This document shows, one piece after another, positions 1-64,000 of a stretch of DNA of 64,000 nt. This DNA is from Dehalococcoidia bacterium. Its GTDB lineage: Bacteria; Chloroflexota; Dehalococcoidia; Lucifugimonadales; Lucifugimonadaceae. Below the pieces are notes generated by a model that saw only the letters and a list, made by a program, of their open reading frames with translations, was not told where the DNA came from and ran no database searches. The translations under genes were made by a program, and so were the position numbers. The stretch is taken from assembly GCA_022819585.1 (NCBI GenBank), contig JAJEGY010000006.1, positions 47,340-111,339 of the forward strand. Reading direction: 5' to 3'. How positions within the stretch are numbered: the stretch's first letter is position 1; every line of letters starts with the position of its first letter.

Positions 1-86
1 GGCACCAGCGGCTGTTGCAACATAGACGGCTTTGTAGACGGACACTCCCACAACCAAAATCAACCTTCAACAAATCTTCTAAAAAC

Positions 87-115
87 TTGACATCCCGACA
101 TTGTACGTAGTACAA
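87..115 (+). promoter_or_regulatory. putative sigma70-type promoter for the GC-rich non-coding region A
   Basis: TTGACA at 87-92, then after 18 nt TACAAC (-10-like); resembles the element at about 63235 upstream of region B (acttgacaNcNcCnACAT..tacgta). Confidence 0.45.
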
Positions 116-117
116 CA

Positions 118-1010
118 GTAGACAGAAGCCCGGACCGGCGGCGGTCGGAAAGGGCGACGAGAAACATCGTCGCGTCTTCAGGAAGCGTGCACAACCCTGA
201 GTGACGCCATCGATTTCAGTCTCAGCGGTCTGCAGGCGGGAGCACACATGGAGGGAGGAGAGCAAATGTCCGAACCGACGGCCAAGATCCGCGGCGGCAC
301 GCGCACGAATCTCTCCGCGCCGGTGCCCGCACTCGCCCCCGACGGAGGGCGGAACGACGACCTTAAACAAACCCCGGGCGACGGGGGATCAGGTGCAGCA
401 AGGTACGGATGCGCGGCCGAACTGCGGGACCGCGCCGCGGCTGAGGCGGAAACCGCCGAAGCCGCGCCGGCCAGACGGGATGCCCGCACCCTCTTGACGC
501 GAGAGGGCGCGGCCGGAAGGACGTCTAGTAAAAACGTCCCGACGGATACAGGCCCGGTGAAGATTCGATACGAGCGGTCCCTTATGCCCACCACGTCGTC
601 CGCTTCGGCGGGCGGACGGCCACAGCGCTCAGCTTCCAGTGAAGAAGGAAGTGAAGACGAGAGACACCGGGCAGCCCGCCCGACCTCTCAACAGTCAGGC
701 GGTTCATGGCAACGCCGGCGGCGCTGGAAACCTGCGAAGCGCAGAAAACGTCGCACGCGATCTGGAGACGCGGCGATGATTCGACCATACAGTTCCAGCC
801 ATGACCCATGGCTGCCCTCCCAGGCGGGAGATACGGCCCGAGGACGAAACATTTCGGACGACGAAGATGCGGGGCGTCCTCGACAAGAGGAATATATCCG
901 AGGGACGGAAGGCGGAGGCGCGGATGATGAGGCGCTCTCTCGCTGGAGAGGGGCGGTTCAAACGAACAAAAGGGTCAACCACAGAAACAATCTGAACAAC
1001 AGCTGAAGCA
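118..1010 (+). ncRNA. candidate large structured non-coding RNA (copy A)
   Basis: No protein-like ORF despite open frames. Many perfect hairpins: 154-160/167-173 (GCGACGA/TCGTCGC), 445-449/453-457, 489-494/502-507 nested in 467-472/511-516 (CCGGCC/GGCCGG), 519-524/534-539, 597-603/612-618, 797-803/807-813, 817-821/826-830, 839-846/875-882 (CGAGGACG/CGTCCTCG), 937-941/946-950. A-rich tail. Confidence 0.5.
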
Positions 1011-1192
1011 GAACAACAAGACCGACCAGCACCGGAGGCCATCCCTGATCGGCCTCCCCGAAGCCCGACGGAAAAAACACCCGTCAGGCGATTAAACGCG
1101 CCCAAGCCCCTTTCGCAAAGCGAAGGGGGCGCGTGAGCGCAACGAGAGCGGGGGATGCCCGCGAAAGGGAACCTAAGGACGAACAGCCAGGA

Positions 1193-2008
1193 TTAAACGC
1201 GCCCCTCCGGCATAGTATTCCCCTTAAATCCCGCCGTAACTCCACCATCCACCAACAGCTCCGATCCCGTAATATACGAAGCCTCCTCCGAGGCCAAAAA
1301 ACAGACCGCATTCGCAATCTCCTCAGGCTCACCCCAGCGCCCTAACGGCACCCTCTCAGACCGCCAATCCCTCTCCGAATCCACGGCGTAGATATGCTCC
1401 GTGAACGGCGTGTGAACCCACCCCGGCAACACCGAGTTGCACCGTATCCCAAACTTCGCCAACTGGATCGATGACGCTCGCGTGAAATGCAACATCCCAG
1501 CCCGTGACATCGCGTACGCCGATCCATACTCCCCAGCGAACTTCCCGGCCATCGACGACAAATTCACGATCGCTCCGCCACCAGCATCCGTCATCGCCGG
1601 TATCACAGCACGCGTACCCAACAATATCCCCGTCGTGCTGATCTCCATCACCCTCTTCCACTCATCGACATCCACGTCGTAAAGCGTCCCACGATCCTGC
1701 ATCCCCGCAAGATTCACCAAGATATCCAACCGACCAAACTCTTTCAATGTGCGTTCAACCACCTCACCCCAATTCGCCTCATCCACAACATCCAACCGCG
1801 CATAGATCGCCTCATACCCCTCGCTCCGCATCTGCTCCGCCGACGCCTCTCCCGACTCATCCTGAATATCCGTAATCACAACCTTCCCACCCTCCTCCAA
1901 AATCTTCCACGCCGTACACCCGCCAAACCCCATCCGCTGACCTCTCATCGACGACGCCGATCCCGACAACAACGCAACCTTGCCTTCAAATCTCTTCCTC
2001 GCACTCAT
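1193..2008 (-). CDS. SDR-family NAD(P)-dependent oxidoreductase
   Basis: Rossmann N-terminus plus NLAGMQDRG, SSMAGKFAGEYGSAYAMSRAGM (YxxxS/K-like region) and LVDGGVTAGF C-terminus; start chosen at MSARKRFEGKVALLSG. Confidence 0.85.
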   Translation of the reverse strand: MSARKRFEGKVALLSGSASSMRGQRMGFGGCTAWKILEEGGKVVITDIQDESGEASAEQMRSEGYEAIYARLDVVDEANWGEVVERTLKEFGRLDILVNLAGMQDRGTLYDVDVDEWKRVMEISTTGILLGTRAVIPAMTDAGGGAIVNLSSMAGKFAGEYGSAYAMSRAGMLHFTRASSIQLAKFGIRCNSVLPGWVHTPFTEHIYAVDSERDWRSERVPLGRWGEPEEIANAVCFLASEEASYITGSELLVDGGVTAGFKGNTMPEGRV

Positions 2009-2042
2009 TCCCGGTAACCCCCTTATTTGCCAACTAATCTCG

Positions 2043-2471
2043 TCAAGTCCGATTCTGCAACGCAATCACCGCGTTCGGAACCAAAAACCCATAAATCCCA
2101 AACGCCAACACCAGACTCACAACTCCATGCACCCACCTATCCCTAAGAAAGAACATCGCAACCCCGCCGAACATCACCAAGACCACAACCACCGCAACCA
2201 GATACTCCGAACTCGGCACCAGTTCCAACACCGCATCATCACCAATCACAGCATCCGCAACTAAAGCCGCCACAACGCCTACCATCGTCCACAAGATCAC
2301 CAATCCGAACACAACCACCGTCACCAGATTCGCTGATCCTCCCTCTTCAATCCGCCGCTGAATGAACTGCGGCGGCCTCGACGCAAACAGAATCGCCGCA
2401 TGAGCCGAAGCGATCAACCCCATCAAAGTCCCTACCAACATCCCGGCCAAAATATCCAACGCAACCGTCAT
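2043..2471 (-). CDS. hypothetical membrane protein
   Basis: 142 aa ORF with several hydrophobic segments; its start overlaps the ispE stop. Confidence 0.55.
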   Translation of the reverse strand: MTVALDILAGMLVGTLMGLIASAHAAILFASRPPQFIQRRIEEGGSANLVTVVVFGLVILWTMVGVVAALVADAVIGDDAVLELVPSSEYLVAVVVVLVMFGGVAMFFLRDRWVHGVVSLVLAFGIYGFLVPNAVIALQNRT

Positions 2472-3352
2472 CGACCCGCTCCAATCTCGATACGCGGCGC
2501 TAACCCGACAGAAAACGCATCACAACCCGCACGCGCCTTCATCAACAACGCCCAAGCCGTACCAACCTCCTTGCTTGGAGCAATCCCAAACATCGACGGC
2601 CCGGCACCCGTCAACACAACATCCGACGCCCCCAACCGCTCGAACGCTGTGTAAACCTCCTGCCAACCATCAAACGCATGAGGTGCCACCTGCTGAAAAA
2701 CGTTGTACATGAACGCCGGGTGACAGTCCCCTTTCTCAATCATTCTCGCCGCCAGCTTCCGAGTCAAACTTCCAGTCGTAAACGACGCCGGGCTCAACAG
2801 CCCAAACAATCGGCCCGTCTTAGTCACACCCGACCCGCGATCCCCAACGTCCGGCGTAACAATCACGAACCACTCGTGCTCGGGAGCCGGCAGCCGCTCG
2901 AGCACTTCACCTCGACCACTAACCAATGCAGTTCCTCCGCTAACCAGAAACGGAACATCTGAACCCACCTTCGCCCCAATCTCTACCAACTCACCTTCCG
3001 ACAACCCCAACTCCCACAACCGATTCAACCCTCTCAAAGTAGCTGCCGCGTCTGCCGATCCGCCACCCAGTCCAGCAGCAACAGGAACCCGCTTCCGCAA
3101 CGCAATCCTTGCTCCCCTTCCAACCCCCGCCTCATTCCGCAAAACCTCAGCCGCCTTCACTACCAAATTGCCGTCACCAGCCAACGACTCCTCTGAACAC
3201 TCAAACTCAATCCCGTCACCATCCTCAAACGCCAACTCATCCCACAAATCCACCGTCTGAATAATCGACGCCAGATCGTGATATCCATCCTCGCGTTTCC
3301 GAAGCACCTCCAGAGTCAAATTCAACTTCGCATACGCACGCTCGACAATCAC
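2468..3352 (-). CDS. ispE: 4-diphosphocytidyl-2-C-methyl-D-erythritol kinase
   Basis: AYAKLNLTLEVLRKREDGYHDL N-terminus, VPVAAGLGGGSADAAATLRGLN GHMP ATP-binding motif. Confidence 0.93.
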   Translation of the reverse strand: MIVERAYAKLNLTLEVLRKREDGYHDLASIIQTVDLWDELAFEDGDGIEFECSEESLAGDGNLVVKAAEVLRNEAGVGRGARIALRKRVPVAAGLGGGSADAAATLRGLNRLWELGLSEGELVEIGAKVGSDVPFLVSGGTALVSGRGEVLERLPAPEHEWFVIVTPDVGDRGSGVTKTGRLFGLLSPASFTTGSLTRKLAARMIEKGDCHPAFMYNVFQQVAPHAFDGWQEVYTAFERLGASDVVLTGAGPSMFGIAPSKEVGTAWALLMKARAGCDAFSVGLAPRIEIGAGR

Positions 3353-3364
3353 AACATCACACCA

Positions 3365-4195
3365 TCAATCAGAACTCGCGCCAACAAGGTCCCTCACACC
3401 TCGCCACTCCCTCAACAAGGACAACCACTCCTCAATCCCCAAAGTAGCCGGCCTACGTTCGCTGTCTATCCCGGCCCGCTCAGTCATCTCTTTGACTTCA
3501 CCAGTCGTCATCTGCAAACCATTCGACAACGAGTTATGCAGCTGCTTCCGACGTCCCAAAAACGCCGACCTTGCCAGTTTGAAAAGGTCTTGAACATCCT
3601 TCCCATCAACCAACGGCTCCGCTCTCGGCACCAACTCAATCACCGTCGAATGCACCTTAGGCGGAGGACGAAACGCACTCGGAGGCACACTGAACAACGA
3701 CCTCGGCTCAGCATAAATCTGCACCGCCAGCGACAACAGACTCATCTTCCCCGCCTTCGCGCACATATCCCGCGCAACCTCCCGCTGCAACATCACCGTC
3801 ATACTCGCAGGCCGACGTTCCCGCTCCAAAAACGAACGCACAATCGGCGTCCCGGCATAATACGGCAGATTCGCAACCACCCTGTACCTGTTCGAACCTC
3901 CAAACTCCGGTAACTCTTCAAGATCAACATCCCGAGCATCAGCGTTAACCACGCGTACATCTGGATACTCTCTATACCGATCCCCCATCCTCTGCGCATA
4001 CTTCTCATCCAACTCCACCAGCACCACTGACCCGCCAACTAGATGAGCCTCCTCAACAATCAGATGCGTCAACGCCCCATCGCCAGGCCCGATCTCCATC
4101 ACAACATCACCAACCGAAATCCCAGAAGCGTCAACGATACGCCGCGCGACCGATCGATCCCGCAAGAAGTGCTGCCCAAGTCGTCGGCGCGCCAT
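3365..4195 (-). CDS. rsmA: 16S rRNA (adenine1518/1519-N6)-dimethyltransferase
   Basis: LGQHFLRDRSVARRIVDA, VMEIGPGDGALT, VVANLPYYAGTPIV motifs. Confidence 0.93.
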   Translation of the reverse strand: MARRRLGQHFLRDRSVARRIVDASGISVGDVVMEIGPGDGALTHLIVEEAHLVGGSVVLVELDEKYAQRMGDRYREYPDVRVVNADARDVDLEELPEFGGSNRYRVVANLPYYAGTPIVRSFLERERRPASMTVMLQREVARDMCAKAGKMSLLSLAVQIYAEPRSLFSVPPSAFRPPPKVHSTVIELVPRAEPLVDGKDVQDLFKLARSAFLGRRKQLHNSLSNGLQMTTGEVKEMTERAGIDSERRPATLGIEEWLSLLREWRGVRDLVGASSD

Positions 4196-4267
4196 ATTGC
4201 AAATCTACGTGTGGAACTTCAATGCGGCCGCGCACCCCAAGTTCGGAACCACGTTCGAACATGACAA

Positions 4268-4490
4268 AGGCCTCGGCTCGAATCAGATCACCTCGCGTCG
4301 CCCAAAGTTGACCGCTTACCGCTGCTTCCTTCCGGACCTGACGGGGTTCACGAGACTCTGCCGCGCAAGAACCCGACTCTCAGCACCGAGCATCGAATGC
4401 CAGGGGTTCGAACTGCGAAACCTCCATGAGGATTCCGGCCCTGCTGAGCGGATTGCAGGTTCAGGGCACCGCTAGCTCCCCGCTTGGCAC
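4268..4490 (-). ncRNA. ffs: signal recognition particle RNA, large bacterial type
   Basis: Minus strand contains GTGAACCCCGTCAGGTCCGGAAGGAAGCAGCGGTAAGC (helix 8/apical motif) and the upstream Alu-domain-like GTGCCCTGAACCTGCAATCCGCTCAGCAGGGCCGGAATCC. Ends are approximate. Confidence 0.88.
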
Positions 4491-4573
4491 GACCGCATCT
4501 TTGAATCGTAAACCATCAACCCGATTTCAACGTATCGGCTTATACAAACGCCATCTTTTTACAGGAGGGCAAC

Positions 4574-5509
4574 ATGTCTTGGGTAGACTCGATTCAAATG
4601 GTCACCGAAAACGAAAAATCCGTTATCACTAAAGCCGTCATCCCCGTCGCCGGCCTCGGCACTCGCTTTCTTCCCGTCACTCGAAGCGTCCCCAAGGCCC
4701 TCCTGCCAGTCCTCGAAAAACCACTCATCCAATACGCCGTCGAAGACGCCGTCGAAGCCGGCATCACCGACATCGCCATTATCGAGGACACAAGAAGCGT
4801 CGGCTCCTACTTCCACTCCATGCCCGATCTCGAGGAGAAACTCCGAGATAGCGGACGTGACGAATTCGCCGACCAGATGGTCGAGATCTCAAACCTCGCA
4901 CGCATCACCTCCATCAAACAACTCGAACCCCTCGGCTCAGGACACGCCATCCTCCTCGCACGAAACTTCGTCGGCGACGAACCATTCGTCGTCATCCTCC
5001 CCGACGAAATCCTATGGGGCGAACACTCCTCTACCGCCCAAGTCCTCGACGTCCGAGATCGTTACGGCGGAAACGTCATCGCCGTCTCTGAAACATCTTG
5101 GGACGACGTACACACCAAAGGCATCGTCGCGGGGCCAAACGTCGAACCAACCGTAATCGCCATCGATCAGATGGTCGAAAAGCCCCCTCGCGAAGAAGCC
5201 CCAAGCAACCTCGCCATCATCGGACGCTACGCCCTAGGCCCCGATGTATTCGAGCATCTCAGCAAACTCCGACGCGGCGCCGGTGGCGAAATACAACTCA
5301 CCGACGCCATCATCGACTGCATGGAACACAACAACACCTACGGCGTTATCGTCGACGCAGCCCGTTACGACGCCGGTGTCCCCGAAGGCTTATTCGGCGC
5401 AACTCTTCACCAAGCCGCCAACAATCCAGCCATGCGCCAGATGATCATAGACTTCGCCAACGAGATCCAAGCCGGAAACCTCGCCGAAACCTCCCAATCA
5501 CTTGCGTAA
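4574..5509 (+). CDS. galU: UTP--glucose-1-phosphate uridylyltransferase
   Basis: [51 protein letters not shown] upstream of ATG. Confidence 0.93.
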
Positions 5510-7366
5510 CTGCAACACCGCCATGAACGCCTCCTGCGGTACCTCCACCGCACCAACCATCTTGGCGCGCCGCCTCTTCCCCTCCTTCTGACGCTCCAGC
5601 AACTTACGCTTACGCGTCACATCCCCACCGTAACACTTCGCCAAGACGTTCTTCCGCAACGCCTTCACATTCGTCCGCGCCACGACCTTTCCACCGATCG
5701 CCGCCTGTATCGGTACCGCAAACATCTGACGCGGGATCAACTCCTTCAACTTCGACGCCAACTTCCGGCCCGTCGCCTCAGCCTCCGACGAATGCACGAT
5801 GCTGCTCAACGCATCCACAACTTCGTGGTTCACCAGAACATCCAGCTTCACCATCTGCGCTTCGCGGTAACCTGCCGGCTGATAGTCCATCGACGCATAG
5901 CCCTGAGTCGCCGACTTCAACATGTCGTGGAAATCCACCAAGATCGCCGACAGCGGAGCCTCATACTCCAACATCACCCTCGCATTCCGACCGGCCCCAT
6001 TCATCGACTCGATAACCGACCCATTTCCCGATCCTGCCGCGTGCGACTGCAGATACTCCATCCGCTTGAATAGCCCCCGCTTATTCGTCACCAACTCCAT
6101 CACATTCCCGTAGTAAGCGATCGGCACGATGATCGACAGATCCACCCAAGGCTCCAATATCTCCGCAATATCCTGCTTATCAGGCAACTTCGATGGGTTG
6201 TCCACATAGATGATCTCCCCGTCGTTCAGCATCACCTGAAACTCCACGCTCGGAGCCGTCGTGATCAACTCCAACTCATACTCCCGCTCCAACCGCTCCT
6301 GCACTACCTCCATATGCAACAACCCCAAGAATCCGCACCTGAATCCGAATCCTAAAGCGGACGACGACTCCGGCTCAAACTCCAACGCTGCATCGTTCAA
6401 CCGCAACTTCCCTAGCGCCTCCCGCAACTCCGTGTAGTCATTCGCATCCGACGGATACAGCCCCGTAAACACCATCGGCTTCTGCGCCTCATACTGCACC
6501 CGAGCCTCAGCCGCCGGATCCTTCATCAACGTCACCGTATCCCCCACCATCACATCGCCCACGTCCTTGATGCCCGTCGCCACATACCCGACCTCGCCGA
6601 CCCTCAACCCTTCCGGCGCCCGCATTACCGACGGCGAGAAATATCCCACCTCCAAAACCTCTCCCTTCGCCCCAGAATCCATGAACACAGCTCGATCCCG
6701 CGCTTTGATCTGACCATCCAGAACTCTCACATAAGCCACAACACCCTTGAACGAGTCGTACTTGCTGTCAAACACCAGCGCCTGCAGCGGTTCTTCCAGA
6801 TCACCAACCGGAGGAGGCGTCAACTCCACGATCCGCTCTAACAGCTCCTCGACTCCTTCTCCCGTCTTACCCGAAACCATCACAATCTCGTCCTCGTCAA
6901 ACCCAAACGTATCCACGATCTCCGCCGCCACCCGTTCCGGTTCCGCTGCCGGCATATCGATCTTGTTGATCGCCGGAATGATCACCAGATCATTCTCCAC
7001 CGCCAGATACACATTCGCCACCGTCTGCGCCTGAATCCCCTGCGACGCATCGACCAGCAGCACCGTCGCCTCACAAGCCTTCAAACTCCTAGACACCTCA
7101 TACGAAAAATCCACATGCCCCGGCGTATCGATCAAATTCAGCTGATAAACCTCCCCATCCCTCGACTCAAACCCCAATCGCACCGCTTGCGCCTTGATCG
7201 TAATCCCCCGCTCACGCTCCAGATCCATCGAATCCAGATGCTGCTCCACTAACTCCCGCTCCGAAACCGCACCCGTCAACTCAATCATGCGATCCGCCAA
7301 CGTCGACTTCCCATGATCGACATGCGCGATGATGCAGAAATTCCGTATGAGGCGCTGGGTGGTCAC
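5498..7366 (-). CDS. lepA: translation elongation factor 4 (LepA)
   Basis: [66 protein letters not shown]. Confidence 0.96.
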
Positions 7367-7424
7367 ATTCTCAATCTTACCGAAGCACTAGAATCACGCC
7401 TCTCAAAACCGCTAAACTACCCCC

Positions 7425-8309
7425 ATGCCCAACCACAAACTCCCAACCTCCCTCCACATCATCGGCGCCGGAACCCCCACCCCAACCCCCACTCGCTTCG
7501 GCTCCGCCTACGTCGCAGACGTGGATGGCGAAAAAATCATGTTCGACTGCGGACCCGCAGCGACCCATAAGCTAGTCCAATCCGGCCTCTGGCCTACCGA
7601 CATCGACAACCTATTCTTCACTCACCACCACTTCGACCACGACATCGACTACCCCTGCTTCCTCCTCTGTCGCTGGGACCAGTCCATCGGCAAAGAGAAC
7701 ACCCTCAACGTCTATGGACCAACCCTCACCGAACGCATCACTCACGGCGTCCTCGATAAAGAGGAAGGCATCTTCGCTCATGACTGGATCGCACGCGTAA
7801 ACCACCCCCTCAGCCAGAAAATCCACCAAAACCGTGGCGGTACCCTTCCCCGAAAACCTCCCGTCGTCTACGCGCGAGACATCGGACCCGGCACGGTGAA
7901 AACTTCCGACAAGTGGGAAGTCTCCGCCGCTCCAGCCGAACACGTCCAACCCTACCTCGACTCCCTAGCATACCGACTCGACACCAAGGGCGGAAAATCC
8001 ATCGTCTTCACCGGCGACACCCAGCCCTGCGACTCCGTAACCGAACTCGCTCGTGACGCCGACGTCATGCTCTGCATGTGCTGGGACGACCAAGAAGTCA
8101 TGAACGAAGACGGCGAATCTTACGGACAATGCGGCACCATCGGCGCTGGTGAAATGGCCCAGGCCGCAGGCGTCAAAACGCTAGTCCTCGTCCACATGGG
8201 ACCTAACATCTCCAAACATGGCCCACTAGAAAAAGGCATCGGAGACATCCGAGAGGTCTACTCAGGCAAAGTCCTCTACGCCGAGGAACTTATGAAACTA
8301 GAAATCTAA
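7425..8309 (+). CDS. MBL-fold metallo-hydrolase
   Basis: FTHHHFDHDIDY metal-binding motif, VFTGDTQPCDS, VLVHMG. Confidence 0.85.
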   Translation: MPNHKLPTSLHIIGAGTPTPTPTRFGSAYVADVDGEKIMFDCGPAATHKLVQSGLWPTDIDNLFFTHHHFDHDIDYPCFLLCRWDQSIGKENTLNVYGPTLTERITHGVLDKEEGIFAHDWIARVNHPLSQKIHQNRGGTLPRKPPVVYARDIGPGTVKTSDKWEVSAAPAEHVQPYLDSLAYRLDTKGGKSIVFTGDTQPCDSVTELARDADVMLCMCWDDQEVMNEDGESYGQCGTIGAGEMAQAAGVKTLVLVHMGPNISKHGPLEKGIGDIREVYSGKVLYAEELMKLEI

Positions 8310-8316
8310 TCAGTCG

Positions 8317-9198
8317 ATGGGCGCCAAATCCACTCCCAGCCTCTACATCCTTGGAGCAGGCGGACCTCACCCGACACCCTCCCGCTTCGGATCCGCTTTC
8401 GTCCTCGACATCGAAGGCGAAAAGCTCATGTTCGACTGCGGACCCGCCGCAACACACAAACTCGTCAAAGTCGGACTGTTCCCTACCCAAATCGACCACA
8501 TCTTCTTTACCCACCACCACTTCGACCACGACATCGACTATCCCTGCTTCCTCCTCTGCCGATGGGACCAGTCCATCGGAAAGGAAAACACCCTCAGCGT
8601 CTACGGACCTCCTCCCACCGAGCGCCTAACCCACGGCATCCTAGACGAAGAAGAAGGCGTATTCGCCCATGACTGGTACGCCCGCGTCCACTTCCCTATC
8701 TCCCAAAACGTCTATGTAAACCGCGGCGGCACCCTACCACGCAAACCACCAGTCGTCTACTCCCGTGACATCGGACCCGGCACTGTTCGCACCGCCGATA
8801 AATGGGAAGTCACAGCCGCACCAGGCATCCACGTCCAGCCCTATCTAGACTCCCTCGCTTACCGCGTTGACACCGCATCTGGCAAATCCATCGTCTTCAC
8901 CGGCGACACCGAACCATGCGACTCCGTGATCGATCTCGCCCAAAACGCCAACATGATGCTCTGCATGTGCGGCAACGACGACGCAATCATGGAGGCCAAC
9001 GGTCTCAACTACGGCCAGACCGGAACCATCTCCGCCGCCAAAATGGCACAAACCGCCAACGTCAAAACACTCGTCCTCATCCATATGGGCCACCACATCA
9101 CCCAACACGGACCCCTCGAAAAAGCCCTAGGCGACATCCGAGAACACTTCACAGGCCAAGTAATCTTCTCCGAAGAACTCATGAAACTAGAAGTTTGA
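8317..9198 (+). CDS. MBL-fold metallo-hydrolase (tandem paralog of previous gene)
   Basis: FTHHHFDHDIDYPCFLLCRWDQSIGKENTLSVYGP, nearly collinear with the preceding protein. Confidence 0.85.
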   Translation: MGAKSTPSLYILGAGGPHPTPSRFGSAFVLDIEGEKLMFDCGPAATHKLVKVGLFPTQIDHIFFTHHHFDHDIDYPCFLLCRWDQSIGKENTLSVYGPPPTERLTHGILDEEEGVFAHDWYARVHFPISQNVYVNRGGTLPRKPPVVYSRDIGPGTVRTADKWEVTAAPGIHVQPYLDSLAYRVDTASGKSIVFTGDTEPCDSVIDLAQNANMMLCMCGNDDAIMEANGLNYGQTGTISAAKMAQTANVKTLVLIHMGHHITQHGPLEKALGDIREHFTGQVIFSEELMKLEV

Positions 9199-9339
9199 CG
9201 CAAGACATCCATCGAAACTCCACCAAACTCCAGCCCGTCTTCCATTTTGATGTCTTACTGATAAAGTGATCTAGTTGCCCAGCGCGCAGATGGGTGTACG
9301 CCTTGCAACTACAGCCGCTTCGAGTTCGGGTCATCTAGC

Positions 9340-10983
9340 GTGCCGAACATAAATTACAACTTCCAGACCTTGCGAGGAGACGTCTTCGGTGGCGTCACGT
9401 CCGCCGTAATCTCATTGCCGGTCGCTCTCGCCTTTGCTATCGCCGCAGGTCTGGACCCCGTCGCCGGCATATACGGCGCGATCGCTGTCGGTTTCTTCGC
9501 CGCTGTATTCAGCGGCACTCGATCCCAGATCTCCGGCCCCACTGGATCGATGACCGTGGCCATGGGCGTCATCGTCACCGCAAACGCCGACAACCTCGCC
9601 GTCGCTTTCACCATCGTCATCATGGCCGGACTCATTCAGCTTTTATTAGGGGCGTTACGAATCGGACGCTTCGTCGAATACACTCCTTACTCCGTTATCT
9701 CCGGGTTCATGTCAGGTGTCGGGATCATCATCTTACTCACTCAGACACTCCCATTCCTTGGCGCTGAGATCGCCACCGGAGGGCCAGTCGGAGCCATCCA
9801 AGCATGGCCTGACCTCATAAACCATTTCAATCCCAGCGCGCTCATCATCGGAGCCGCAACCCTCGCTATCGCAGTGCTTTGGCCAGAGCGTTTCAGCAAG
9901 TTCCTCCCCGCTACATTGGCCGCGCTCATCGTTGGCATATTGCTCGGGGTGTTTTGGCTCACAGACGCTCCAGTTATCGGCGAAGTGCCGACCGGATTGC
10001 CTGACCTCGTCACACCGGAGATCTCGACCAGCATCCTCCTCAAGGCTATTCAGCCAGCGCTCGTAATCGCACTCGTCGGATCCGCCGACACCCTGCTTAC
10101 TTCGTTAGTAGCCGACTCCATGACGCGCACTCGCCACAACGCCGACCGTGAACTCCTAGGACAGGGAATAGGAAACGTCGTCACCGGATTCATCGGCGGC
10201 CTCCCTGGCTCCGGCGCAACTCCCAGCACCGTCGCAAACATCAGAGCAGGAGGCTGGACACCCCTCTCAGGTGTGCTGTGCGTCGCAATTCTGTTGGCGA
10301 TCGTGATGGGGCTTGGGAAATATGTCGCATCCATACCCATCGCTGTTCTTGCCGGCATTCTGATAAAGGTCGGGTGGGACACCGTCGATTGGCGTTTCAT
10401 CACGCGAATCTTGCACGTCCAAAAGGATCACCTGCTGGTGATGGTCCTCACTCTAGGGCTCACCGTGTTTCTCGACCTCGTCACCGCCGTCGCCGTCGGC
10501 ATGATCGCCGCTGGTGTCGCCAGCGCTAAACAGTTTGAACGCCTCGAGCTGGACAGCGTGGTTTCTGTACCCCTCCTCGACCAAGTCTTCTTCAGAAACT
10601 ATGAGAATCTCGATGATATCGATGCCTTCTCAGCACAAGTCGGTTTGGTTGCCCTCAAGGGAACCTTCTCCGTCGCGTCCGCATCCAAATTGATCAACAC
10701 CATCAGCGTCGACATCCGCGACCACGAGGTAGTGATCTTTGATTTCTCCGACACCGTATACATCGACGACAGCGCAGCACTTGTCGTTGAGCGCATGATC
10801 GAGACAGCCATGAACGAACAAACTGAATGCATCGTCATGGGACTAGACGGCCTTCCCGAAGCCACGCTCCGTGCCCTAAACATCCTGCAGGACGTCCCCG
10901 AAGACCACTTCGCAGAAAACCTAGACGAAGCTAGAGAGATCGCCCGAGGCATCCTCGACCGTAAAGAAGAAGCCGCTGTTTAG
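9340..10983 (+). CDS. SulP-family anion transporter with C-terminal STAS domain
   Basis: RGDVFGGVTSAVISLPVALAFAIAAGLDPVAGIYGAI, FSGTRSQISGPTGSMTV, C-terminal STAS-like VVIFDFSDTVYIDDSAALVVERM. Confidence 0.9.
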   Translation: MPNINYNFQTLRGDVFGGVTSAVISLPVALAFAIAAGLDPVAGIYGAIAVGFFAAVFSGTRSQISGPTGSMTVAMGVIVTANADNLAVAFTIVIMAGLIQLLLGALRIGRFVEYTPYSVISGFMSGVGIIILLTQTLPFLGAEIATGGPVGAIQAWPDLINHFNPSALIIGAATLAIAVLWPERFSKFLPATLAALIVGILLGVFWLTDAPVIGEVPTGLPDLVTPEISTSILLKAIQPALVIALVGSADTLLTSLVADSMTRTRHNADRELLGQGIGNVVTGFIGGLPGSGATPSTVANIRAGGWTPLSGVLCVAILLAIVMGLGKYVASIPIAVLAGILIKVGWDTVDWRFITRILHVQKDHLLVMVLTLGLTVFLDLVTAVAVGMIAAGVASAKQFERLELDSVVSVPLLDQVFFRNYENLDDIDAFSAQVGLVALKGTFSVASASKLINTISVDIRDHEVVIFDFSDTVYIDDSAALVVERMIETAMNEQTECIVMGLDGLPEATLRALNILQDVPEDHFAENLDEAREIARGILDRKEEAAV

Positions 10984-11038
10984 ATACCCTCGAGACGTTC
11001 AACAGCACACCAACACCAAGTCCGATGCATATAGACAA

Positions 11039-11350
11039 TCAAGCAGCCTTTTTCCGCTCTGTCTGAACCACATGCTCTCGCAATGCTCGGTTGATCGCGG
11101 TCTGGTATCCACGCCCATTTTCACCGACATGCTTCTTGAACCAAGCCACCACATCCGCATCGACGCGCAACGTGATCTGTTGCCTCACAGGACGATAAAA
11201 AGCCCCGTGTCTGGCGTTCTTCAAATCCAAGATTACTGGTATATCCGAAGTATCAATCTCGTCGTCTGGGAGAACCTTCAACCTTTCTAATCGAGCCTCC
11301 TGCTCATCTGTCAGTTGGGGCATTGCCTTATTCGCATGCTGTTCGTCCAT
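11039..11350 (-). CDS. BrnA-like antitoxin family protein
   Basis: DLKNARHGAFYRPVRQQITLRVDADVVAWFKKHVGENGRGYQTAINRALREHV resembles the BrnA/RHH-like antitoxin C-terminal region. Confidence 0.7.
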   Translation of the reverse strand: MDEQHANKAMPQLTDEQEARLERLKVLPDDEIDTSDIPVILDLKNARHGAFYRPVRQQITLRVDADVVAWFKKHVGENGRGYQTAINRALREHVVQTERKKAA

Positions 11351-11380
11351 GTGGTCACGTCAAATTCCATGCGCGAAAGA

Positions 11381-12022
11381 CTAAAAGAAAGATGGCTGTC
11401 TTACCGTCGGTTTCACGCCTTCAGTGCACACGTAATCTTCAATCAATATCCTCGACCACGGGTCGAAGTCATGGCGGCGTCTCGCGAGCTCATCCTCGCC
11501 CATGAATTTACCTGTTAGCGTAGATCGATTCGTGAATTCTTCCGGCGCCATTGGCGTAATTTCTTCAGCGGTCATCTCGTGTATGAACGCCACGTGACGT
11601 GAAGCGTTTTTTGAAGATTCGTCGATGACTATGCCGATCGGCCGAGGATTAACGAGCGGAAAAATCCCCACTTCTTCTTCGAGTTCACGCATCAATGCTG
11701 TTTGCATCACATCTCGAAACGAAACGTCTGCAGTCTCATCGTCGATGTGCCCGCCGATTATCAAACTCAGCTTACCGCTCAGGTCACCACGCTCGTTTTT
11801 TACGCGTCTTAGAACGCAGAACTTGCCGTCAGAGTCTCGGATTATGGCACACGGAATCGCTTGGACCCAGTCTTCTGACATTTCTGCGTCGGGTCTGAAA
11901 TGCCAAGCAAAAGAACCTTCTATTTTGCCGATCTGATCTTGTGCATCATCCCACCGCAGGAGCGAAAACACATTTTGAAAAATCGAACGTGGGAAAACTA
12001 AGACCTTTTTTTTGCGTTTCAC
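11381..12022 (-). CDS. Nudix-domain protein
   Basis: GGHIDDETADVSFRDVMQTALMRELEEEVGI corresponds to a Nudix box (REx2EExG core). Confidence 0.7.
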   Translation of the reverse strand: MKRKKKVLVFPRSIFQNVFSLLRWDDAQDQIGKIEGSFAWHFRPDAEMSEDWVQAIPCAIIRDSDGKFCVLRRVKNERGDLSGKLSLIIGGHIDDETADVSFRDVMQTALMRELEEEVGIFPLVNPRPIGIVIDESSKNASRHVAFIHEMTAEEITPMAPEEFTNRSTLTGKFMGEDELARRRHDFDPWSRILIEDYVCTEGVKPTVRQPSFF

Positions 12023-12747
12023 CGATGATTTGCTCCTTTGCGAACATGCTCCAGAATCTCAGATGCAACCGTCAACCCTGTCGACTGCGGCGTCGTACAT
12101 TGATTGCTACTCGTGTCAATGACAGTCAGACGTTCGTCGAACTCATCGGCGTAGCGTTCGGTGATCTGGACATAAGCATCATTCAGTTCATCCAAAAACC
12201 CCTCATTCATGGTTTGACCTGGTTCTTCAATTAGTTTGTCTTTGTATTCACGAGTCAAGGAGGTTTTTGGATCAGTTTTGAACATGAATACCATATCCAC
12301 ATATTGTCGCCAATGATCAATCAACAGAAAATCATGAATTTTGGTACGCTCGGCTTCAGAAATATCCCCGCGACTTTTTAGAAGTTCAAACCAAGCTAGA
12401 GCGTCAAATAACCCTCGATCCAAAATCACGAGTTGGTATTCATCTGAGCCGTAGCGTCCTTCCAATATGTGTGTCAGCGCATAGGTTGCCGACCAGGCGT
12501 TAAACGCCACCAAGTTTTCTTTCAAATAGTACGGAGTTCTTTTCGAAGCGCCTTCTGTCGGCGCAAGAACTTTGAACCCCAACCTTCTGAAGAAGTGGTT
12601 TACGATGTCTATGCATGTGCTCTTGCCACTTTTCGGAGTTCCTGCGAATTCCACGAAAACCGGACGATGCCAAGCTTCAAGAACCTCGCGCCCTGCGATG
12701 TTCAATTGTTCTAATTGATCTGCTGTCATATTCAGTGAGTGTAACAC
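12019..12747 (-). CDS. P-loop nucleotide kinase-like / AAA-family ATPase
   Basis: FVEFAGTPKSGKSTCIDIVNHFF Walker A, VILDRGLFDALAWFE (DRG-like kinase motif); ATGA overlap with the Nudix gene. Confidence 0.7.
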   Translation of the reverse strand: MLHSLNMTADQLEQLNIAGREVLEAWHRPVFVEFAGTPKSGKSTCIDIVNHFFRRLGFKVLAPTEGASKRTPYYLKENLVAFNAWSATYALTHILEGRYGSDEYQLVILDRGLFDALAWFELLKSRGDISEAERTKIHDFLLIDHWRQYVDMVFMFKTDPKTSLTREYKDKLIEEPGQTMNEGFLDELNDAYVQITERYADEFDERLTVIDTSSNQCTTPQSTGLTVASEILEHVRKGANHR

Positions 12748-12883
12748 GCGGAGACAATTAGTGATTGAGTGATTTTCCTTCGGAATACGTCAACACCCTA
12801 GGGGCCAGACCTACAATTCTGTTGATCAGACACGTACTTCCCTTACTCATCCACGAAGACCTCGCCGCGGATTCGTCCCGCGT

Positions 12884-13396
12884 TCAATGCCCACACTCCC
12901 CCTGCGGATAAACCCGACTCCTAACTGCCCGCGCCTCGCACAACTCCCGAATGTCCTCCAAATGCTCCACCATATGCCGACTCATCACCCGCACCATCAT
13001 TAACCGAGCTAACAACCACCCGATCACCGGTGCCTTCACCGCAAACCGACTCTCATACGTCATCTCCGTGCAACCGCCCCGGTCTTCCAACACAAACGCA
13101 TCCTCCAACAAACTCAACGCAAAGATCGACTTCTCCTCATAACCTTCCGCCAACCAGAAGTCGATCCGCTCTGGCGGCGTCAACTGCACCCACTCCACAC
13201 TTCTAAAAACATGCGTCGATTTACCCACCTTCAAAGGAGTATGAAACTCCACCAGCTTCCGATCCCCATAGTCCTCCATCACCCGCGTCGAATATCCCTC
13301 CAAACCCGACTGCCCATAAGCTGTCAAGACCTGATAGACCAACCGTCTGTCAGCCCGGATATGGATGCTTCGAGGCTCTAGAGTTATGGGTTTCAC
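12884..13396 (-). CDS. SRPBCC/polyketide cyclase-like protein
   Basis: IHIRADRRLVYQVLTAYGQSGLEGYSTRV..EMTYESRFAVKAPVIGWLLARLMM pattern. Confidence 0.6.
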   Translation of the reverse strand: MKPITLEPRSIHIRADRRLVYQVLTAYGQSGLEGYSTRVMEDYGDRKLVEFHTPLKVGKSTHVFRSVEWVQLTPPERIDFWLAEGYEEKSIFALSLLEDAFVLEDRGGCTEMTYESRFAVKAPVIGWLLARLMMVRVMSRHMVEHLEDIRELCEARAVRSRVYPQGECGH

Positions 13397-13409
13397 GACT
13401 AGAAACCCA

Positions 13410-15089
13410 TCAAATACGCGACATCTCCCGAGCCATCTGCGCCAAACCCATCGGCCCCAACTCCAACGCCCGGTTGTGCCAATCCTTCAAATCGAACGAT
13501 GCACCCTTGTCAGATTTCGACTTCTCCCGAGCCTCCAGCCAAACACGCTCGCCAACCTTGTAAGAAATCGCCTGACCTGGTATCCCCAGATAACGATCAA
13601 TCTCGCTCGCAACAAAGTCAGCCGGAAAGTGCACCCGATCCCGCATGAACTCCAAAGCCAGATCCGGCGTCCATGTCATCCCCGGATGAAACTCCGAATC
13701 CATTGGTATCTGCTTCTCAAGGTGCATCCCGATATCGATGATCACCCTCACCGACCTCAAAGCCTGAGCATCCAGCATCCCCATGTAGTAGTCCGGGTTC
13801 TCCAGATATCCCAACTCACGCATCAATCTCTCCGCATAAAGCGCCCAACCCTCAACATACCCCGAAGTACCAGCCAGCAACCGCTGATACCTCGACAACT
13901 GGTCCGACAACGTCATCGTCGTCCCGATCTGAAAATGGTGCCCCGGCACTCCTTCGTGATACGCAATCGACACCTCTCGCCAAAGCGGGAACGACGTCTT
14001 GCCACCAGTCGGATACCAAGTACGACCTGGCCGCGAGAAATCCTCCGACGGTCCCGTGTAGTACATCGCCAACGCCCCGCCCGGCGGAGCGATCAAAGCC
14101 TCGATTTTCTTCACAGGCTCCGCAATATCGAAATGCGTCCCATCCATGTCCGCAATCGTCGAATCTTGCAGGTTCTGCATCCACTCCTTGAACTCATCCT
14201 CACCTTCTATCGCCCGATCCGGATCACTCTCCAAAATCTCGACCGCCTCATCGATGGTAGACCCTGGCTTGATCTGTTCCGCCGCCTTCTGCATCTCAGA
14301 CTGTACCCATCTCAACTGCTCCCAACCCCACTCATACGTCTCATCCAGATTCAAGTTGATCCCGTTATAAGACCTCGAAGTCACTGAGTAATGCTCACGA
14401 CCAACCGCGTCCCGCTCCTTGGCTTTCCCCATGTAACGACTTCGCAAATAGTCGGCAAACTCCGAATACGCCGAATTGGCCGCCGCCGCCGCATTTGCAA
14501 GCCGTCTAGCCAACACATCATCCACTTCTTCCAAACTCGCACCAGCTTCCGCGATCCCGTCGAAGAACGGCGTCGCATCGCCCTCGCCCACCCAAGTATC
14601 AATCTGCTCGATACAACCAGCCGTCTGCCGCTTCGAGGATGTCTTACGTTGGTCAATACCTTCGTCCAACGTTGCCCGGTACGACTTCAGCGAAGCATCG
14701 ATCCCCTCCATCCGCGAAGCGATGTTCTCCCAGTCCTCCGTCGACGACTTAGGCATCAAGTCAAAGATCTGCCGCAACGACTGCACCGGCGAATGCAAGA
14801 TGTTCATCCCTGAGTAGTGCAACCCCAACTCATGCTGATCTATCGACCACGACATTTCCTCCTGCACCGTCTCGCTGCACCTTCGCTCGCGCACAGTCAC
14901 TGCCCGTTCCGCCTGAATACGCCGCAACACGTCCTTCTCCGCCGCATTCGAACGATCCGACGCTTCCGGCGAAAAATCTGGCATCAAATGGTCGTAACCC
15001 GGCACCCCGAGATACGTCGCCACAATCGGATTCAACTCCGACAGCGTATCGACGAAACCATCCGCAATCTCAAAAATCTTTGACATCAA
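13410..15089 (-). CDS. DUF885 family protein (putative metallopeptidase-like)
   Basis: AYHEGVPGHHFQIGTTM (HExxxxHH-like), EGWALYAERLMRELGY. Confidence 0.85.
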   Translation of the reverse strand: MMSKIFEIADGFVDTLSELNPIVATYLGVPGYDHLMPDFSPEASDRSNAAEKDVLRRIQAERAVTVRERRCSETVQEEMSWSIDQHELGLHYSGMNILHSPVQSLRQIFDLMPKSSTEDWENIASRMEGIDASLKSYRATLDEGIDQRKTSSKRQTAGCIEQIDTWVGEGDATPFFDGIAEAGASLEEVDDVLARRLANAAAAANSAYSEFADYLRSRYMGKAKERDAVGREHYSVTSRSYNGINLNLDETYEWGWEQLRWVQSEMQKAAEQIKPGSTIDEAVEILESDPDRAIEGEDEFKEWMQNLQDSTIADMDGTHFDIAEPVKKIEALIAPPGGALAMYYTGPSEDFSRPGRTWYPTGGKTSFPLWREVSIAYHEGVPGHHFQIGTTMTLSDQLSRYQRLLAGTSGYVEGWALYAERLMRELGYLENPDYYMGMLDAQALRSVRVIIDIGMHLEKQIPMDSEFHPGMTWTPDLALEFMRDRVHFPADFVASEIDRYLGIPGQAISYKVGERVWLEAREKSKSDKGASFDLKDWHNRALELGPMGLAQMAREMSRI

Positions 15090-15098
15090 TGCCTCTCT

Positions 15099-16490
15099 TC
15101 ACTTGCACTTGTCATCGACCAAGCGGTACCTGAAACCGCCCAACCGAAACTCGCCGTCCTGTATCGCAAATGTCTCCCCAGCACCCCTGTTCCCAATCAC
15201 CTTGAACGAGCCACCATCCATCAATTTCGCACTCGCCGGAGCATGAAGCAGATAGGGCGACGCCTCATGTCCTCCCATGTGCAACTCATCATCCGAAACC
15301 GCCGTCAACCGCATCCAGAATCCCGGCTCTGTGTAGTAGACACCCCCATGCTCTCGTAGCTTCGATCCCTTATCTGAAGCCGGAAGCTCATGCGTCACTT
15401 CGGTCGAAACCGATGGCATCTCATCCCAGTCCTCAATCACCGCGTCAAGAAGATTCTGTGCCAACGACACCGAAACCGGATTCGGCCACAGATTAGTCAA
15501 CACGATCACTCCCGTCTGGAACGGCCCATGGAACATCGTCTGCGTCCCAAACCCATGTATCCCGCCACCGTGACCGTGATAAACCCGTTCCCCCGATCTA
15601 GTCGCACGCCAACCGACACACTGTCCCGTCGTCCAACCATCATTCAGATAAGCAGGATGCAACATCTCACGACGGCTCCGAGTACCGACCAAACTCGGAC
15701 CATCGTCCGACTCGAACCTCACAGCATGAGCCAACCACTTCGTAAGGTCCGCCACATTCGTCATCATCTGCCCTGCCGACGCCAGACCATTCAACTCCGA
15801 ATACGGCGCCAGTCTCAATGCATCGCTCCCTGGAGACGGTTGACTATAACCAACCACTCGGTTCTCCTCAGAAACCATCGCATTGTCAAACGTCGTCTCT
15901 CCCATTCCCAGAATCGAGAGAATCTCCGACTCCACGAACCGCTCGTAACTCTGACCCGACAACCTGCTGACCACTTCACCCAAAAACCCGTACGCCATAT
16001 TCGAATACTTCCACGCGCTGTCCAACGGGATCACCACCTCTACCTCATCGATCCGGTCAAGCATCGTCTGCATCGCCGGAAACAAATTCCCGTCCCAATC
16101 AGTTGCTGGATGCTCCGTTGTGAGACCGGCATGATGCGCTGTCATCCGACGAAGCGTTACATCCTCAAGATCACCAGCTATACCTGCTGCCGACGTGAAC
16201 TCCGGGATATACAACAGCAACGGGTCATCAAGCGACAGCATTGAAGCCTCTTGCAGCATCATCAACGACATCGCTGTAAATGTCTTCGTATTCGACGCCA
16301 CTCGGAAGACACTGTGCTCATCCGGCACCTTCCCACTCCCGATCTCCGTCTCACCGAATCCTTGGAACCACGCCAACTCTGAACCGCAGACCATTCCGAC
16401 CGCGATCCCCGGAATCCTGTGCGCCAACCGCACCTCCTCCACATAATCCACCCACATCTGGATCTTGTCATTGGAATCTGGAGACGACAT
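15099..16490 (-). CDS. serine hydrolase, beta-lactamase/class C-like
   Basis: FRVASNTKTFTAMSL (SxxK), WKYSNMAYGFLGEVV (YxN), YHGHGGGIHGF. Confidence 0.88.
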   Translation of the reverse strand: MSSPDSNDKIQMWVDYVEEVRLAHRIPGIAVGMVCGSELAWFQGFGETEIGSGKVPDEHSVFRVASNTKTFTAMSLMMLQEASMLSLDDPLLLYIPEFTSAAGIAGDLEDVTLRRMTAHHAGLTTEHPATDWDGNLFPAMQTMLDRIDEVEVVIPLDSAWKYSNMAYGFLGEVVSRLSGQSYERFVESEILSILGMGETTFDNAMVSEENRVVGYSQPSPGSDALRLAPYSELNGLASAGQMMTNVADLTKWLAHAVRFESDDGPSLVGTRSRREMLHPAYLNDGWTTGQCVGWRATRSGERVYHGHGGGIHGFGTQTMFHGPFQTGVIVLTNLWPNPVSVSLAQNLLDAVIEDWDEMPSVSTEVTHELPASDKGSKLREHGGVYYTEPGFWMRLTAVSDDELHMGGHEASPYLLHAPASAKLMDGGSFKVIGNRGAGETFAIQDGEFRLGGFRYRLVDDKCK

Positions 16491-16566
16491 CTTTCCCCAA
16501 TCAAGTTCAGCGGTTTAATATCACCAACACTGAATAGTAAATCGACAACCACAACCCGTTCTCACC

Positions 16567-17685
16567 ATGAAGATAGCTAAAGCTAAGATCGACGTCATCG
16601 AGTTCGAAGTCCCCCGCCTAACCATCAACGACGCGCGCGGAGGCATGGGTGGCAAACTGACCGCCGGCGTACTACGTCTAATCACCGACACCGGCGTCGA
16701 AGGCAACGCCCACATCGGAGACCGAGGCGGCGGAGGCGCATCAACTATCCGATCTTTCCAGTCCGCGTTCAATGGACGCTTAGTCGGAATGAACATCGCA
16801 GACCGCGAGCGCTTCTGGCACCAACTCCCCCGAATGTCCGGCCACGGCGCATCCATACACGCTCTGTGGTCACACGTCGATGTCGCGATGTGGGACGCCG
16901 CCGGTAAATCCGCCGACATGCCCGTCCACGAAATGCTCGGAACCGCACGACGAACCACCGAAGTCTACGCAACCTACCCACCCCGAAACTCCACCGTCGA
17001 AGGCTATGTCGCCGAAGCAGCAGAGCTGGTCGAGCAGAGCTTCACCGCATACAAAATCCACCCCGGCGCGATGCCCACCGACCAAGTCATCCAAATGGTC
17101 ACCGTAGTCCGACGAGAAGTCGGCGATGAAATGCGCCTCATGCTCGACCCCAACAACGGCTACGACCTGCGCGCTGCCCTTAAGATCGGCCAAGCCTTAG
17201 ACGACAACAACTTCCACTGGTTCGAAGATCCCGTCCCTTGGGATGACTGGCGTGCAATCCGCATCCTCTCCGAAGAACTCGATACACCTTTGAACATGAG
17301 CGACTCCGCCCAGTTCCTCTTCCACGAAGCTGCCAGAGCTCTAGAACAAGGCTGGCCACCAACGATCCGCGGCACAACCCGCAAGATCGGTATCACCGGA
17401 TTGAAAAAACAATGCGGAATGGCCGAGGGATTCAACGTCAACTGCGAAGTCGGAACAGCGGGTAACTCCCTGATGAATGCCGCAAACCTCAACGTCATCA
17501 TGTCCATACTCAACTGCGACTTCTACGAATACTGGAGCCCGCTCGAAGCCCAACAGTTCGGGTTGGAAGAGGAAATCCTGGTCAACTCAGATGGACTATT
17601 GACCGCCCCAACTAAACCAGGCCTCGGATACATGGTCGACGAAGACTTCGTCACCCGGCATCTTGTCTCGACTATCGACTTGTAG
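16567..17685 (+). CDS. enolase-superfamily (mandelate racemase/muconate lactonizing-like) protein
   Basis: Metal-ligand regions LMLDPNNGYD, HWFEDPVPWDDW, and C-terminal NVNCEVGTAGNSLMNAANL. Confidence 0.85.
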   Translation: MKIAKAKIDVIEFEVPRLTINDARGGMGGKLTAGVLRLITDTGVEGNAHIGDRGGGGASTIRSFQSAFNGRLVGMNIADRERFWHQLPRMSGHGASIHALWSHVDVAMWDAAGKSADMPVHEMLGTARRTTEVYATYPPRNSTVEGYVAEAAELVEQSFTAYKIHPGAMPTDQVIQMVTVVRREVGDEMRLMLDPNNGYDLRAALKIGQALDDNNFHWFEDPVPWDDWRAIRILSEELDTPLNMSDSAQFLFHEAARALEQGWPPTIRGTTRKIGITGLKKQCGMAEGFNVNCEVGTAGNSLMNAANLNVIMSILNCDFYEYWSPLEAQQFGLEEEILVNSDGLLTAPTKPGLGYMVDEDFVTRHLVSTIDL

Positions 17686-17763
17686 ACGCGAATACAACGA
17701 GTCTTCAACGATAATTGCACGCATTGCACTAAGGAATATCACCAATCGAAGGGCAAGCCCATC

Positions 17764-18912
17764 ATGATGGACTACACCAACGGCGAAAAGATTCTTGAGA
17801 GTCTGGGAGTAACCCCCATCCTCAACGCTGGCGGACCCGTCACCCGCTTCTCTGGAACTCGACCACGTCCAGAAGCCATGCAAGCAATGATGGCCATGGT
17901 CGATCCGTTCGTCGAATTGCCCGAACTCATCGATGCTGCCGGCAAACGCCTCGCAGAGATCATCGGTGTACCCGCCGCAACCATCACCAGCGGAGCATCT
18001 GGAGGTCTCACGGTTCAGACTGCCGCCGCAATGGCTAAAGACGATCCCGAGCGCATCTTCCAGCTGCCCATCGCAGACGACATCCCGAACGAACTCATCA
18101 TTCAACGCAACCACCGCTTCGGCTACGACCACCTCTACCTGACACCAGGCGCCCGGTTCGTCGAAGTCGGCAACAAAGACGGCTGCACCCCGGAAGAAGT
18201 CGAAAACGCAATCTCAGACAAGACTGCCGCCATCATCCATCTCGAATCACCCTACAGCGGCGAAAACGTCCTACCAGTCGAGACGCTCGTAGACATCGCG
18301 CATCGCAACGGTCTGCCACTCATGACCGATGCCGCATCTCGCCTACCACCGCGTGCCAACCTCACCAAGTTCGTAGATGCAGGCTCTGATCTGGTTTCAT
18401 TCTCAGGAGGTAAAGGCATCCGCGGCCCACAAGCCACTGGTCTCCTCCTCGGCAACGAAGAATGGATCGAATACGCCAAGCTGAACAACGCCCCAAACGC
18501 CACAGTAGCCAGAGCGCAAAAAGTATCTAAGGAGTCGATCGCCGGAATCTTGGCTGCCGTCGAAGTATTTGTCAACGAAGACGAGGAAGAAGAAAACCGA
18601 CGCTACACCCGGCTGATGCAGTCGGTAGTCGATCAAATCATCGAAATCCCCGGCGTCGATGCAGGAGTCGTCCACGACTACAACCACTACATCCCTCATG
18701 CCGTAATCAAACTCAACGATTCGTGGCGAGGTCCGCCAAAGAGCGTTATCGGCGAGAGAATGCTCGAAGCCCCCAACCGCATCATGATCCTCACCTTCCT
18801 CGAAGAAGTGCCAGAGTTCTGGGTAGATCCGCTCAACCTCTCGGATGAGGAGGTTCAGATAGTTGCGGATAAATTGCGCCGAGTTCTCATCGAAGCATCC
18901 AACGAAGGCTAA
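17764..18912 (+). CDS. SelA-like PLP-dependent aminotransferase-fold enzyme
   Basis: LGVTPILNAGGPVTRFSGTRPRPEAM, ITSGASGGLTVQTAAAM, VSFSGGKGIRGPQATGLLLG (PLP lysine region). Confidence 0.82.
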   Translation: MMDYTNGEKILESLGVTPILNAGGPVTRFSGTRPRPEAMQAMMAMVDPFVELPELIDAAGKRLAEIIGVPAATITSGASGGLTVQTAAAMAKDDPERIFQLPIADDIPNELIIQRNHRFGYDHLYLTPGARFVEVGNKDGCTPEEVENAISDKTAAIIHLESPYSGENVLPVETLVDIAHRNGLPLMTDAASRLPPRANLTKFVDAGSDLVSFSGGKGIRGPQATGLLLGNEEWIEYAKLNNAPNATVARAQKVSKESIAGILAAVEVFVNEDEEEENRRYTRLMQSVVDQIIEIPGVDAGVVHDYNHYIPHAVIKLNDSWRGPPKSVIGERMLEAPNRIMILTFLEEVPEFWVDPLNLSDEEVQIVADKLRRVLIEASNEG

Positions 18913-19057
18913 CCTCAACAATTCGGTCATCAACTAAAAGCCACCTGTGCCGAATCTTAAAGTTCCGACGATTCGGCGATAATGTCAACAGACATCTGGT
19001 CGCCACTTAATGGCGGTTCGTGCAAGTTCGCATGGCTGCGTTAGCGAGGACAGGAAT

Positions 19058-20719
19058 ATGACCACCAAACTCCAAGGCAAACACGCTTTCATGCAGATGC
19101 TCCGTGCAGAGGGAGTCCGTTACATCTTCGGGAACCCCGGCACTAGCGAAGCACCCTTCATCGGCGTCCTCCACGAATACCCCGACCTCGAATACCTGAT
19201 GGTCGTCCAAGAAGGTGTCGCGATCGGCATGGCGGAAGGCTACGCACGAGCAAGTGGAGAGGTCGGATTCGTCAGTCTGCACATCGACAACGGACTGGCA
19301 AACGGCTTCAGCTTGATGATCGACCAGAAGCGCACCGGATCGCCAGTCGTCATCACCGCTGGCAATAAAGACATCCGTCACCTAGCCAACAACCGCAGCG
19401 ACTTAGCAGACATGGCGAGGCCATTCGCAAAATGGAGCGCCGAAGTCACACATCCTGAGCAGGTGCCTTCAATCATGCGCCGCGCCTTCCAAGAAGCGCG
19501 CACCCCACCGACCGGCCCTGTCTTCGTCGCACTCTCTGGAAACGCCATGGACGATTTCGCAGATATCGACCTCGATCCATCTAGCCAGATCCACGGCGAC
19601 CCGCGACCCGAACCCGCCGCCGTCGAAAACACATCGAAAATCCTCGCAAACGCTGTCAACCCGCTAATGATCGTCGGCGATGGCGTCTACACCAGCGGAG
19701 GCGTTTTTGCCGCAGCATCGTTAGCCGACACCATCGGCGCCCGTGTATTCGGCCACGTCGCCGGTCACACGCCATTCCCAACCGACCACCCGCTATGGTG
19801 CGGCCAGTTATCTTTCAGATCCGAAGAGGGGTTGGCTGCAATCAACAACGCCGACGTTATCTTGGCTGTCGGCTGCCCGGTATTCGAAGACTTCTTCTAC
19901 CGCTCCGGGAACTTCGTCAAACCCGATACGACTCTGATCCATATCGACGCCGACTCGAGCCAGATCGGACGAAAAGAACCGACCGACATCGGCATCTGGG
20001 CATCGCCGTTGCACGCACTGGCAGAGATCGAGATCGACGTCAGGCGTCGCATGACCGACGAAGACGTCGATGCTGCTGAAACCCGGATCGAGAAAATCGG
20101 CGCCGAGAACCAAGCGAGAATGGCCGCGTTCGAGGAACTAGCGACCAGCGGTTGGGATCGAGCACCCATACCTGTGGCAACATTCGGCAAAGCACTTGGC
20201 GACGCAATACCCCACGGCGCAAACGTCTTCAACGACTCGATCTCTTCGGCAGCGATGGTCAACGACGGCCTCGCGCGTCGTAACGACATCAAGATGATGG
20301 GAGCACGAGGTGGCGCCATCGGTTGGGGCATCGGCGCAACAATGGGTATGAAACTCGCCAATCCTGACAGCCCGACAATCGGCATCGTCGGCGACGGGAG
20401 CGCAATGATGACAGTCCAGGGGCTCTGGACAGCCGTCAATTACGACATCCCAGTCACCTACGTCATCTGCAACAACGCCGCGTATCGCGTCTTGAAGGTG
20501 AACATGAACGTGTATCACACCATCAACGAGATGCCGCCTCCCGAAATCTACAACGCTATGGATTTCACAACACCGTTCGACTTCAAAGCCCAAGCCGAAG
20601 CATACGGCGGAGTGGGAATACGCGTCACGCAAGCCGACGACATCAAACCAGCTATCGAAGCGGCCGTCGCGTCTGGTAAACCCTCATGCGTGGATGTCAT
20701 CTTGGACGGCGCAGTCTAG
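19058..20719 (+). CDS. thiamine-pyrophosphate-dependent enzyme (benzoylformate decarboxylase/acetolactate synthase-like)
   Basis: GVRYIFGNPGTSEAPF, VVQEGVAIGMAEGYARASG, TPP-binding GIVGDGSAMMTVQGLWTAVNYDIPVTYVICNN; ATG at 19058 preferred over 19010. Confidence 0.87.
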   Translation: MTTKLQGKHAFMQMLRAEGVRYIFGNPGTSEAPFIGVLHEYPDLEYLMVVQEGVAIGMAEGYARASGEVGFVSLHIDNGLANGFSLMIDQKRTGSPVVITAGNKDIRHLANNRSDLADMARPFAKWSAEVTHPEQVPSIMRRAFQEARTPPTGPVFVALSGNAMDDFADIDLDPSSQIHGDPRPEPAAVENTSKILANAVNPLMIVGDGVYTSGGVFAAASLADTIGARVFGHVAGHTPFPTDHPLWCGQLSFRSEEGLAAINNADVILAVGCPVFEDFFYRSGNFVKPDTTLIHIDADSSQIGRKEPTDIGIWASPLHALAEIEIDVRRRMTDEDVDAAETRIEKIGAENQARMAAFEELATSGWDRAPIPVATFGKALGDAIPHGANVFNDSISSAAMVNDGLARRNDIKMMGARGGAIGWGIGATMGMKLANPDSPTIGIVGDGSAMMTVQGLWTAVNYDIPVTYVICNNAAYRVLKVNMNVYHTINEMPPPEIYNAMDFTTPFDFKAQAEAYGGVGIRVTQADDIKPAIEAAVASGKPSCVDVILDGAV

Positions 20720-20746
20720 GCGTTAACTCAGGAAATTTCCATATTT

Positions 20747-21847
20747 ATGGTCGATTCAGCCAAGACTCAAGACCTTATTCGAAATTCATGGAAAGATGCT
20801 GCCATATACGGTGTTTTGGCGGACGCTGCTGACGACCCTGAAAGAATTCGCCATTTCCAGCGATTGCAGGAGATTCAAACGTCAGTTGCTCGGCGTTGGT
20901 CGCGATCTGCATCGGCTGATCTAGCCGCACGAAACATTGGCAGGTATTCCATCTCGTTGGCCCTGTTCAGATTGGCCTCGAAGATCTTGAGTCCAGCACG
21001 CATCGCCGGACTGCTTAGAAGTCGTTTTCGCCAAACTTTGAGCAACAACGCCGAGGTATACATCTCGGCAGGGCTAAAGGAAGAGGCGGTCGAGAGCATG
21101 GATTTGCTGGACCGGCTTTCCCAAGGAACTACGGCAGATGGTCAACACCACGAGTACGGATCATTAGCCACACGATCCGGAGCGTTGCGGGCCGCGGTTC
21201 TAGGCGTGAATGACGGGTTGGTTTCTAATACAACGCTCACACTGGGAGTCGCGGCAGGAGCTTCGGATCCCAGCATCGTTGTGCTCGCTGGCATAGCAGG
21301 GTTGGTCGGCGGGGCACTCTCTATGGCGGCCGGGGAATATATCTCTGTAGTTTCTCAACGCGAGTTCAATGAAAACCTTGTTCGTTGGGAGAACGCTGAA
21401 TTGCTCCTCTGGAGTGAAGAAGAGGAAGCCGAGTTTGCCGAGATATTGGTAGCTAAAGGTCTATCTCCGATTGAGGCGAAAAACGCATCCGCCCGCATAA
21501 TGAGCGACCATGAAACCGCCCTGGAGATGCATGTAAGAGAAGAACTGAGCATCGACCCAGATGATTTGGGTGGTTCTCCAATGACAGCCGCGATCAGTTC
21601 GTTGCTTGCCTTCGCAGTTGGCGCGGGCGTGCCGTTGGTGCCCTATATGGTGGGATTGAGCGGTTCGACTTCCATTTTGGTCAGCGTGCTCGCATCAGGG
21701 ACGGCTCTGCTAATTGTCGGAGGTGGCTTAGGCTGGATGTCGGGAAGCGGCAAGCTATACGGCGCGCTAAGAATGCTATTGGTCGGCTTGGCAGCCGGCG
21801 CGATTACGTTCGGCCTAGGTTCTTTAGTGGGCCAACAATTAGGGTGA
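20747..21847 (+). CDS. VIT1/CCC1-family transporter with N-terminal ferritin-like region
   Basis: RSGALRAAVLGVNDGLVSNTTLTLGVAAGA, GALSMAAGEYISVVSQREF; N-terminal helical region resembles rubrerythrin/MbfA-type domains. Confidence 0.82.
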   Translation: MVDSAKTQDLIRNSWKDAAIYGVLADAADDPERIRHFQRLQEIQTSVARRWSRSASADLAARNIGRYSISLALFRLASKILSPARIAGLLRSRFRQTLSNNAEVYISAGLKEEAVESMDLLDRLSQGTTADGQHHEYGSLATRSGALRAAVLGVNDGLVSNTTLTLGVAAGASDPSIVVLAGIAGLVGGALSMAAGEYISVVSQREFNENLVRWENAELLLWSEEEEAEFAEILVAKGLSPIEAKNASARIMSDHETALEMHVREELSIDPDDLGGSPMTAAISSLLAFAVGAGVPLVPYMVGLSGSTSILVSVLASGTALLIVGGGLGWMSGSGKLYGALRMLLVGLAAGAITFGLGSLVGQQLG

Positions 21848-21934
21848 CGAATTTATACGGCCTTCCACAACAGCCCTCGGATTAGCCTCAGCAAGCCCAC
21901 ACTAATTTATCCGGCGATCGGTTCGCCCCGAGTT

Positions 21935-22246
21935 TTAGGAAGCAGAACGCTTTCGGCGGCGGCGCATCGGACGATCCAAAACCGAGAACATTACTCGCCC
22001 GTTTTCCTCGTCAATGACGACATGCACGAACTTCTCGACGATTTTGGCGGCCTTTTGAACCTGCAACTTGACGTTAGACGCGTTACGGCCAGCAGCATAC
22101 CCGATCGCTTTCGCATCGCCGACCTCCATCTTCGAGAGCGCCTCGATCAGCGCGATCATTTCCGGCGACCGCGAGGTCGCAGAATATCTTCGGTTGGTTT
22201 CCCACACTTCTTGTACTTCTCGTAGCGAGACGTTTTCTATTCGCAT
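21935..22246 (-). CDS. hypothetical protein
   Basis: Compact ORF, basic C-terminus; start MRIENVSLREVQ. Confidence 0.5.
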   Translation of the reverse strand: MRIENVSLREVQEVWETNRRYSATSRSPEMIALIEALSKMEVGDAKAIGYAAGRNASNVKLQVQKAAKIVEKFVHVVIDEENGRVMFSVLDRPMRRRRKRSAS

Positions 22247-22460
22247 GTTTACCCCATTACTCGCTAACGTCATTCACTTGTCCGATTTTACACCTGAAAA
22301 CGTCCGAACGAGATGCTGTATTAACCACTACTTCGTGGGTCGTTTTGGCGCATTTTGACAGTTGCTCTTCCGATGTTTTCCAGTTATCGTCAACTCTCGC
22401 ATCTCAGTGTTTCGGGAATACTCGACCCTTTATTCATTGCGCGACTAATCGCGATCAAAT

Positions 22461-24059
22461 TCAGCTTCTCTTTGAAATCAAGCCCAAATCGGTCAGTCGC
22501 CGCATCACCATGTCTGCGCCCTGCCCCGGTGAATTATCCGATCCAACAGCAACGTCCGCTTCGCCTTCGGAGTCTACCGAATCGCCTTGTCGGACAGATA
22601 GAAAAACTCCGCTCCCAGTTCCTACATTTCCGGTACTGTCGCCTCTATTTTCCGAATTAGGCGCCACCGAGACCACCGCACCACCATTGCGGGAAGCTTC
22701 CCTAGCAACAAGATCGATCGTTTCAAGAGTTAGCGCAGAATCATCCAGCAACGTCACTGGCCGTGAACCGTCCTCCAACAACATTTCCGCCAGGGCATTT
22801 CCTAGGGACGAATTTGCGGTGGAAGAAGTACCTGAGATGTATATGTTGAATCCGCGCTCCCCCATTGCGGGGTAAGACTTGCGTAGTTCGCGTATCACGC
22901 TCGGATACGAGAACCATTCAGGTATCTCAGCGCCGCTTTCAAGACGATCACGAAGCTCTGTTCCAGACAGATTCATCACTTTGGAATCTTCGTCCAACTC
23001 GTCGCGAGTCACGTAAAGATCTCGCGTACCGTCGTAGACGACTTCTTGGAATGTAACGACCTCGATCCCTAGTTCGTCTCGATAATCCTCGACAAGGTAT
23101 TGCGCATCGTAAGGACCGTAGAAAGGATTCCCGTCGCGATCGTTGCCGGGTCCCGCGTGATCTCGACCGACAATGAAGTGCGTGCAACCGTAATTCTTGC
23201 GCACGATCGCATGCCAAACGGCTTCTCTCGGCCCACCCATCCTCATGGCCAGCTGCAGAAGGCTCAGAGTCGCAGAGTCATCCTCGTACCCGTCCAGAAC
23301 CGCACGGTAGCATCGCACGCGAGTGTGATATTCAACATCCCCCGGTTTTGTGAGCCCTACCACCGGATGGATCAGGAGATTAGCCGACACTTGCTCAGCC
23401 GCGCGACGCGTCAACTCGACGTGGGCCCGATGCATCGGGTTGCGAGTCTGGAAAGCGACGATCTTAGACCAGCCCATGTCCTCAAACAATGCGCGAAGTT
23501 GGGCTGGCGTATGCCTCATTTCTGGATACGTGTGATGTTGGGAAGCCCTGACGCCTTCCAGAGAGCCACCCACATAGTAGTCATCAGTTTGATTCAGCAG
23601 CGAGTTTACGCCTGGATGGAACTCGTCCTTAGTTCCGAAAACCTTGACCGCCTCTTCAACCTTGTCTGGCATCCAAACGTCGCTGACATTCAGGATCGCT
23701 ACGAGCACTCCCTCAGGATGGATAAGGGCAAGACGATCCCCATCCGACAACGACGTAGCAACCGACTCAGGTAAATCCAAAACTATCGGCATCGGCCAAA
23801 GAGTGCCATCAACCAGACGCATCTCGTCTCGAACGCCCTCGTAGTCTGCGCGCCCCATGAAACCGGCCAGAGGAGAAAATGCCCCAGTGAGTATCTGCTC
23901 AATATCACAGAGTTGCCTCGGTGTGAGCACCCATTGCCTTAGCGAAAGCGCATCGGCTTCCAGTTCCTTGGCCCTCGTTCGATCCGACAGGAGGTCGATC
24001 AAAACCCCGCCATGCGGATCGATCAATCCATTCTCTTCAGATATTGCCGCTGTACTCAT
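22461..24059 (-). CDS. sat: sulfate adenylyltransferase with C-terminal degenerate APS-kinase-like domain
   Basis: FQTRNPMHRAHVELTRRA and VGRDHAGPGND ATP-sulfurylase motifs; C-terminal GERGFNIYISGTSSTANSSLGNALAEMLLEDGSRPVTLLDDSAL matches APS kinase N-terminus without the P-loop Lys. Confidence 0.9.
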   Translation of the reverse strand: MSTAAISEENGLIDPHGGVLIDLLSDRTRAKELEADALSLRQWVLTPRQLCDIEQILTGAFSPLAGFMGRADYEGVRDEMRLVDGTLWPMPIVLDLPESVATSLSDGDRLALIHPEGVLVAILNVSDVWMPDKVEEAVKVFGTKDEFHPGVNSLLNQTDDYYVGGSLEGVRASQHHTYPEMRHTPAQLRALFEDMGWSKIVAFQTRNPMHRAHVELTRRAAEQVSANLLIHPVVGLTKPGDVEYHTRVRCYRAVLDGYEDDSATLSLLQLAMRMGGPREAVWHAIVRKNYGCTHFIVGRDHAGPGNDRDGNPFYGPYDAQYLVEDYRDELGIEVVTFQEVVYDGTRDLYVTRDELDEDSKVMNLSGTELRDRLESGAEIPEWFSYPSVIRELRKSYPAMGERGFNIYISGTSSTANSSLGNALAEMLLEDGSRPVTLLDDSALTLETIDLVAREASRNGGAVVSVAPNSENRGDSTGNVGTGSGVFLSVRQGDSVDSEGEADVAVGSDNSPGQGADMVMRRLTDLGLISKRS

Positions 24060-24109
24060 TTCCTCTTCCAGTTCGTTTGCGTTTTAGTGTCGGATGATAC
24101 GCAGATAGT

Positions 24110-25285
24110 TCAGTCGCTTTGCCCGCGTTTAGCCCAATCAGCGTTTTCGAACATATTCAGACCCGGATCCGCGATCACTCCCGCATCTGTGTAGTTCGGC
24201 GGTTGCGAGCGAATGAACTCTTCATCGAGTTCGATACCCCAACCCGGTCCCTCTGGCAGCGGAAAGTAACCATCCACAACCTCTGGATAGTTCGTTCCCG
24301 CATTCTTCACGTGCGGGTCAGCGAAATCGTTGAAATGCTCAAGTATTTTCACGTTTCGCAACGTCAAGCAAAGATGTAGCGCAGCCATCGTCGAGATGAT
24401 CCCGCCCACGTTGTGGGGAGCGACCATTATCGAGTAACTTTCGGCGGTCGAAGCAATCTTCTTGACCTCCAAGATGCCACCGCACTGCGTTATATCGGGT
24501 TGGATGACATCCACCGTCTGCGCCCCCCAGATCTCTCGGAACTCAGGAGCCCCGTACAAGCGCTCACCGGTTGCAATAGGTAAGCTGGTGTGTTGCCTGA
24601 CCGATTGCAGCGCGGGAACATCTCCCGGGCGCACGGGTTCTTCGATCCAACCGATGTTGAAACGTTCTACTTGACGCGCCACTTCTCTAGCCTGATGGGG
24701 CGCGAAGCGGCCATGCATCTCAATCATGATTTGTGCACGAGTGCCGGCCACCGACGCGACCGATTCGATCAGATCAAGCGATTTGAAGAACTCGTCACGC
24801 TCAAGTTCAAGGTCTCCGTTGCCGAACGGGTCGAACTTCATCGCCCTATAGCCGCGATCCAATACACGCTGCGCGGCCGTTGCGAACTGCTCCGGCTCCC
24901 GCTCGACGGTGTACCACCCATTGGCATAGGCCTGGACTCGGTTGGCGACTTGGCCACCGAGAAGTTTGTAAACGGGTTGATTGCACGCTTTGCCGATAAT
25001 ATCCCAAAACGCAAGCTCTACCAACGCCAACCCGGTATGGACTACCTCGCCTGGCTTCCCGAAATCGAGCAACGTCATCCGACGATATAACGCTTCGATA
25101 TCGAACGGATCGTGCCCTATGAAGTGGCGCTCCGCGTCGCGCAGGTACTCGCGGACCGTGTGAGTCTTGCCTAGGACCCTAGCCTCCCCGATACCTGTGA
25201 TTCCGGCATCGGTCTCGATGATGCAATATGTCAGATTACGCCAAGGCGTGCCAAGCACTAAGGTGCGGAATCCTGTTGTCTTCAT
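24110..25285 (-). CDS. enolase-superfamily (mandelate racemase/MLE) protein, second paralog
   Basis: YCIIETDAGITGIGEARV, MIEMHGRFAP, IGWIEEPVRPGDV, VDVIQPDITQCGGILEVKKIA. Confidence 0.87.
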   Translation of the reverse strand: MKTTGFRTLVLGTPWRNLTYCIIETDAGITGIGEARVLGKTHTVREYLRDAERHFIGHDPFDIEALYRRMTLLDFGKPGEVVHTGLALVELAFWDIIGKACNQPVYKLLGGQVANRVQAYANGWYTVEREPEQFATAAQRVLDRGYRAMKFDPFGNGDLELERDEFFKSLDLIESVASVAGTRAQIMIEMHGRFAPHQAREVARQVERFNIGWIEEPVRPGDVPALQSVRQHTSLPIATGERLYGAPEFREIWGAQTVDVIQPDITQCGGILEVKKIASTAESYSIMVAPHNVGGIISTMAALHLCLTLRNVKILEHFNDFADPHVKNAGTNYPEVVDGYFPLPEGPGWGIELDEEFIRSQPPNYTDAGVIADPGLNMFENADWAKRGQSD

Positions 25286-25412
25286 TAAGGGACCTGTCAG
25301 TTGCCGAGTTGCAGACTCAGTCGATTCTACAAATTAATGAAAGGGAGTCTCAAACCCATCGTTTGATACGGAGTAGCACTCAAATTCGGGCGTTACAATA
25401 AGTCTCAACGCC

Positions 25413-25487
25413 GCGGGAGTAACTCAGTGGTAGAGTGCCTGCCTTCCAAGCAGGGTGTCGCGGGTTCGAATCCCGTCTCCCGCTCCA
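25413..25487 (+). tRNA. tRNA-Gly(TCC)
   Basis: GCGGGAG (25413-25419) pairs with CTCCCGC (25477-25483); anticodon TCC in CTTCCAA; GGGTTCGAATCCC T-arm; encoded CCA. Confidence 0.95.
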
Positions 25488-25492
25488 TTCCG

Positions 25493-26542
25493 TTAACCCC
25501 GAGCCTTCATCGCGCTTCGACGCGGATCCAGAAGCAAATTGATCTGCACATCTCGCTCGGTCATCAAGCAAACATCGCTTGTGCAGTAGGATTTCCTCAA
25601 AATCGCCATACCTGTCAATTGCGACGTTCGCGGATCTCGAGATGCGGATGTCACCCAACCTGCGTTACGACTGCTGCCGGCCACCAAAATACGATCCCTT
25701 GGCGTGACCGTCGATTTACCGACCTCTTCGTCAATCACGCTGAAACCCACCAAAGAACGCTGAACCTTGTCATAGGTATCTAGGCGCGCGATCACTTCCT
25801 GTCCCACGTAGCAACCCTTCTCAAAATCGACTAAATGCATGAGACCGACTTCTAGCGGATTGACATCCTCGGTTGATTCCTTGCCAGCGATCGGTGTCTG
25901 GTTAGCGATCCTGATGAAATCGAACAACTCATTCGACGCGGGTTTTAGTTCTCGCCTGGCGAACCTATCCATAACCTCAGGCACGGCTGGTTGACCGACC
26001 ATCAACAGCCAAGATTCCGGCCCTGCCGTATCCGACCGCAACGCTAAGACAACGCCTCCATCTACAACATCCATCCCGCGGATCGAGCCGATGTCATTCT
26101 CCGCGAAATCCAGTTCAAGCATCAATTGGCTAACCAGACCCGTCGCATCCGGTCCAACGACGTACCACCGCTTCAAGAATCCACTCAGATCGTTGAGTTC
26201 CGCATCCTCAATAATCGTGAATCTCTCAATGCCTCTTTGCATCGGACCGCAATCAGGGGCGTCAGATACCAGAAGCAGTTCCTCAGCTGACCGCTTCAAA
26301 ACCCACAGCACATCGACAATCCTGCCCTTTTCGTTCGTGAGGACGGTTCGTCGCGCTTCACCATCTCCAAGATCCAGGAGCGAATTGGTGGTCAACCTAT
26401 GAAGCAGATCTAAAGCATCAGGCCCCACATGCCCAATGATCGAACCAAACTGCGGCTCAATCAGCGCTGCACCGCGCGCAACGTAATCCGAATACTGCTC
26501 AGCTAGGGTTGCAGAATCTGCGTTGGCCGCAATGGTCGACAT
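25493..26542 (-). CDS. YgfZ/GcvT-family folate-binding protein
   Basis: LDLLHRLTTNSLLDL, TVLTNEKGRIVDVLWV, FEKGCYVGQEVIARLDT (KGCYxGQE YgfZ signature); internal start MSTIAANADS avoids overlap. Confidence 0.88.
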   Translation of the reverse strand: MSTIAANADSATLAEQYSDYVARGAALIEPQFGSIIGHVGPDALDLLHRLTTNSLLDLGDGEARRTVLTNEKGRIVDVLWVLKRSAEELLLVSDAPDCGPMQRGIERFTIIEDAELNDLSGFLKRWYVVGPDATGLVSQLMLELDFAENDIGSIRGMDVVDGGVVLALRSDTAGPESWLLMVGQPAVPEVMDRFARRELKPASNELFDFIRIANQTPIAGKESTEDVNPLEVGLMHLVDFEKGCYVGQEVIARLDTYDKVQRSLVGFSVIDEEVGKSTVTPRDRILVAGSSRNAGWVTSASRDPRTSQLTGMAILRKSYCTSDVCLMTERDVQINLLLDPRRSAMKARG

Positions 26543-26552
26543 TGCGAGCGGT

Positions 26553-26915
26553 TCAGACGGCGAAAGAATCGCCGCATCCGCAGGTCCGTTTGGCGTTGGG
26601 ATTGTGAAACTCAAAACCGCGCCCGTTCAACCCGTCAGAAAAATCAAGCACTGTGCCAGCCAAAAACACGAACGCGCGCTTAGGAATGTAGACCTCGATA
26701 CCGTTTTCGCTGATGACCTTATCCGACTCGTCCGGACCATCCACCAACTCAAGAACATATTGCAAACCTGAACACCCGCCGCCCTGTACTGCGATCTTCA
26801 AACCACAGCGTTCACGACCTTCCTTCTGTGCGAATTCCAAAGCCTTTGACGCGGCCTTCTCGGTAACGCGCACGGTGTTGATGGGAACGATTTGTGGATG
26901 TTCGGCGATTGCCAT
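26553..26915 (-). CDS. iron-sulfur cluster assembly accessory protein (ErpA/IscA-like)
   Basis: CGLKIAVQGGGCSGLQYVLEL and TCGCGDSF cysteine motifs. Confidence 0.92.
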   Translation of the reverse strand: MAIAEHPQIVPINTVRVTEKAASKALEFAQKEGRERCGLKIAVQGGGCSGLQYVLELVDGPDESDKVISENGIEVYIPKRAFVFLAGTVLDFSDGLNGRGFEFHNPNAKRTCGCGDSFAV

Positions 26916-27059
26916 CGTATCGAGGATGTTGCCTGCCTACTGGCTCGGATTAGGCTGTTCTATCGGTTAGTCGACCTGCACCAAATTCCAGACAAAGCAT
27001 AGGGTTTCGCTCAACATAGAATCGAAACTGTCATCGGTACACATCTTATATCAACCGTC

Positions 27060-27632
27060 TTGGTCAGGAATTCCATCAGCACGAAGCGCGGTGACAGCGG
27101 CGAAACGTCGCTGTTGTACGGCGGTCGGGTGGCGAAATCCAACCGACGCGTCGAAGCAAACGGCATTGGCGACGAGGCTGTAAGCGCTCTCGGACTAGCG
27201 CGAGCCCATTGCAATTCAGATTTCATCCACGACGCACTGCTGGAAATCCAGCGCCAGATGTTCCTTGCCAACGCAGAGATCACGACTTCAACAGATCATC
27301 TCGACCGGCTACAGGAACACTTCCAAGTGATCGGCGAAGAGCAGGTGTCCGCGTTGGATGAACTCTTGCAACGATTGGAAGATGAAATAGAACTGCCTGC
27401 GGCCTTCATCATCCCTGGTGCAACGGTAAGTTCTGCGACCCTTGATCTGGCTCGATGCAAGGTGAGGGAGCTGGAGCGAATCGCGGTCACTCTCTACGAA
27501 GACGGCATGATTAAAAATCAGCATCTGCTGGTTTGGCTGAACCGACTCTCTGATTGCGTATTCATGATGGCCCGATACGTTGACCGAGATCTGTCACCAG
27601 AGATAGTCACGGGAACGAGGCGAGCACGTTGA
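27060..27632 (+). CDS. PduO-type cob(I)alamin adenosyltransferase-like protein (divergent)
   Basis: GDSGETSLLYGGRVAKSNRRVEANG, FIIPGATVSSATLDLARCKVRELER, LLVWLNRLSDCVFMMAR collinear with PduO-type ATRs; start codon uncertain. Confidence 0.72.
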   Translation: MVRNSISTKRGDSGETSLLYGGRVAKSNRRVEANGIGDEAVSALGLARAHCNSDFIHDALLEIQRQMFLANAEITTSTDHLDRLQEHFQVIGEEQVSALDELLQRLEDEIELPAAFIIPGATVSSATLDLARCKVRELERIAVTLYEDGMIKNQHLLVWLNRLSDCVFMMARYVDRDLSPEIVTGTRRAR

Positions 27633-28288
27633 GCGAATTCCGACTCGCCATAATCAACACCGGCGCCGCCAATATCCACAGCGTCGAAAAAGCGGTCCGA
27701 GTAGCAGGTGGCGACCCAGTCGTGACCACTTCAGCAGACGTGATCTCCAACGCTCACGCCGCGATACTTCCGGGCGTTGGCGCAAACGACGCCGTAATGA
27801 GGCAACTCATCGATCGAGAATTGCCCGACACTATACGCGAATTCGCAGATTCCGGAAGGCCATTGCTGTGCGTTTGCCTAGGCATGCAGATCCTGTTCGA
27901 ATCATCTGAAGAGGGCGAGTTGCCGGGGCTCGGCATACTGCGCGGTGACGTTGTTCGGTTTCCAGTAGATTCCAAGACCGCCGACGGGACAAGACTGAAG
28001 GTTCCCCACATGGGTTGGAACACTGTGCACTTCCTCGATGATGAAGTGGCAAGACACCCCGCGTTTGAAGGCATCCCTCAGGACACGTTCTTCTACTTCG
28101 TGCATTCCTACCACTGCCGCGCAAAAGACCCCGGCGACGTTGCAGCAACTTCGCCTCACGGAATCGAAGTATGTGCAGCCGTGGTGCATGACAACATCGT
28201 AGGCACCCAATTCCATCCCGAAAAGAGCGGCCGGTCTGGATTGGAGATCTACGCCAAATTCCTAGACTTTGCACAGCGAACCAAGTAG
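27629..28288 (+). CDS. hisH: imidazole glycerol phosphate synthase subunit HisH
   Basis: LPGVGANDAVMRQL, PLLCVCLGMQILFESSEEG, VGTQFHPEKSGRSG; TTG start overlapping upstream TGA. Confidence 0.93.
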   Translation: MSEFRLAIINTGAANIHSVEKAVRVAGGDPVVTTSADVISNAHAAILPGVGANDAVMRQLIDRELPDTIREFADSGRPLLCVCLGMQILFESSEEGELPGLGILRGDVVRFPVDSKTADGTRLKVPHMGWNTVHFLDDEVARHPAFEGIPQDTFFYFVHSYHCRAKDPGDVAATSPHGIEVCAAVVHDNIVGTQFHPEKSGRSGLEIYAKFLDFAQRTK

Positions 28289-28308
28289 GCACTGGATCCC
28301 AACGACCA

Positions 28309-29070
28309 ATGGAAGTAATCCCGGCAATTGACATCCGAGGCGGTCGTTGTGCAAGGCTTTTCAAAGGCGACTACGAGCAAGAAACGGTCTTCGAAGACGA
28401 CCCGGTCGACGCTGCAATTCGATGGCGAGATGCGGGCGCAATGCGACTCCACGTAATTGATCTCGACGGCGCAAAAGACGGAGAACGCGTCAACGCGCAA
28501 ACCGTTAGACGAATCGTCGACTCAGTGGAACTTCCGATCCAGATGGGCGGCGGCATTCGTACCGCGGAGGACGCCGATGCTGTCCTACAAATGGGAGCGC
28601 AGATCGTCATTTTCGGCACTGCCGCAGTCGAAAACCCGGACGCCGTGCAGAACAGCGTCGAAACCTTTGGTGCAGATCACATCTGCGTCTCCGTCGATGC
28701 CAAAGACGGCATCGTAAGGACACGAGGCTGGTTGACAGAAACATCGTTATTGGCGCTCGATCTTATGGACGAGATGGCGCAAAATCGGGGCGTCCAAAAC
28801 TTCATCTACACCGACACAGCGCGCGATGGCACACTCTCTCACCCCAACTTCGACGCGGTTAGCCAAGTCGTGAACGGGATAAAATTACCAGTTATGGTCG
28901 CGGGTGGGATCGCCACGGTTGATGACGTTGTGAAACTACGCGAAATCGGTGCTTATGGTGCCATCACCGGGATGGCGATTTACACCGGATCTTTGGACTT
29001 AGCTAAGGCCATTCAAACCATCAGCGACCTAGAAACTGGGATCTACCCCGACAAAACAGACAGAACGTGA
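28309..29070 (+). CDS. hisA: phosphoribosylformimino-5-aminoimidazole carboxamide ribotide isomerase
   Basis: EVIPAIDIRGGRCARLFKGDY, IQMGGGIRTAEDADAVL, YTDTARDGTLSHPN. Confidence 0.93.
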   Translation: MEVIPAIDIRGGRCARLFKGDYEQETVFEDDPVDAAIRWRDAGAMRLHVIDLDGAKDGERVNAQTVRRIVDSVELPIQMGGGIRTAEDADAVLQMGAQIVIFGTAAVENPDAVQNSVETFGADHICVSVDAKDGIVRTRGWLTETSLLALDLMDEMAQNRGVQNFIYTDTARDGTLSHPNFDAVSQVVNGIKLPVMVAGGIATVDDVVKLREIGAYGAITGMAIYTGSLDLAKAIQTISDLETGIYPDKTDRT

Positions 29071-29080
29071 GACCGCTAGA

Positions 29081-29656
29081 TTGACGACCAGACCCACCGC
29101 GAGTTGGCACACATTCAACGACCAGATCGATCCGCATGCCATCATCTCTCTGCTACCCATACATCGATCACAACACGTTGCAGTCCTAGGCGGCGGAATC
29201 GACGGCCTCACAATCCCGATCGCCAAATATGTTTACGACGGCAATGTAATCGCTCTGGAGAACGACAAATCTGCTCTTGATGAACTTGCCGCTGAAGTAG
29301 AACGCGTCCATCTGACCAACGTGACGCCTACACTGATCGACGAAAACGATATCGAGGCAACAGGATTAGACACTGACGGAATTGTCGTCATCGACGCACT
29401 ACACAACACCACTAGTCCCGCCCGTCTATTTTCTTCCGTGGCCAAATTGCTCCCCGGCGGCGGATGGATGTTGATCGCTGACTGGTTCTCGACCGACGCT
29501 CGTGGCGACAACGGACCCGCAAAGTCGAAGCGTGTCGATCCTGCTCGCGTTGAGCGTTGGGCAACCGAAAACGATATGACCCCCATTACTCGACGCACAT
29601 TAGGCGTCCAGCGCTATGTGCACGTCTATCGCAAACGGCGAACCACCTCAAACTAG
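29081..29656 (+). CDS. class I SAM-dependent methyltransferase-like protein
   Basis: HVAVLGGGIDGLTIPIAKYVYDGNVIALENDKSAL..GIVVIDALHNTTSPARLFSSVAKLLPGGGWMLIADW; TTG start. Confidence 0.72.
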   Translation: MTTRPTASWHTFNDQIDPHAIISLLPIHRSQHVAVLGGGIDGLTIPIAKYVYDGNVIALENDKSALDELAAEVERVHLTNVTPTLIDENDIEATGLDTDGIVVIDALHNTTSPARLFSSVAKLLPGGGWMLIADWFSTDARGDNGPAKSKRVDPARVERWATENDMTPITRRTLGVQRYVHVYRKRRTTSN

Positions 29657-29675
29657 ATACGTGCGATCGCCCTAA

Positions 29676-30443
29676 ATGCTGACCAACCGCGTCATACCGT
29701 GCCTAGATGTTGACCTGGGTCGTGTCGTCAAGGGTGTGAGTTTCGTCGATATCAGAGATGCCGGCGACCCGGCGGAACTAGCCGATTTTTACAACTCCGA
29801 GGGTGCCGACGAACTCGTCTTCCTCGACATCACCGCATCTTCCGACGAACGCAACACCATGGTCGACGTCGTCGAACGCGTCTCGGCCGAGGTCTTTATC
29901 CCTTTGACCGTTGGCGGCGGCATTCGCTCCCGCGACGACATGGGCAGGATGCTCGAAGCAGGGGCCGAAAAGGTCAGCGTCAACTCCGCAGCCGTCGCCG
30001 ACCCCGCATTGATCGAAGATTGTGCAAGAGAGTTCGGCTCCCAATGCGTCGTCCTTGCCATAGACGCCCAAAGACGCAACGGCGAACCAGACTGGCAGGT
30101 CTTCACTCACGGCGGCCGACGCGGAACCGAATTTGGCGCCATCAAGTGGGCGATCCGCGGCGCAGAACTCGGTGCCGGCGAACTCTTGGTCACCAGCATG
30201 GACGCCGACGGCCAACAAACCGGATACGACATCGAACTTTTGAAATCAATCTCTGACCAAGTCTCTGTGCCTTTGATCGCCAGCGGCGGCGCCGGCAAAG
30301 TTGAGCACTTTGCAGACGCAATCAAAGACGGCGGTGCCGATGCGGTCTTGGCCGCATCCCTATTCCACTACGGAACGCTGAGAATCGCCGACGTTAAAGC
30401 CCACATGGACGAGGTCGGATTACCGGTCAGGCCGGTCGATTAG
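29676..30443 (+). CDS. hisF: imidazole glycerol phosphate synthase subunit HisF
   Basis: [44 protein letters not shown]. Confidence 0.95.
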
Positions 30444-30469
30444 ATTGAGATGAATCGCAGGAATATCTA

Positions 30470-31084
30470 ATGATCCAATTCGATGACCGGGGCCTCATCA
30501 CGGCCATCGTGCAAGACGCCAGCACCAAAGAGGTGTTGATGGTCGCCCACATGAACGGCGAGGCATTGGCACGAACTATCGCAGGGCCACACGCCTGGTT
30601 CTACAGCCGCAGCCGAAAAACTCTTTGGGAAAAGGGTTCAACCTCTGGTGATTACCTCAAAGTCGTCGACTTGAAACTCGACTGCGATGGAGACGCCATT
30701 GTCGTGTTAGCCGAACCCGTCGGCGGTGCTGCGTGCCACACTGGAGAACGTTCCTGTTTCCACCGATCAGTCGATGCGAACACTGAGAGCTCTCGACGCG
30801 TCGGCCCAGGAATTCTCATCGAACTCGCGGAAGTGATTCACCAACGCGCCGTTGAAATGCCAGAAGGCTCTTACACCGCCAAAATGCTCGCGTCCGGACC
30901 GTCACGTGTCGCCCAAAAAGTGATCGAAGAAGCTGGCGAAACGGGTTTAGCCGCTGCTACTGGAGACCTCGAATCGACACCACTAGAGATGGCCGACCTC
31001 TTCTACAACTGCGTAACCCTTTTGGAATCAGTCGGCGTTCCGCTAGATGAGGTTTGGGCAGAACTCCAACGCCGCAGGCTTTAG
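30470..31084 (+). CDS. hisIE: bifunctional phosphoribosyl-AMP cyclohydrolase/phosphoribosyl-ATP pyrophosphatase
   Basis: WFYSRSRKTLWEKGSTSGDYLKV, ACHTGERSCFHR; C-terminal VIEEAGETGLAAATGD. Confidence 0.93.
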   Translation: MIQFDDRGLITAIVQDASTKEVLMVAHMNGEALARTIAGPHAWFYSRSRKTLWEKGSTSGDYLKVVDLKLDCDGDAIVVLAEPVGGAACHTGERSCFHRSVDANTESSRRVGPGILIELAEVIHQRAVEMPEGSYTAKMLASGPSRVAQKVIEEAGETGLAAATGDLESTPLEMADLFYNCVTLLESVGVPLDEVWAELQRRRL

Positions 31085-31089
31085 CTCAA

Positions 31090-32025
31090 TCAAGAGCTAA
31101 TCGCTTCGCCCTTCTCATCCAACTCAATCGCAGTCCGCATCGCCGACACCGCGACCTCAATCATCTCATCGTCAGGTTGCGCCGTCGTCAACTTCTGCAA
31201 CCATAGATTCGGCTGCCCGACCAAGTCCGCGAAAAAGTTCCCTGTGTGGGTGCCTGTGAATCGAATGAACTCGTAACTCATCGCGGCGATTACCGGAATC
31301 AACACGATCCGAGAACCGATCAGCATCCAAAGCGGCTCACGCGGCACAAACATAAACACGATGATCGACACAACAACAACCGTCAGCAGGAACGACGTGC
31401 CGCAACGCGGATGAGCCGGCGAAAACTTCCGGATCTCTTCGGGGGTCAAAGGCAACCCACGTTCATATGCATGAATAGTCATATGCTCTGCCCCGTGATA
31501 CCCATACATCCGCTTGATGTCCTTCATCAGACCGATCGCCCAGATATAGACGAGGAAAATCACCAAACGAGCGACGCCTTCCATCACGTTGGCGAGAAAA
31601 TCGGACTGTTCCTCAAAAGGCCGCGAGATGAACAGAGGAAGAAGGAAGAACAACCCTATCCCGAAAACCAACGCCAACGCAGTCATCAACCCCATCCCCA
31701 AGCTACCGATCTCAGCGTCCTCATCCTCGCCTGCGTCCTTGATCTGCTGGTTGGCACCGATCGTGTACGCACGCATCCCGATGACTAGTGTTTCTGCAAG
31801 GACGAGGATGCCACGAACAAATGGAACCTGTCGTAACTTGCCATTCGCCCACCCGAGCAACGGGATGGTTTCATGATGAATTGAACCATCGGCACGTCTC
31901 ACTGCAACCGCACAAGCTCTAACCCCTCGAATCATCACCCCTTCGATGATCGCCTGACCACCGTACATTCGATGCGGCGTGCTGACGTTGTCGGTCTTAG
32001 CCATGCGAGGGATACTCACAAGCAC
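31090..32025 (-). CDS. DUF1385 family membrane protein
   Basis: GGQAIIEGVMIRG, YGYHGAEHMTIHAYE, HPRCGTSFLL. Confidence 0.9.
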   Translation of the reverse strand: MLVSIPRMAKTDNVSTPHRMYGGQAIIEGVMIRGVRACAVAVRRADGSIHHETIPLLGWANGKLRQVPFVRGILVLAETLVIGMRAYTIGANQQIKDAGEDEDAEIGSLGMGLMTALALVFGIGLFFLLPLFISRPFEEQSDFLANVMEGVARLVIFLVYIWAIGLMKDIKRMYGYHGAEHMTIHAYERGLPLTPEEIRKFSPAHPRCGTSFLLTVVVVSIIVFMFVPREPLWMLIGSRIVLIPVIAAMSYEFIRFTGTHTGNFFADLVGQPNLWLQKLTTAQPDDEMIEVAVSAMRTAIELDEKGEAISS

Positions 32026-32140
32026 CTGATCGCCGACCCGAGAATTCGAGACGCCGAAACGAAGACGGTGAGGTGCGATAGAAGCCGACCAGATCGGATG
32101 CGATCAGCTTCGGGATCAAGACGTGAATTACGACCCGGAA

Positions 32141-32356
32141 CTACTCCGGCATCGACATGCCGTAACGCCGCATCAACCGCTCGACCCGACCCTCGGTGTC
32201 AACGATGCGCTGCTCGCCAGTCCAGAACGGGTGACAGCTGCTGCAGACCTCAACGCGGATCTCTTCCTTGGTCGACCCAACGATCATGCCCTCGACGCCG
32301 CACGCGCAGACGACTCGCGCTTCCGGGAAGTAGGTGGGGTGAATGTCAGTTTTCAT
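32141..32356 (-). CDS. rpmE: 50S ribosomal protein L31 (zinc-binding type)
   Basis: MKTDIHPTYFPEARVVCACG..EVCSSCHPFWTGEQRIVDTEGRVERL. Confidence 0.93.
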   Translation of the reverse strand: MKTDIHPTYFPEARVVCACGVEGMIVGSTKEEIRVEVCSSCHPFWTGEQRIVDTEGRVERLMRRYGMSMPE

Positions 32357-32386
32357 CGTTAAAGAACTTCGTTCCGCTATCGCGAG

Positions 32387-32647
32387 TTAAACCGCAACCG
32401 CATCGACGTTGATCCGTCGCTTGTCCTGCTTGGCGTAGTCAAATCTCACGGTGCCGTCAACAGTGGCGTACAGCGTGTGGTCCCGTCCCATACCAACGTT
32501 CGTGCCCGCGAAAAACCGGGTGCCCCGCTGCCTGACAAGAATCGAACCAGCAGTCACGGTTTCGCCGCTAAACGCCTTCACTCCCAAACGTCGGCCTGCA
32601 CTATCGCGACCGTTCCTAGATGTTCCCGAACCCTTCTTGTGTGCCAT
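32387..32647 (-). CDS. rpmA: 50S ribosomal protein L27
   Basis: [48 protein letters not shown]. Confidence 0.95.
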
Positions 32648-32678
32648 GATGCTGACTCCGTTTGAACTGTCGGATCGA

Positions 32679-32999
32679 CTAGACCTCGATATCGGTTATC
32701 TCAAGCGATGTGATCGGTTGACGATGACCACGCTTGATTCGGTATCGAGTCTTGTTCTTGTACTTGAATACCGTCTTCTTGCGTTCCCGACCATGCGACA
32801 ACACTTTGGCGACTACCTGTGCACCTTCAATCGTCGGCGTCCCAACCTCAACCTCACCATCGACAGATGCTAGAAGCACCTCATCCAAAGTAACCGTATC
32901 CCCTTCGGGAACCGACAACTTCTCAACATCAAGATGATCACCGGGGCGGACACGATATTGCTTGCCGCCAGTAGCGACGATGGCGTAGTTCTCAGACAT
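32679..32999 (-). CDS. rplU: 50S ribosomal protein L21
   Basis: [48 protein letters not shown]. Confidence 0.95.
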
Positions 33000-33086
33000 C
33001 TTAATCGGGATCGGCGCGGAAGAAATTCGCGGTAGGTCAACTCTCCGATTCTACATTACACACGCGGACGTTCCAGATCACTGGTG

Positions 33087-33593
33087 TTACGCCAACTCGG
33101 CGAAAAGACTCTGGTAGAAGATTAGCGGATGACCATAACCGATCTTGATGTGTTCTACCTCAGCCAAAAAGATCGTATGGTCGCCTGCCTGCACAGTGCG
33201 GACGACGCGGCAGTCCATCATCGTCAAGGAAGCCCCGATGACCATTGATTCCCCGAGGGCTTCATAAGGAGGTGTCGGCAGGGTCTTACGGATCTCTTCT
33301 GGGACCGAGAAATGCCGTGCTACGCCTCGCTGCTCCTGCGTAAGTACGCTGATGCCGAAACGCTGATTCTTCATAATCAACGGAAAAGTATTGCGGTCAT
33401 GACCGACGGTAACCATTGCGAGCGGGGGTTCCAATGAGATGCTCGCGACACCATTCGCGGTCATCCCATGCACGTCCGTTCCCTCAGCTTCTAGAGTTGT
33501 GATTACTGTCACCCCGGTCGCAAAGTTCGACCATGCAGTACGGAAAAGTTCAGAGGTGACTTCGGTGTTCGGCATCGCGAGATTATCCCACAC
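33087..33593 (-). CDS. flavin reductase family protein
   Basis: FATGVTVITTLEAEGTDVHGMTANGVASISLEPPLAMVTV, FGISVLTQEQRGVARHFS. Confidence 0.9.
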   Translation of the reverse strand: MWDNLAMPNTEVTSELFRTAWSNFATGVTVITTLEAEGTDVHGMTANGVASISLEPPLAMVTVGHDRNTFPLIMKNQRFGISVLTQEQRGVARHFSVPEEIRKTLPTPPYEALGESMVIGASLTMMDCRVVRTVQAGDHTIFLAEVEHIKIGYGHPLIFYQSLFAELA

Positions 33594-33643
33594 GTGGAAT
33601 TATAGCGATACGTCGTGTCACCGCACGACGATAATACTGCCTC

Positions 33644-34777
33644 CTATCGTTTCGCATCACGCCAGCCCAATGGCTCGGGTTCCACATAGCCTGACAGCTC
33701 TGCAAACGCCAATCCTAGCGATTCGCCTGAAGCGGTATCGGACACTTCAACCCGACCTTCCCAATACGCTGCCGCTTGATTCCCGTAAGGCAGCGCGGGA
33801 ACTTCTTGGTCTGCTATCGATGGCGTCATCACAATGTCAAGGTCGATGCTATCAACCCGCAATCTCCATTTCGCTGGATACTCGCCAGCGGTCTGGGTGC
33901 TAGTCCAATAGTCTTGAACCTCCAACTCGATACCGTCCTGTTCAAGATCCAGAACGCTTTGCTCAGATCCTGATTGGATTAGAGTGCCATCGATTGCCAA
34001 GACCTCTCCTTCTGCACCGCGCACCTCAGCGATCATCAGCGAGCGACCGTCGTCGAGATGTATTGCGAACCATTGCCATCCCGCAGGTTTGCCTACAACA
34101 AAGAAATCGCCCCACTGATGATCGAACCAAACCTCTCCGTCAACGTCAACTTCACGTCCCTCAATCAAGATCGTCCCTTCAGCCCTCATTCGAGGATACG
34201 AGTAGTAATAAGTCCAGCCGAACGGCCAGTCCATCCAGCCGATACCCTCATGCAGCATCACCGACTCTGACGGCGCTGTTCGCAAGTTCAAACTCATCTG
34301 TGATGCCGCATCCTCTACTTGAAGTTGGTGACTGCCATCGGGTCCAATATCCAGCTCGAAGTTCCCGAGATCCAGAGACAACAGACCTTCCGCAGATGAC
34401 CTCACCGAGGGTTGCTGTGACGTAAACCCGTCGGAGCTGATGTTGTGGTGTACCTCACGACCCACGTCGGTGATTCCTGCTTGCCCGACCTCAAAACTCT
34501 CAGAGCCGTCGCGGTCTTGCGTCTGGAATATGACGAAATGGAACGAAAACTCTTCCCCATCCTCCGAGGCCAAATGCCCGTTGTAGTACCACCACTCGAT
34601 CAGTGCCGCGTGCGATCCATCATCCTCAGGAAACACCAACGCTCTAGGCACAGGAGTCGGTTCCGGTGGCTGGGGCGTAGGTACATCTTTCTCCTCGACA
34701 CGTCCTGCACACGCGACCGCAGCAGCGACGACAAAGACAGCCAAAAATATCGCCACATTTCGGATAACCGATTTCAT
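33644..34777 (-). CDS. CrtC/AttH-like lipocalin-fold lipoprotein
   Basis: Lipobox VAAAVACAG; EWWYYNGHLASEDGEEFSFHFVIF, EVWFDHQWGDFF..GWQWFAIHLDDGRSLMI. Confidence 0.82.
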   Translation of the reverse strand: MKSVIRNVAIFLAVFVVAAAVACAGRVEEKDVPTPQPPEPTPVPRALVFPEDDGSHAALIEWWYYNGHLASEDGEEFSFHFVIFQTQDRDGSESFEVGQAGITDVGREVHHNISSDGFTSQQPSVRSSAEGLLSLDLGNFELDIGPDGSHQLQVEDAASQMSLNLRTAPSESVMLHEGIGWMDWPFGWTYYYSYPRMRAEGTILIEGREVDVDGEVWFDHQWGDFFVVGKPAGWQWFAIHLDDGRSLMIAEVRGAEGEVLAIDGTLIQSGSEQSVLDLEQDGIELEVQDYWTSTQTAGEYPAKWRLRVDSIDLDIVMTPSIADQEVPALPYGNQAAAYWEGRVEVSDTASGESLGLAFAELSGYVEPEPLGWRDAKR

Positions 34778-36978
34778 TCAGCTCTCAACATCGGCAATCG
34801 ACGATCAATCCAACTCGGCAACCACCAGTTCCACCTGCCGAACAATCGCATGAGCGCGGGCGCGATCAAGATCCGAACGATAGTTACATCGATGAAGATC
34901 GCTAGCGCCAAACCAAATCCCACCGTCTTGACGGAAACAACCTCGGCAAGCACAAAACTCGCACCCACCACGATCAAAATCAGACCCGCTCCCGTGATTA
35001 TCGTCCCGCTCCTCTGCAACCCTAGTTTCACGCTCTCTCTGTTGCTCCCAGTGTCGACATACGCCTCTCTGATTCGAGACAGAAGGAATATCTCGTAATC
35101 CATGCTCAGACCAAAAAGAATCGCGAAAAGCACGATTGGTGTCGTTGCTTCTGTGATCCCGAGCGGCTCGAAATTCAGCAACCCGCTTAAGTTGCCCTGC
35201 TGGAAAACCCACACCAACGCCCCGAAACTCGCCAAGATGCTTAGCGTGTTCAGAATGACTGCTTTCAGCGGAATCACGACCGAACGGAACAGCATCATCA
35301 GCGATACGAACGTCAATGAAATCACGATCAAGGCCACGAGCGGGAAACGACCATAAAGCGATCGAACCAGATCATTGGTATGTGCCGAACCGCCGTCAAC
35401 GTAGACATAGGGAGATTCGAGCGAGTCGAATGCACGAATCGAATCCACAAGAGCACGCGCTTCCGTCGAAAACGGATGTAAGTCAGCACTGACATGGAAC
35501 AGTACGGCACCCTCCCTCACGCTTTCATTGAGCAGACGCAACGTCGCTCCGTCATATATCGCCTCGGGATATCGATACAGATCGCGGTAATCGTCAATCC
35601 CTAGCGTCGGTCTAAGGTTGACGATGCTCGAAACACGGTCTACGTCAGGCAAATTAGCCAAGGCCTGACCAAACGCATATAGCTCTGCCAGATTTTCATC
35701 CGAGAACGGATCTCCTTCAAAGGTGTAAGCAACCATCAGCTCGGTCGAAATCTCCCAACCAAACTCTTCCTGCAACAGGTCGTATCCCTGACGCGACTCG
35801 TACCTTTGCGGCAGAATCGTCGCGTCTGCAGTCCCCGGCCGAATGTCTTTGAATGGAATCACGAGCGCGATCAGGATCGCCACTGTAGGCACCAAAAACA
35901 GGAACGGACGATTCATTACCCCATCAGCCATCCTCCGCCAAACTCCGTCGCCAAATCGAGTGAAGGAAAGAACCGGAAGCTTGTTGATGCGGTGACCCAC
36001 GACGCTCAGAACCGCCGGCATCAACGTCTGCGCCGATAGCAACGCTATCGAGATCACGATCACCGCACCGATCCCGATTGAATCCAACACCGTCAGATCA
36101 AAAAGCAGCAGCGACGCAAGTCCGATGACGCTCGTGACCCCGGAAAACAGGATCGCCGTGCCTGCTCGATCATGTGTCTCGGCAATGGCGTCGACCACCG
36201 ACAATCCCTTCGCTAGCTCCTCCTTGAACCTGTTCACATAAAAGAGCGAGTAGTCGATACCCATCCCTATCCCGAGCAGCGTGATGATGTTGAACGACAG
36301 CACCGACATGTCTCGCACATCGGCCACGTAGTAGACCACTCCCAGACCGACCGCGACCGCAACCCCGCCGACCGCCGCCGGCATAACCGCCGCGACCACC
36401 GTGCCGAATACCAGCAGCAGAGCAATTACGGCAAGTGGAAACGCGACCAACTCGCCTCGACGAAGGTCTTCACCGCTTGCTACAACAATGTCTCGATACA
36501 ACGGCGGCGCACCTGTCATCACCACATCAAGATCGATCTTGTCGATACGACCCGAGATCTCATCCAAAACAACCAGCGAATCTTCGATTTGCAGATCGAG
36601 CCCAACTTCAATCAACGCCAGACCGCCATCATCAGACAACCAATTAGGTTCGGTCAGGTAAGAACGAACCTCCGCAACATTAGGGTCCGACTCGATCTGA
36701 CCGATTAGACGACGCGCCTCTCGGTCGAATTCAGGTGAGTACGGTTTCTCCGTCTCGTGGCCGACAATGAAAAGGAGAGCGATTCGGTGTCGATCAAACC
36801 GTTCGTTGATCAGTTCACCAGCCTTCATCGACGGGTAATCGGAATTTGAAAACCCGCCCGGAAGCAGCCTTTCCTGCGCACGAGGAGCGACCGGCAACAT
36901 AGCCAACAGCGCAACCACCCAGACCGCAATCACGAGATACCGGTTTCGGTAAATCCATCGACCTGATCTGGAAAGCAT
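34774..36978 (-). CDS. MMPL/RND-superfamily transporter
   Basis: Repeated GIGMGIDYSLFYVNRFKEEL and LFGLSMDYEIFLLSRIREAY; ATGA overlap with downstream gene. Confidence 0.9.
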   Translation of the reverse strand: MLSRSGRWIYRNRYLVIAVWVVALLAMLPVAPRAQERLLPGGFSNSDYPSMKAGELINERFDRHRIALLFIVGHETEKPYSPEFDREARRLIGQIESDPNVAEVRSYLTEPNWLSDDGGLALIEVGLDLQIEDSLVVLDEISGRIDKIDLDVVMTGAPPLYRDIVVASGEDLRRGELVAFPLAVIALLLVFGTVVAAVMPAAVGGVAVAVGLGVVYYVADVRDMSVLSFNIITLLGIGMGIDYSLFYVNRFKEELAKGLSVVDAIAETHDRAGTAILFSGVTSVIGLASLLLFDLTVLDSIGIGAVIVISIALLSAQTLMPAVLSVVGHRINKLPVLSFTRFGDGVWRRMADGVMNRPFLFLVPTVAILIALVIPFKDIRPGTADATILPQRYESRQGYDLLQEEFGWEISTELMVAYTFEGDPFSDENLAELYAFGQALANLPDVDRVSSIVNLRPTLGIDDYRDLYRYPEAIYDGATLRLLNESVREGAVLFHVSADLHPFSTEARALVDSIRAFDSLESPYVYVDGGSAHTNDLVRSLYGRFPLVALIVISLTFVSLMMLFRSVVIPLKAVILNTLSILASFGALVWVFQQGNLSGLLNFEPLGITEATTPIVLFAILFGLSMDYEIFLLSRIREAYVDTGSNRESVKLGLQRSGTIITGAGLILIVVGASFVLAEVVSVKTVGFGLALAIFIDVTIVRILIAPALMRLFGRWNWWLPSWIDRRLPMLRAE

Positions 36979-37105
36979 CTGAAAAACCTAAACCGGCATC
37001 GAAGATCGGTTATTTAAGGCGCGCCCCGCGGGAGGGCCCTACAAACCGAATCCACACCCCCGACGTCAATGCGGTACGGAGTCGTGACGAGGTCTTTCAA
37101 CGAAA

Positions 37106-39619
37106 CTAGGTCTTTTCGACGATAGCTATCGCTGCCGCACGATCCTTCTCATCAAGCGCTACAATCTTCACGCCCTGCGCGGACCTACCCGTCTCGCGTA
37201 TCTCCCGCAACGTCGTCCTTACAATCTGCCCTTTAGACGTGAGGATCATCAGCTTCCCAGTTTCGTCGCGCCGTAGTTCCTCGTTAATCACCTTCGCAGC
37301 AGCAACATTGCCGGTATTGCGAGTGATGTTCAGAGTTATCACTCCGCGACCGCCACGACCTTGGATCCTGTAGTGGCGAAGAGCCGAGACTTTACCGCGC
37401 CCCTTAGTGCCGATGATTAGCAGATAACCCTCGTTATCGACGACGTCCATGCCGACAACCTCGTCACTCTTGTCCAATCTAATGCCCCTGACACCACCAG
37501 CCTGACGCGAGCGAGAGACTAGTTCGTTGCTCGGGAACCTGATCGATTGGCCCTTCTTCGTGATCAAGATCAAGTGATCCTCATCTCGCGCCATAGCCAC
37601 CGAAATCAACTCTTCCTTCGGCTTCAGCTTGTAGCAGTTCAACCCAGCGCGGTTGATGTTCTTGAACGCATCAAGCGGCATCCGCTTCACATCCCCATGC
37701 CGAGTCGCCAGCGCCAGATACGTATCGGGCGCATTCATATCGCTCACAACCATCATCTGCCGCACCGTCTCTCCAGGTCCGATATTGAACCCGAGGTTGT
37801 GCACCAATGTCCCGCGCGACTGCCGAGACTGATCAGGCGGCAACTCAAAAACTCGCGAAGAGTAAACGCGCCCATGATCCGTAAAGAACAGCAACGTGTC
37901 GTGCGTATCCGCGACCTGCAGGAAACCAGTCACATCATCCGCACGCGTCAAGCGCTGACTGCTTACACCCTTCCCGCCGCGATGCTGCTTGCGATAGGTG
38001 TCAAGCTTCACACGCTTGATATACCCGCCCTGCGTAAGCGTGATCACCACATCCTCATGCGGCTCGATATCTTCACGCCTGAACTCACCGAGTTCCTCCG
38101 CGTGGATAACCGTTCGACGCTCGCTACCGTACTTCCGCTTCAACTGGTGCGTCTCTTTGATCACCTCCGCACTCACCTTCCCCGGATCCGCCAGCAACGC
38201 CTCCAAGCGCTGCACCAGTTCGAGCAATTCCTTGTACTCGTTCTCGAGCTTCTCCCGCTCCAACGCCGCCAACCGGCGAAGTTGCATATCCAGGATCGCC
38301 TGGGCCTGGACAAGCGAGAAGTGGAACTCCGCAATCAGACCTGCCCGCGCTTCCTCAACATCCGCCGATCCGCGAATTATCTCAATCACCCGGTCAAGAT
38401 TGTCGATCGCAATGCGAAGGCCTTCTAGCACCTCGAGTCGCGCCCGAGCCTTCTTAAGATCGAACTCCGCACGTCTGCGAATCACTTCCTCTCGGAACTC
38501 GATGTAGTACTGCAGAACCTGCCGCAGGTTCAATACCCGAGGCGCACCCTTCACCAACCCGATCATGTTCACTGAGAACGATGAACGCAAAGTCGTGTGC
38601 TTGTATAGGTTGTTCATCACGATCGCCGGCGAGGCCGAGCGTCGCAACTCCAGCACGATTCGCATCCCACGACGGTCCGATTCATCCCTCACTTCCGAGA
38701 CACCCTCGACTCGCCGCGTCTTGATCAACTCAGCAATACGTTGAATCAACGTCGACTTGTTGACTTGGAACGGAATCTCGGTGAAGACGATCCGCTTCCG
38801 GTCCTGCCTCGGCACATCCTCGATCTCACCCGTCGCCTGAACCACGATCCGCCCACGACCTGTTGCGTACGCGTTCCTGATGCCCTCCGAACCCCAGATA
38901 TGTGCTCCCGTCGGAAAATCGGGACCCTTCACATGCTGCATCAACTCTTCTACGGTCGAATTCGGATTACGAACCAGCGCCACCACGGCATCACACACCT
39001 CCGCCACGTTGTGCGGCGGGATGTTCGTCGCCATGCCAACCGCGATGCCTGAAGCACCATTCACTAGAAGGTTTGGCAACCGCGCAGGAAGCACTGACGG
39101 CTCTTTCAGCGATTGGTCGAAGTTCTCCTGCCAATCCACCGTCTCCCGGTCGATGTCACCGAGCATGTACTCCGTGATCGCCGCCAGCTTGCACTCGGTG
39201 TATCGCATCGCAGCCGGAGGGTCACCATCAACACTCCCAAAGTTCCCCTGCCCATCCACCAAAGGCTCACGCATCGAAAACGGCTGCGCCATCCTCACAA
39301 GCGCCTCGTAAACAGGAGAGTCGCCATGAGGGTGATACTTCCCTAAAACATCCCCAACCAATCGAGCACACTTCTTGTAAGACGACCCAGGCCTCATCCC
39401 CTGATCGTGCATGGCGTAGAGAATCCGACGCTGCACCGGCTTCAGACCATCGCGCACATCCGGAAGCGCGCGAGACACGATCACGCTCATCGCGTAATCC
39501 AGGTACGAAGAGCGCATCTCCTCTTCAATACCGATCGTCCGAACGTCACCCATTTCGGTGCCGATTACCATGCGGATACCACCTTGCGAAGATTGACCGA
39601 TTCGACCGTTTTCACGCAC
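37106..39619 (-). CDS. gyrA: DNA gyrase subunit A
   Basis: [64 protein letters not shown]-terminal beta-propeller blades. Confidence 0.96.
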
Positions 39620-39755
39620 CTGAAAAACATCGTGCCGAGGGCGCGCAAAAACAGCATTTGAACTCCCTTAAATTCTAGACTTTCCCAATTCCCAACAACA
39701 CTTAAAACGACGCGTTCAAACTCAAACCAACCGCAATCTGCATCGATATTTCACA

Positions 39756-40358
39756 CTAAGCGCCCGTTACACGCTCCAAAAACGCCAACCAAATGCCATC
39801 GAAACCGCGCGGCAACCGTTTCGCACTAAAAACATCCCATTGAACACCTATAACCCATCGATGTCCAGGCATCTCAAACGCCTCAACAATGCGGTCATCA
39901 GCCATCGCCGAAGCCATCAATCCCGGCGCGAGTCCACCCTGCGAAATCCCTTTTTGGTGATTACACGGAAACCCCAACCAACCCGATCCCCCAATCGTCG
40001 AAGACACCTTCGCCCCCGGCGCAAGAAATACCGACTTCCGGTTAATCGCACCATCAGCAGAGGCACCGTGCTCCAAGACCTCCTTGGCAACATCACCCCC
40101 AAGCGCAACATTCAACTCATGCATCCCACCGCTCGACGCCAGCACCGGGATTCCAGCGTCTATCGCCTCTCTTAGAGGTTCGGTCGCATCCCGATCAAAC
40201 AACGACCCATCGCCAGCGTAGATTAGCAAGCCAGCAGCATTCCGCGGCAAAGCGTCATCCGCGACATTAACTGGCGAAACTTCATCAACCCCGTAATCGC
40301 CCGAAACCCGATCAAGCGCGAACTCGTCAGGCGCAGCTACCGCAAGTATCGGCTTCAA
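39756..40358 (-). CDS. class-I glutamine amidotransferase-like (peptidase C26-like) protein with substituted catalytic residues
   Basis: VLASSGGMHELNVALGG aligns with the G[IVL]CRGMQxLNVALGG nucleophile region; NHQKGI retained; GVQWDVF in place of GVQWHPE. Confidence 0.7.
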   Translation of the reverse strand: MKPILAVAAPDEFALDRVSGDYGVDEVSPVNVADDALPRNAAGLLIYAGDGSLFDRDATEPLREAIDAGIPVLASSGGMHELNVALGGDVAKEVLEHGASADGAINRKSVFLAPGAKVSSTIGGSGWLGFPCNHQKGISQGGLAPGLMASAMADDRIVEAFEMPGHRWVIGVQWDVFSAKRLPRGFDGIWLAFLERVTGA

Positions 40359-40376
40359 ACCACAGACAACCCGCTA

Positions 40377-40991
40377 TCAGAACGGGATGCCCCACAGACC
40401 CAGCCATTCCGTCAGCGCATTCTCCGTCTTCAAACCCTCGCTGCGAATCGCCGCGCCCAACATCCGCTCCGTCTCACGATCTCGCTCGCCCGCGCTCTCA
40501 CCAGTCGGGATAAACGGGTAATAGGCGTCCCGATCGAATCGATAGATCAAGTAGGCATGAACAAACCCCGAACCAGCGACCGCATGGCGGTTCACCGCAT
40601 GATTGGCGAAATCGAACTCGAACACCGCAGCAAGCAGATTTGAGCTTCCGCCGTTCATCTTTATCGCGTTCGATACCGTAAAGATCGAGCTCAGCAAATC
40701 ATCGAAATTGCCGTCGTTCAGAATCGCCCAACGCATCCCGTGGTCATCTTCCTTGATTTCCCAAGCCGTCTTCGTCGCACTTGGACCTTCGTAGAGGATC
40801 GCGTCCAAGTGATCGCCCAATGAACCCAAGAATGAGATCGCATCATCGTGACGGTAAACGACTCCGGCATTCCGCCTAGGCGAAACAGCCTCGCCATCAC
40901 GTTTGAAACCATCCACCATACGCGAAACAGACGACATCGAATCCCACATCGTGTCCGCGGTATTGCTGCGTTTACCGAAGAACCAACCCAT
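40377..40991 (-). CDS. PspA-associated protein PspAB-like
   Basis: MGWFFGKR..; immediately upstream-overlapping htpX, in the arrangement known from Actinobacteria; family name from recall. Confidence 0.65.
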   Translation of the reverse strand: MGWFFGKRSNTADTMWDSMSSVSRMVDGFKRDGEAVSPRRNAGVVYRHDDAISFLGSLGDHLDAILYEGPSATKTAWEIKEDDHGMRWAILNDGNFDDLLSSIFTVSNAIKMNGGSSNLLAAVFEFDFANHAVNRHAVAGSGFVHAYLIYRFDRDAYYPFIPTGESAGERDRETERMLGAAIRSEGLKTENALTEWLGLWGIPF

Positions 40992-41908
40992 CAGTTGCGG
41001 TATCCGTAACGCATCTCAGATTCAAGTTCGCGCAGACGAGCAATCCGCTCCTCAATCGGAGGATGAGTGGAGAACATGTTCGCCGCAAAGCCCCGCAAAG
41101 CCGGAGCAAACAGAAACGCCTGCGCCGTCTGCAACCGTCTTAGATCCTCATCGGGAATATAGTCCATGCCCATCGCTATCTTCTCTAACGCGTCGGCCAA
41201 TCCACCCGGGTCGCCAGAGATCTCAGCACCCGTATGGTCGGCACCATATTCACGATAACGCGTCAGAGCCAACACAAGCAACTTCCCGAGGAAATAAACC
41301 AAGATCGTCACAAGATAGGCAATCATGAACGGGCCTGCGCCCCCACCAGCGTCACGCCTCCCGAACAGCATGTTGAAGAAGAACATAGTCATCAAAAAGC
41401 TCGTAAGCGTCACAAAGAAATTCGATATCGCCAGAACCTTCATATCCCGGTTAGCAACATGCGCCAATTCGTGACCCAACACAGCCCTCAACTCCCGACG
41501 CGTCAACCGACGCAATATCCCAGTCGTCACAGCTACTAATGCGTTATTCGGATTCCTCCCCGTCGCAAACGCATTCGGCATCGCAGATTCGATGATCGCA
41601 ACCTTCGGCATCGGCATCCCGTACCGATCCGCCAAATCACGGATCATCTCATGAAGATTCGGCGCATCCTCCTCCGAAACCTCCTTTGCACCCGTCGACA
41701 TCATCACCAATCGGTCCGACATGAAGTACTGGAATATCGCCAAACCCAGAACAATCACTCCGACGAACGCGACCGGGATCCCCAACCGCAGCATCACATA
41801 CGCAAACACCCCGTATAACACACCTATCAACAGCATCGTGAAATACATCCGAGACACGATGCCAGGATCGCGCTTCAGCTTCCTTACCGTTTGAGGGCTG
41901 TTCATCAT
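40991..41908 (-). CDS. htpX: zinc metalloprotease HtpX
   Basis: LRAVLGHELAHVANRDMKVLAI (HExxH), MLFGRRD, FSTHPPIEERIARLREL. Confidence 0.94.
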   Translation of the reverse strand: MMNSPQTVRKLKRDPGIVSRMYFTMLLIGVLYGVFAYVMLRLGIPVAFVGVIVLGLAIFQYFMSDRLVMMSTGAKEVSEEDAPNLHEMIRDLADRYGMPMPKVAIIESAMPNAFATGRNPNNALVAVTTGILRRLTRRELRAVLGHELAHVANRDMKVLAISNFFVTLTSFLMTMFFFNMLFGRRDAGGGAGPFMIAYLVTILVYFLGKLLVLALTRYREYGADHTGAEISGDPGGLADALEKIAMGMDYIPDEDLRRLQTAQAFLFAPALRGFAANMFSTHPPIEERIARLRELESEMRYGYRN

Positions 41909-42048
41909 CCTCCATCCGACAACCTCAGCCAGATCGCATCAACATCAACCCCGACCGAGGTAGATCATTAAGATTCAGTCTATTCCAATATGCAAATACG
42001 ATGCACGAAATCCCGTAGATGCATCCACCTCAACCCCACTAGCACCTC

Positions 42049-43017
42049 ATGACACAAATCACCATGTCGCAACCCTTCAATGACGCCCTCCTCAAAGAAT
42101 TCGAGGATGTCGCCGTTAAAGCTGCTACCAAGGCCGGAACTTACGTCCTGGACCGCATCACATCACCGATGGAGGTCGAATCCAAAACCGGCCGACCCGG
42201 ACGCGATCTAGTCACCGACGTAGACCGAAACTCCCAAGTCATCATCTACGACACCATCAAAGAGAGTTTCCCCGACCACCAATTCCTCGGCGAAGAAGAC
42301 CAAGACGAAGACATCGATCCCGCCGACGATCTCGTCTGGGCTATCGACCCCATCGACGGAACCGCAAACTACGTCAACGGCTCAATGCTCCACGCCGTAT
42401 CCGTCGGATTGATGCACCGAGGCGTCCCAATCATCGGCGCCGTATGGGGACCATGGCCAACTTCCGACGACGGCGGAATCGTAGTCCACGCACGCCTGAA
42501 CGGCGGAACCAAACGCGACGGCGCCGAGATGAAAGTCCTCACCCCGACCGACGATCTCGGAAGACCCGTCTCAGGCAGACTCTCCGTCCTCCCCAGCAAC
42601 GCCCGATCCGTATTCAAGTTCGACAAAAGAATGCGAGGCCACGGCGGAGATGTCCGCGTCACCGGCAGCGCCTCCCACGAAATGGCAAACGTCGGTACCG
42701 GCCTCTACCAATACGCCATCGGCGGAGCAGCCGCCGTATGGGACTTCGCAGCCGCCGTCATCATCGTCCGTGAAGCCGGCGGAGACGTCATGACCCTAGC
42801 CCGCGATGGCAACTGGCAACCCTTCAAAGGTTGGTCCCAGCCCTACACAAACGACACCGCGACCTTCAAACAACTCCGAGACTGGCGAGGAATCATGCTC
42901 GCATCACACCCCAAAACACTCCCCTTCATCGCCGAAAACATCCGATTCCGACGCCCAAGCCAGATCCGCAAACTGCTCCACCGAAGTCCTTGGCACCCGC
43001 GTCACCGACAGTCCTAA
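42049..43017 (+). CDS. inositol monophosphatase family protein
   Basis: FLGEEDQDEDIDPADDLVWAIDPIDGTANYVNG, GGAAAVWDFAAAVIIVREAGGDVM. Confidence 0.92.
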   Translation: MTQITMSQPFNDALLKEFEDVAVKAATKAGTYVLDRITSPMEVESKTGRPGRDLVTDVDRNSQVIIYDTIKESFPDHQFLGEEDQDEDIDPADDLVWAIDPIDGTANYVNGSMLHAVSVGLMHRGVPIIGAVWGPWPTSDDGGIVVHARLNGGTKRDGAEMKVLTPTDDLGRPVSGRLSVLPSNARSVFKFDKRMRGHGGDVRVTGSASHEMANVGTGLYQYAIGGAAAVWDFAAAVIIVREAGGDVMTLARDGNWQPFKGWSQPYTNDTATFKQLRDWRGIMLASHPKTLPFIAENIRFRRPSQIRKLLHRSPWHPRHRQS

Positions 43018-44696
43018 CTCCGCGCCCAGTTTTCCCGCAACCTGCGATTCAACCACCACTCGGCAGAATCCGCAAGCGCCATCCAACTTGCGTTGATGAT
43101 GTTCGTCGAAGCACCAACCGTCCGCCAGACCATGCCTTCTGATGCCGATTCGATCAAAACCCGGACCGAAGCCCCTGTCCCGAGCGTCTCATTCACGACC
43201 CGCACCTTGTAGTCCGTCAAATTGATGCTGTCCACCTCCGGATACTTGTCCGCAATCGCCTTCCGCAGACCACGGCTCAAAGCATCCACCGGACCATTGC
43301 CTTCCGCTGCCTCCAGGAAAACATCCTCGCCAACCCGAATCTTGATCGTCACCTCCGACAACACCGGATGCTCCACCCCGTCATCGCGCCAACCAGTTCC
43401 AAATGACGCCCTCCGGCGGTTCTCCACTATCACCATGAAGTCCACCAACTCAAACGGCGGCTCATAATTCGGAAGATTCCGCAGCACCAGCAACTCTAAC
43501 GACGCCAGCGCATTCTCATACGCAAAACCCAACGCCTCCTGACGCTTGATGTGCTCAACAATCTTCCGAGCATCATCCCGAGTGAACTCCTCTTCCAACC
43601 CCAGGTCCCGAATCAACCGCATCACATTCCCGCGACCCGAAAGCTCCGAAATCGTAACCCGCGTCCCATTCCCAACCATCCCAGGGTCGATGTGCTGATA
43701 TGCAGCCGAAGACTTCTCGGTCGCAGCAGCATGCAAACCGCCCTTATGTGCAAACGCGCTGATCCCCACATACGGCTGGAACGGAAACGGCCGACGATTA
43801 ACAATCTCCGAAACAAAGTGTGACAAGCTCGTCAGATCCGGCAGCTTGCTCCCCTCAACCGCCTCAACACCCATCTTCAGGTTCAGATTCCCGATAACAC
43901 TGATCAAATTCGCATTACCAGTCCTCTCCCCATATCCATTCACGCACCCCTGAATCTGATGCGCCCCAGCCCTGAAAGCCTCCATCGCCGCAGCCACCGC
44001 AGTATCAGTGTCGTTATGAGTATGAATCCCTAGAACCGCATCCTCAGGCAACGCCGCTTTAACCTCGCTCACAATCTCCGCCACCTCATGCGGCAGAGTC
44101 CCACCATTCGTATCGCACAAAACCAACCTCTCCGCACCGGCATCATACGCCGACCGCAAACACCGAACCGCATAGTCCGGGTTCTCTTTGTACCCGTCGA
44201 AAAAGTGCTCAGCATCATAGAAAACCCGCCGACCACGAGCCTTCAAATAAGACACCGAGTCCGCAATCATCGCCAAGTTCTCTTCAACCGTCGTCTCCAA
44301 CACGACCCGAACCTGATCCTCCGACGCCTTCCCCACCAGAGTAGTGATCGACGCGCCAGACTTCAACAAAGCCTGAATCGAAACATCATCATCGCAGTCA
44401 GCATCCGCCCGCCTCGTGTTCCCGAACGCCGCAATCTCTGCATGTTTCAGATCCATACCCTGAACACGCTCGAAATACTCCTCATCCTTCGGCGTGGCAC
44501 CAGCGTACCCGCCCTCAATCACATCGACTCCGAACTCATCCAACATCTTCGTGATCGCAAGCTTGTCCTCGACCGACAGCGAAATCCCCTCCTGCTGCGC
44601 ACCATCCCTCAACGTCGTGTCATAGATTTCAACGGTCCTGACACTCTCCAATGCCATACCGTTGCTGGTCTTAGATGCTGTCTGCGTCGTCGTCAT
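43014..44696 (-). CDS. cimA: (R)-citramalate synthase
   Basis: VEIYDTTLRDGAQQEGISLSVEDKLAI, LCDTNGGTLPHEV, LGIHTHNDTDTAVA. Confidence 0.93.
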   Translation of the reverse strand: MTTTQTASKTSNGMALESVRTVEIYDTTLRDGAQQEGISLSVEDKLAITKMLDEFGVDVIEGGYAGATPKDEEYFERVQGMDLKHAEIAAFGNTRRADADCDDDVSIQALLKSGASITTLVGKASEDQVRVVLETTVEENLAMIADSVSYLKARGRRVFYDAEHFFDGYKENPDYAVRCLRSAYDAGAERLVLCDTNGGTLPHEVAEIVSEVKAALPEDAVLGIHTHNDTDTAVAAAMEAFRAGAHQIQGCVNGYGERTGNANLISVIGNLNLKMGVEAVEGSKLPDLTSLSHFVSEIVNRRPFPFQPYVGISAFAHKGGLHAAATEKSSAAYQHIDPGMVGNGTRVTISELSGRGNVMRLIRDLGLEEEFTRDDARKIVEHIKRQEALGFAYENALASLELLVLRNLPNYEPPFELVDFMVIVENRRRASFGTGWRDDGVEHPVLSEVTIKIRVGEDVFLEAAEGNGPVDALSRGLRKAIADKYPEVDSINLTDYKVRVVNETLGTGASVRVLIESASEGMVWRTVGASTNIINASWMALADSAEWWLNRRLRENWARS

Positions 44697-44715
44697 TTTC
44701 GAGGATTCCCTCGGG

Positions 44716-44747
44716 CAAAAATAAACCCGTCCTGATTTCGGACGGGT
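44716..44747 (-). terminator. intrinsic terminator of the cimA T-box leader
   Basis: 8-bp perfect stem (44725-44732/44740-44747) followed by U-rich tract on the minus strand. Confidence 0.85.
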
Positions 44748-44990
44748 GGTCAGAGCGCGCTAAACCTCGACACCACACGTCCACTAGCGATGGGACGGGA
44801 CACAATCTATACCGATCGGCCCGCGGTACCACCCATCTTGCACAACCCCTAGCGGGATCTACGCCTCTCTTGGTTTGCACGATAACGGCGCACAACCGTC
44901 TGGTTCTAATCACGCCACAATTCGGACGCTTTCTTCCAGATGCTACGGAGCGATGTCGTTCTTCCCCGACCCAGATTCTTCACTTCATCA
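44716..44990 (-). promoter_or_regulatory. T-box leader (transcription-attenuation type) controlling cimA
   Basis: Minus strand GATGGGTGGTACCGCGG (T-box consensus; + strand 44821-44837) followed by intrinsic terminator ACCCGTCC-GAAATCA-GGACGGGT + TTATTTTT ending about 20 nt before the cimA ATG. 5' limit approximate. Confidence 0.85.
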
Positions 44991-45195
44991 GGGCTTCCCG
45001 TCTCCGATTGTGGGGCATTTCGCCCGACACGCATTCAAACCTGCTTCAACCACAAATCCTACAAAACCCACGTTTACGGCGCAATACAACCCCATACCCC
45101 GTATCCCACATCGTCCTGTTGCTAGAATCAATCACGACATCGAAACTAGCGAGCCAACAGTCGCAAATCCTTTCGGCGTCAAGGAGACATTCAGT

Positions 45196-45777
45196 TTGGA
45201 GCAATCAACTCACCTCGGTATCGTCGACGACCTCGAGGTCCTAACCTACGGCGAACCAGGACAACGCACCTTCAACCTCACCGCTGACAGCGAGCGAGGC
45301 TCCGCCGTCGTATGGCTCGAAAAAGAGCAGCTATACAACATCGCTTTCTCCCTCGGTAACGCCCTCGAAAGTATGGACCCGGAAGAAGAGATCTCCGACC
45401 GCACCATCCCTGACATGCCTCCCGACTCCACCGGTAACGTCGAGTTCAAAGCCGCACGCATCGCAATGCAATACGACTCCGGCAGAAAGGTCTTCCTATT
45501 CGCCGCCGCCGGAGTCGCCTTGGAACAACTCGAAACCGGCGAAGAGGACCCCGACCCGATCATTCTCCAATTCGGATTCTCCCACCAACAAGCCGTATAC
45601 GTCGCCCAGCGCGGACTCGAGATCGTCGCCGCCGGTCGACCCATCTGCCCATACTGCCACTCCGCAATTAACCAGGACGAAGAGCACGAATGCCAACGCC
45701 GAAACGGTCACGACATCGACTACGGCACCATGGTCATCGAGCAGCTATACGACGACGACGATGATGATGAAGACTGA
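45196..45777 (+). CDS. DUF3090 family protein
   Basis: DLEVLTYGEPGQRTFNLTADSERGSAVVWLEKEQL, CPYCHSAINQDEEHECQRRNGH; TTG start with AAGGAG upstream. Confidence 0.85.
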   Translation: MEQSTHLGIVDDLEVLTYGEPGQRTFNLTADSERGSAVVWLEKEQLYNIAFSLGNALESMDPEEEISDRTIPDMPPDSTGNVEFKAARIAMQYDSGRKVFLFAAAGVALEQLETGEEDPDPIILQFGFSHQQAVYVAQRGLEIVAAGRPICPYCHSAINQDEEHECQRRNGHDIDYGTMVIEQLYDDDDDDED

Positions 45778-45816
45778 AGCTCTCGTCGACCACTTCTCCG
45801 TTAACGACCTTCGACC

Positions 45817-46563
45817 ATGACGATACAACCCGACTCAGTGGCTGGCTTGAGTCGGCAAGAGATTGAACACCGCCTCAACAACTGGCCCATCAACGGTATC
45901 GGACTCCACCCCGGCGGTTCTAACTACGTCTTCGTAATTCGTCTCGCCGATCAAGACGACCAAATCTACGCAATCTACAAACCTGCCTCTGGAGAACGCC
46001 CTCTCCGTGACTTCCCATACGGCACCCTCCACAACCGCGAGTGGTCAGCATATCTACTCGCCGACGCCCTAGGCTGGCCCGCCGTCCCCCCCACCGTCGT
46101 ACGTGAAGGTCCTCACGGCATCGGCAGCGTCCAACTCTTCATCGACGCCGACTTCACAAAGCACTACTTCAATCTTCGTGACGAGCGCCTCGATGACTAC
46201 ACTCCCATCGCAATGTTCGATGTCCTCATAAACAACGCCGACCGCAAAGGCGGCGCTTGCCTCCTAGACGCTGAAGGCCAGTTATGGGCCGTAGACCACG
46301 GCCTGACCTTCAACCCCCTCGCCCGCCGTCGTACCGTAATGTTCGAATTCAACGGCACACCATATCCCGAAGACCTTTTAGATGCCTTGAACGAATTGAT
46401 CTCATCTCTAGAAAACGGCAACGACGAACTTCGCAATAAACTCTCCGACACCCTCGACATCCACGAAATCGACTCTCTCATCCGCCGCGGCAACGAGATG
46501 ATCGAAGACCGCACCTTCCCCATCCTCGATCCAGACTGGAACGTCCCATGGCCAATGATTTGA
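45817..46563 (+). CDS. SCO1664-family protein (PI3/4-kinase-like fold)
   Basis: GSNYVFVIRLADQDDQIYAIYKPASGERPLRDFPYGTLHNREWSAYLLADALGWPAVPPTV; LINNADRKGGACLLD. Confidence 0.8.
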   Translation: MTIQPDSVAGLSRQEIEHRLNNWPINGIGLHPGGSNYVFVIRLADQDDQIYAIYKPASGERPLRDFPYGTLHNREWSAYLLADALGWPAVPPTVVREGPHGIGSVQLFIDADFTKHYFNLRDERLDDYTPIAMFDVLINNADRKGGACLLDAEGQLWAVDHGLTFNPLARRRTVMFEFNGTPYPEDLLDALNELISSLENGNDELRNKLSDTLDIHEIDSLIRRGNEMIEDRTFPILDPDWNVPWPMI

Positions 46564-47750
46564 AAACCTTCTCCATCCAAGAAGCACGCAGTATCGCCCT
46601 AAAAGCCCAAGGCTTTGGCGACTCACGCCCATCCTCCGGCACCGTGACCTTCGATGACTTCGACCGCGTCATGAAAACGGTCAACATCGTCCAGATCGAC
46701 ACCATCAACGTCCTCATACGCACCCAATACATGCCCTTCTTCTCCCGCCTAGGCCCATACCCCCTAGACATGCTCCACAAATACGCATACGAAGACCGCA
46801 ACCTATTCGAATACTACGCCCACGCCGCAGCCCTCACCCCGATAGATCACCTGCCACTTTTCCGCCACCGCATGTCCGAGTGGAAACCATGGCGACGCTG
46901 GACACAAATCATGGACGAATCCCCTGGTCTCCTCGAGACGGTTCTCAGCGAAATCCGAACCGAAGGCCCCATGGAAGTCGCCGATTTCGACCAAAAAGGC
47001 GAACGCTATGGCTACTGGGGCACCTCAACAACGAAACTCGTCCTCGAAACCCTGATGTTCCAAGGCAAATTCGCCGTCTCAGACCGCATAAACAACGCAA
47101 GACGCTACGACCTCATCGAACGCGTAATCCCCCAATCCCACCTCAACACGGACATCTCGCGCGACGAAGCGCGCCGCCAAATGATGAAATTAGCCATCTC
47201 CTCAATGGGCATCGCCACCGATTACGACCTCGCCGACTACTACCGAATCAGACGCGCCGAAGCACAAGCCCCTATCAAGTCCCTCATCGAACAAGGCGAA
47301 ATCGAACGCGTCAAAGTCGAAGGCATCGACCAACCGACCTACGCCCTGCCCGACATCGAACCCCCGACCAGCCCCCTCAACGCCCGCGCCATCGTCTCCC
47401 CCTTCGACTCCGTCGCCTGGTATCGCAACCGACTCGAGTCGTTCTTCGACTTCGAATACAAGATCGAAATCTACGTCCCACCCAAAAAACGACGCTACGG
47501 ATACTACGTAATGCCATTTATCTTCGGTGACCGCTTCGCTGCCCGAGTAGACCTCAAAGCCGACCGCCCAAAATCCGTCCTCCGAGTCCCCGGCGCGTTC
47601 CTAGAAGAAAACTGCGACGAAGAAGCAACCGCCCACCACCTAGCATCCGAACTCCAACTCCTAGCCAACTGGCTAAACCTAGACCGCATAGTAGTAGGAC
47701 GCAAAGGCAACCTAATCCCCGCCCTACGCTCAGCAGTCAAAGCCCTCTGA
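46548..47750 (+). CDS. YcaQ-like winged-helix DNA glycosylase family protein
   Basis: RSIALKAQGF, VQIDTINVLIRTQYMPFFSRLGPY, IVSPFDSVAWYRNRLESFFDFEYKIEIYVPPKKRRYGYYVMPFIFGDRFAARVDLKADR. Confidence 0.88.
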   Translation: MANDLKTFSIQEARSIALKAQGFGDSRPSSGTVTFDDFDRVMKTVNIVQIDTINVLIRTQYMPFFSRLGPYPLDMLHKYAYEDRNLFEYYAHAAALTPIDHLPLFRHRMSEWKPWRRWTQIMDESPGLLETVLSEIRTEGPMEVADFDQKGERYGYWGTSTTKLVLETLMFQGKFAVSDRINNARRYDLIERVIPQSHLNTDISRDEARRQMMKLAISSMGIATDYDLADYYRIRRAEAQAPIKSLIEQGEIERVKVEGIDQPTYALPDIEPPTSPLNARAIVSPFDSVAWYRNRLESFFDFEYKIEIYVPPKKRRYGYYVMPFIFGDRFAARVDLKADRPKSVLRVPGAFLEENCDEEATAHHLASELQLLANWLNLDRIVVGRKGNLIPALRSAVKAL

Positions 47751-47809
47751 AGCCAATCACCCATATAATTCGCCCCAACTACCAAACCACCAACCGATAC
47801 CAATCCGCC

Positions 47810-48730
47810 GTGCCCACAACCAACCAACTCACTGACGAACAAATCGCCGAGTACCGCAAAAACGGCTTCATCGGCGTAAACAACGTCTTCTCGATGGAAG
47901 AAGTCGAAGAGCTGCGTAAAGTCACCGAAGAATTCGTCCAACAATCAGCTGAACTCACCGAACACAACGAAATGTTCGACCTTGACTTCGCCGCCGGACA
48001 CAGCCCCGAAACTCCCAAGCTCCGACGCATCACCAGCCCTCACACGCGCCACCCGGTCTATGAAGCCGCAAGCCGCAAGGAAGGCCTCCTAGACATCATC
48101 GAGCAGCTCATCGGATCCAACATCAAGCTCCACCACACCAAGCTCAACATGAAGGCTCCCGGCGGTGGCGCTCAGGTCGAATGGCATACCGACTGGGGCT
48201 TTTATCCCGCAACAAACGATGACATCCTCGAGATCGGACTCACCTTCGACGACATGGAGATCGAGAACGGATGCCTCATGGGCATCCCCGGCTCGCACAC
48301 ATGGCCGGCTCTCGACCACCACCAAGACGGATACTTCGTCGGCGCCGTCTCCGAAGACGACTTCGACATGGAAGAGGCCGTCCCCATTCGCCTCAAAGCA
48401 GGAGGCGTATCCATCCACCACGTCCGCACCCTCCACGGATCCGCGCCAAACATCTCCGACCGACCTCGGCGCCTCCTCCTCATGGGCTACCAGGCCGCCG
48501 ACGCGTGGCCCCTCCGAGGCGTCCCCGACTGGGACAAGTGGACGCAAGACATCCTCCGGGGTGAACCTACCAACGAACCCCGCCTAGAAAAAGTGCCGGT
48601 CCGCATGCCTCTACCCCCACACCCCCGCGAAGCAGGCTCAATCTTCGAACTCCAAGAAAACCTCAAAAAGTCCCACTTCGCCACAGAACTAGACGCCGCC
48701 GGCATCCAACAGCAACAACAGCAACAGTAG
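47810..48730 (+). CDS. phytanoyl-CoA dioxygenase (PhyH) family protein
   Basis: FIGVNNVFSMEEVEELRKV, VEWHTDWGFYPATNDDILEIGL (HxD), GCLMGIPGSH, VSIHHVRTLHGSAPN; C-terminal QQQQQQQ. Confidence 0.88.
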   Translation: MPTTNQLTDEQIAEYRKNGFIGVNNVFSMEEVEELRKVTEEFVQQSAELTEHNEMFDLDFAAGHSPETPKLRRITSPHTRHPVYEAASRKEGLLDIIEQLIGSNIKLHHTKLNMKAPGGGAQVEWHTDWGFYPATNDDILEIGLTFDDMEIENGCLMGIPGSHTWPALDHHQDGYFVGAVSEDDFDMEEAVPIRLKAGGVSIHHVRTLHGSAPNISDRPRRLLLMGYQAADAWPLRGVPDWDKWTQDILRGEPTNEPRLEKVPVRMPLPPHPREAGSIFELQENLKKSHFATELDAAGIQQQQQQQ

Positions 48731-48755
48731 GGGCCGTTCGTGAACGGCCCGGGGC
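48726..48755 (+). repeat. REP-like palindrome family 1, copy 1
   Basis: GTAGGGGCCGTTCGTGAACGGCCCGGGG; 9-bp perfect arms GGGCCGTTC/GAACGGCCC. Confidence 0.85.
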
Positions 48756-48765
48756 AGGGCCTCAT

Positions 48766-48835
48766 CGTAGGGGCCGTTCGTGAACGGCCCGGGGTGGGGC
48801 TGCGAAGGAAGCGCAGCGACCCTTCGCAGAATGAT
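48766..48835 (+). repeat. REP-like palindrome family 1, copy 2 (two-hairpin form)
   Basis: CGTAGGGGCCGTTCGTGAACGGCCCGGGGTGGGGCTGCGAAGGAAGCGCAGCGACCCTTCGCAG. Confidence 0.87.
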
Positions 48836-48877
48836 GGTCGCCTCCAACCTACCCACTCCGTCCTCCACCTCACCACA

Positions 48878-49411
48878 TCACACCCTGCCCCTGCGTAACC
48901 CCGCCACATCTGGATTCTCCTCATCCCTGTCCCATGCCGCCGGGTTTCCCACGATGTAATCCCGGATCCGGTCCAAATCTTCCTGACCCCTCACCACATG
49001 CTCATAGAAATTCCGTTGCCACAACCGCTTACCTCGTGTTCCCAGAACATCGTTTACACGTTGTGTCGTGATCGTCTTGAAAGACCCCACCAACCCGCCT
49101 AACGGCTTCAGCGGTGCCGAATTTCCCTTGCCGGCATCATCCAACACCACAACCCCGTGCAAATGATTAGGCATCACTACAAACGCGTCCAACGCAACAT
49201 GCCGATACCGTTCCTCCAACGATCCCCAACCTTGCCGCACTGCCTCACCCGCCTCGTTCAAACGCATCTCGCCGGCCACCACTTCCCCGAACATACATAA
49301 CTTTCCCTCCGTAACAATCGTCACAAAATACGCCCCTGCACTCGAATAGTCGTAACCTCTCAAACGCAACCTGTTGCGGCGTTGCCTTGCCCCCTCAAAC
49401 ATTCTCACCAA
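48878..49411 (-). mobile_element. REP-associated tyrosine transposase (RAYT)/IS200-like transposase CDS
   Basis: RLRGYDYSSAGAYFVTIVTEGKLCMFG, FVVMPNHLHGVVVL, LWQRNFYEHVVRGQEDLDRIRDYIVGNPAAWDRDEENP. Confidence 0.9.
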
Positions 49412-49482
49412 CCTACAACAACCATCCGGTCACACTGTCAAACCACCTGAAACAGACCTTAACCCTTTTAGAATCCCCCAAC

Positions 49483-49929
49483 ATGCCCTTCCTAATCCCA
49501 AAACCCGTCCTCGCCGACATCATCTCCCACGCCCTCATCGCTGACCCCGAAGAATGCTGTGGCGTCCTAATCGGCGACGAAAACGGTGCCGACGAAGCAA
49601 AACGCATCAAAAACACCCACCCCGAACCTATCCGACGCTACGAGATGGACCCTGTAGCCTTAGCACGCGCCGAATCCGAAGCCGACGCTAAAGGCCTCAA
49701 AATCGTAGCCATCTACCACTCACACACCCACTCCCAAGCCTACCCATCCAAGACCGACGTCAACAACGCTGTCCAATCATGGTGGACCGAACCCTACTAC
49801 GTTCTAATCTCCCTAGTAGAAAAAACCCGACCCATAGTCCGAGCCTTCAAAATCTCCGACAACCACCAAGTAACCGAAACCCCAATAACCACCGACGGCG
49901 ACCAGTACGTAGAAACAACCCGAAGCTAA
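49483..49929 (+). CDS. M67-family JAB1/MPN/Mov34 metalloprotease-like protein
   Basis: EECCGVLIG and YHSHTHSQAYPSKTD (HxHx7SxxD JAMM motif). Confidence 0.88.
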   Translation: MPFLIPKPVLADIISHALIADPEECCGVLIGDENGADEAKRIKNTHPEPIRRYEMDPVALARAESEADAKGLKIVAIYHSHTHSQAYPSKTDVNNAVQSWWTEPYYVLISLVEKTRPIVRAFKISDNHQVTETPITTDGDQYVETTRS

Positions 49930-49970
49930 TTTCATGCTCGCCCCTTTCATGACGAAAAGGTCAACAATCC

Positions 49971-50046
49971 CGTAGGGGCCGTTCGTGAACGGCCCGGGGA
50001 GGGGCTGCGAAGGAAGCGAAGCGCCCTTCGCAGAGCGACGGACTCC
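49971..50046 (+). repeat. REP-like palindrome family 1, copy 3 (two-hairpin form)
   Basis: GGGCCGTTC/GAACGGCCC (49976-49995) and CTGCGAAGG/CCTTCGCAG (50005-50033). Confidence 0.88.
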
Positions 50047-50155
50047 CCCATCAACTTTGGACAAGTCCCCTTCGCTTTAGCCTAAAGGGACGCGAAGACG
50101 GCGCTCACAACGCCGTTGAACGGGGGATACCCGCCCTCAAACTAGAATCATGTAG

Positions 50156-51130
50156 ATGGTTATGAAACATTCAGCTATAGATAACAGTCACAAAAACGGT
50201 CACGTCGTTCAAGTCTCCGGCCTTGTAAAGCTCTACGATGAGTTACGCGCCGTAGACGGCATCACCTTCTCAGTAAGACGAGGCGAAACATTCGGTCTCC
50301 TCGGACCCAACGGCGCCGGCAAGACTACAACCATGCGCATGTTGGCCGGACTCTCCCCAGCAACCGACGGATCAGTCATGGTCGCCGGAATGGACGTCGC
50401 GAAGTCCGGTCGCGACGTCCGCAACGAGATCGGAGTGGTCACCCAGCACGACGGGCTCGACACAACCCTCGTAGTTCACCGCAACTTGGAGATGCACGGC
50501 TACCTCGCCGGACTCTCATACCGAGACTCGATCCGCCGAACCAAAGAAGTCCTAGGCTTCTTCAACCTCGAAACCCGCGCAAACGCCAGCATCCACGCCC
50601 TCTCCGGCGGCATGAAACGACGACTCGCCATCGCCAGAGCAATGATGTCCAGCCCGCAGCTGCTAGTCATGGACGAGCCGACCACCGGCCTCGACCCCCA
50701 GAGCCGCAACCGCGTCTGGGAACAACTCGGCGCCCTCAAAGAAGCCGGCGTAACAATCATCATGTCCACCCACTACATGATCGAAGCCGAAACCCTCTGC
50801 GACCGCCTAGCCATCATGGACCACGGCAACATCCTAGACATCGGAGAACCCGACGAAGTCGTCGAGCACCACGTCGGCGCAGAAGTCGCCATCCTCCAAC
50901 TAAGCGAAAACGCCACAACCGAAGAACGCGCCGCCCTCCGCCGACAACTCGACGCCGAAGGACGAGACTACAGCGAAGTAGGCCCACGCTTCCTGGTAAC
51001 CGCACCCAAAGGAACCAAACCAGAAGTCGCCACCCTAACTGGCCTCGCACCAATGCGCGTCACATACCGACCCGCTCACCTCGAAGACGTTTTCCTCTTC
51101 TTAACCGGCCGAGAGTTAAGAGACGAATAG
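50156..51130 (+). CDS. ABC transporter ATP-binding protein
   Basis: LLGPNGAGKTTTMRMLAGL, ALSGGMKRRLAIARAMMSSPQLLVMDEPTTGLDPQSR. Confidence 0.93.
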   Translation: MVMKHSAIDNSHKNGHVVQVSGLVKLYDELRAVDGITFSVRRGETFGLLGPNGAGKTTTMRMLAGLSPATDGSVMVAGMDVAKSGRDVRNEIGVVTQHDGLDTTLVVHRNLEMHGYLAGLSYRDSIRRTKEVLGFFNLETRANASIHALSGGMKRRLAIARAMMSSPQLLVMDEPTTGLDPQSRNRVWEQLGALKEAGVTIIMSTHYMIEAETLCDRLAIMDHGNILDIGEPDEVVEHHVGAEVAILQLSENATTEERAALRRQLDAEGRDYSEVGPRFLVTAPKGTKPEVATLTGLAPMRVTYRPAHLEDVFLFLTGRELRDE

Positions 51131-51143
51131 AAACCTGATACCT

Positions 51144-51965
51144 ATGAGCACCCAAGTAGCATTCCTAAACCAGACACGCTCCGAGCTGCGTACCTTCGCC
51201 GGAATCCGTTCCCGCTCCATTTCCGCCCTCTGGCTCCGACACTGGTTCGCATTCATCCGCTTCTGGAAATACGCAATCGCATTCCTCTTCGTCGAACCCG
51301 TCGTCATGATGATCGGCGTCGGTGTCGGAATCGGACGTCTCGTCCCGACCGTCCCCGGCACTGACATCCCCTACCCCGAGTTCGTCGCCCCCGGCATTAT
51401 CGTAGGTTCCGCCATGTTCGTCCCCATGGTCGAATGTTCCATGGGCGCATACAACCGCATGGAAAACCAGCTCTACGACACCCAGCTGACCGCTCCACTC
51501 TCCATCCTCGAAGTCCTCATCGCCGACATCGCATTCGGCACAACCCGGGCCTTCATCAGCATGGCCTCGATAACCGTCATCGCCGTCGCTTTCGGCTGGA
51601 TCAACGAGTGGACCGTAGTCTTCGTAATCATCCCCGTTTTCCTCGTCTCTGTCCTCTTCGGAGCGATCGGCTTCCTCTTCTCATCCACCGCGCCTCACGT
51701 CGCATTCGTAACCCTCGTCTTCACCGTCGTCGGTACCCCCATGTTCATGTTCAGCGGCATCTTCTACCCCTTCGAAGTCCTCCCCGACTGGGCACGAACA
51801 ATCTCGAACTTCGTCCCCCTCGCCCCAGCAGTCAACCTCAGCCGGGCCTTCTCAACCAACGTCTACGAGCCAGGCCTGATTTGGGACGTCCTCTTCCTCA
51901 TCGGAATGATCATCATAGTCCTCCCCCTCTCCTACATCCTCCTGAAGCGAAAACTCATCAAGTGA
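51144..51965 (+). CDS. ABC-2 type transporter permease
   Basis: Hydrophobic; YPEFVAPGIIVGSAMF, VGTPMFMFSGIFYPFEVLPDWARTISNFVPLAPAVNLSR. Confidence 0.88.
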   Translation: MSTQVAFLNQTRSELRTFAGIRSRSISALWLRHWFAFIRFWKYAIAFLFVEPVVMMIGVGVGIGRLVPTVPGTDIPYPEFVAPGIIVGSAMFVPMVECSMGAYNRMENQLYDTQLTAPLSILEVLIADIAFGTTRAFISMASITVIAVAFGWINEWTVVFVIIPVFLVSVLFGAIGFLFSSTAPHVAFVTLVFTVVGTPMFMFSGIFYPFEVLPDWARTISNFVPLAPAVNLSRAFSTNVYEPGLIWDVLFLIGMIIIVLPLSYILLKRKLIK

Positions 51966-52717
51966 TTGTGGAACATCCCGTTGCTGACGCTCTGGGTGAT
52001 ACACCGGAAACCGCCATCCCAGTTAGCCTTTTGCGCCGAGGCTTAGCCGAAGCATTTGTCGATGGCTCGCTCTCGCGTTTTAACGCTGCCGTGGTCCAAT
52101 CGCACTCCTTGCCTGATGAACCTTGGTGTTTCGGACGAGACGCCGAGTCAGTCTTGGAACTACTGCAAAGAACCGATGATTGGCTCGAACGCACAATGTC
52201 ACCGAACGTCTCGCAAGCGTTGGCAGCGCCCTTGGCCGCTTTGATACGGCAGGAAGAGAATGTCGAAGTGCGACTCTATGGAGATATCTACCATTCGCTG
52301 ACCAAGCCCCCAACTCCCCACACCCTTCCCGAGGCCAGACTGCTGAGGATGCAGGACGTTGGTCTTTTACTAGCCTCGAACAGGCACCCTCAGGAACTAG
52401 GGTTCGCAACTTTCGACGAGCTTTTGACCGAAGGAGCAGCCGCAGGGGCCATCGTGCACGGGAAATTGAGGGCATTGGCACACACGAACGCCTTGACCGA
52501 GAGATATGGTGACATCGGTGTAAACACGGAAAAGGCTTGGCGCGGGAAGGGATTCGCCACGGCCTGCGCAAGCACTGTTGCCAAAGAGATCCAAAGGCTT
52601 GGCCGCATTCCTGTTTGGAGCGCGGGGGAAGACAACTGGGCCTCGTTGCGCGTCGCCGAGAAATTAGGGTTCGTGGAAACATCAAGACGCATCTATTTGA
52701 ACGTTTTGCGCGCTTGA
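51962..52717 (+). CDS. GNAT-family N-acetyltransferase-like protein
   Basis: DIGVNTEKAWRGKGFATACASTVAKEIQRLGRIPVWSAGEDNWASLRVAEKLGFVETSR; GTG start overlapping the permease TGA. Confidence 0.78.
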   Translation: MIVEHPVADALGDTPETAIPVSLLRRGLAEAFVDGSLSRFNAAVVQSHSLPDEPWCFGRDAESVLELLQRTDDWLERTMSPNVSQALAAPLAALIRQEENVEVRLYGDIYHSLTKPPTPHTLPEARLLRMQDVGLLLASNRHPQELGFATFDELLTEGAAAGAIVHGKLRALAHTNALTERYGDIGVNTEKAWRGKGFATACASTVAKEIQRLGRIPVWSAGEDNWASLRVAEKLGFVETSRRIYLNVLRA

Positions 52718-52791
52718 AACGTGTTGAGATGAGCGCCATTGTCGACAGGCGTCAGCTTGAACTGGGTTTAGAATGAGAATCATCAACCAGC

Positions 52792-52884
52792 GGAGGGTTC
52801 GCATAGAGGCCTAGTGCGCCCGCCTGCTAAGCGGGTTGGGGGTGTTGAGCCCCCTCGCGGGTTCGAATCCCGCACCCTCCGCCA
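52792..52884 (+). tRNA. tRNA-Ser(GCT)
   Basis: GGAGGGT/ACCCTCC acceptor, anticodon GCT in CTGCTAA, long variable arm GGGGGTGTTGAGCCCCC, GGGTTCGAATCCC T-arm, encoded CCA. Confidence 0.95.
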
Positions 52885-52888
52885 TTTT

Positions 52889-53908
52889 TCATGCCTTGTG
52901 GCAAGCGGCGAGTCTACCGGCGCCTTTGTCTTCGAGTGGAGGATGATCGTTGTCTCGGCAATAATCGTCGGCGATCGGACAGCGGTCGTAAAACCTGCAA
53001 CGCGGCAATGGATCCACTGGCGCTGAGACCGATCCCTTGATCGATAAGGCATCCCTAGTTGCTTCGGGATCAGGGACCGGCACCGCTGAAAGCAGCGCCT
53101 TCGTGTATGGGTGCACCGGATACTGCAGCACGTCTTCTGTGTCACCCATCTCCACGATCTTGCCCAGATACATCACCGCAATCCGGCTGCACATGTAACG
53201 GGCGACCGCCAAGTCGTGAGTGATGTACAGATAACCGATGCCGAGCCGGTCTGCCAGCTCGTTCATGAGTTGCATGATGCCCGTTCTGATCGAGATGTCT
53301 AGCATCGAGGTCGGCTCGTCCGCCACCACGAACGACGGCTCCATTACCAGCGCCCGCGCAATCGCCACCCGTTGGCGCTGACCTCCCGACAACTCATGCG
53401 GAAATCGGAACAGGAACGATGCCGGTGGCGTCAGTCCGACCATCGACAAGGTCTCTGAAACTCGTTCGAACCGCTCCGAGTGATCGCCGATCTTCTGGAC
53501 GTGCAGCGGCTCGGCGACGGTATCGAAGATCGTCCTTCTTGGATTCATCGACTCATACGGATCCTGGAACACCATCTGGGCGCGGCGTCGGAAGTCTTTG
53601 AGCGGTGCGCCCTTGAGGTGGGCAATGTCCTCGAGATCGCCTGATTGGTTCTTGAACAGGACTTGGCCGTCGGTGGGCTCTGTAAGTCGGACGAGCATCC
53701 TGCCGGTGGTGGTCTTGCCGCATCCGGATTCACCGACGAGTCCCAGGGTTTCGCCCGGCATGAGGTCGAACGACACCCCGTCGACGGCGTGGATGAAGCT
53801 GCGGTCTCGGCGGAACCATCCGGCGGAAACCGGGTAACGCTTCGCAAGGTTCACCGCGCTGACCAGAGCGAGGGACGCGGATGCGGGGATGCCGACTGAG
53901 ACGTTCAC
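52889..53908 (-). CDS. oligopeptide/dipeptide ABC transporter ATP-binding protein (OppF-like)
   Basis: LVGESGCGKTTTGRMLVRL, HELSGGQRQRVAIARALVMEPSFVVADEPTSMLD, C-terminal CRFYDRCPIADDYC. Confidence 0.92.
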   Translation of the reverse strand: MNVSVGIPASASLALVSAVNLAKRYPVSAGWFRRDRSFIHAVDGVSFDLMPGETLGLVGESGCGKTTTGRMLVRLTEPTDGQVLFKNQSGDLEDIAHLKGAPLKDFRRRAQMVFQDPYESMNPRRTIFDTVAEPLHVQKIGDHSERFERVSETLSMVGLTPPASFLFRFPHELSGGQRQRVAIARALVMEPSFVVADEPTSMLDISIRTGIMQLMNELADRLGIGYLYITHDLAVARYMCSRIAVMYLGKIVEMGDTEDVLQYPVHPYTKALLSAVPVPDPEATRDALSIKGSVSAPVDPLPRCRFYDRCPIADDYCRDNDHPPLEDKGAGRLAACHKA

Positions 53909-53912
53909 GGTG

Positions 53913-54890
53913 TCACTCGCCTCCTAGATCGTCAACCGGATTCCAACATGTCGCCCAGTGGTCGCCACGTTGGACGGTTGGCGGGATGGAAGTTCGGCAC
54001 TCGTCAGTGGCGTAGGCGCATCGGGGATGGAAGGCGCATCCGGCTGGTAGATCGAGGAGGTCGGGCGGCTCGCCGGGAAGTGTAGTCAGGTCGTGCTTCT
54101 CGCCGCGTACGCTGGGGAAGGCCGACATGAGGGCCTTGGTGTACGGGTGGATCGGCCTAGCGTATACCTCGGTCGTGGGGCCGAACTCCACGAGTTTTCC
54201 GGCGTACATCACTCCAACGACGTCACAGACCTCGGCGATCACAGCCATGTCGTGAGAGATATAGATCATGCTCATGTTGAGTGAACGCTGGATGGCCTGC
54301 ATCTCTCGTAGGATGTGATCTTGGACGATCACGTCGAGAGCGGTGGTGGGTTCGTCGGCGATGATGATGTCTGGTTCGCACGCCAACGCCATGGCGATGA
54401 TTGCGCGCTGTCTCATACCTCCGCTGTACTCGTGGGGGTACCGACGAATGTAGGTCGGATCCAAGCTGACGAGATCGAACAGTTCGCGTACTCTTTCCAT
54501 CGCGTCACGGCCTGCAGATGCGGAGTGCGCTTCCAGCGCTTCGATGATCTGATCGCCTACCCGGTAGACCGGGTCGAGGGAGTTCATGGCGGCTTGGAAG
54601 ACCATGGAGATGCGATCCCATCGATGGGCCCTCATCTGGTCTTCGCTCAGAGTGGTGAGATCGACACCGTTAAGGATGATGCTGCCCGAAACGAGTCTTG
54701 CATTGTCGGGCAGCAGTTTTAGCAACGTCATGGCGATGGAGGATTTGCCGCAACCGGATTCGCCGACCAGCCCAAGCGATTGTCCACGTGCCACGGCGAA
54801 GGATACGCCGTCGACCGCGCGCACGGTGCCCGCCCGGGTGACGTAGTGCATCTTCAGGTCTTCGACGACAAGGACGGGATCGGTGGTCAT
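53913..54890 (-). CDS. oligopeptide/dipeptide ABC transporter ATP-binding protein (OppD-like)
   Basis: LVGESGCGKSSIAMTLLKLLP, YSGGMRQRAIIAMALACEPDIIIADEPTTALD, CAFHPRCAYATDEC. Confidence 0.92.
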   Translation of the reverse strand: MTTDPVLVVEDLKMHYVTRAGTVRAVDGVSFAVARGQSLGLVGESGCGKSSIAMTLLKLLPDNARLVSGSIILNGVDLTTLSEDQMRAHRWDRISMVFQAAMNSLDPVYRVGDQIIEALEAHSASAGRDAMERVRELFDLVSLDPTYIRRYPHEYSGGMRQRAIIAMALACEPDIIIADEPTTALDVIVQDHILREMQAIQRSLNMSMIYISHDMAVIAEVCDVVGVMYAGKLVEFGPTTEVYARPIHPYTKALMSAFPSVRGEKHDLTTLPGEPPDLLDLPAGCAFHPRCAYATDECRTSIPPTVQRGDHWATCWNPVDDLGGE

Positions 54891-55837
54891 CGGCTTCTGA
54901 GCCTCGGGTTAACTACCTCGTCGAGCGATCTGCCGACGAGGTAGAAGGCGGAACACAGGAGCGTGATGGACAGGCTCGCGGGGAATATGAGCCACCAGAA
55001 CTCGGTGACTTGCAGCAGGTATCCGGCGGATTCCGTGGTGTGGATCATCAATCCCCAACTCATGCGAACGTCGAGGAGTCCGAGGAAGCTGAGCACAGCT
55101 TCGGAGAATATGGCGCTGGTGACGGTGAACATCATGTAGAGGAACGACAGCGGGAGGAGGTTCGGCACGATGTGGACCAGGATGATGTGGAAATGTCCAC
55201 CGCCTGCACTCCGTGCAGCGTCGATGTACGGTTTTACGACCACGGAGAGTGCCTGTGATTTGAGGACCACGCCGGTTGCCCCGAAACCGGAAAGGATGCC
55301 GATGATCAATGCGAGTTCGAAATGTTCGACGCCGATGAGTGCGCTTAGGACGATGAGGACGCTTATCGCAGGCATCATGATCATGATGTCCGCGAGCCGC
55401 ATTAGGAGGGTGTCGACCCATCCACCGAAATATGCGGCGATTGCGCCGACGGCGGTACCGATTACGACGGTGACGGTCGCGGCGAGCAGTCCGAGTAGGA
55501 ACTCCGACCTTGCGCTGAACATCAGCTGGCTGAGGATGTCCCTGCCTAGAGGATCCGTACCGAGAAGGTGTTTCAAACTCGGTGGGGCGGGTTGCTGAGT
55601 CTCGTCGAATGCGTATCCGACCACGGGATCGTAAGTGCGAGGCTCCCAAACCGTGTTCATGAGGATCGGATGTGCGAGAGCCAGCAGGGCGTACAGGCCG
55701 ATGATCGCCAATCCGATGATCCCGATCCGAGTTCTGACGAATAGCTGCCAGTTCTCGCGAAGGGACTGCAATGCAAGTCTCAGACGGGCCCGCCATAGCG
55801 CGGTTGGGACGGCGTGTTGGGCATTGACCGCCGACAT
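54887..55837 (-). CDS. ABC transporter permease (OppC/DppC-like)
   Basis: LLGTDPLGRDILSQLMFSARSEFLLGLLAATVTVVIGTAVGAIAAYFGG. Confidence 0.92.
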   Translation of the reverse strand: MSAVNAQHAVPTALWRARLRLALQSLRENWQLFVRTRIGIIGLAIIGLYALLALAHPILMNTVWEPRTYDPVVGYAFDETQQPAPPSLKHLLGTDPLGRDILSQLMFSARSEFLLGLLAATVTVVIGTAVGAIAAYFGGWVDTLLMRLADIMIMMPAISVLIVLSALIGVEHFELALIIGILSGFGATGVVLKSQALSVVVKPYIDAARSAGGGHFHIILVHIVPNLLPLSFLYMMFTVTSAIFSEAVLSFLGLLDVRMSWGLMIHTTESAGYLLQVTEFWWLIFPASLSITLLCSAFYLVGRSLDEVVNPRLRSR

Positions 55838-56985
55838 CAGTATCGGATCCTCGGGTCGAGGTATGCGTATAGGACGTCTGCAACCAAGTGAGCCACAAGC
55901 ACGAATATGCCGACGAATACGAAAGCGCCGACCGCTAACGGCAGGTCTTCAGTCAACGTCGCCGACACCAGTGTCTGCCCCATTCCAGGCCAAGAGAAGA
56001 TCGATTCCGTGATGACTCCGCCATCCACCGCGAACGCGAGGCTGAAAATGAAGCTCGTAACCACCGGCAACAAGGCGTTGCGAGCCACGTGCTTGTCGCG
56101 CACCGCGCGTTCTGGCAAACCCTTGGCTCGGGCGGCCATGACGAAGTCTTCCCGCATAGTCTCCAACATGCTGTTGCGTGTTAGCAACATCGTTCCCGCA
56201 AAACTGATCAGCGTCAAGGTCACGACGGGCAGCACCATATGGCGCAAAATGTCCCAGGCAAAGACAACGGTGCCCGACGAAATCCAAACACCGGCGACCG
56301 CGAGAGACGCCAGAGCGATGCTCGCGATGCGAATGATTCGCGCGTTTCCCATCCTTCGCTGCCCAGTGATCACGAACACGGCGAACACGACGACCGACAC
56401 GACGAAGGCGGTCAAGATCATCTGATTAAAGACCGAGTTGGCGTCGATGGATGCGTCTCTCCAGAGCACTGGGTCGAGGAACTTGCCTATCGGCAGCCAA
56501 CCCGCTTTGAATGCGAACAGCCAGATCATCATCAGGCCGAACCAAGGCGTGAAGACGGTGTACAGCGTCACCCCGCCGACGGTGGATGTGTACTCGAACC
56601 ACCCGCCGCGTCGCCAAGCAAGGATCTTGCCAAGCGCGAATCCGAGATAGAACGAGAGGGCTGTGGCGGTCATAAAGAGGACAACGGTTCTGGGCAACCT
56701 CTCCATGATGACGTCGGCGACCGATCGAGGGTAGTGGCTGAACGAGATCCCGAAGTTGCCAGTGAAGGTGTTCTTGATGTGGACGAGGTATTGCTTCCAC
56801 AGGGGTTCATTCACGCCGAACAGGTCCTGCAGCCTTTCCCGAGTTTCGGGAGGGACATCGGGATTCAAGGCGTAGAAATTGCTGACGTCTCCCGGCTGTG
56901 CGTTGACGATGAAGAAAACCAGCGTTAGGAACACGAACAGAGTGACGAGGATTTGCGCCAATCTCTTCAGCAGGTATTTGGCCAT
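55837..56985 (-). CDS. ABC transporter permease (OppB/DppB-like)
   Basis: MAKYLLKRLAQILVTLFVFLTLVFFIVNAQPGD, TRNSMLETMREDFVMAARAKGLPERAV. Confidence 0.92.
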   Translation of the reverse strand: MAKYLLKRLAQILVTLFVFLTLVFFIVNAQPGDVSNFYALNPDVPPETRERLQDLFGVNEPLWKQYLVHIKNTFTGNFGISFSHYPRSVADVIMERLPRTVVLFMTATALSFYLGFALGKILAWRRGGWFEYTSTVGGVTLYTVFTPWFGLMMIWLFAFKAGWLPIGKFLDPVLWRDASIDANSVFNQMILTAFVVSVVVFAVFVITGQRRMGNARIIRIASIALASLAVAGVWISSGTVVFAWDILRHMVLPVVTLTLISFAGTMLLTRNSMLETMREDFVMAARAKGLPERAVRDKHVARNALLPVVTSFIFSLAFAVDGGVITESIFSWPGMGQTLVSATLTEDLPLAVGAFVFVGIFVLVAHLVADVLYAYLDPRIRY

Positions 56986-57085
56986 CAGCCCGTCCTGGCG
57001 ATCATGCCGGATGCGCCCCTCTATTTTGGTGCTTGCCGTGTTGGGGCAACTCGCCCCCTCGGATCAAAACGAAGGGGCGGGTCTG

Positions 57086-59209
57086 TTACTTGATTACGAC
57101 TTCCTGCTGCATGCCGTTCTGTTGTTCCAGTCCACCAAGCACCGAGGTGTAAGGGAACTCGATTCTCGACGGCCGGTATGCATCCAGTTTCGGAGTAGTG
57201 AACAGCGGCACGTAAGGCAGGTCTTCGGCAAGGAACGCCTGAAGCTGGAACGCCTTTTCTCTCGCTCCTTCAATAGTCGTCTCCGAGAGGAGACCGAGAG
57301 ACAGGTCGTCGAACTGTCCATTCGCGTATCCGCCCCAGTTGTAACCGCCGCCGATTTCGGGTGAATGCCTGCTGTGGAAGAAATTCTCTAAGTAATCGGG
57401 GAAAATCGACAGGCCCCATCCGAGGATCCACATGTCAAGGTCTTCGGCGACATTGTCGCTGAAGAGTTCGTCGACGATGACGTTGAATCCGGTAAGCTGC
57501 GCTCGCACTGGTATGCCGACGTCGGTGAGCCAGCGTTCGACCCAGATGGCGAACGTGGACCGCATGGGATCGTAACCAGCGCTGGGAGCTAGGAGCGTCA
57601 TCTCAGGTACAGGCGATCCGTCGGGCATTTTGAGTCCTTTGCCCTGCTTGGCGATGAAGGCGCCGTCCTCGCTGACCTCAGGTTCCTCCTCGTAGGTGAA
57701 TCCGGCGTTTTTGAGGAGTTCAACGGCCTGGGCAATCCGCTCTCCCCTGCTGAGGTCTTTGCCGAACTTCGGGACATCGGCGTTGTGCCAAAACTCGTTG
57801 CCTTCGGGAACCATGGCATAAACCGGGATCGCGGCGTCTTGCAAGACGGTTCTGGCGACAAACTCCTTGTCGATGACCGTGGCGACGGCTTGTCTGAATT
57901 CCGGGATGTCCATCGGCGGTTTTCGTACGTTGAAACCGAGGTATCGGACGCCGTTGTTGGAGTTCGCGGCGATTTGCAGGTCAGGAGTGTTCCTAACGCG
58001 GTCAAGGAAACCTTTTTCCAATCCGAGAGGATTGAAAACGTAGTCGATGTCACCATTGGTCAGAGCAAGGATCGCGGCGTCCTGGTTGCCGTAGATGCTG
58101 AACAGTTCCGATTCGACATGGGGTCCGACCTCGTATTCAAGAACCTTATCCCCCTCTGCCTCACCGAAATACGTCGCCGAGTGTCCGGTGCGGTCGTTGG
58201 ATTGCGAGTACGCGCCGTTAGCGTACATGGTGACCACGGTGCCTTGGTCAAAGAAGTTGGGATCGGTGTTGTTTTCGAAGAAAGCGCCGGGTTCCCACTT
58301 GCTGAACACGAAGCCGCCGAGGGTCGGTTCACCGTCGGGGACGTGTGCGAATAGCGCTTCCTGTTGCTGCTCGACCTCGCCTGCCTTCTTAACTTCTTCG
58401 ATGACCGGCGCCCAGTAGTGCTCGGCGAGGACGGGCATGAATCCTAGACCGAACTGCCACACGCTCAATCCCGGTGTTTGCGGATTGCCTTCGGCGTCGG
58501 TGGTCTTGAAGAAGACCTTCAGCGTGTGGGTGTCGACAGCTTCCACCCGGTCGAGGAACACGGGATCGACTGCCTGCGCCCAGTTTGAGGAGAGCTGCAA
58601 ATCAAGCACGGTGTTCACGGTGAATACGAAGTCGCCGGCGTCCAACTCATGGCCGTCGCTCCACACGACGCCGGTCTGGAGCGGTACTTCGGCGGTCCAG
58701 AACTCGCTGTCGCCGACGGTCTCTTTTACGAGATCGGTTGGAAAGTCGGCGGCGAGACTTGGGATCCAATCGAAGCGCTGGTCGGAGTAGCCGTACAACG
58801 ATCCCGAGTGGCCGTCGAGAACGTATTGCGTCCACACGGAACCCGCTGGTCCACCGTAGTAGTTCCAGAAATTCCTAGAGATCGGTTCCTCGAAGATTCC
58901 CATCTGGTAGATCGGCGGCCCTGCAGAGACCTCAGGCTCGGGGGTCGGCTCGACGATCTTCTCCACCTCAACGATCTTTTCTACCTCAACTACCTTCTCA
59001 ATGGGCACCTCCACCTCGACTTCTACCTCTTTGATCACCTCCTTCTCAACCTCCACCTCCTTGATGACCTCTTTCTCAACCTCTACCTCTTTGATCACCT
59101 CTACCGGCACTTCTTTGATGATGGTGACCGGCTCCGCTTCCCCTTGGCAAGCAACGAGCGCTATGGCAACCAATGCGACCGAAACGATAATCAAATATCT
59201 CGTCATCAT
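57086..59209 (-). CDS. ABC transporter substrate-binding lipoprotein (family 5) with charged repeat stalk
   Basis: Lipobox VAIALVACQGE; N-terminal KEVEVEKEVIKEVEVE repeats; SBP-like VRYLGFNVRKPPMDIPEFRQAVATVIDKEFV; SD GGAGG before ATG at 59209. Confidence 0.9.
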   Translation of the reverse strand: MMTRYLIIVSVALVAIALVACQGEAEPVTIIKEVPVEVIKEVEVEKEVIKEVEVEKEVIKEVEVEVEVPIEKVVEVEKIVEVEKIVEPTPEPEVSAGPPIYQMGIFEEPISRNFWNYYGGPAGSVWTQYVLDGHSGSLYGYSDQRFDWIPSLAADFPTDLVKETVGDSEFWTAEVPLQTGVVWSDGHELDAGDFVFTVNTVLDLQLSSNWAQAVDPVFLDRVEAVDTHTLKVFFKTTDAEGNPQTPGLSVWQFGLGFMPVLAEHYWAPVIEEVKKAGEVEQQQEALFAHVPDGEPTLGGFVFSKWEPGAFFENNTDPNFFDQGTVVTMYANGAYSQSNDRTGHSATYFGEAEGDKVLEYEVGPHVESELFSIYGNQDAAILALTNGDIDYVFNPLGLEKGFLDRVRNTPDLQIAANSNNGVRYLGFNVRKPPMDIPEFRQAVATVIDKEFVARTVLQDAAIPVYAMVPEGNEFWHNADVPKFGKDLSRGERIAQAVELLKNAGFTYEEEPEVSEDGAFIAKQGKGLKMPDGSPVPEMTLLAPSAGYDPMRSTFAIWVERWLTDVGIPVRAQLTGFNVIVDELFSDNVAEDLDMWILGWGLSIFPDYLENFFHSRHSPEIGGGYNWGGYANGQFDDLSLGLLSETTIEGAREKAFQLQAFLAEDLPYVPLFTTPKLDAYRPSRIEFPYTSVLGGLEQQNGMQQEVVIK

Positions 59210-59423
59210 CGAAACCTCCATGGGCCCGTATCCTCGCATCAGAGTGACGGTCTATTTACATCTAATAGGAGTCTATACTCACGCTACAGCAAATCAGATC
59301 CCTGCGACGAACACACATTTCGCCGCTGAATTTACCCTTCTGTTGAGAAACTTGCTGATGTTCTGACCGCCAAAATCCCGGCGCGATAATGTCTTGCCAC
59401 ACCCTATCGTTGAGCACTTCACC

Positions 59424-60983
59424 ATGTCCCTGACCAACAGCAACCAAATCAAAGTCATCATCGTCGGCGCTGGCCACAACGGACTAGTCGCCGCCGGATA
59501 CCTCGCTCGCGCCGGACTCAACGTCCAGGTCCTCGAACGCAGAGACGTCGTTGGTGGCGCAGTCGTCACTGAGGAGTGGTTCCCCGGATTCCACATCTCT
59601 ACCTGCTCATACGTCTGCCACATCCTCCAGAAAAAGGTCATCGACGACCTCGAACTCCGACAATACGGCTTCCACGTCTATCCCATCGACCCCTCACGCG
59701 TCCACCCCTACCCTAACGGCAACGCCGTAACCTTCTGGCACGACGACGCCCACACCGTCGAGCAGCTCCGCGACCAATACCCCGAAGACGCCGACGCATG
59801 GTTCGCATGGGCCGACTTCTGGCACAGCGCCGTACGCATCCTCAGCGACTACTACCTCGGCCCGCCTCCCTCCCTCGCCGAACTCACCGACCGATTCCGA
59901 CAGGAAGGCGAAGAGGAACTCCTCGAAACCCTCCTCACCGTACCCCTGAAAGACCTCATAAAACGCTACTTCGTCTCCGACGAGGTAAGAGCCGCCGTCA
60001 GCACCGGCGCAATGGACATGGGCGACATCAGCGCGCCCGGCAGCGCATACATCGCCGCCCTCTACCGCTTTAGCGCATTCCGCGAAGACACCGAAAACTA
60101 CGGCATCGTACGCGGCGGCATGGGCGGCATCACCCAGTCTCTCGCACGATCCGCCAAGGCTTCAGGTGCCAAAATCCAAACCAGCACCGAGGTCAACCGC
60201 ATCCTCGCACAAAACGGAAAAACCACCGGCGTCGAACTCAAAAACGGCGAAACAATCGACGCCGACATCGTAATCTCAAACGCCGACCCCAAGCGCACAT
60301 ACCTCACACTCCTGGACGAATCATCCCTAGACACCGACTTCCTAAACGAAGTCAAATCCCTAAAAACCCAAGCCGCATCCGCCAAATTCCTCTGCGCCGT
60401 CAAGGAACTCCCCGACTTCTCACGTCACCTCGGACCCAACTTCGATCCCAAGCACTTGGCAATGATCACCATCTGCCCATCTGTCGACCAGAGCGAGATG
60501 GCATGGAACGACTGCAAGAACGGAATAGTCACTAAAACCCCCATCATGCAGTTGCAGATCCCCTCGGTCTACGACGATTCGGTCGCACCCGAAGGCCACC
60601 ACGTCCTATCCCTCTGGATCTACTTCCTACCGCCACACGTCAAAGACTCCTCATGGTCAGATGTGCGCCAAGAATACGGTGAGTGGCTCATCGACTACGT
60701 AACCTCATACGCCCCAAACTTCCGAGACTCCATCATCGACTGGACGCTCCTAACACCCGAGGACATCGAAGACCGCATCGGACTCACCGACGGCAACATC
60801 CGGCACCTAGACATGATCCCCCAGCAGATGATGTCCCGCCGACCTCTTCCCGGATGGTCCGACTACCGCTCACCCATCGCCGGCCTATACCTCTGCGGTG
60901 CAGGAACCCATCCCGGCGGCGAAGTAACAGGCGCTCCCGGACACAACGCAGCCCACGTCATCCTAGAAGACCTCGGCCCATAA
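59424..60983 (+). CDS. NAD(P)/FAD-dependent oxidoreductase, phytoene-desaturase-like
   Basis: VIIVGAGHNGLVAAGYLARAGLNVQVLERRDVVGGAVVTEEWFPG; C-terminal GLYLCGAGTHPGGEVTGAPGHNAAHVIL. Confidence 0.92.
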   Translation: MSLTNSNQIKVIIVGAGHNGLVAAGYLARAGLNVQVLERRDVVGGAVVTEEWFPGFHISTCSYVCHILQKKVIDDLELRQYGFHVYPIDPSRVHPYPNGNAVTFWHDDAHTVEQLRDQYPEDADAWFAWADFWHSAVRILSDYYLGPPPSLAELTDRFRQEGEEELLETLLTVPLKDLIKRYFVSDEVRAAVSTGAMDMGDISAPGSAYIAALYRFSAFREDTENYGIVRGGMGGITQSLARSAKASGAKIQTSTEVNRILAQNGKTTGVELKNGETIDADIVISNADPKRTYLTLLDESSLDTDFLNEVKSLKTQAASAKFLCAVKELPDFSRHLGPNFDPKHLAMITICPSVDQSEMAWNDCKNGIVTKTPIMQLQIPSVYDDSVAPEGHHVLSLWIYFLPPHVKDSSWSDVRQEYGEWLIDYVTSYAPNFRDSIIDWTLLTPEDIEDRIGLTDGNIRHLDMIPQQMMSRRPLPGWSDYRSPIAGLYLCGAGTHPGGEVTGAPGHNAAHVILEDLGP

Positions 60984-60993
60984 CACCCGCTGC

Positions 60994-62730
60994 ATGAACA
61001 CCCGCTCCATTTGGCGACCTGACAAGGACGAGGTCATCGTCGAAAACGGCGCCGTCGCTACCGCTCACCCAATCGCAGCACAAGTCGGCGTCGACATCCT
61101 CAAAAGCGGAGGAAACGCCGTAGACGCCGCCATCGCTACCGGTTTCTGCCTCAACGTCGTCGAGCCATCAAGCTCCTGCATCGCCGGCCACGGTCAGATG
61201 ATCGTCCACATGGCAGCCGAGCGCCGCAACGTCGCCATCGAATACGGACATCGCGCGCCAAAGGCCGCAACCGCCGACATGTTCAAGATCACCGGACAAG
61301 CGGTCACCGGAAACGGCATCTATCAGGTCGAAGACAACGCCAACGCCGTCGGACACCGCGCAGTGGGTGTCCCCGGAGTCACCGCCGGCATGTGCCGCGC
61401 TCACGAGCTATTCGGCACTCTACCTCTCGAACAACTCCTCGAACCCGCCGTCCACTACGCCAGAGAAGGCTTCGACGCAGACTCGACCACAACCCTCGGC
61501 ATCGCCAACAACATGCCCAACTTCAGCCGCTACGGAGAAGCGGCAAACATCTTCCTGAATAACGGCTTTCCTCCTCCTCCCGGCACCAAAATCTTTCAGC
61601 GAGACCTCGCAGACACCCTCGAACGCATCGGTAGAGAAGGCAAAGACGCTCTACATCGCGGCGAGATTGCGGCAGCCATCGACGAGGAGATGAAACAAAA
61701 CGACGGTATCCTGACCGCCCAAGACCTCGCCGATTATGAACCCCTGGTCCTGGCTCCTGCTGAAACCTCCTACAGAGGTCATCGAATCCTAAGCTGTCCC
61801 GTACCCGCCGGCACCGTCACAACCCTTCAAATCCTCAACATCCTCGAAAACTTCGATCTTCCAAACCTCACACACGCCTCGCCAGAGCATCTCCACCTCT
61901 ACATCGAGGCAGCACGCCACGCATTCGCCGACCGTTACAGCTACGTAGGCGACCCCGACTTCGGTCCAGTGCCGACCAGCGGGATCCTGTCGAAGAACTA
62001 CGCACGGCTGCTGGCAGATGCCATCGATCCTATGACAGCGAAACTCGAAGACGAGCGCGAAATCCAACCATGGGTCGCATACGCCGACTCCCCGCTCCAC
62101 GACCCGTGGCCTCACGACTCGCAACCATCGCCCGAACACACCCTCCCCGCTTCGCCACCCAGCGACGGCGACTGCACAACCCACTTCAGCATCATCGATC
62201 GCGACCGAAACATGGTCGCCTGCACCCAGACCGCCGTCGGAGGATTCGGCTCCTCCGTCATCGTTCCTGGCACCGGAGTTCTGCTGACCAACTGCATGGT
62301 CGTCTTCAACCCGATGCCCGGAACCGCAAACTCCATCCAGGGATACAAACGCGGCCTCAACAACATGTCCCCTGTCCTTGTCCTCAAAAACGACGAACCA
62401 TTCCTCACCGTCGGCGCACCCGGCGGACGCAGAATCATCTGCCGCATCGCACACATCATCTCCAACATCATCGACTTCGGCATGTCTATGCAGAACGCCA
62501 TCACCGCCCCCTCAGTCGACGCCGCAGAACGCGAAACCTTCATCGACCACCGTATCGATCCCGAAACCATCGAAACCCTCACAAGCATCGGCCATAACAC
62601 CAAAACCGTCCCCGAACCCGCCACCGGCGGAGCATTCTCCCGCCCCCGAGGCATCCTAATAAACCCCCAAACCAACAACCTACACGCAGGCGTCCATCCC
62701 TTCGGCCCAGACCAAGCCCAAGGCTACTAA
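60994..62730 (+). CDS. gamma-glutamyltransferase family protein
   Basis: VDILKSGGNAVDAAIATGFCLNVVEPSSSCIAGHGQMIVH, DCTTHFSIIDRDRNMVACTQT (autoprocessing Thr region), GAPGGRRII. Confidence 0.92.
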   Translation: MNTRSIWRPDKDEVIVENGAVATAHPIAAQVGVDILKSGGNAVDAAIATGFCLNVVEPSSSCIAGHGQMIVHMAAERRNVAIEYGHRAPKAATADMFKITGQAVTGNGIYQVEDNANAVGHRAVGVPGVTAGMCRAHELFGTLPLEQLLEPAVHYAREGFDADSTTTLGIANNMPNFSRYGEAANIFLNNGFPPPPGTKIFQRDLADTLERIGREGKDALHRGEIAAAIDEEMKQNDGILTAQDLADYEPLVLAPAETSYRGHRILSCPVPAGTVTTLQILNILENFDLPNLTHASPEHLHLYIEAARHAFADRYSYVGDPDFGPVPTSGILSKNYARLLADAIDPMTAKLEDEREIQPWVAYADSPLHDPWPHDSQPSPEHTLPASPPSDGDCTTHFSIIDRDRNMVACTQTAVGGFGSSVIVPGTGVLLTNCMVVFNPMPGTANSIQGYKRGLNNMSPVLVLKNDEPFLTVGAPGGRRIICRIAHIISNIIDFGMSMQNAITAPSVDAAERETFIDHRIDPETIETLTSIGHNTKTVPEPATGGAFSRPRGILINPQTNNLHAGVHPFGPDQAQGY

Positions 62731-62732
62731 CC

Positions 62733-62870
62733 TCCACCCCTTCCTTCAGGAGAGGGCAGGGACAGGCAACCCCGTAGGGCAGATTTCAAACAACCTGCTC
62801 TGCAAGCGAAGGGGGCAACCCATTTTCCACCCCCTCCTTCAGGAGGGGGCAGGGGGAGGCAACCCGTAGG
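62733..62870 (+). repeat. palindromic repeat family 3 (CCTTCAGGAG..GGGCAGGG) x2
   Basis: ccaccccttccttcaggagagggcagggacaggcaaccccgtaggg and ccaccccctccttcaggagggggcagggggaggcaacccgtagg. Confidence 0.7.
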
Positions 62871-63021
62871 ACCCATTCGTGAACGACACAGGAGAGATGG
62901 AATCGTAGGGGTCGCTCGAGAACGACACGGGAAAGGTGAAATCGTAGGGGCCGTTCGTGAACGGCCCGGGGCGGGGCTGCGAAGGAAGCGAAGCGAACCT
63001 TCGCAGAGTGACGGACTCCCT
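62865..63021 (+). repeat. REP-like family 1 array: two degenerate units plus one canonical two-hairpin copy, 39-nt period
   Basis: CGTAGG units start at 62865, 62904 and 62943; the last matches copies 2 and 3 through the second hairpin CTGCGAAGG..CCTTCGCAG. Confidence 0.82.
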
Positions 63022-63087
63022 CAAAAACCACCACTCCTCCCACACCCCCCAAACCTCAACTAAAACTCCCAACGACTACGCACGTTC

Positions 63088-63126
63088 CCCCTCTCCCGCT
63101 GGGCGGGAGAGGGCCAGGGTGAGGGC
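63088..63126 (+). repeat. palindromic repeat family 2, copy 1
   Basis: CCCTCTCCCGCTGGGCGGGAGAGGGCCAGGGTGAGGGCG. Confidence 0.82.
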
Positions 63127-63233
63127 GAGGGGAAGAGCGGGGCCAGACGAACTCCCCCAGCGCAAAATCCCAAACAACCAGAACAAAATCCCAATAATCC
63201 CCCGATCCCAGAAATCCCAGTTCAGACAACAAC

Positions 63234-63262
63234 TTGACAACACCAACATACGTATTAATATA
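63234..63262 (+). promoter_or_regulatory. putative sigma70-type promoter for region B
   Basis: acTTGACAacaccaacatacgtatTAATATaga: TTGACA with TAATAT 16 nt downstream (TATAGA also possible). Confidence 0.5.
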
Positions 63263-63269
63263 GATAACA

Positions 63270-64000
63270 GTTTGATCGACAGACTTGCGCCGCGCAACGG
63301 AAGCGGCCACCCCCAGCCCGGGGAACCATCGGGAAAAGCGTCAGCCGCGAAAGCGACTGCGATCAGACCCTCCGAAAGAGGACGAGACCGTAGAGCCGCC
63401 GAAACGGCTGTGGCGACGCCCCCGCAGCGGCTGCCGAGTCGCTGAAAGGAGAACCGGGTCCTGTTGGAAGCGCACCTCGGACCATTGTCTCAGCCGCGGC
63501 GAGCAGGGCTGTCCAGTCGCCGCCGGTCCGGAAGGACCAAGCCGGTCAGCGCCGAAGCCGCAGAGAAGCGGCATCGGCGAAGGGGCTCGGGAGGACGTGC
63601 GTGGATGCAGGGAGACGTCGTATTCGCTCGCCACGGGGACGGCTACAGGTTTCAGGCCGAAAGGCCGATGGAAGGCGACGAACTCGTCAACCCCCTCCGA
63701 GGGGGAGACCCCACGTCCCCTCTCCCGCTCCGCGGGAGAGGGCCAGGGTGAGGGCGCCGTCGTCGTCCGGGCAGGAGCGCTGGCAGCTCCCGCAGAACCT
63801 GGATATGGGACGGATCCTGGTGTCTGCCCCGCCAAACGGCGCAAGTCGACCGCGGATTTACGGTGCAGTGACGCGTAAACGCTGCACCGTCGAGAAGCGG
63901 AGCAAAAGTGCGTAACTCCGAAGCAGGAGCCGTGCAGAGCACACGGCCCTCCTTCGGCCGCCACCGTAAGTCCGAAGGGCGCATCGCAAGGCGATCGCGG
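63270..64000 (+). ncRNA. candidate large structured non-coding RNA (copy B, continues past window end)
   Basis: Dense hairpins with GNRA-like loops: GGTCC-GGAA-GGACC (63525-63538), GCCGA/TCGGC enclosing GCCGC-AGAGAA-GCGGC (63551-63578), GGCC-GAAA-GGCC (63655-63666), CCCCCT-CCG-AGGGGG; shares GGACGGCTACAGG (63637-63649) with CGACGGATACAGG of region A (540-552). Confidence 0.5.
63717..63756 (+). repeat. palindromic repeat family 2, copy 2 (inside candidate ncRNA B)
   Basis: CCCTCTCCCGCTCCGCGGGAGAGGGCCAGGGTGAGGGCG. Confidence 0.85.

Follow-up and report, generated by a model that had tools for sequence, protein, structure and literature searches.

The window, by which is meant the whole 64,000-nucleotide stretch of Dehalococcoidia DNA analysed here, contains near its start a transcription unit predicted to encode a large structured non-coding RNA (87-1104; this unit with its parts and the unit at the end of the window lie on the + strand). 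A gene for a Cro/C1-type HTH (HigA-like) protein (C11:46975-47364) ends at window position 25. The RNA gene opens with a -35 box TTGACA (87-92), the promoter-like element that was noticed in a preliminary description of the sequence and which lines up with the equivalent boxes in the rest of the family discussed below. The -35/-10 spacer holds a palindromic operator, TTGTAC-GTA-GTACAA (101-115), at the place where most members have a LexA-type ACANNYGT box. The weak -10 box TACAAC (111-116) is non-consensus and was not detected by a promoter scan of the window copy; its position is conserved with the members in genome G005, and the string TTGACN18GTACAACAGTA is common to the window copy and the G005 copies.

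The transcript is predicted to span 118-1104, as judged from the promoter position, the conserved 3′ tail and the folds. It comprises a long-range closing helix P1 (5′ strand 161-190; 3′ strand 753-782, bearing the conserved GACGCGGCGATGATTCGA), a conserved middle hairpin GCGCGG...CCGCGC (411-435), a conserved 3′ domain described by the covariance model R1 (592-728), a structured 3′ extension specific to the window copy (786-1010) and an A-rich conserved tail, the presumed terminator region, ending in ATTAAACGCGCC (1012-1104). The preliminary description let the RNA end at 1010, but conservation resumes at 1012-1104, which matches G000:C30:31111-31198 at 73% (G000 being the source genome), just downstream of the R1 copy C30:31376-31506; the transcript end is therefore probably near 1104. 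The element ATTAAACGCGCC follows hairpins that end transcription units genome-wide (window 1090-1104, 1191-1204 and many other loci) and may mark terminators without T-runs in the genus. Beyond the tail, window 1106-1162 is occupied by a short REP-like hairpin repeat (cccctttcgcaaagcgaagggggcgcg...) with about 40 copies in the genome.

Within the transcript lies an open frame of 252 aa (248-1006), which is judged not to be a gene. The earlier remark that the region lacks a convincing protein is borne out, as the frame is without codon-like constraint: in homologs the frame is interrupted by an early stop, is shifted or lacks an ATG. In close paralogues there are indels of 1-2 nt and a stop codon follows after 34 or 48 codons; substitutions among seven of these paralogues are spread evenly over codon positions 1/2/3 (181/195/170). 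No Pfam domain was found in the translation, nor any relative among 85,462 species genomes. The ORF is preceded by an AGGAGAG-like sequence and long frames start from the equivalent ATG in several paralogues too, as would be expected if the product of 248-1006 were a genuine protein, arginine-rich and disordered, with the high GC content giving rise to the hairpins as a by-product. Against the lost frames, the even substitutions, the lack of a homologous protein in those genomes and base pairs that are followed by compensatory changes, such a protein is extremely improbable.

Conserved structure of the RNA

The preliminary description based its proposal on perfect hairpins, and all those listed occur in the sequence: 154-173 (GCGACGA-GAAACA-TCGTCGC), 597/612 (CGTCCGC/GCGGACG), 797 (AGCCATG-ACC-CATGGCT), 839/875 (CGAGGACG/CGTCCTCG) and 467/511 (CCGGCC/GGCCGG). 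Their number alone is weak evidence, being modestly above chance. Compared with dinucleotide shuffles, there are 61 stems of at least 5 bp (48.7±6.6 in shuffles), 18 of at least 6 bp (12.8±3.8), 9 of at least 7 bp (3.5±1.8; 1/100) and 3 of at least 8 bp (0.9±0.9). Folding gives better evidence, with z-scores of -3.39 for 118-790 and -3.19 for the 786-1010 extension. As neither hairpin counts nor z-scores prove a structured RNA, relatives were sought, and the comparative evidence is decisive.

The R1 model covers 132 positions with 39 pairs and matches the window copy with 71.2 bits (E 1.6e-15), the window copy being itself one of the 20 seed sequences. The domain consists of a hairpin (595-620) followed by a junction closed by CAGCGC (623-628) and GCGCTG (721-726), from which three branches emerge (631-652, 660-689 and 698-716). 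In an alignment of 20 members by sequence alone, from which the structure was also derived, the R1 pairs are formed in 89% of cells and 26 of the 39 pairs show double-sided changes; covariation amounts to 0.379, compared to 0.170 for shuffles and at most 0.08 for the slid structure. Among 55 distinct copies, aligned by fitting to the R1 model, which favours the model, 88% of the predicted pairs form, 32 of the 39 have changed on both sides and covariation reaches 0.460 versus 0.163 for shuffles. Covariation, which the preliminary description had named as a check on its proposal, is thus strong. The middle hairpin (411-435) is paired in 82% of cells over 17 sequences, with a covariation of 0.309 versus 0.068 for shuffles.

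P1 closes the RNA, with the ends of the core pairing with one another. Its two strands (161-190 and 753-782) form an inverted self-match of 80% that scores 45.5 compared to 18.3±3.1 for shuffles, and the helix is present in the minimum-energy fold of the window copy. An equivalent helix with subfamily-specific extensions occurs in about 30 members. A first alignment of the P1 flanks in fixed columns was blurred by bulges. The core pairs are nearly invariant, so that P1 is supported by complementarity more than by covariation.

Of the hairpins initially listed, 597-618 proved to be conserved and covarying, whereas 467-516, 797-813 and 839-882 are specific to the window copy and lack covariation support. 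The hairpin at 154-173 is present in the sequence, but it uses the same bases as the conserved 5′ strand of P1, and hence the two are mutually exclusive. The 5′ half and the 786-1010 extension differ between copies and have no consensus fold. Pairs that are strongly conserved while the sequences diverge by approximately 50% imply that the RNA as such is under selection.

Distribution and evolution of the family

A DNA search for relatives of the window copy yielded weak but ordered matches in genomes of the same genus, and the window RNA belongs to a dispersed family of RNAs of about 0.7 to 1 kb in one genus of Dehalococcoidia-class Chloroflexota; the copy number in a genome reaches about 20 or more. 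Copies of R1 were found in all seven genomes of the genus: 21 in the source genome, 17 in G005, which is complete, 14 in G006, ten or more in G002, 6 in G004 and 2 each in G001 and G003, with uncertain numbers in draft genomes because the copies break contigs. Copies in G005, 96% and 84% alike, start with the promoter, end with GACGCGGCGATGATTCGA and are the counterpart of window 87-783. G002 has about 20 such 3′ ends, located mostly at contig ends, which is the signature of an assembly-breaking repeat. Carriers include metagenome-assembled genomes labelled Chloroflexi or Dehalococcoidia (VXSB01, VXTA01, OX638325.1 and JAJEAU01). In the order outside the genus, R1 was found in none of 243 genomes, using fast, stricter filters with which distant relatives could be missed. 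The RNA of about 0.9 kb originally proposed is a structured non-coding RNA, but its unit reaches to about 1104, and instead of standing alone it is one of approximately 21 detected in the genome. Sequence comparison establishes the family as non-coding, multicopy and, by covariation, real, and as apparently confined to one genus.

The copies are flanked by ordinary chromosomal genes, and no recurrent neighbour gene (reverse transcriptase, nuclease, transposase or other protein) was found beside them, in agreement with the earlier statement that no adjacent gene would make the RNA an omega-RNA, HEARO or retron RNA. Phage, plasmid and viral collections gave no family match; 19 viral contigs contained a 16-mer match, none of them with the R1 domain. 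Together, these two negative results indicate that the RNA itself is likely the product. At one locus (L192, G000:C18), a family copy lies directly upstream of a 16S rRNA gene on the same strand.

The site of the window copy is empty in G006, with the neighbouring genes kept (235 bp versus 1285 bp). The orthologous site in G005 (L208:6781-7560) is occupied by another RNA-like unit, which has a similar promoter (ACTTGCAATTAACACACATCCGTATCATAAT) and no R1 match. Other copies are syntenic in G000, G005 and G004. The R1 domains of syntenic copies in the more distant species are 48-58% identical, while most of these copies have a 93-99% identical paralogue in their own genome. In the closer pair G004/G005, orthologous R1 domains are 99% identical compared to 87% for their flanks. 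From the sequences, this likeness within genomes looks like concerted evolution (gene conversion) or replacement at preferred sites. Among the members, the window copy stands alone and has diverged, reaching at best 69% identity to any other.

The empty site in G006, the restriction to one genus and the likeness of copies at unrelated sites, which reaches 96% or more and often involves copies at contig ends, could also point to an element that is mainly selfish and mobile but not autonomous. Its folded RNA, or DNA, would serve its spread by an enzyme acting in trans, and the SOS-type promoter would time mobilisation, as in other mobile elements. Such an element appears unlikely, given that the copies have beside them neither a transposase or reverse transcriptase nor any other protein that recurs, no target-site duplication was recognised, the repeated unit has its own promoter and terminator, syntenic copies persist in several species and the conservation of pairs implies selection at the RNA level. 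That the copies exist mainly through selfish mobility is likewise doubtful, and this would not be exclusive of an RNA function.

The LexA-type promoter

Most copies share the promoter TTGAC-N7/8-ACANNYGT-TAATAT, in the form ACTTGACAA-N-ACANNYGT-N-TAATAT. Among 46 copies, for which the promoter picker gave a small bonus for the motif, the operator is a strict ACANNYGT in 33 and has at most one mismatch in 43. A canonical example is the G005 copy at 417,162, which has a clean ACATACGT box. The pattern TTGAC-N4..9-ACATNYGT-N0..4-TA matches in six of the seven genomes of the genus (19 times in the source genome and 24 times in G002), while the reversed pattern, used as a control, has no match in any genome. 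All matches in the source genome for which the downstream sequence was read start RNA copies, with the exception of one that precedes a 671-aa ORF (L283:1256-3315, G000:C39). This ORF, with a LexA-type box in its promoter, is the only non-RNA pattern match of the source genome and looks GNAT-like by eye.

Two further matches, in G002 and G003, are promoters of lexA, which encodes the principal repressor of the response to DNA damage; its product was identified with NCBIfam TIGR00498 (142.7 bits, cut-off 110.95). The box lies between the -35 and -10 elements of the lexA promoter in all six genomes where lexA was found. Related motifs, ACAT[GC]CGT or ACATATGT, occur upstream of recA, where they are variable and differently placed. 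In a small control of strong, non-RNA promoter-like sites in the fetched loci, the box was present only at the two lexA genes and the 671-aa ORF. Since the operator is common to the family and lexA promoters, the family is probably SOS-controlled, and LexA control of the family is considered likely on this sequence evidence.

The operator could instead belong to another repressor, for example the Cro/C1-type one whose gene immediately precedes the window copy; an unrelated regulon would then share the resemblance to the lexA promoters. The HTH gene ending at window position 25, the different palindrome of the window copy and the G005 group (TTGTAC-GTA-GTACAA, GTTGTAGTACAAC) and the variable, differently placed recA boxes speak for this. 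However, G006 has the HTH gene at the same site without an RNA there, and in six of six genomes the lexA promoters hold the operator at the same spacing, where LexA autoregulation is an established rule, which makes another repressor improbable. The window copy itself is one of the three non-matching copies among the 46: its sequence TTGACATCCCGACATTGTACGTAGTACAAC has another palindrome, with no ACANNYGT even when one mismatch is allowed. The operator has diverged or drifted, and SOS control of the window copy itself is accordingly uncertain.

A unit at the end of the window (63234-64000, cut by the contig end), which the preliminary description implied to be a second copy of the RNA, belongs instead to another family of repeated RNA-like units that shares the promoter type and has no R1 match. 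It has the -35 box TTGACA (63234-63239), the operator ACATACGT (63246-63253) and the -10 box TAATAT (63256-63261). Full copies of this second family, which was observed at window 63180-64000, are about 870 nt long and have the LexA-type promoter TTGACAACACCAACATACGTATTAATAT; the source genome has at least five, which are 83-91% alike. No significant R1 match and no Rfam match were found at its loci. In the recA region of the source genome (L297), the 3′ end of such a unit lies directly upstream of recA.

Comparison with known large RNAs and possible function

Large structured bacterial RNAs are few, and GOLLD, ROOL and OLE are still short of a function. ROOL is encoded by phages or prophages, and OLE is an RNA of about 600 nt with a complex, long conserved fold. 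A cmscan of window 1-1250 and six other member loci against Rfam, as the preliminary description had suggested, found chance matches only and no relative at E-values up to 10; searches of the window and other members at gathering and permissive thresholds likewise gave no family. Membership of GOLLD, ROOL or OLE was rejected, as none of their covariance models matched (E up to 10), and the phage, prophage or tRNA-island context of GOLLD and ROOL was not found, the flanks being ordinary chromosomal genes. Group I and II introns, HEARO/omega RNA, RNase P, tmRNA, rRNA and 6S RNA were rejected for lack of an Rfam match, which upholds the earlier observation that signatures of RNase P, tmRNA, 6S and rRNA are missing; ARAGORN, run on the window, detected no tmRNA. 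Since no intron model matched, circularly permuted group II introns were dropped as well. A literature search covering SAR202 RNAs, large non-coding RNAs, LexA in Chloroflexi and SOS-regulated RNAs returned nothing on the family. The absence of an Rfam match and of codon constraint, together with the strong covariation, supports the initial idea of a new RNA class.

In behaviour, GOLLD and ROOL come closest to the family; both are large RNAs that form RNA-only cages (PMC12286853). The 3′ region of GOLLD is conserved and its 5′ region variable, and expression of GOLLD rises during phage lysis (PMC12286853). OLE is found in extremophilic Gram-positive bacteria, where it acts together with proteins (PMC11332333, PMC9723947). 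The family resembles GOLLD in its large size (0.6-1 kb), in being folded and in combining a conserved 3′ with a variable 5′ part, with a stress-type promoter here versus the rise in phage lysis there, but it is multicopy in chromosomes, restricted to a genus, equipped with a LexA-type operator and without a phage or tRNA-island link. Like ROOL it is a large, ornate RNA without a known protein partner; unlike ROOL, it has no match in phage or viral collections or in Rfam. It resembles OLE in size, complexity of fold and long conservation but differs in lacking a conserved neighbour protein beside its copies and an Rfam match. Group II introns and omega/HEARO RNAs are likewise dispersed, multicopy structured RNA elements, yet the family has its own promoter and terminator and no recurrent reverse transcriptase or nuclease gene. 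With the SOS regulon it has in common an operator in the -35/-10 spacer, of the same kind and at the same place as that of lexA. To our knowledge, no described SOS target is a multigene family of giant structured RNAs.

That this is a family of RNA genes acting as RNA is very probable; the fuller account of a dispersed gene family that acts as RNA, has a LexA-type promoter in most members and is kept alike within genomes is probable. In the proposed mechanism, LexA would repress the family promoters and DNA damage would switch on many copies together. The resulting transcripts, closed by P1 and ending in the conserved multi-branched 3′ domain, would act not as mRNA but as RNA, either in an RNP or in an RNA-only assembly of the GOLLD/ROOL type, and gene conversion or replacement would keep the copies of each genome alike. 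As neither a partner protein nor a conserved neighbour was found, the molecular function is a guess: the best guess would be a machine made of RNA, or an assembly such as those of GOLLD and ROOL, and RNA assembly or an RNP as the mechanism is put forward tentatively. Multiple copies, stress-type promoters and variable 5′ regions beside a conserved 3′ domain might alternatively suit bulk regulatory RNAs of the sponge or antisense type, which would pair with mRNAs or titrate proteins in stress and use the fold as a stability scaffold, but a specific fold is indicated by the size of the RNA and by the conservation of loop residues (GUCUGGCGA, GUUCAAGG), and a regulatory role of this sort is quite unlikely.

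The novelty lies in the RNA class; if the GOLLD/ROOL mechanism applied, the family would be a new member of that kind. That dozens of giant-RNA loci, alike within each genome, form an RNA machine or assembly that is jointly SOS-induced and has no known counterpart is a serious possibility, held at slightly below even confidence. If true, this would add a further class of large RNA, unusual as a multigene family with strong covariation, a probable DNA-damage promoter and apparent concerted evolution, and the LexA link would provide an immediate handle for functional tests.

Follow-up and report, generated by a model that had tools for sequence, protein, structure and literature searches.

To our knowledge, only a small number of large structured RNAs have been described in bacteria, and most of them are without known function. 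GOLLD and ROOL are located in phages or prophages, near tRNAs. Together with OLE, these two are described as large ornate bacterial RNAs (PMC12286853). The window analyzed here, a stretch of 64,000 nucleotides (G000:C11:47340-111339) that ends at the end of its contig in an assembly of 42 contigs and 2.47 Mb (G000), carries two loci, A and B. They belong to a superfamily of at least five families (A, B, C, E/D2, and F) sharing a core, with RNA genes of roughly 0.75-1.05 kb. Rfam 15 scans of the window and eight loci with other copies, at the gathering threshold and at a permissive E-value, gave no match at A, at B, or in those eight loci, and literature searches returned no description of RNAs of this kind from Dehalococcoidia or SAR202. 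As no catalogued RNA matches and all seven sampled genomes of the genus carry the family, this appears to be a large bacterial RNA of a new class.

Two covariance models underlie the comparison of A and B. R2 was built from A-type sequences only, with window A left out, and R3 was rebuilt from the R2 matches, still without B or window sequence. The features of the two loci are as follows.

63234-63261, forward strand: predicted sigma-70-type promoter of copy B, read directly, with -35 TTGACA at 63234-63239, a 16-nt spacer, and -10 TAATAT at 63256-63261.
63265-64000, forward strand: copy B, a large RNA of the B family, truncated at 64000; near-full G000 copies are 83-91% identical.
63579-63803, forward strand: superfamily core domain in B, an R3 match broken up by an inserted palindromic repeat.
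63697-63756, forward strand: genus-wide palindromic interspersed repeat in a peripheral core loop (the helix-4 loop of the covariance model alignment), with short matches at many places in the genome.
63761-64000, forward strand: part of the B 3′ domain, defined by its consensus structure and running off the contig.
87-116, forward strand: predicted promoter of copy A, with TTGACA at 87-92 and a weaker -10 around 108-116.
117-1089, forward strand: copy A, a divergent A-family member in the same superfamily as B (leave-one-out nhmmer, E=5.4e-16; R2, trained without this copy, E=1.7e-12).
557-728, forward strand: superfamily core domain in A (R3, E=1.6e-11).
1090-1102, forward strand: 3′ tail motif GATTAAACGCGCC of copy A, following a GACGG/CCGTC hairpin; other copies of families A, B, C, and E have the same hairpin with ATTAAACGCGYC at their ends.

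Copy B is incomplete, because window and contig both end at 64000. Other B copies reach about 95-110 nt beyond this point, and a full B-type RNA gene measures 860-890 nt, with about 10 copies in G000. By BLAST, near-full copies were located in G000 contigs C32, C28, C31, C15, C16, and C2, in addition to partial copies, one with the 5′ part in C33 and others with the 3′ part at the ends of several contigs. The aligned B copies have a common stretch from the promoter, which is kept in all of them despite a diverged spacer, to a hairpin at the 3′ end (GGGCTGAAAAGCCC or a variant of it), after which comes AATTAAACGCGYC. A second B subtype is found at C9, the start of C30, and the end of C24, and diverged B copies are present in the species G006 (JAJEAU01, Dehalococcoidia MAG jk18x7bins.79), where they are 95-97% identical to each other and 66-76% identical to the G000 copies; B copies are more alike within species than between species. 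Across eight copies, the consensus structure of the B 3′ domain scored z=-7.9 relative to column-shuffled alignments. An initial B 3′ alignment had yielded a poor RNAalifold structure, and consensus z-scores were weak (0.7, -1.7, and -2.1) for the B middle and A domains taken on their own.

Region A, from promoter to tail motif, spans 87-1102 and is alignable over its length with the A family, whose copies are present in G000, G006, G005, G002, and G001. The motif GATTAAACGCGCC occurs a second time at 1191-1203, on the other side of a ~90-nt palindromic repeat, as if this repeat had been inserted beside the A tail with a 13-bp duplication. Genus-wide palindromic repeats, of a GGGAGAGGGCCAGGGTGAGGGCG type and a second GAAGGGGGCGCGAG.. 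type, were seen at 63697-63756, at 63092-63126, and in many intergenic places; at the first of these positions, as an example, a REP-like repeat is inserted into a variable loop of an RNA gene. Early cross-species matches at B-query 462-529 consisted only of interspersed palindromic repeat and were discarded. The window also contains a bacterial large SRP RNA on the minus strand at 4228-4492 (Rfam, 148 bits).

Sequence profiles of A and B do not detect one another, and the link between the two is visible only via a structure model from intermediate families. In addition to window A, R2 matched families E and D2 with E-values of 6e-16 to 8e-19 and families F and C at 1e-6. The model rebuilt from these matches recognized B copies at L064 (1.4e-10), at L012 (3.8e-7), and in the window (63579-63803, 4.5e-6; E=1.1e-7 in an unfiltered 4-kb search). 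As a covariance model containing neither B copies nor window sequence matches both loci, A and B are paralogs. A short core profile, also made without B or window A, ranked A 571-628 first and B 63588-63648 second in the 64 kb, at weak E-values of 0.15 and 0.21. In the R3 alignment, compensatory changes were present in 23/30 pairs of the core and 91.4% of cells were paired, with a covariation score of 0.515 compared to 0.204 for shuffled alignments (0/500 shuffles) and no more than 0.09 when the pairings were slid. This alignment was fitted to the model structure, and hence the counts are biased towards that structure, with the slid and shuffled controls lying far off. The shared fold is established for a core of 166 positions.

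The first-pass annotation had proposed that both loci follow similar TTGACA promoters, which are indeed found at positions 87 and 63234, and that both are rich in hairpins; folding of both loci is better than that of dinucleotide-shuffled sequences (z=-3.2 for B and -3.6 for A, against -0.2 for a coding control). A structural alignment scoring no better than shuffled sequences had been named beforehand as one of two refuting outcomes, and the covariation of the core beat the shuffles. The ordered block said to be common to A and B was correct in part. A common core exists, at B 63579-63803 and A 557-728, but the block quoted for A at about 479-551 (GACGGATACAGG) is in the wrong register and non-homologous. 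The corresponding motif is ACGTCG-hairpin-GGACGGCCACAGCG near 595-628 in A and ACGTCG-hairpin-GGGGACGGCTACAGG at about 63611-63648 in B. With the A block shifted to 557-728, the reading of A and B as covarying ncRNA paralogs stands, since R3 matches B copies and the core covariation exceeds its controls, the two being members of different families of one superfamily. The second refuting outcome, a lack of further copies or homologs, did not occur either, as more copies were found in G000 and homologs in 7/7 genomes of the genus.

R3 counted 27 copies in G000, 23 in G006, 17 in G005, 10 in G002, 6 in G004, 2 in G001, and 1 in G003. As most G000 B copies score below the R3 threshold and add to the 27, there are about three dozen loci in G000. 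Roughly a dozen of its 27 matches are F-like by score, and F-type 5′ ends were read directly at two places only (C21 end and C11 start). The tail motif TTAAACGCG occurred 27 times compared to 15 for the reversed control, and searching with it yielded two more families, C (C35, C18, and C5) and A-type copies (C3, C13, C9 end, and C17). When 250 genomes of the order were scanned with R2, matches were obtained in 7/7 genomes of the genus, with one marginal match (E=0.007) among the 243 others. Two matches outside the genus, in G035 (R1, E=4.6e-5) and G193 (R2, E=0.007), were treated as chance, R3 being not significant at either locus. Many contig breaks in the G000 and G006 assemblies fall within RNA copies, so copy numbers in draft genomes are lower bounds and the fragmentation of assemblies of this genus is partly explained. 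The copies are no assembly artefact, because G005 is a single contig with 17 of them.

Each copy has its own predicted promoter, and the copies would be independently transcribed RNA genes. A spacer block resembling ACATnCGTAnTAATAT after TTGACA is conserved at A, at B, and at other copies across the genus, and a pattern of promoter plus AGTTCA box was matched 34 times across five of its genomes, compared to 6 times for the reversed control. In copies of several families, the -35 element is directly preceded by a box resembling CATCC(T/C)AGTTCA, as seen at copy B (upstream of 63234) and at copies in G000, G002, G004, G005, and G006; the box also lies elsewhere in intergenic DNA. The families have in common the core motif ACGTC-hairpin-GGCYACAG. 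In A, E, and D2, ATCGCCGC is conserved on the 5′ side and GCGGCGAT on the 3′ side, and motif inspection suggests that these could pair and thereby close the molecule in these families. A terminal hairpin with ATTAAACGCGYC ends most A, B, C, and E copies, and variants differ, for example in C32 and the G006 A copies.

Comparison of flanks showed that the RNA family at a given chromosomal site may change from one species to another. At C3 and C19, G000 carries A, and both G005 and G004 carry E; the C35a site carries C in G000 and A in G005, and the site upstream of the 16S gene carries C in G000 and B in G006. In G006, the two C35a flanks adjoin two different A copies, and the C6 flanks are likewise divided between two A copies. 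This exchange is most simply read as gene conversion or ectopic recombination, in which dispersed copies would overwrite one another, and such overwriting may be why the family at one intergenic site varies from species to species. At the A1 site, family D is found in G005 and G004, and G006 has no copy, with flanks too diverged to define a junction; as the site is empty there, individual copies are dispensable. Family D (L239 786-1570 in G005 and L242 in G004) is a promoter-led element of ~0.8 kb, 89% identical between the two species, which R3 does not recognize. Judged by reading, the otherwise empty site in G006 (L241, G006:C21) encodes a small putative toxin-antitoxin pair, one protein being RelE/HigB-like and the other an XRE-type regulator. 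Truncated remnants were found at C24b, C29b, and G006 C21b.

We lean, with only slightly better than even confidence, towards a dispersed, independently transcribed superfamily of large structured ncRNAs in one Dehalococcoidia genus, abundant and acting in trans. Selection on the RNA is supported by promoters that have been kept, by covariation of the structure both within families and between them, and by retention across the genus. Its product would most likely be an abundant scaffold, or the RNA part of a ribonucleoprotein or an RNA oligomer, a role modeled on that proposed for OLE, GOLLD, and ROOL. We regard as possible, with clearly less confidence, a functional cassette-like RNA class in which divergent families at shared sites, with a common promoter and 3′ end, are exchanged by recombination; this would provide the cell with a set of large RNAs to switch between.

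The main rival, which we consider unlikely but worth serious weight, is that the RNAs are products of non-autonomous mobile (selfish) elements, with a transposase or reverse transcriptase supplied from elsewhere recognizing both the fold, of RNA or DNA, and the hairpin plus TTAAACGCG end. Such elements would account for dozens of dispersed copies, growth in copy number, rearrangements, species-specific near-identical sets such as the G006 B copies, truncated remnants, the empty A1 site in G006, and a 3′ end common to divergent bodies. However, the left border upstream of the promoter is variable, an unsystematic look revealed no terminal repeats or target duplications, and the promoter is kept, whereas simple retroposition of the transcript would lose it. 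Several sites (C3, C19, and C35a) are also common to species in the same orientation, and the families are far diverged yet maintain a covarying structure.

That the copies are cis-acting leaders or regulatory RNAs for downstream genes is improbable. ORF calls place a codirectional gene downstream in most of the B and C cases inspected, but these genes, named by reading, appear unrelated (GGT-like, MlrC-like, OTC-like, enolase-superfamily, and 16S rRNA), some copies face convergent genes (A1, C6, and C42), and every copy ends in its own hairpin. Repeated protein-coding genes are more doubtful by far. Although A has an open frame of 252 aa at 248-1006 and long frames also occur in A copies of G005 and G006, a frame length that about 5/300 shuffles reach in A1 and in G005, the frame differs between copies, and the G000 copies carry stops and 1-nt indels. 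Over a 240-codon frame in six G006 A copies, variable columns fell 37/40/38 by codon position with no third-position bias, and a protein-coding reading of A was rejected as contradicted by these statistics. Equally remote is an origin in chance GC-rich hairpins, in interspersed palindromes, or in an assembly artefact. Palindromic repeats are common here and lay behind several early matches, but covariation, the 17 copies in a single-contig genome, and shuffle-controlled folding already contradict this.

The RNA superfamily described here is absent from Rfam and, as a gene family, unusually abundant, with 17 core matches in a single-contig genome of 2.6 Mb and 27, plus most B copies, in G000. 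Natural sequence diversity already gives strong covariation, and families are exchanged at shared sites. The superfamily is ready material for structure determination.

Comparison with known systems places the superfamily apart from each of them. Like REP/MITE-type repeats, the copies are dispersed, non-coding, and hairpin-rich, but they are about ten times longer and have a promoter and a covarying multi-helix core. ORF-less group II introns are also large folded RNAs with many dispersed copies, whereas the RNAs described here have their own predicted promoter, end in a 3′ hairpin, lie in intergenic DNA, and have no Rfam group II match. Ribosomal RNA operons resemble them as multi-copy structured RNA genes whose copies are more alike within a species and lie at rearrangement breakpoints, but the sequence is unrelated, and the superfamily has many divergent families and far more copies. 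With regard to phages, in which no record similar to B was found, viral contigs were searched with the B motif and core pattern, and the pattern matches L297 and L298 had no R3 match at the pattern sites; the copies inspected are chromosomal and intergenic. OLE, GOLLD, and ROOL are alike in size class, in elaborate covarying structure, in being non-coding, and in their poorly understood function, and the superfamily differs from them in matching no Rfam entry and in comprising dozens of chromosomal copies, with several families per genome.
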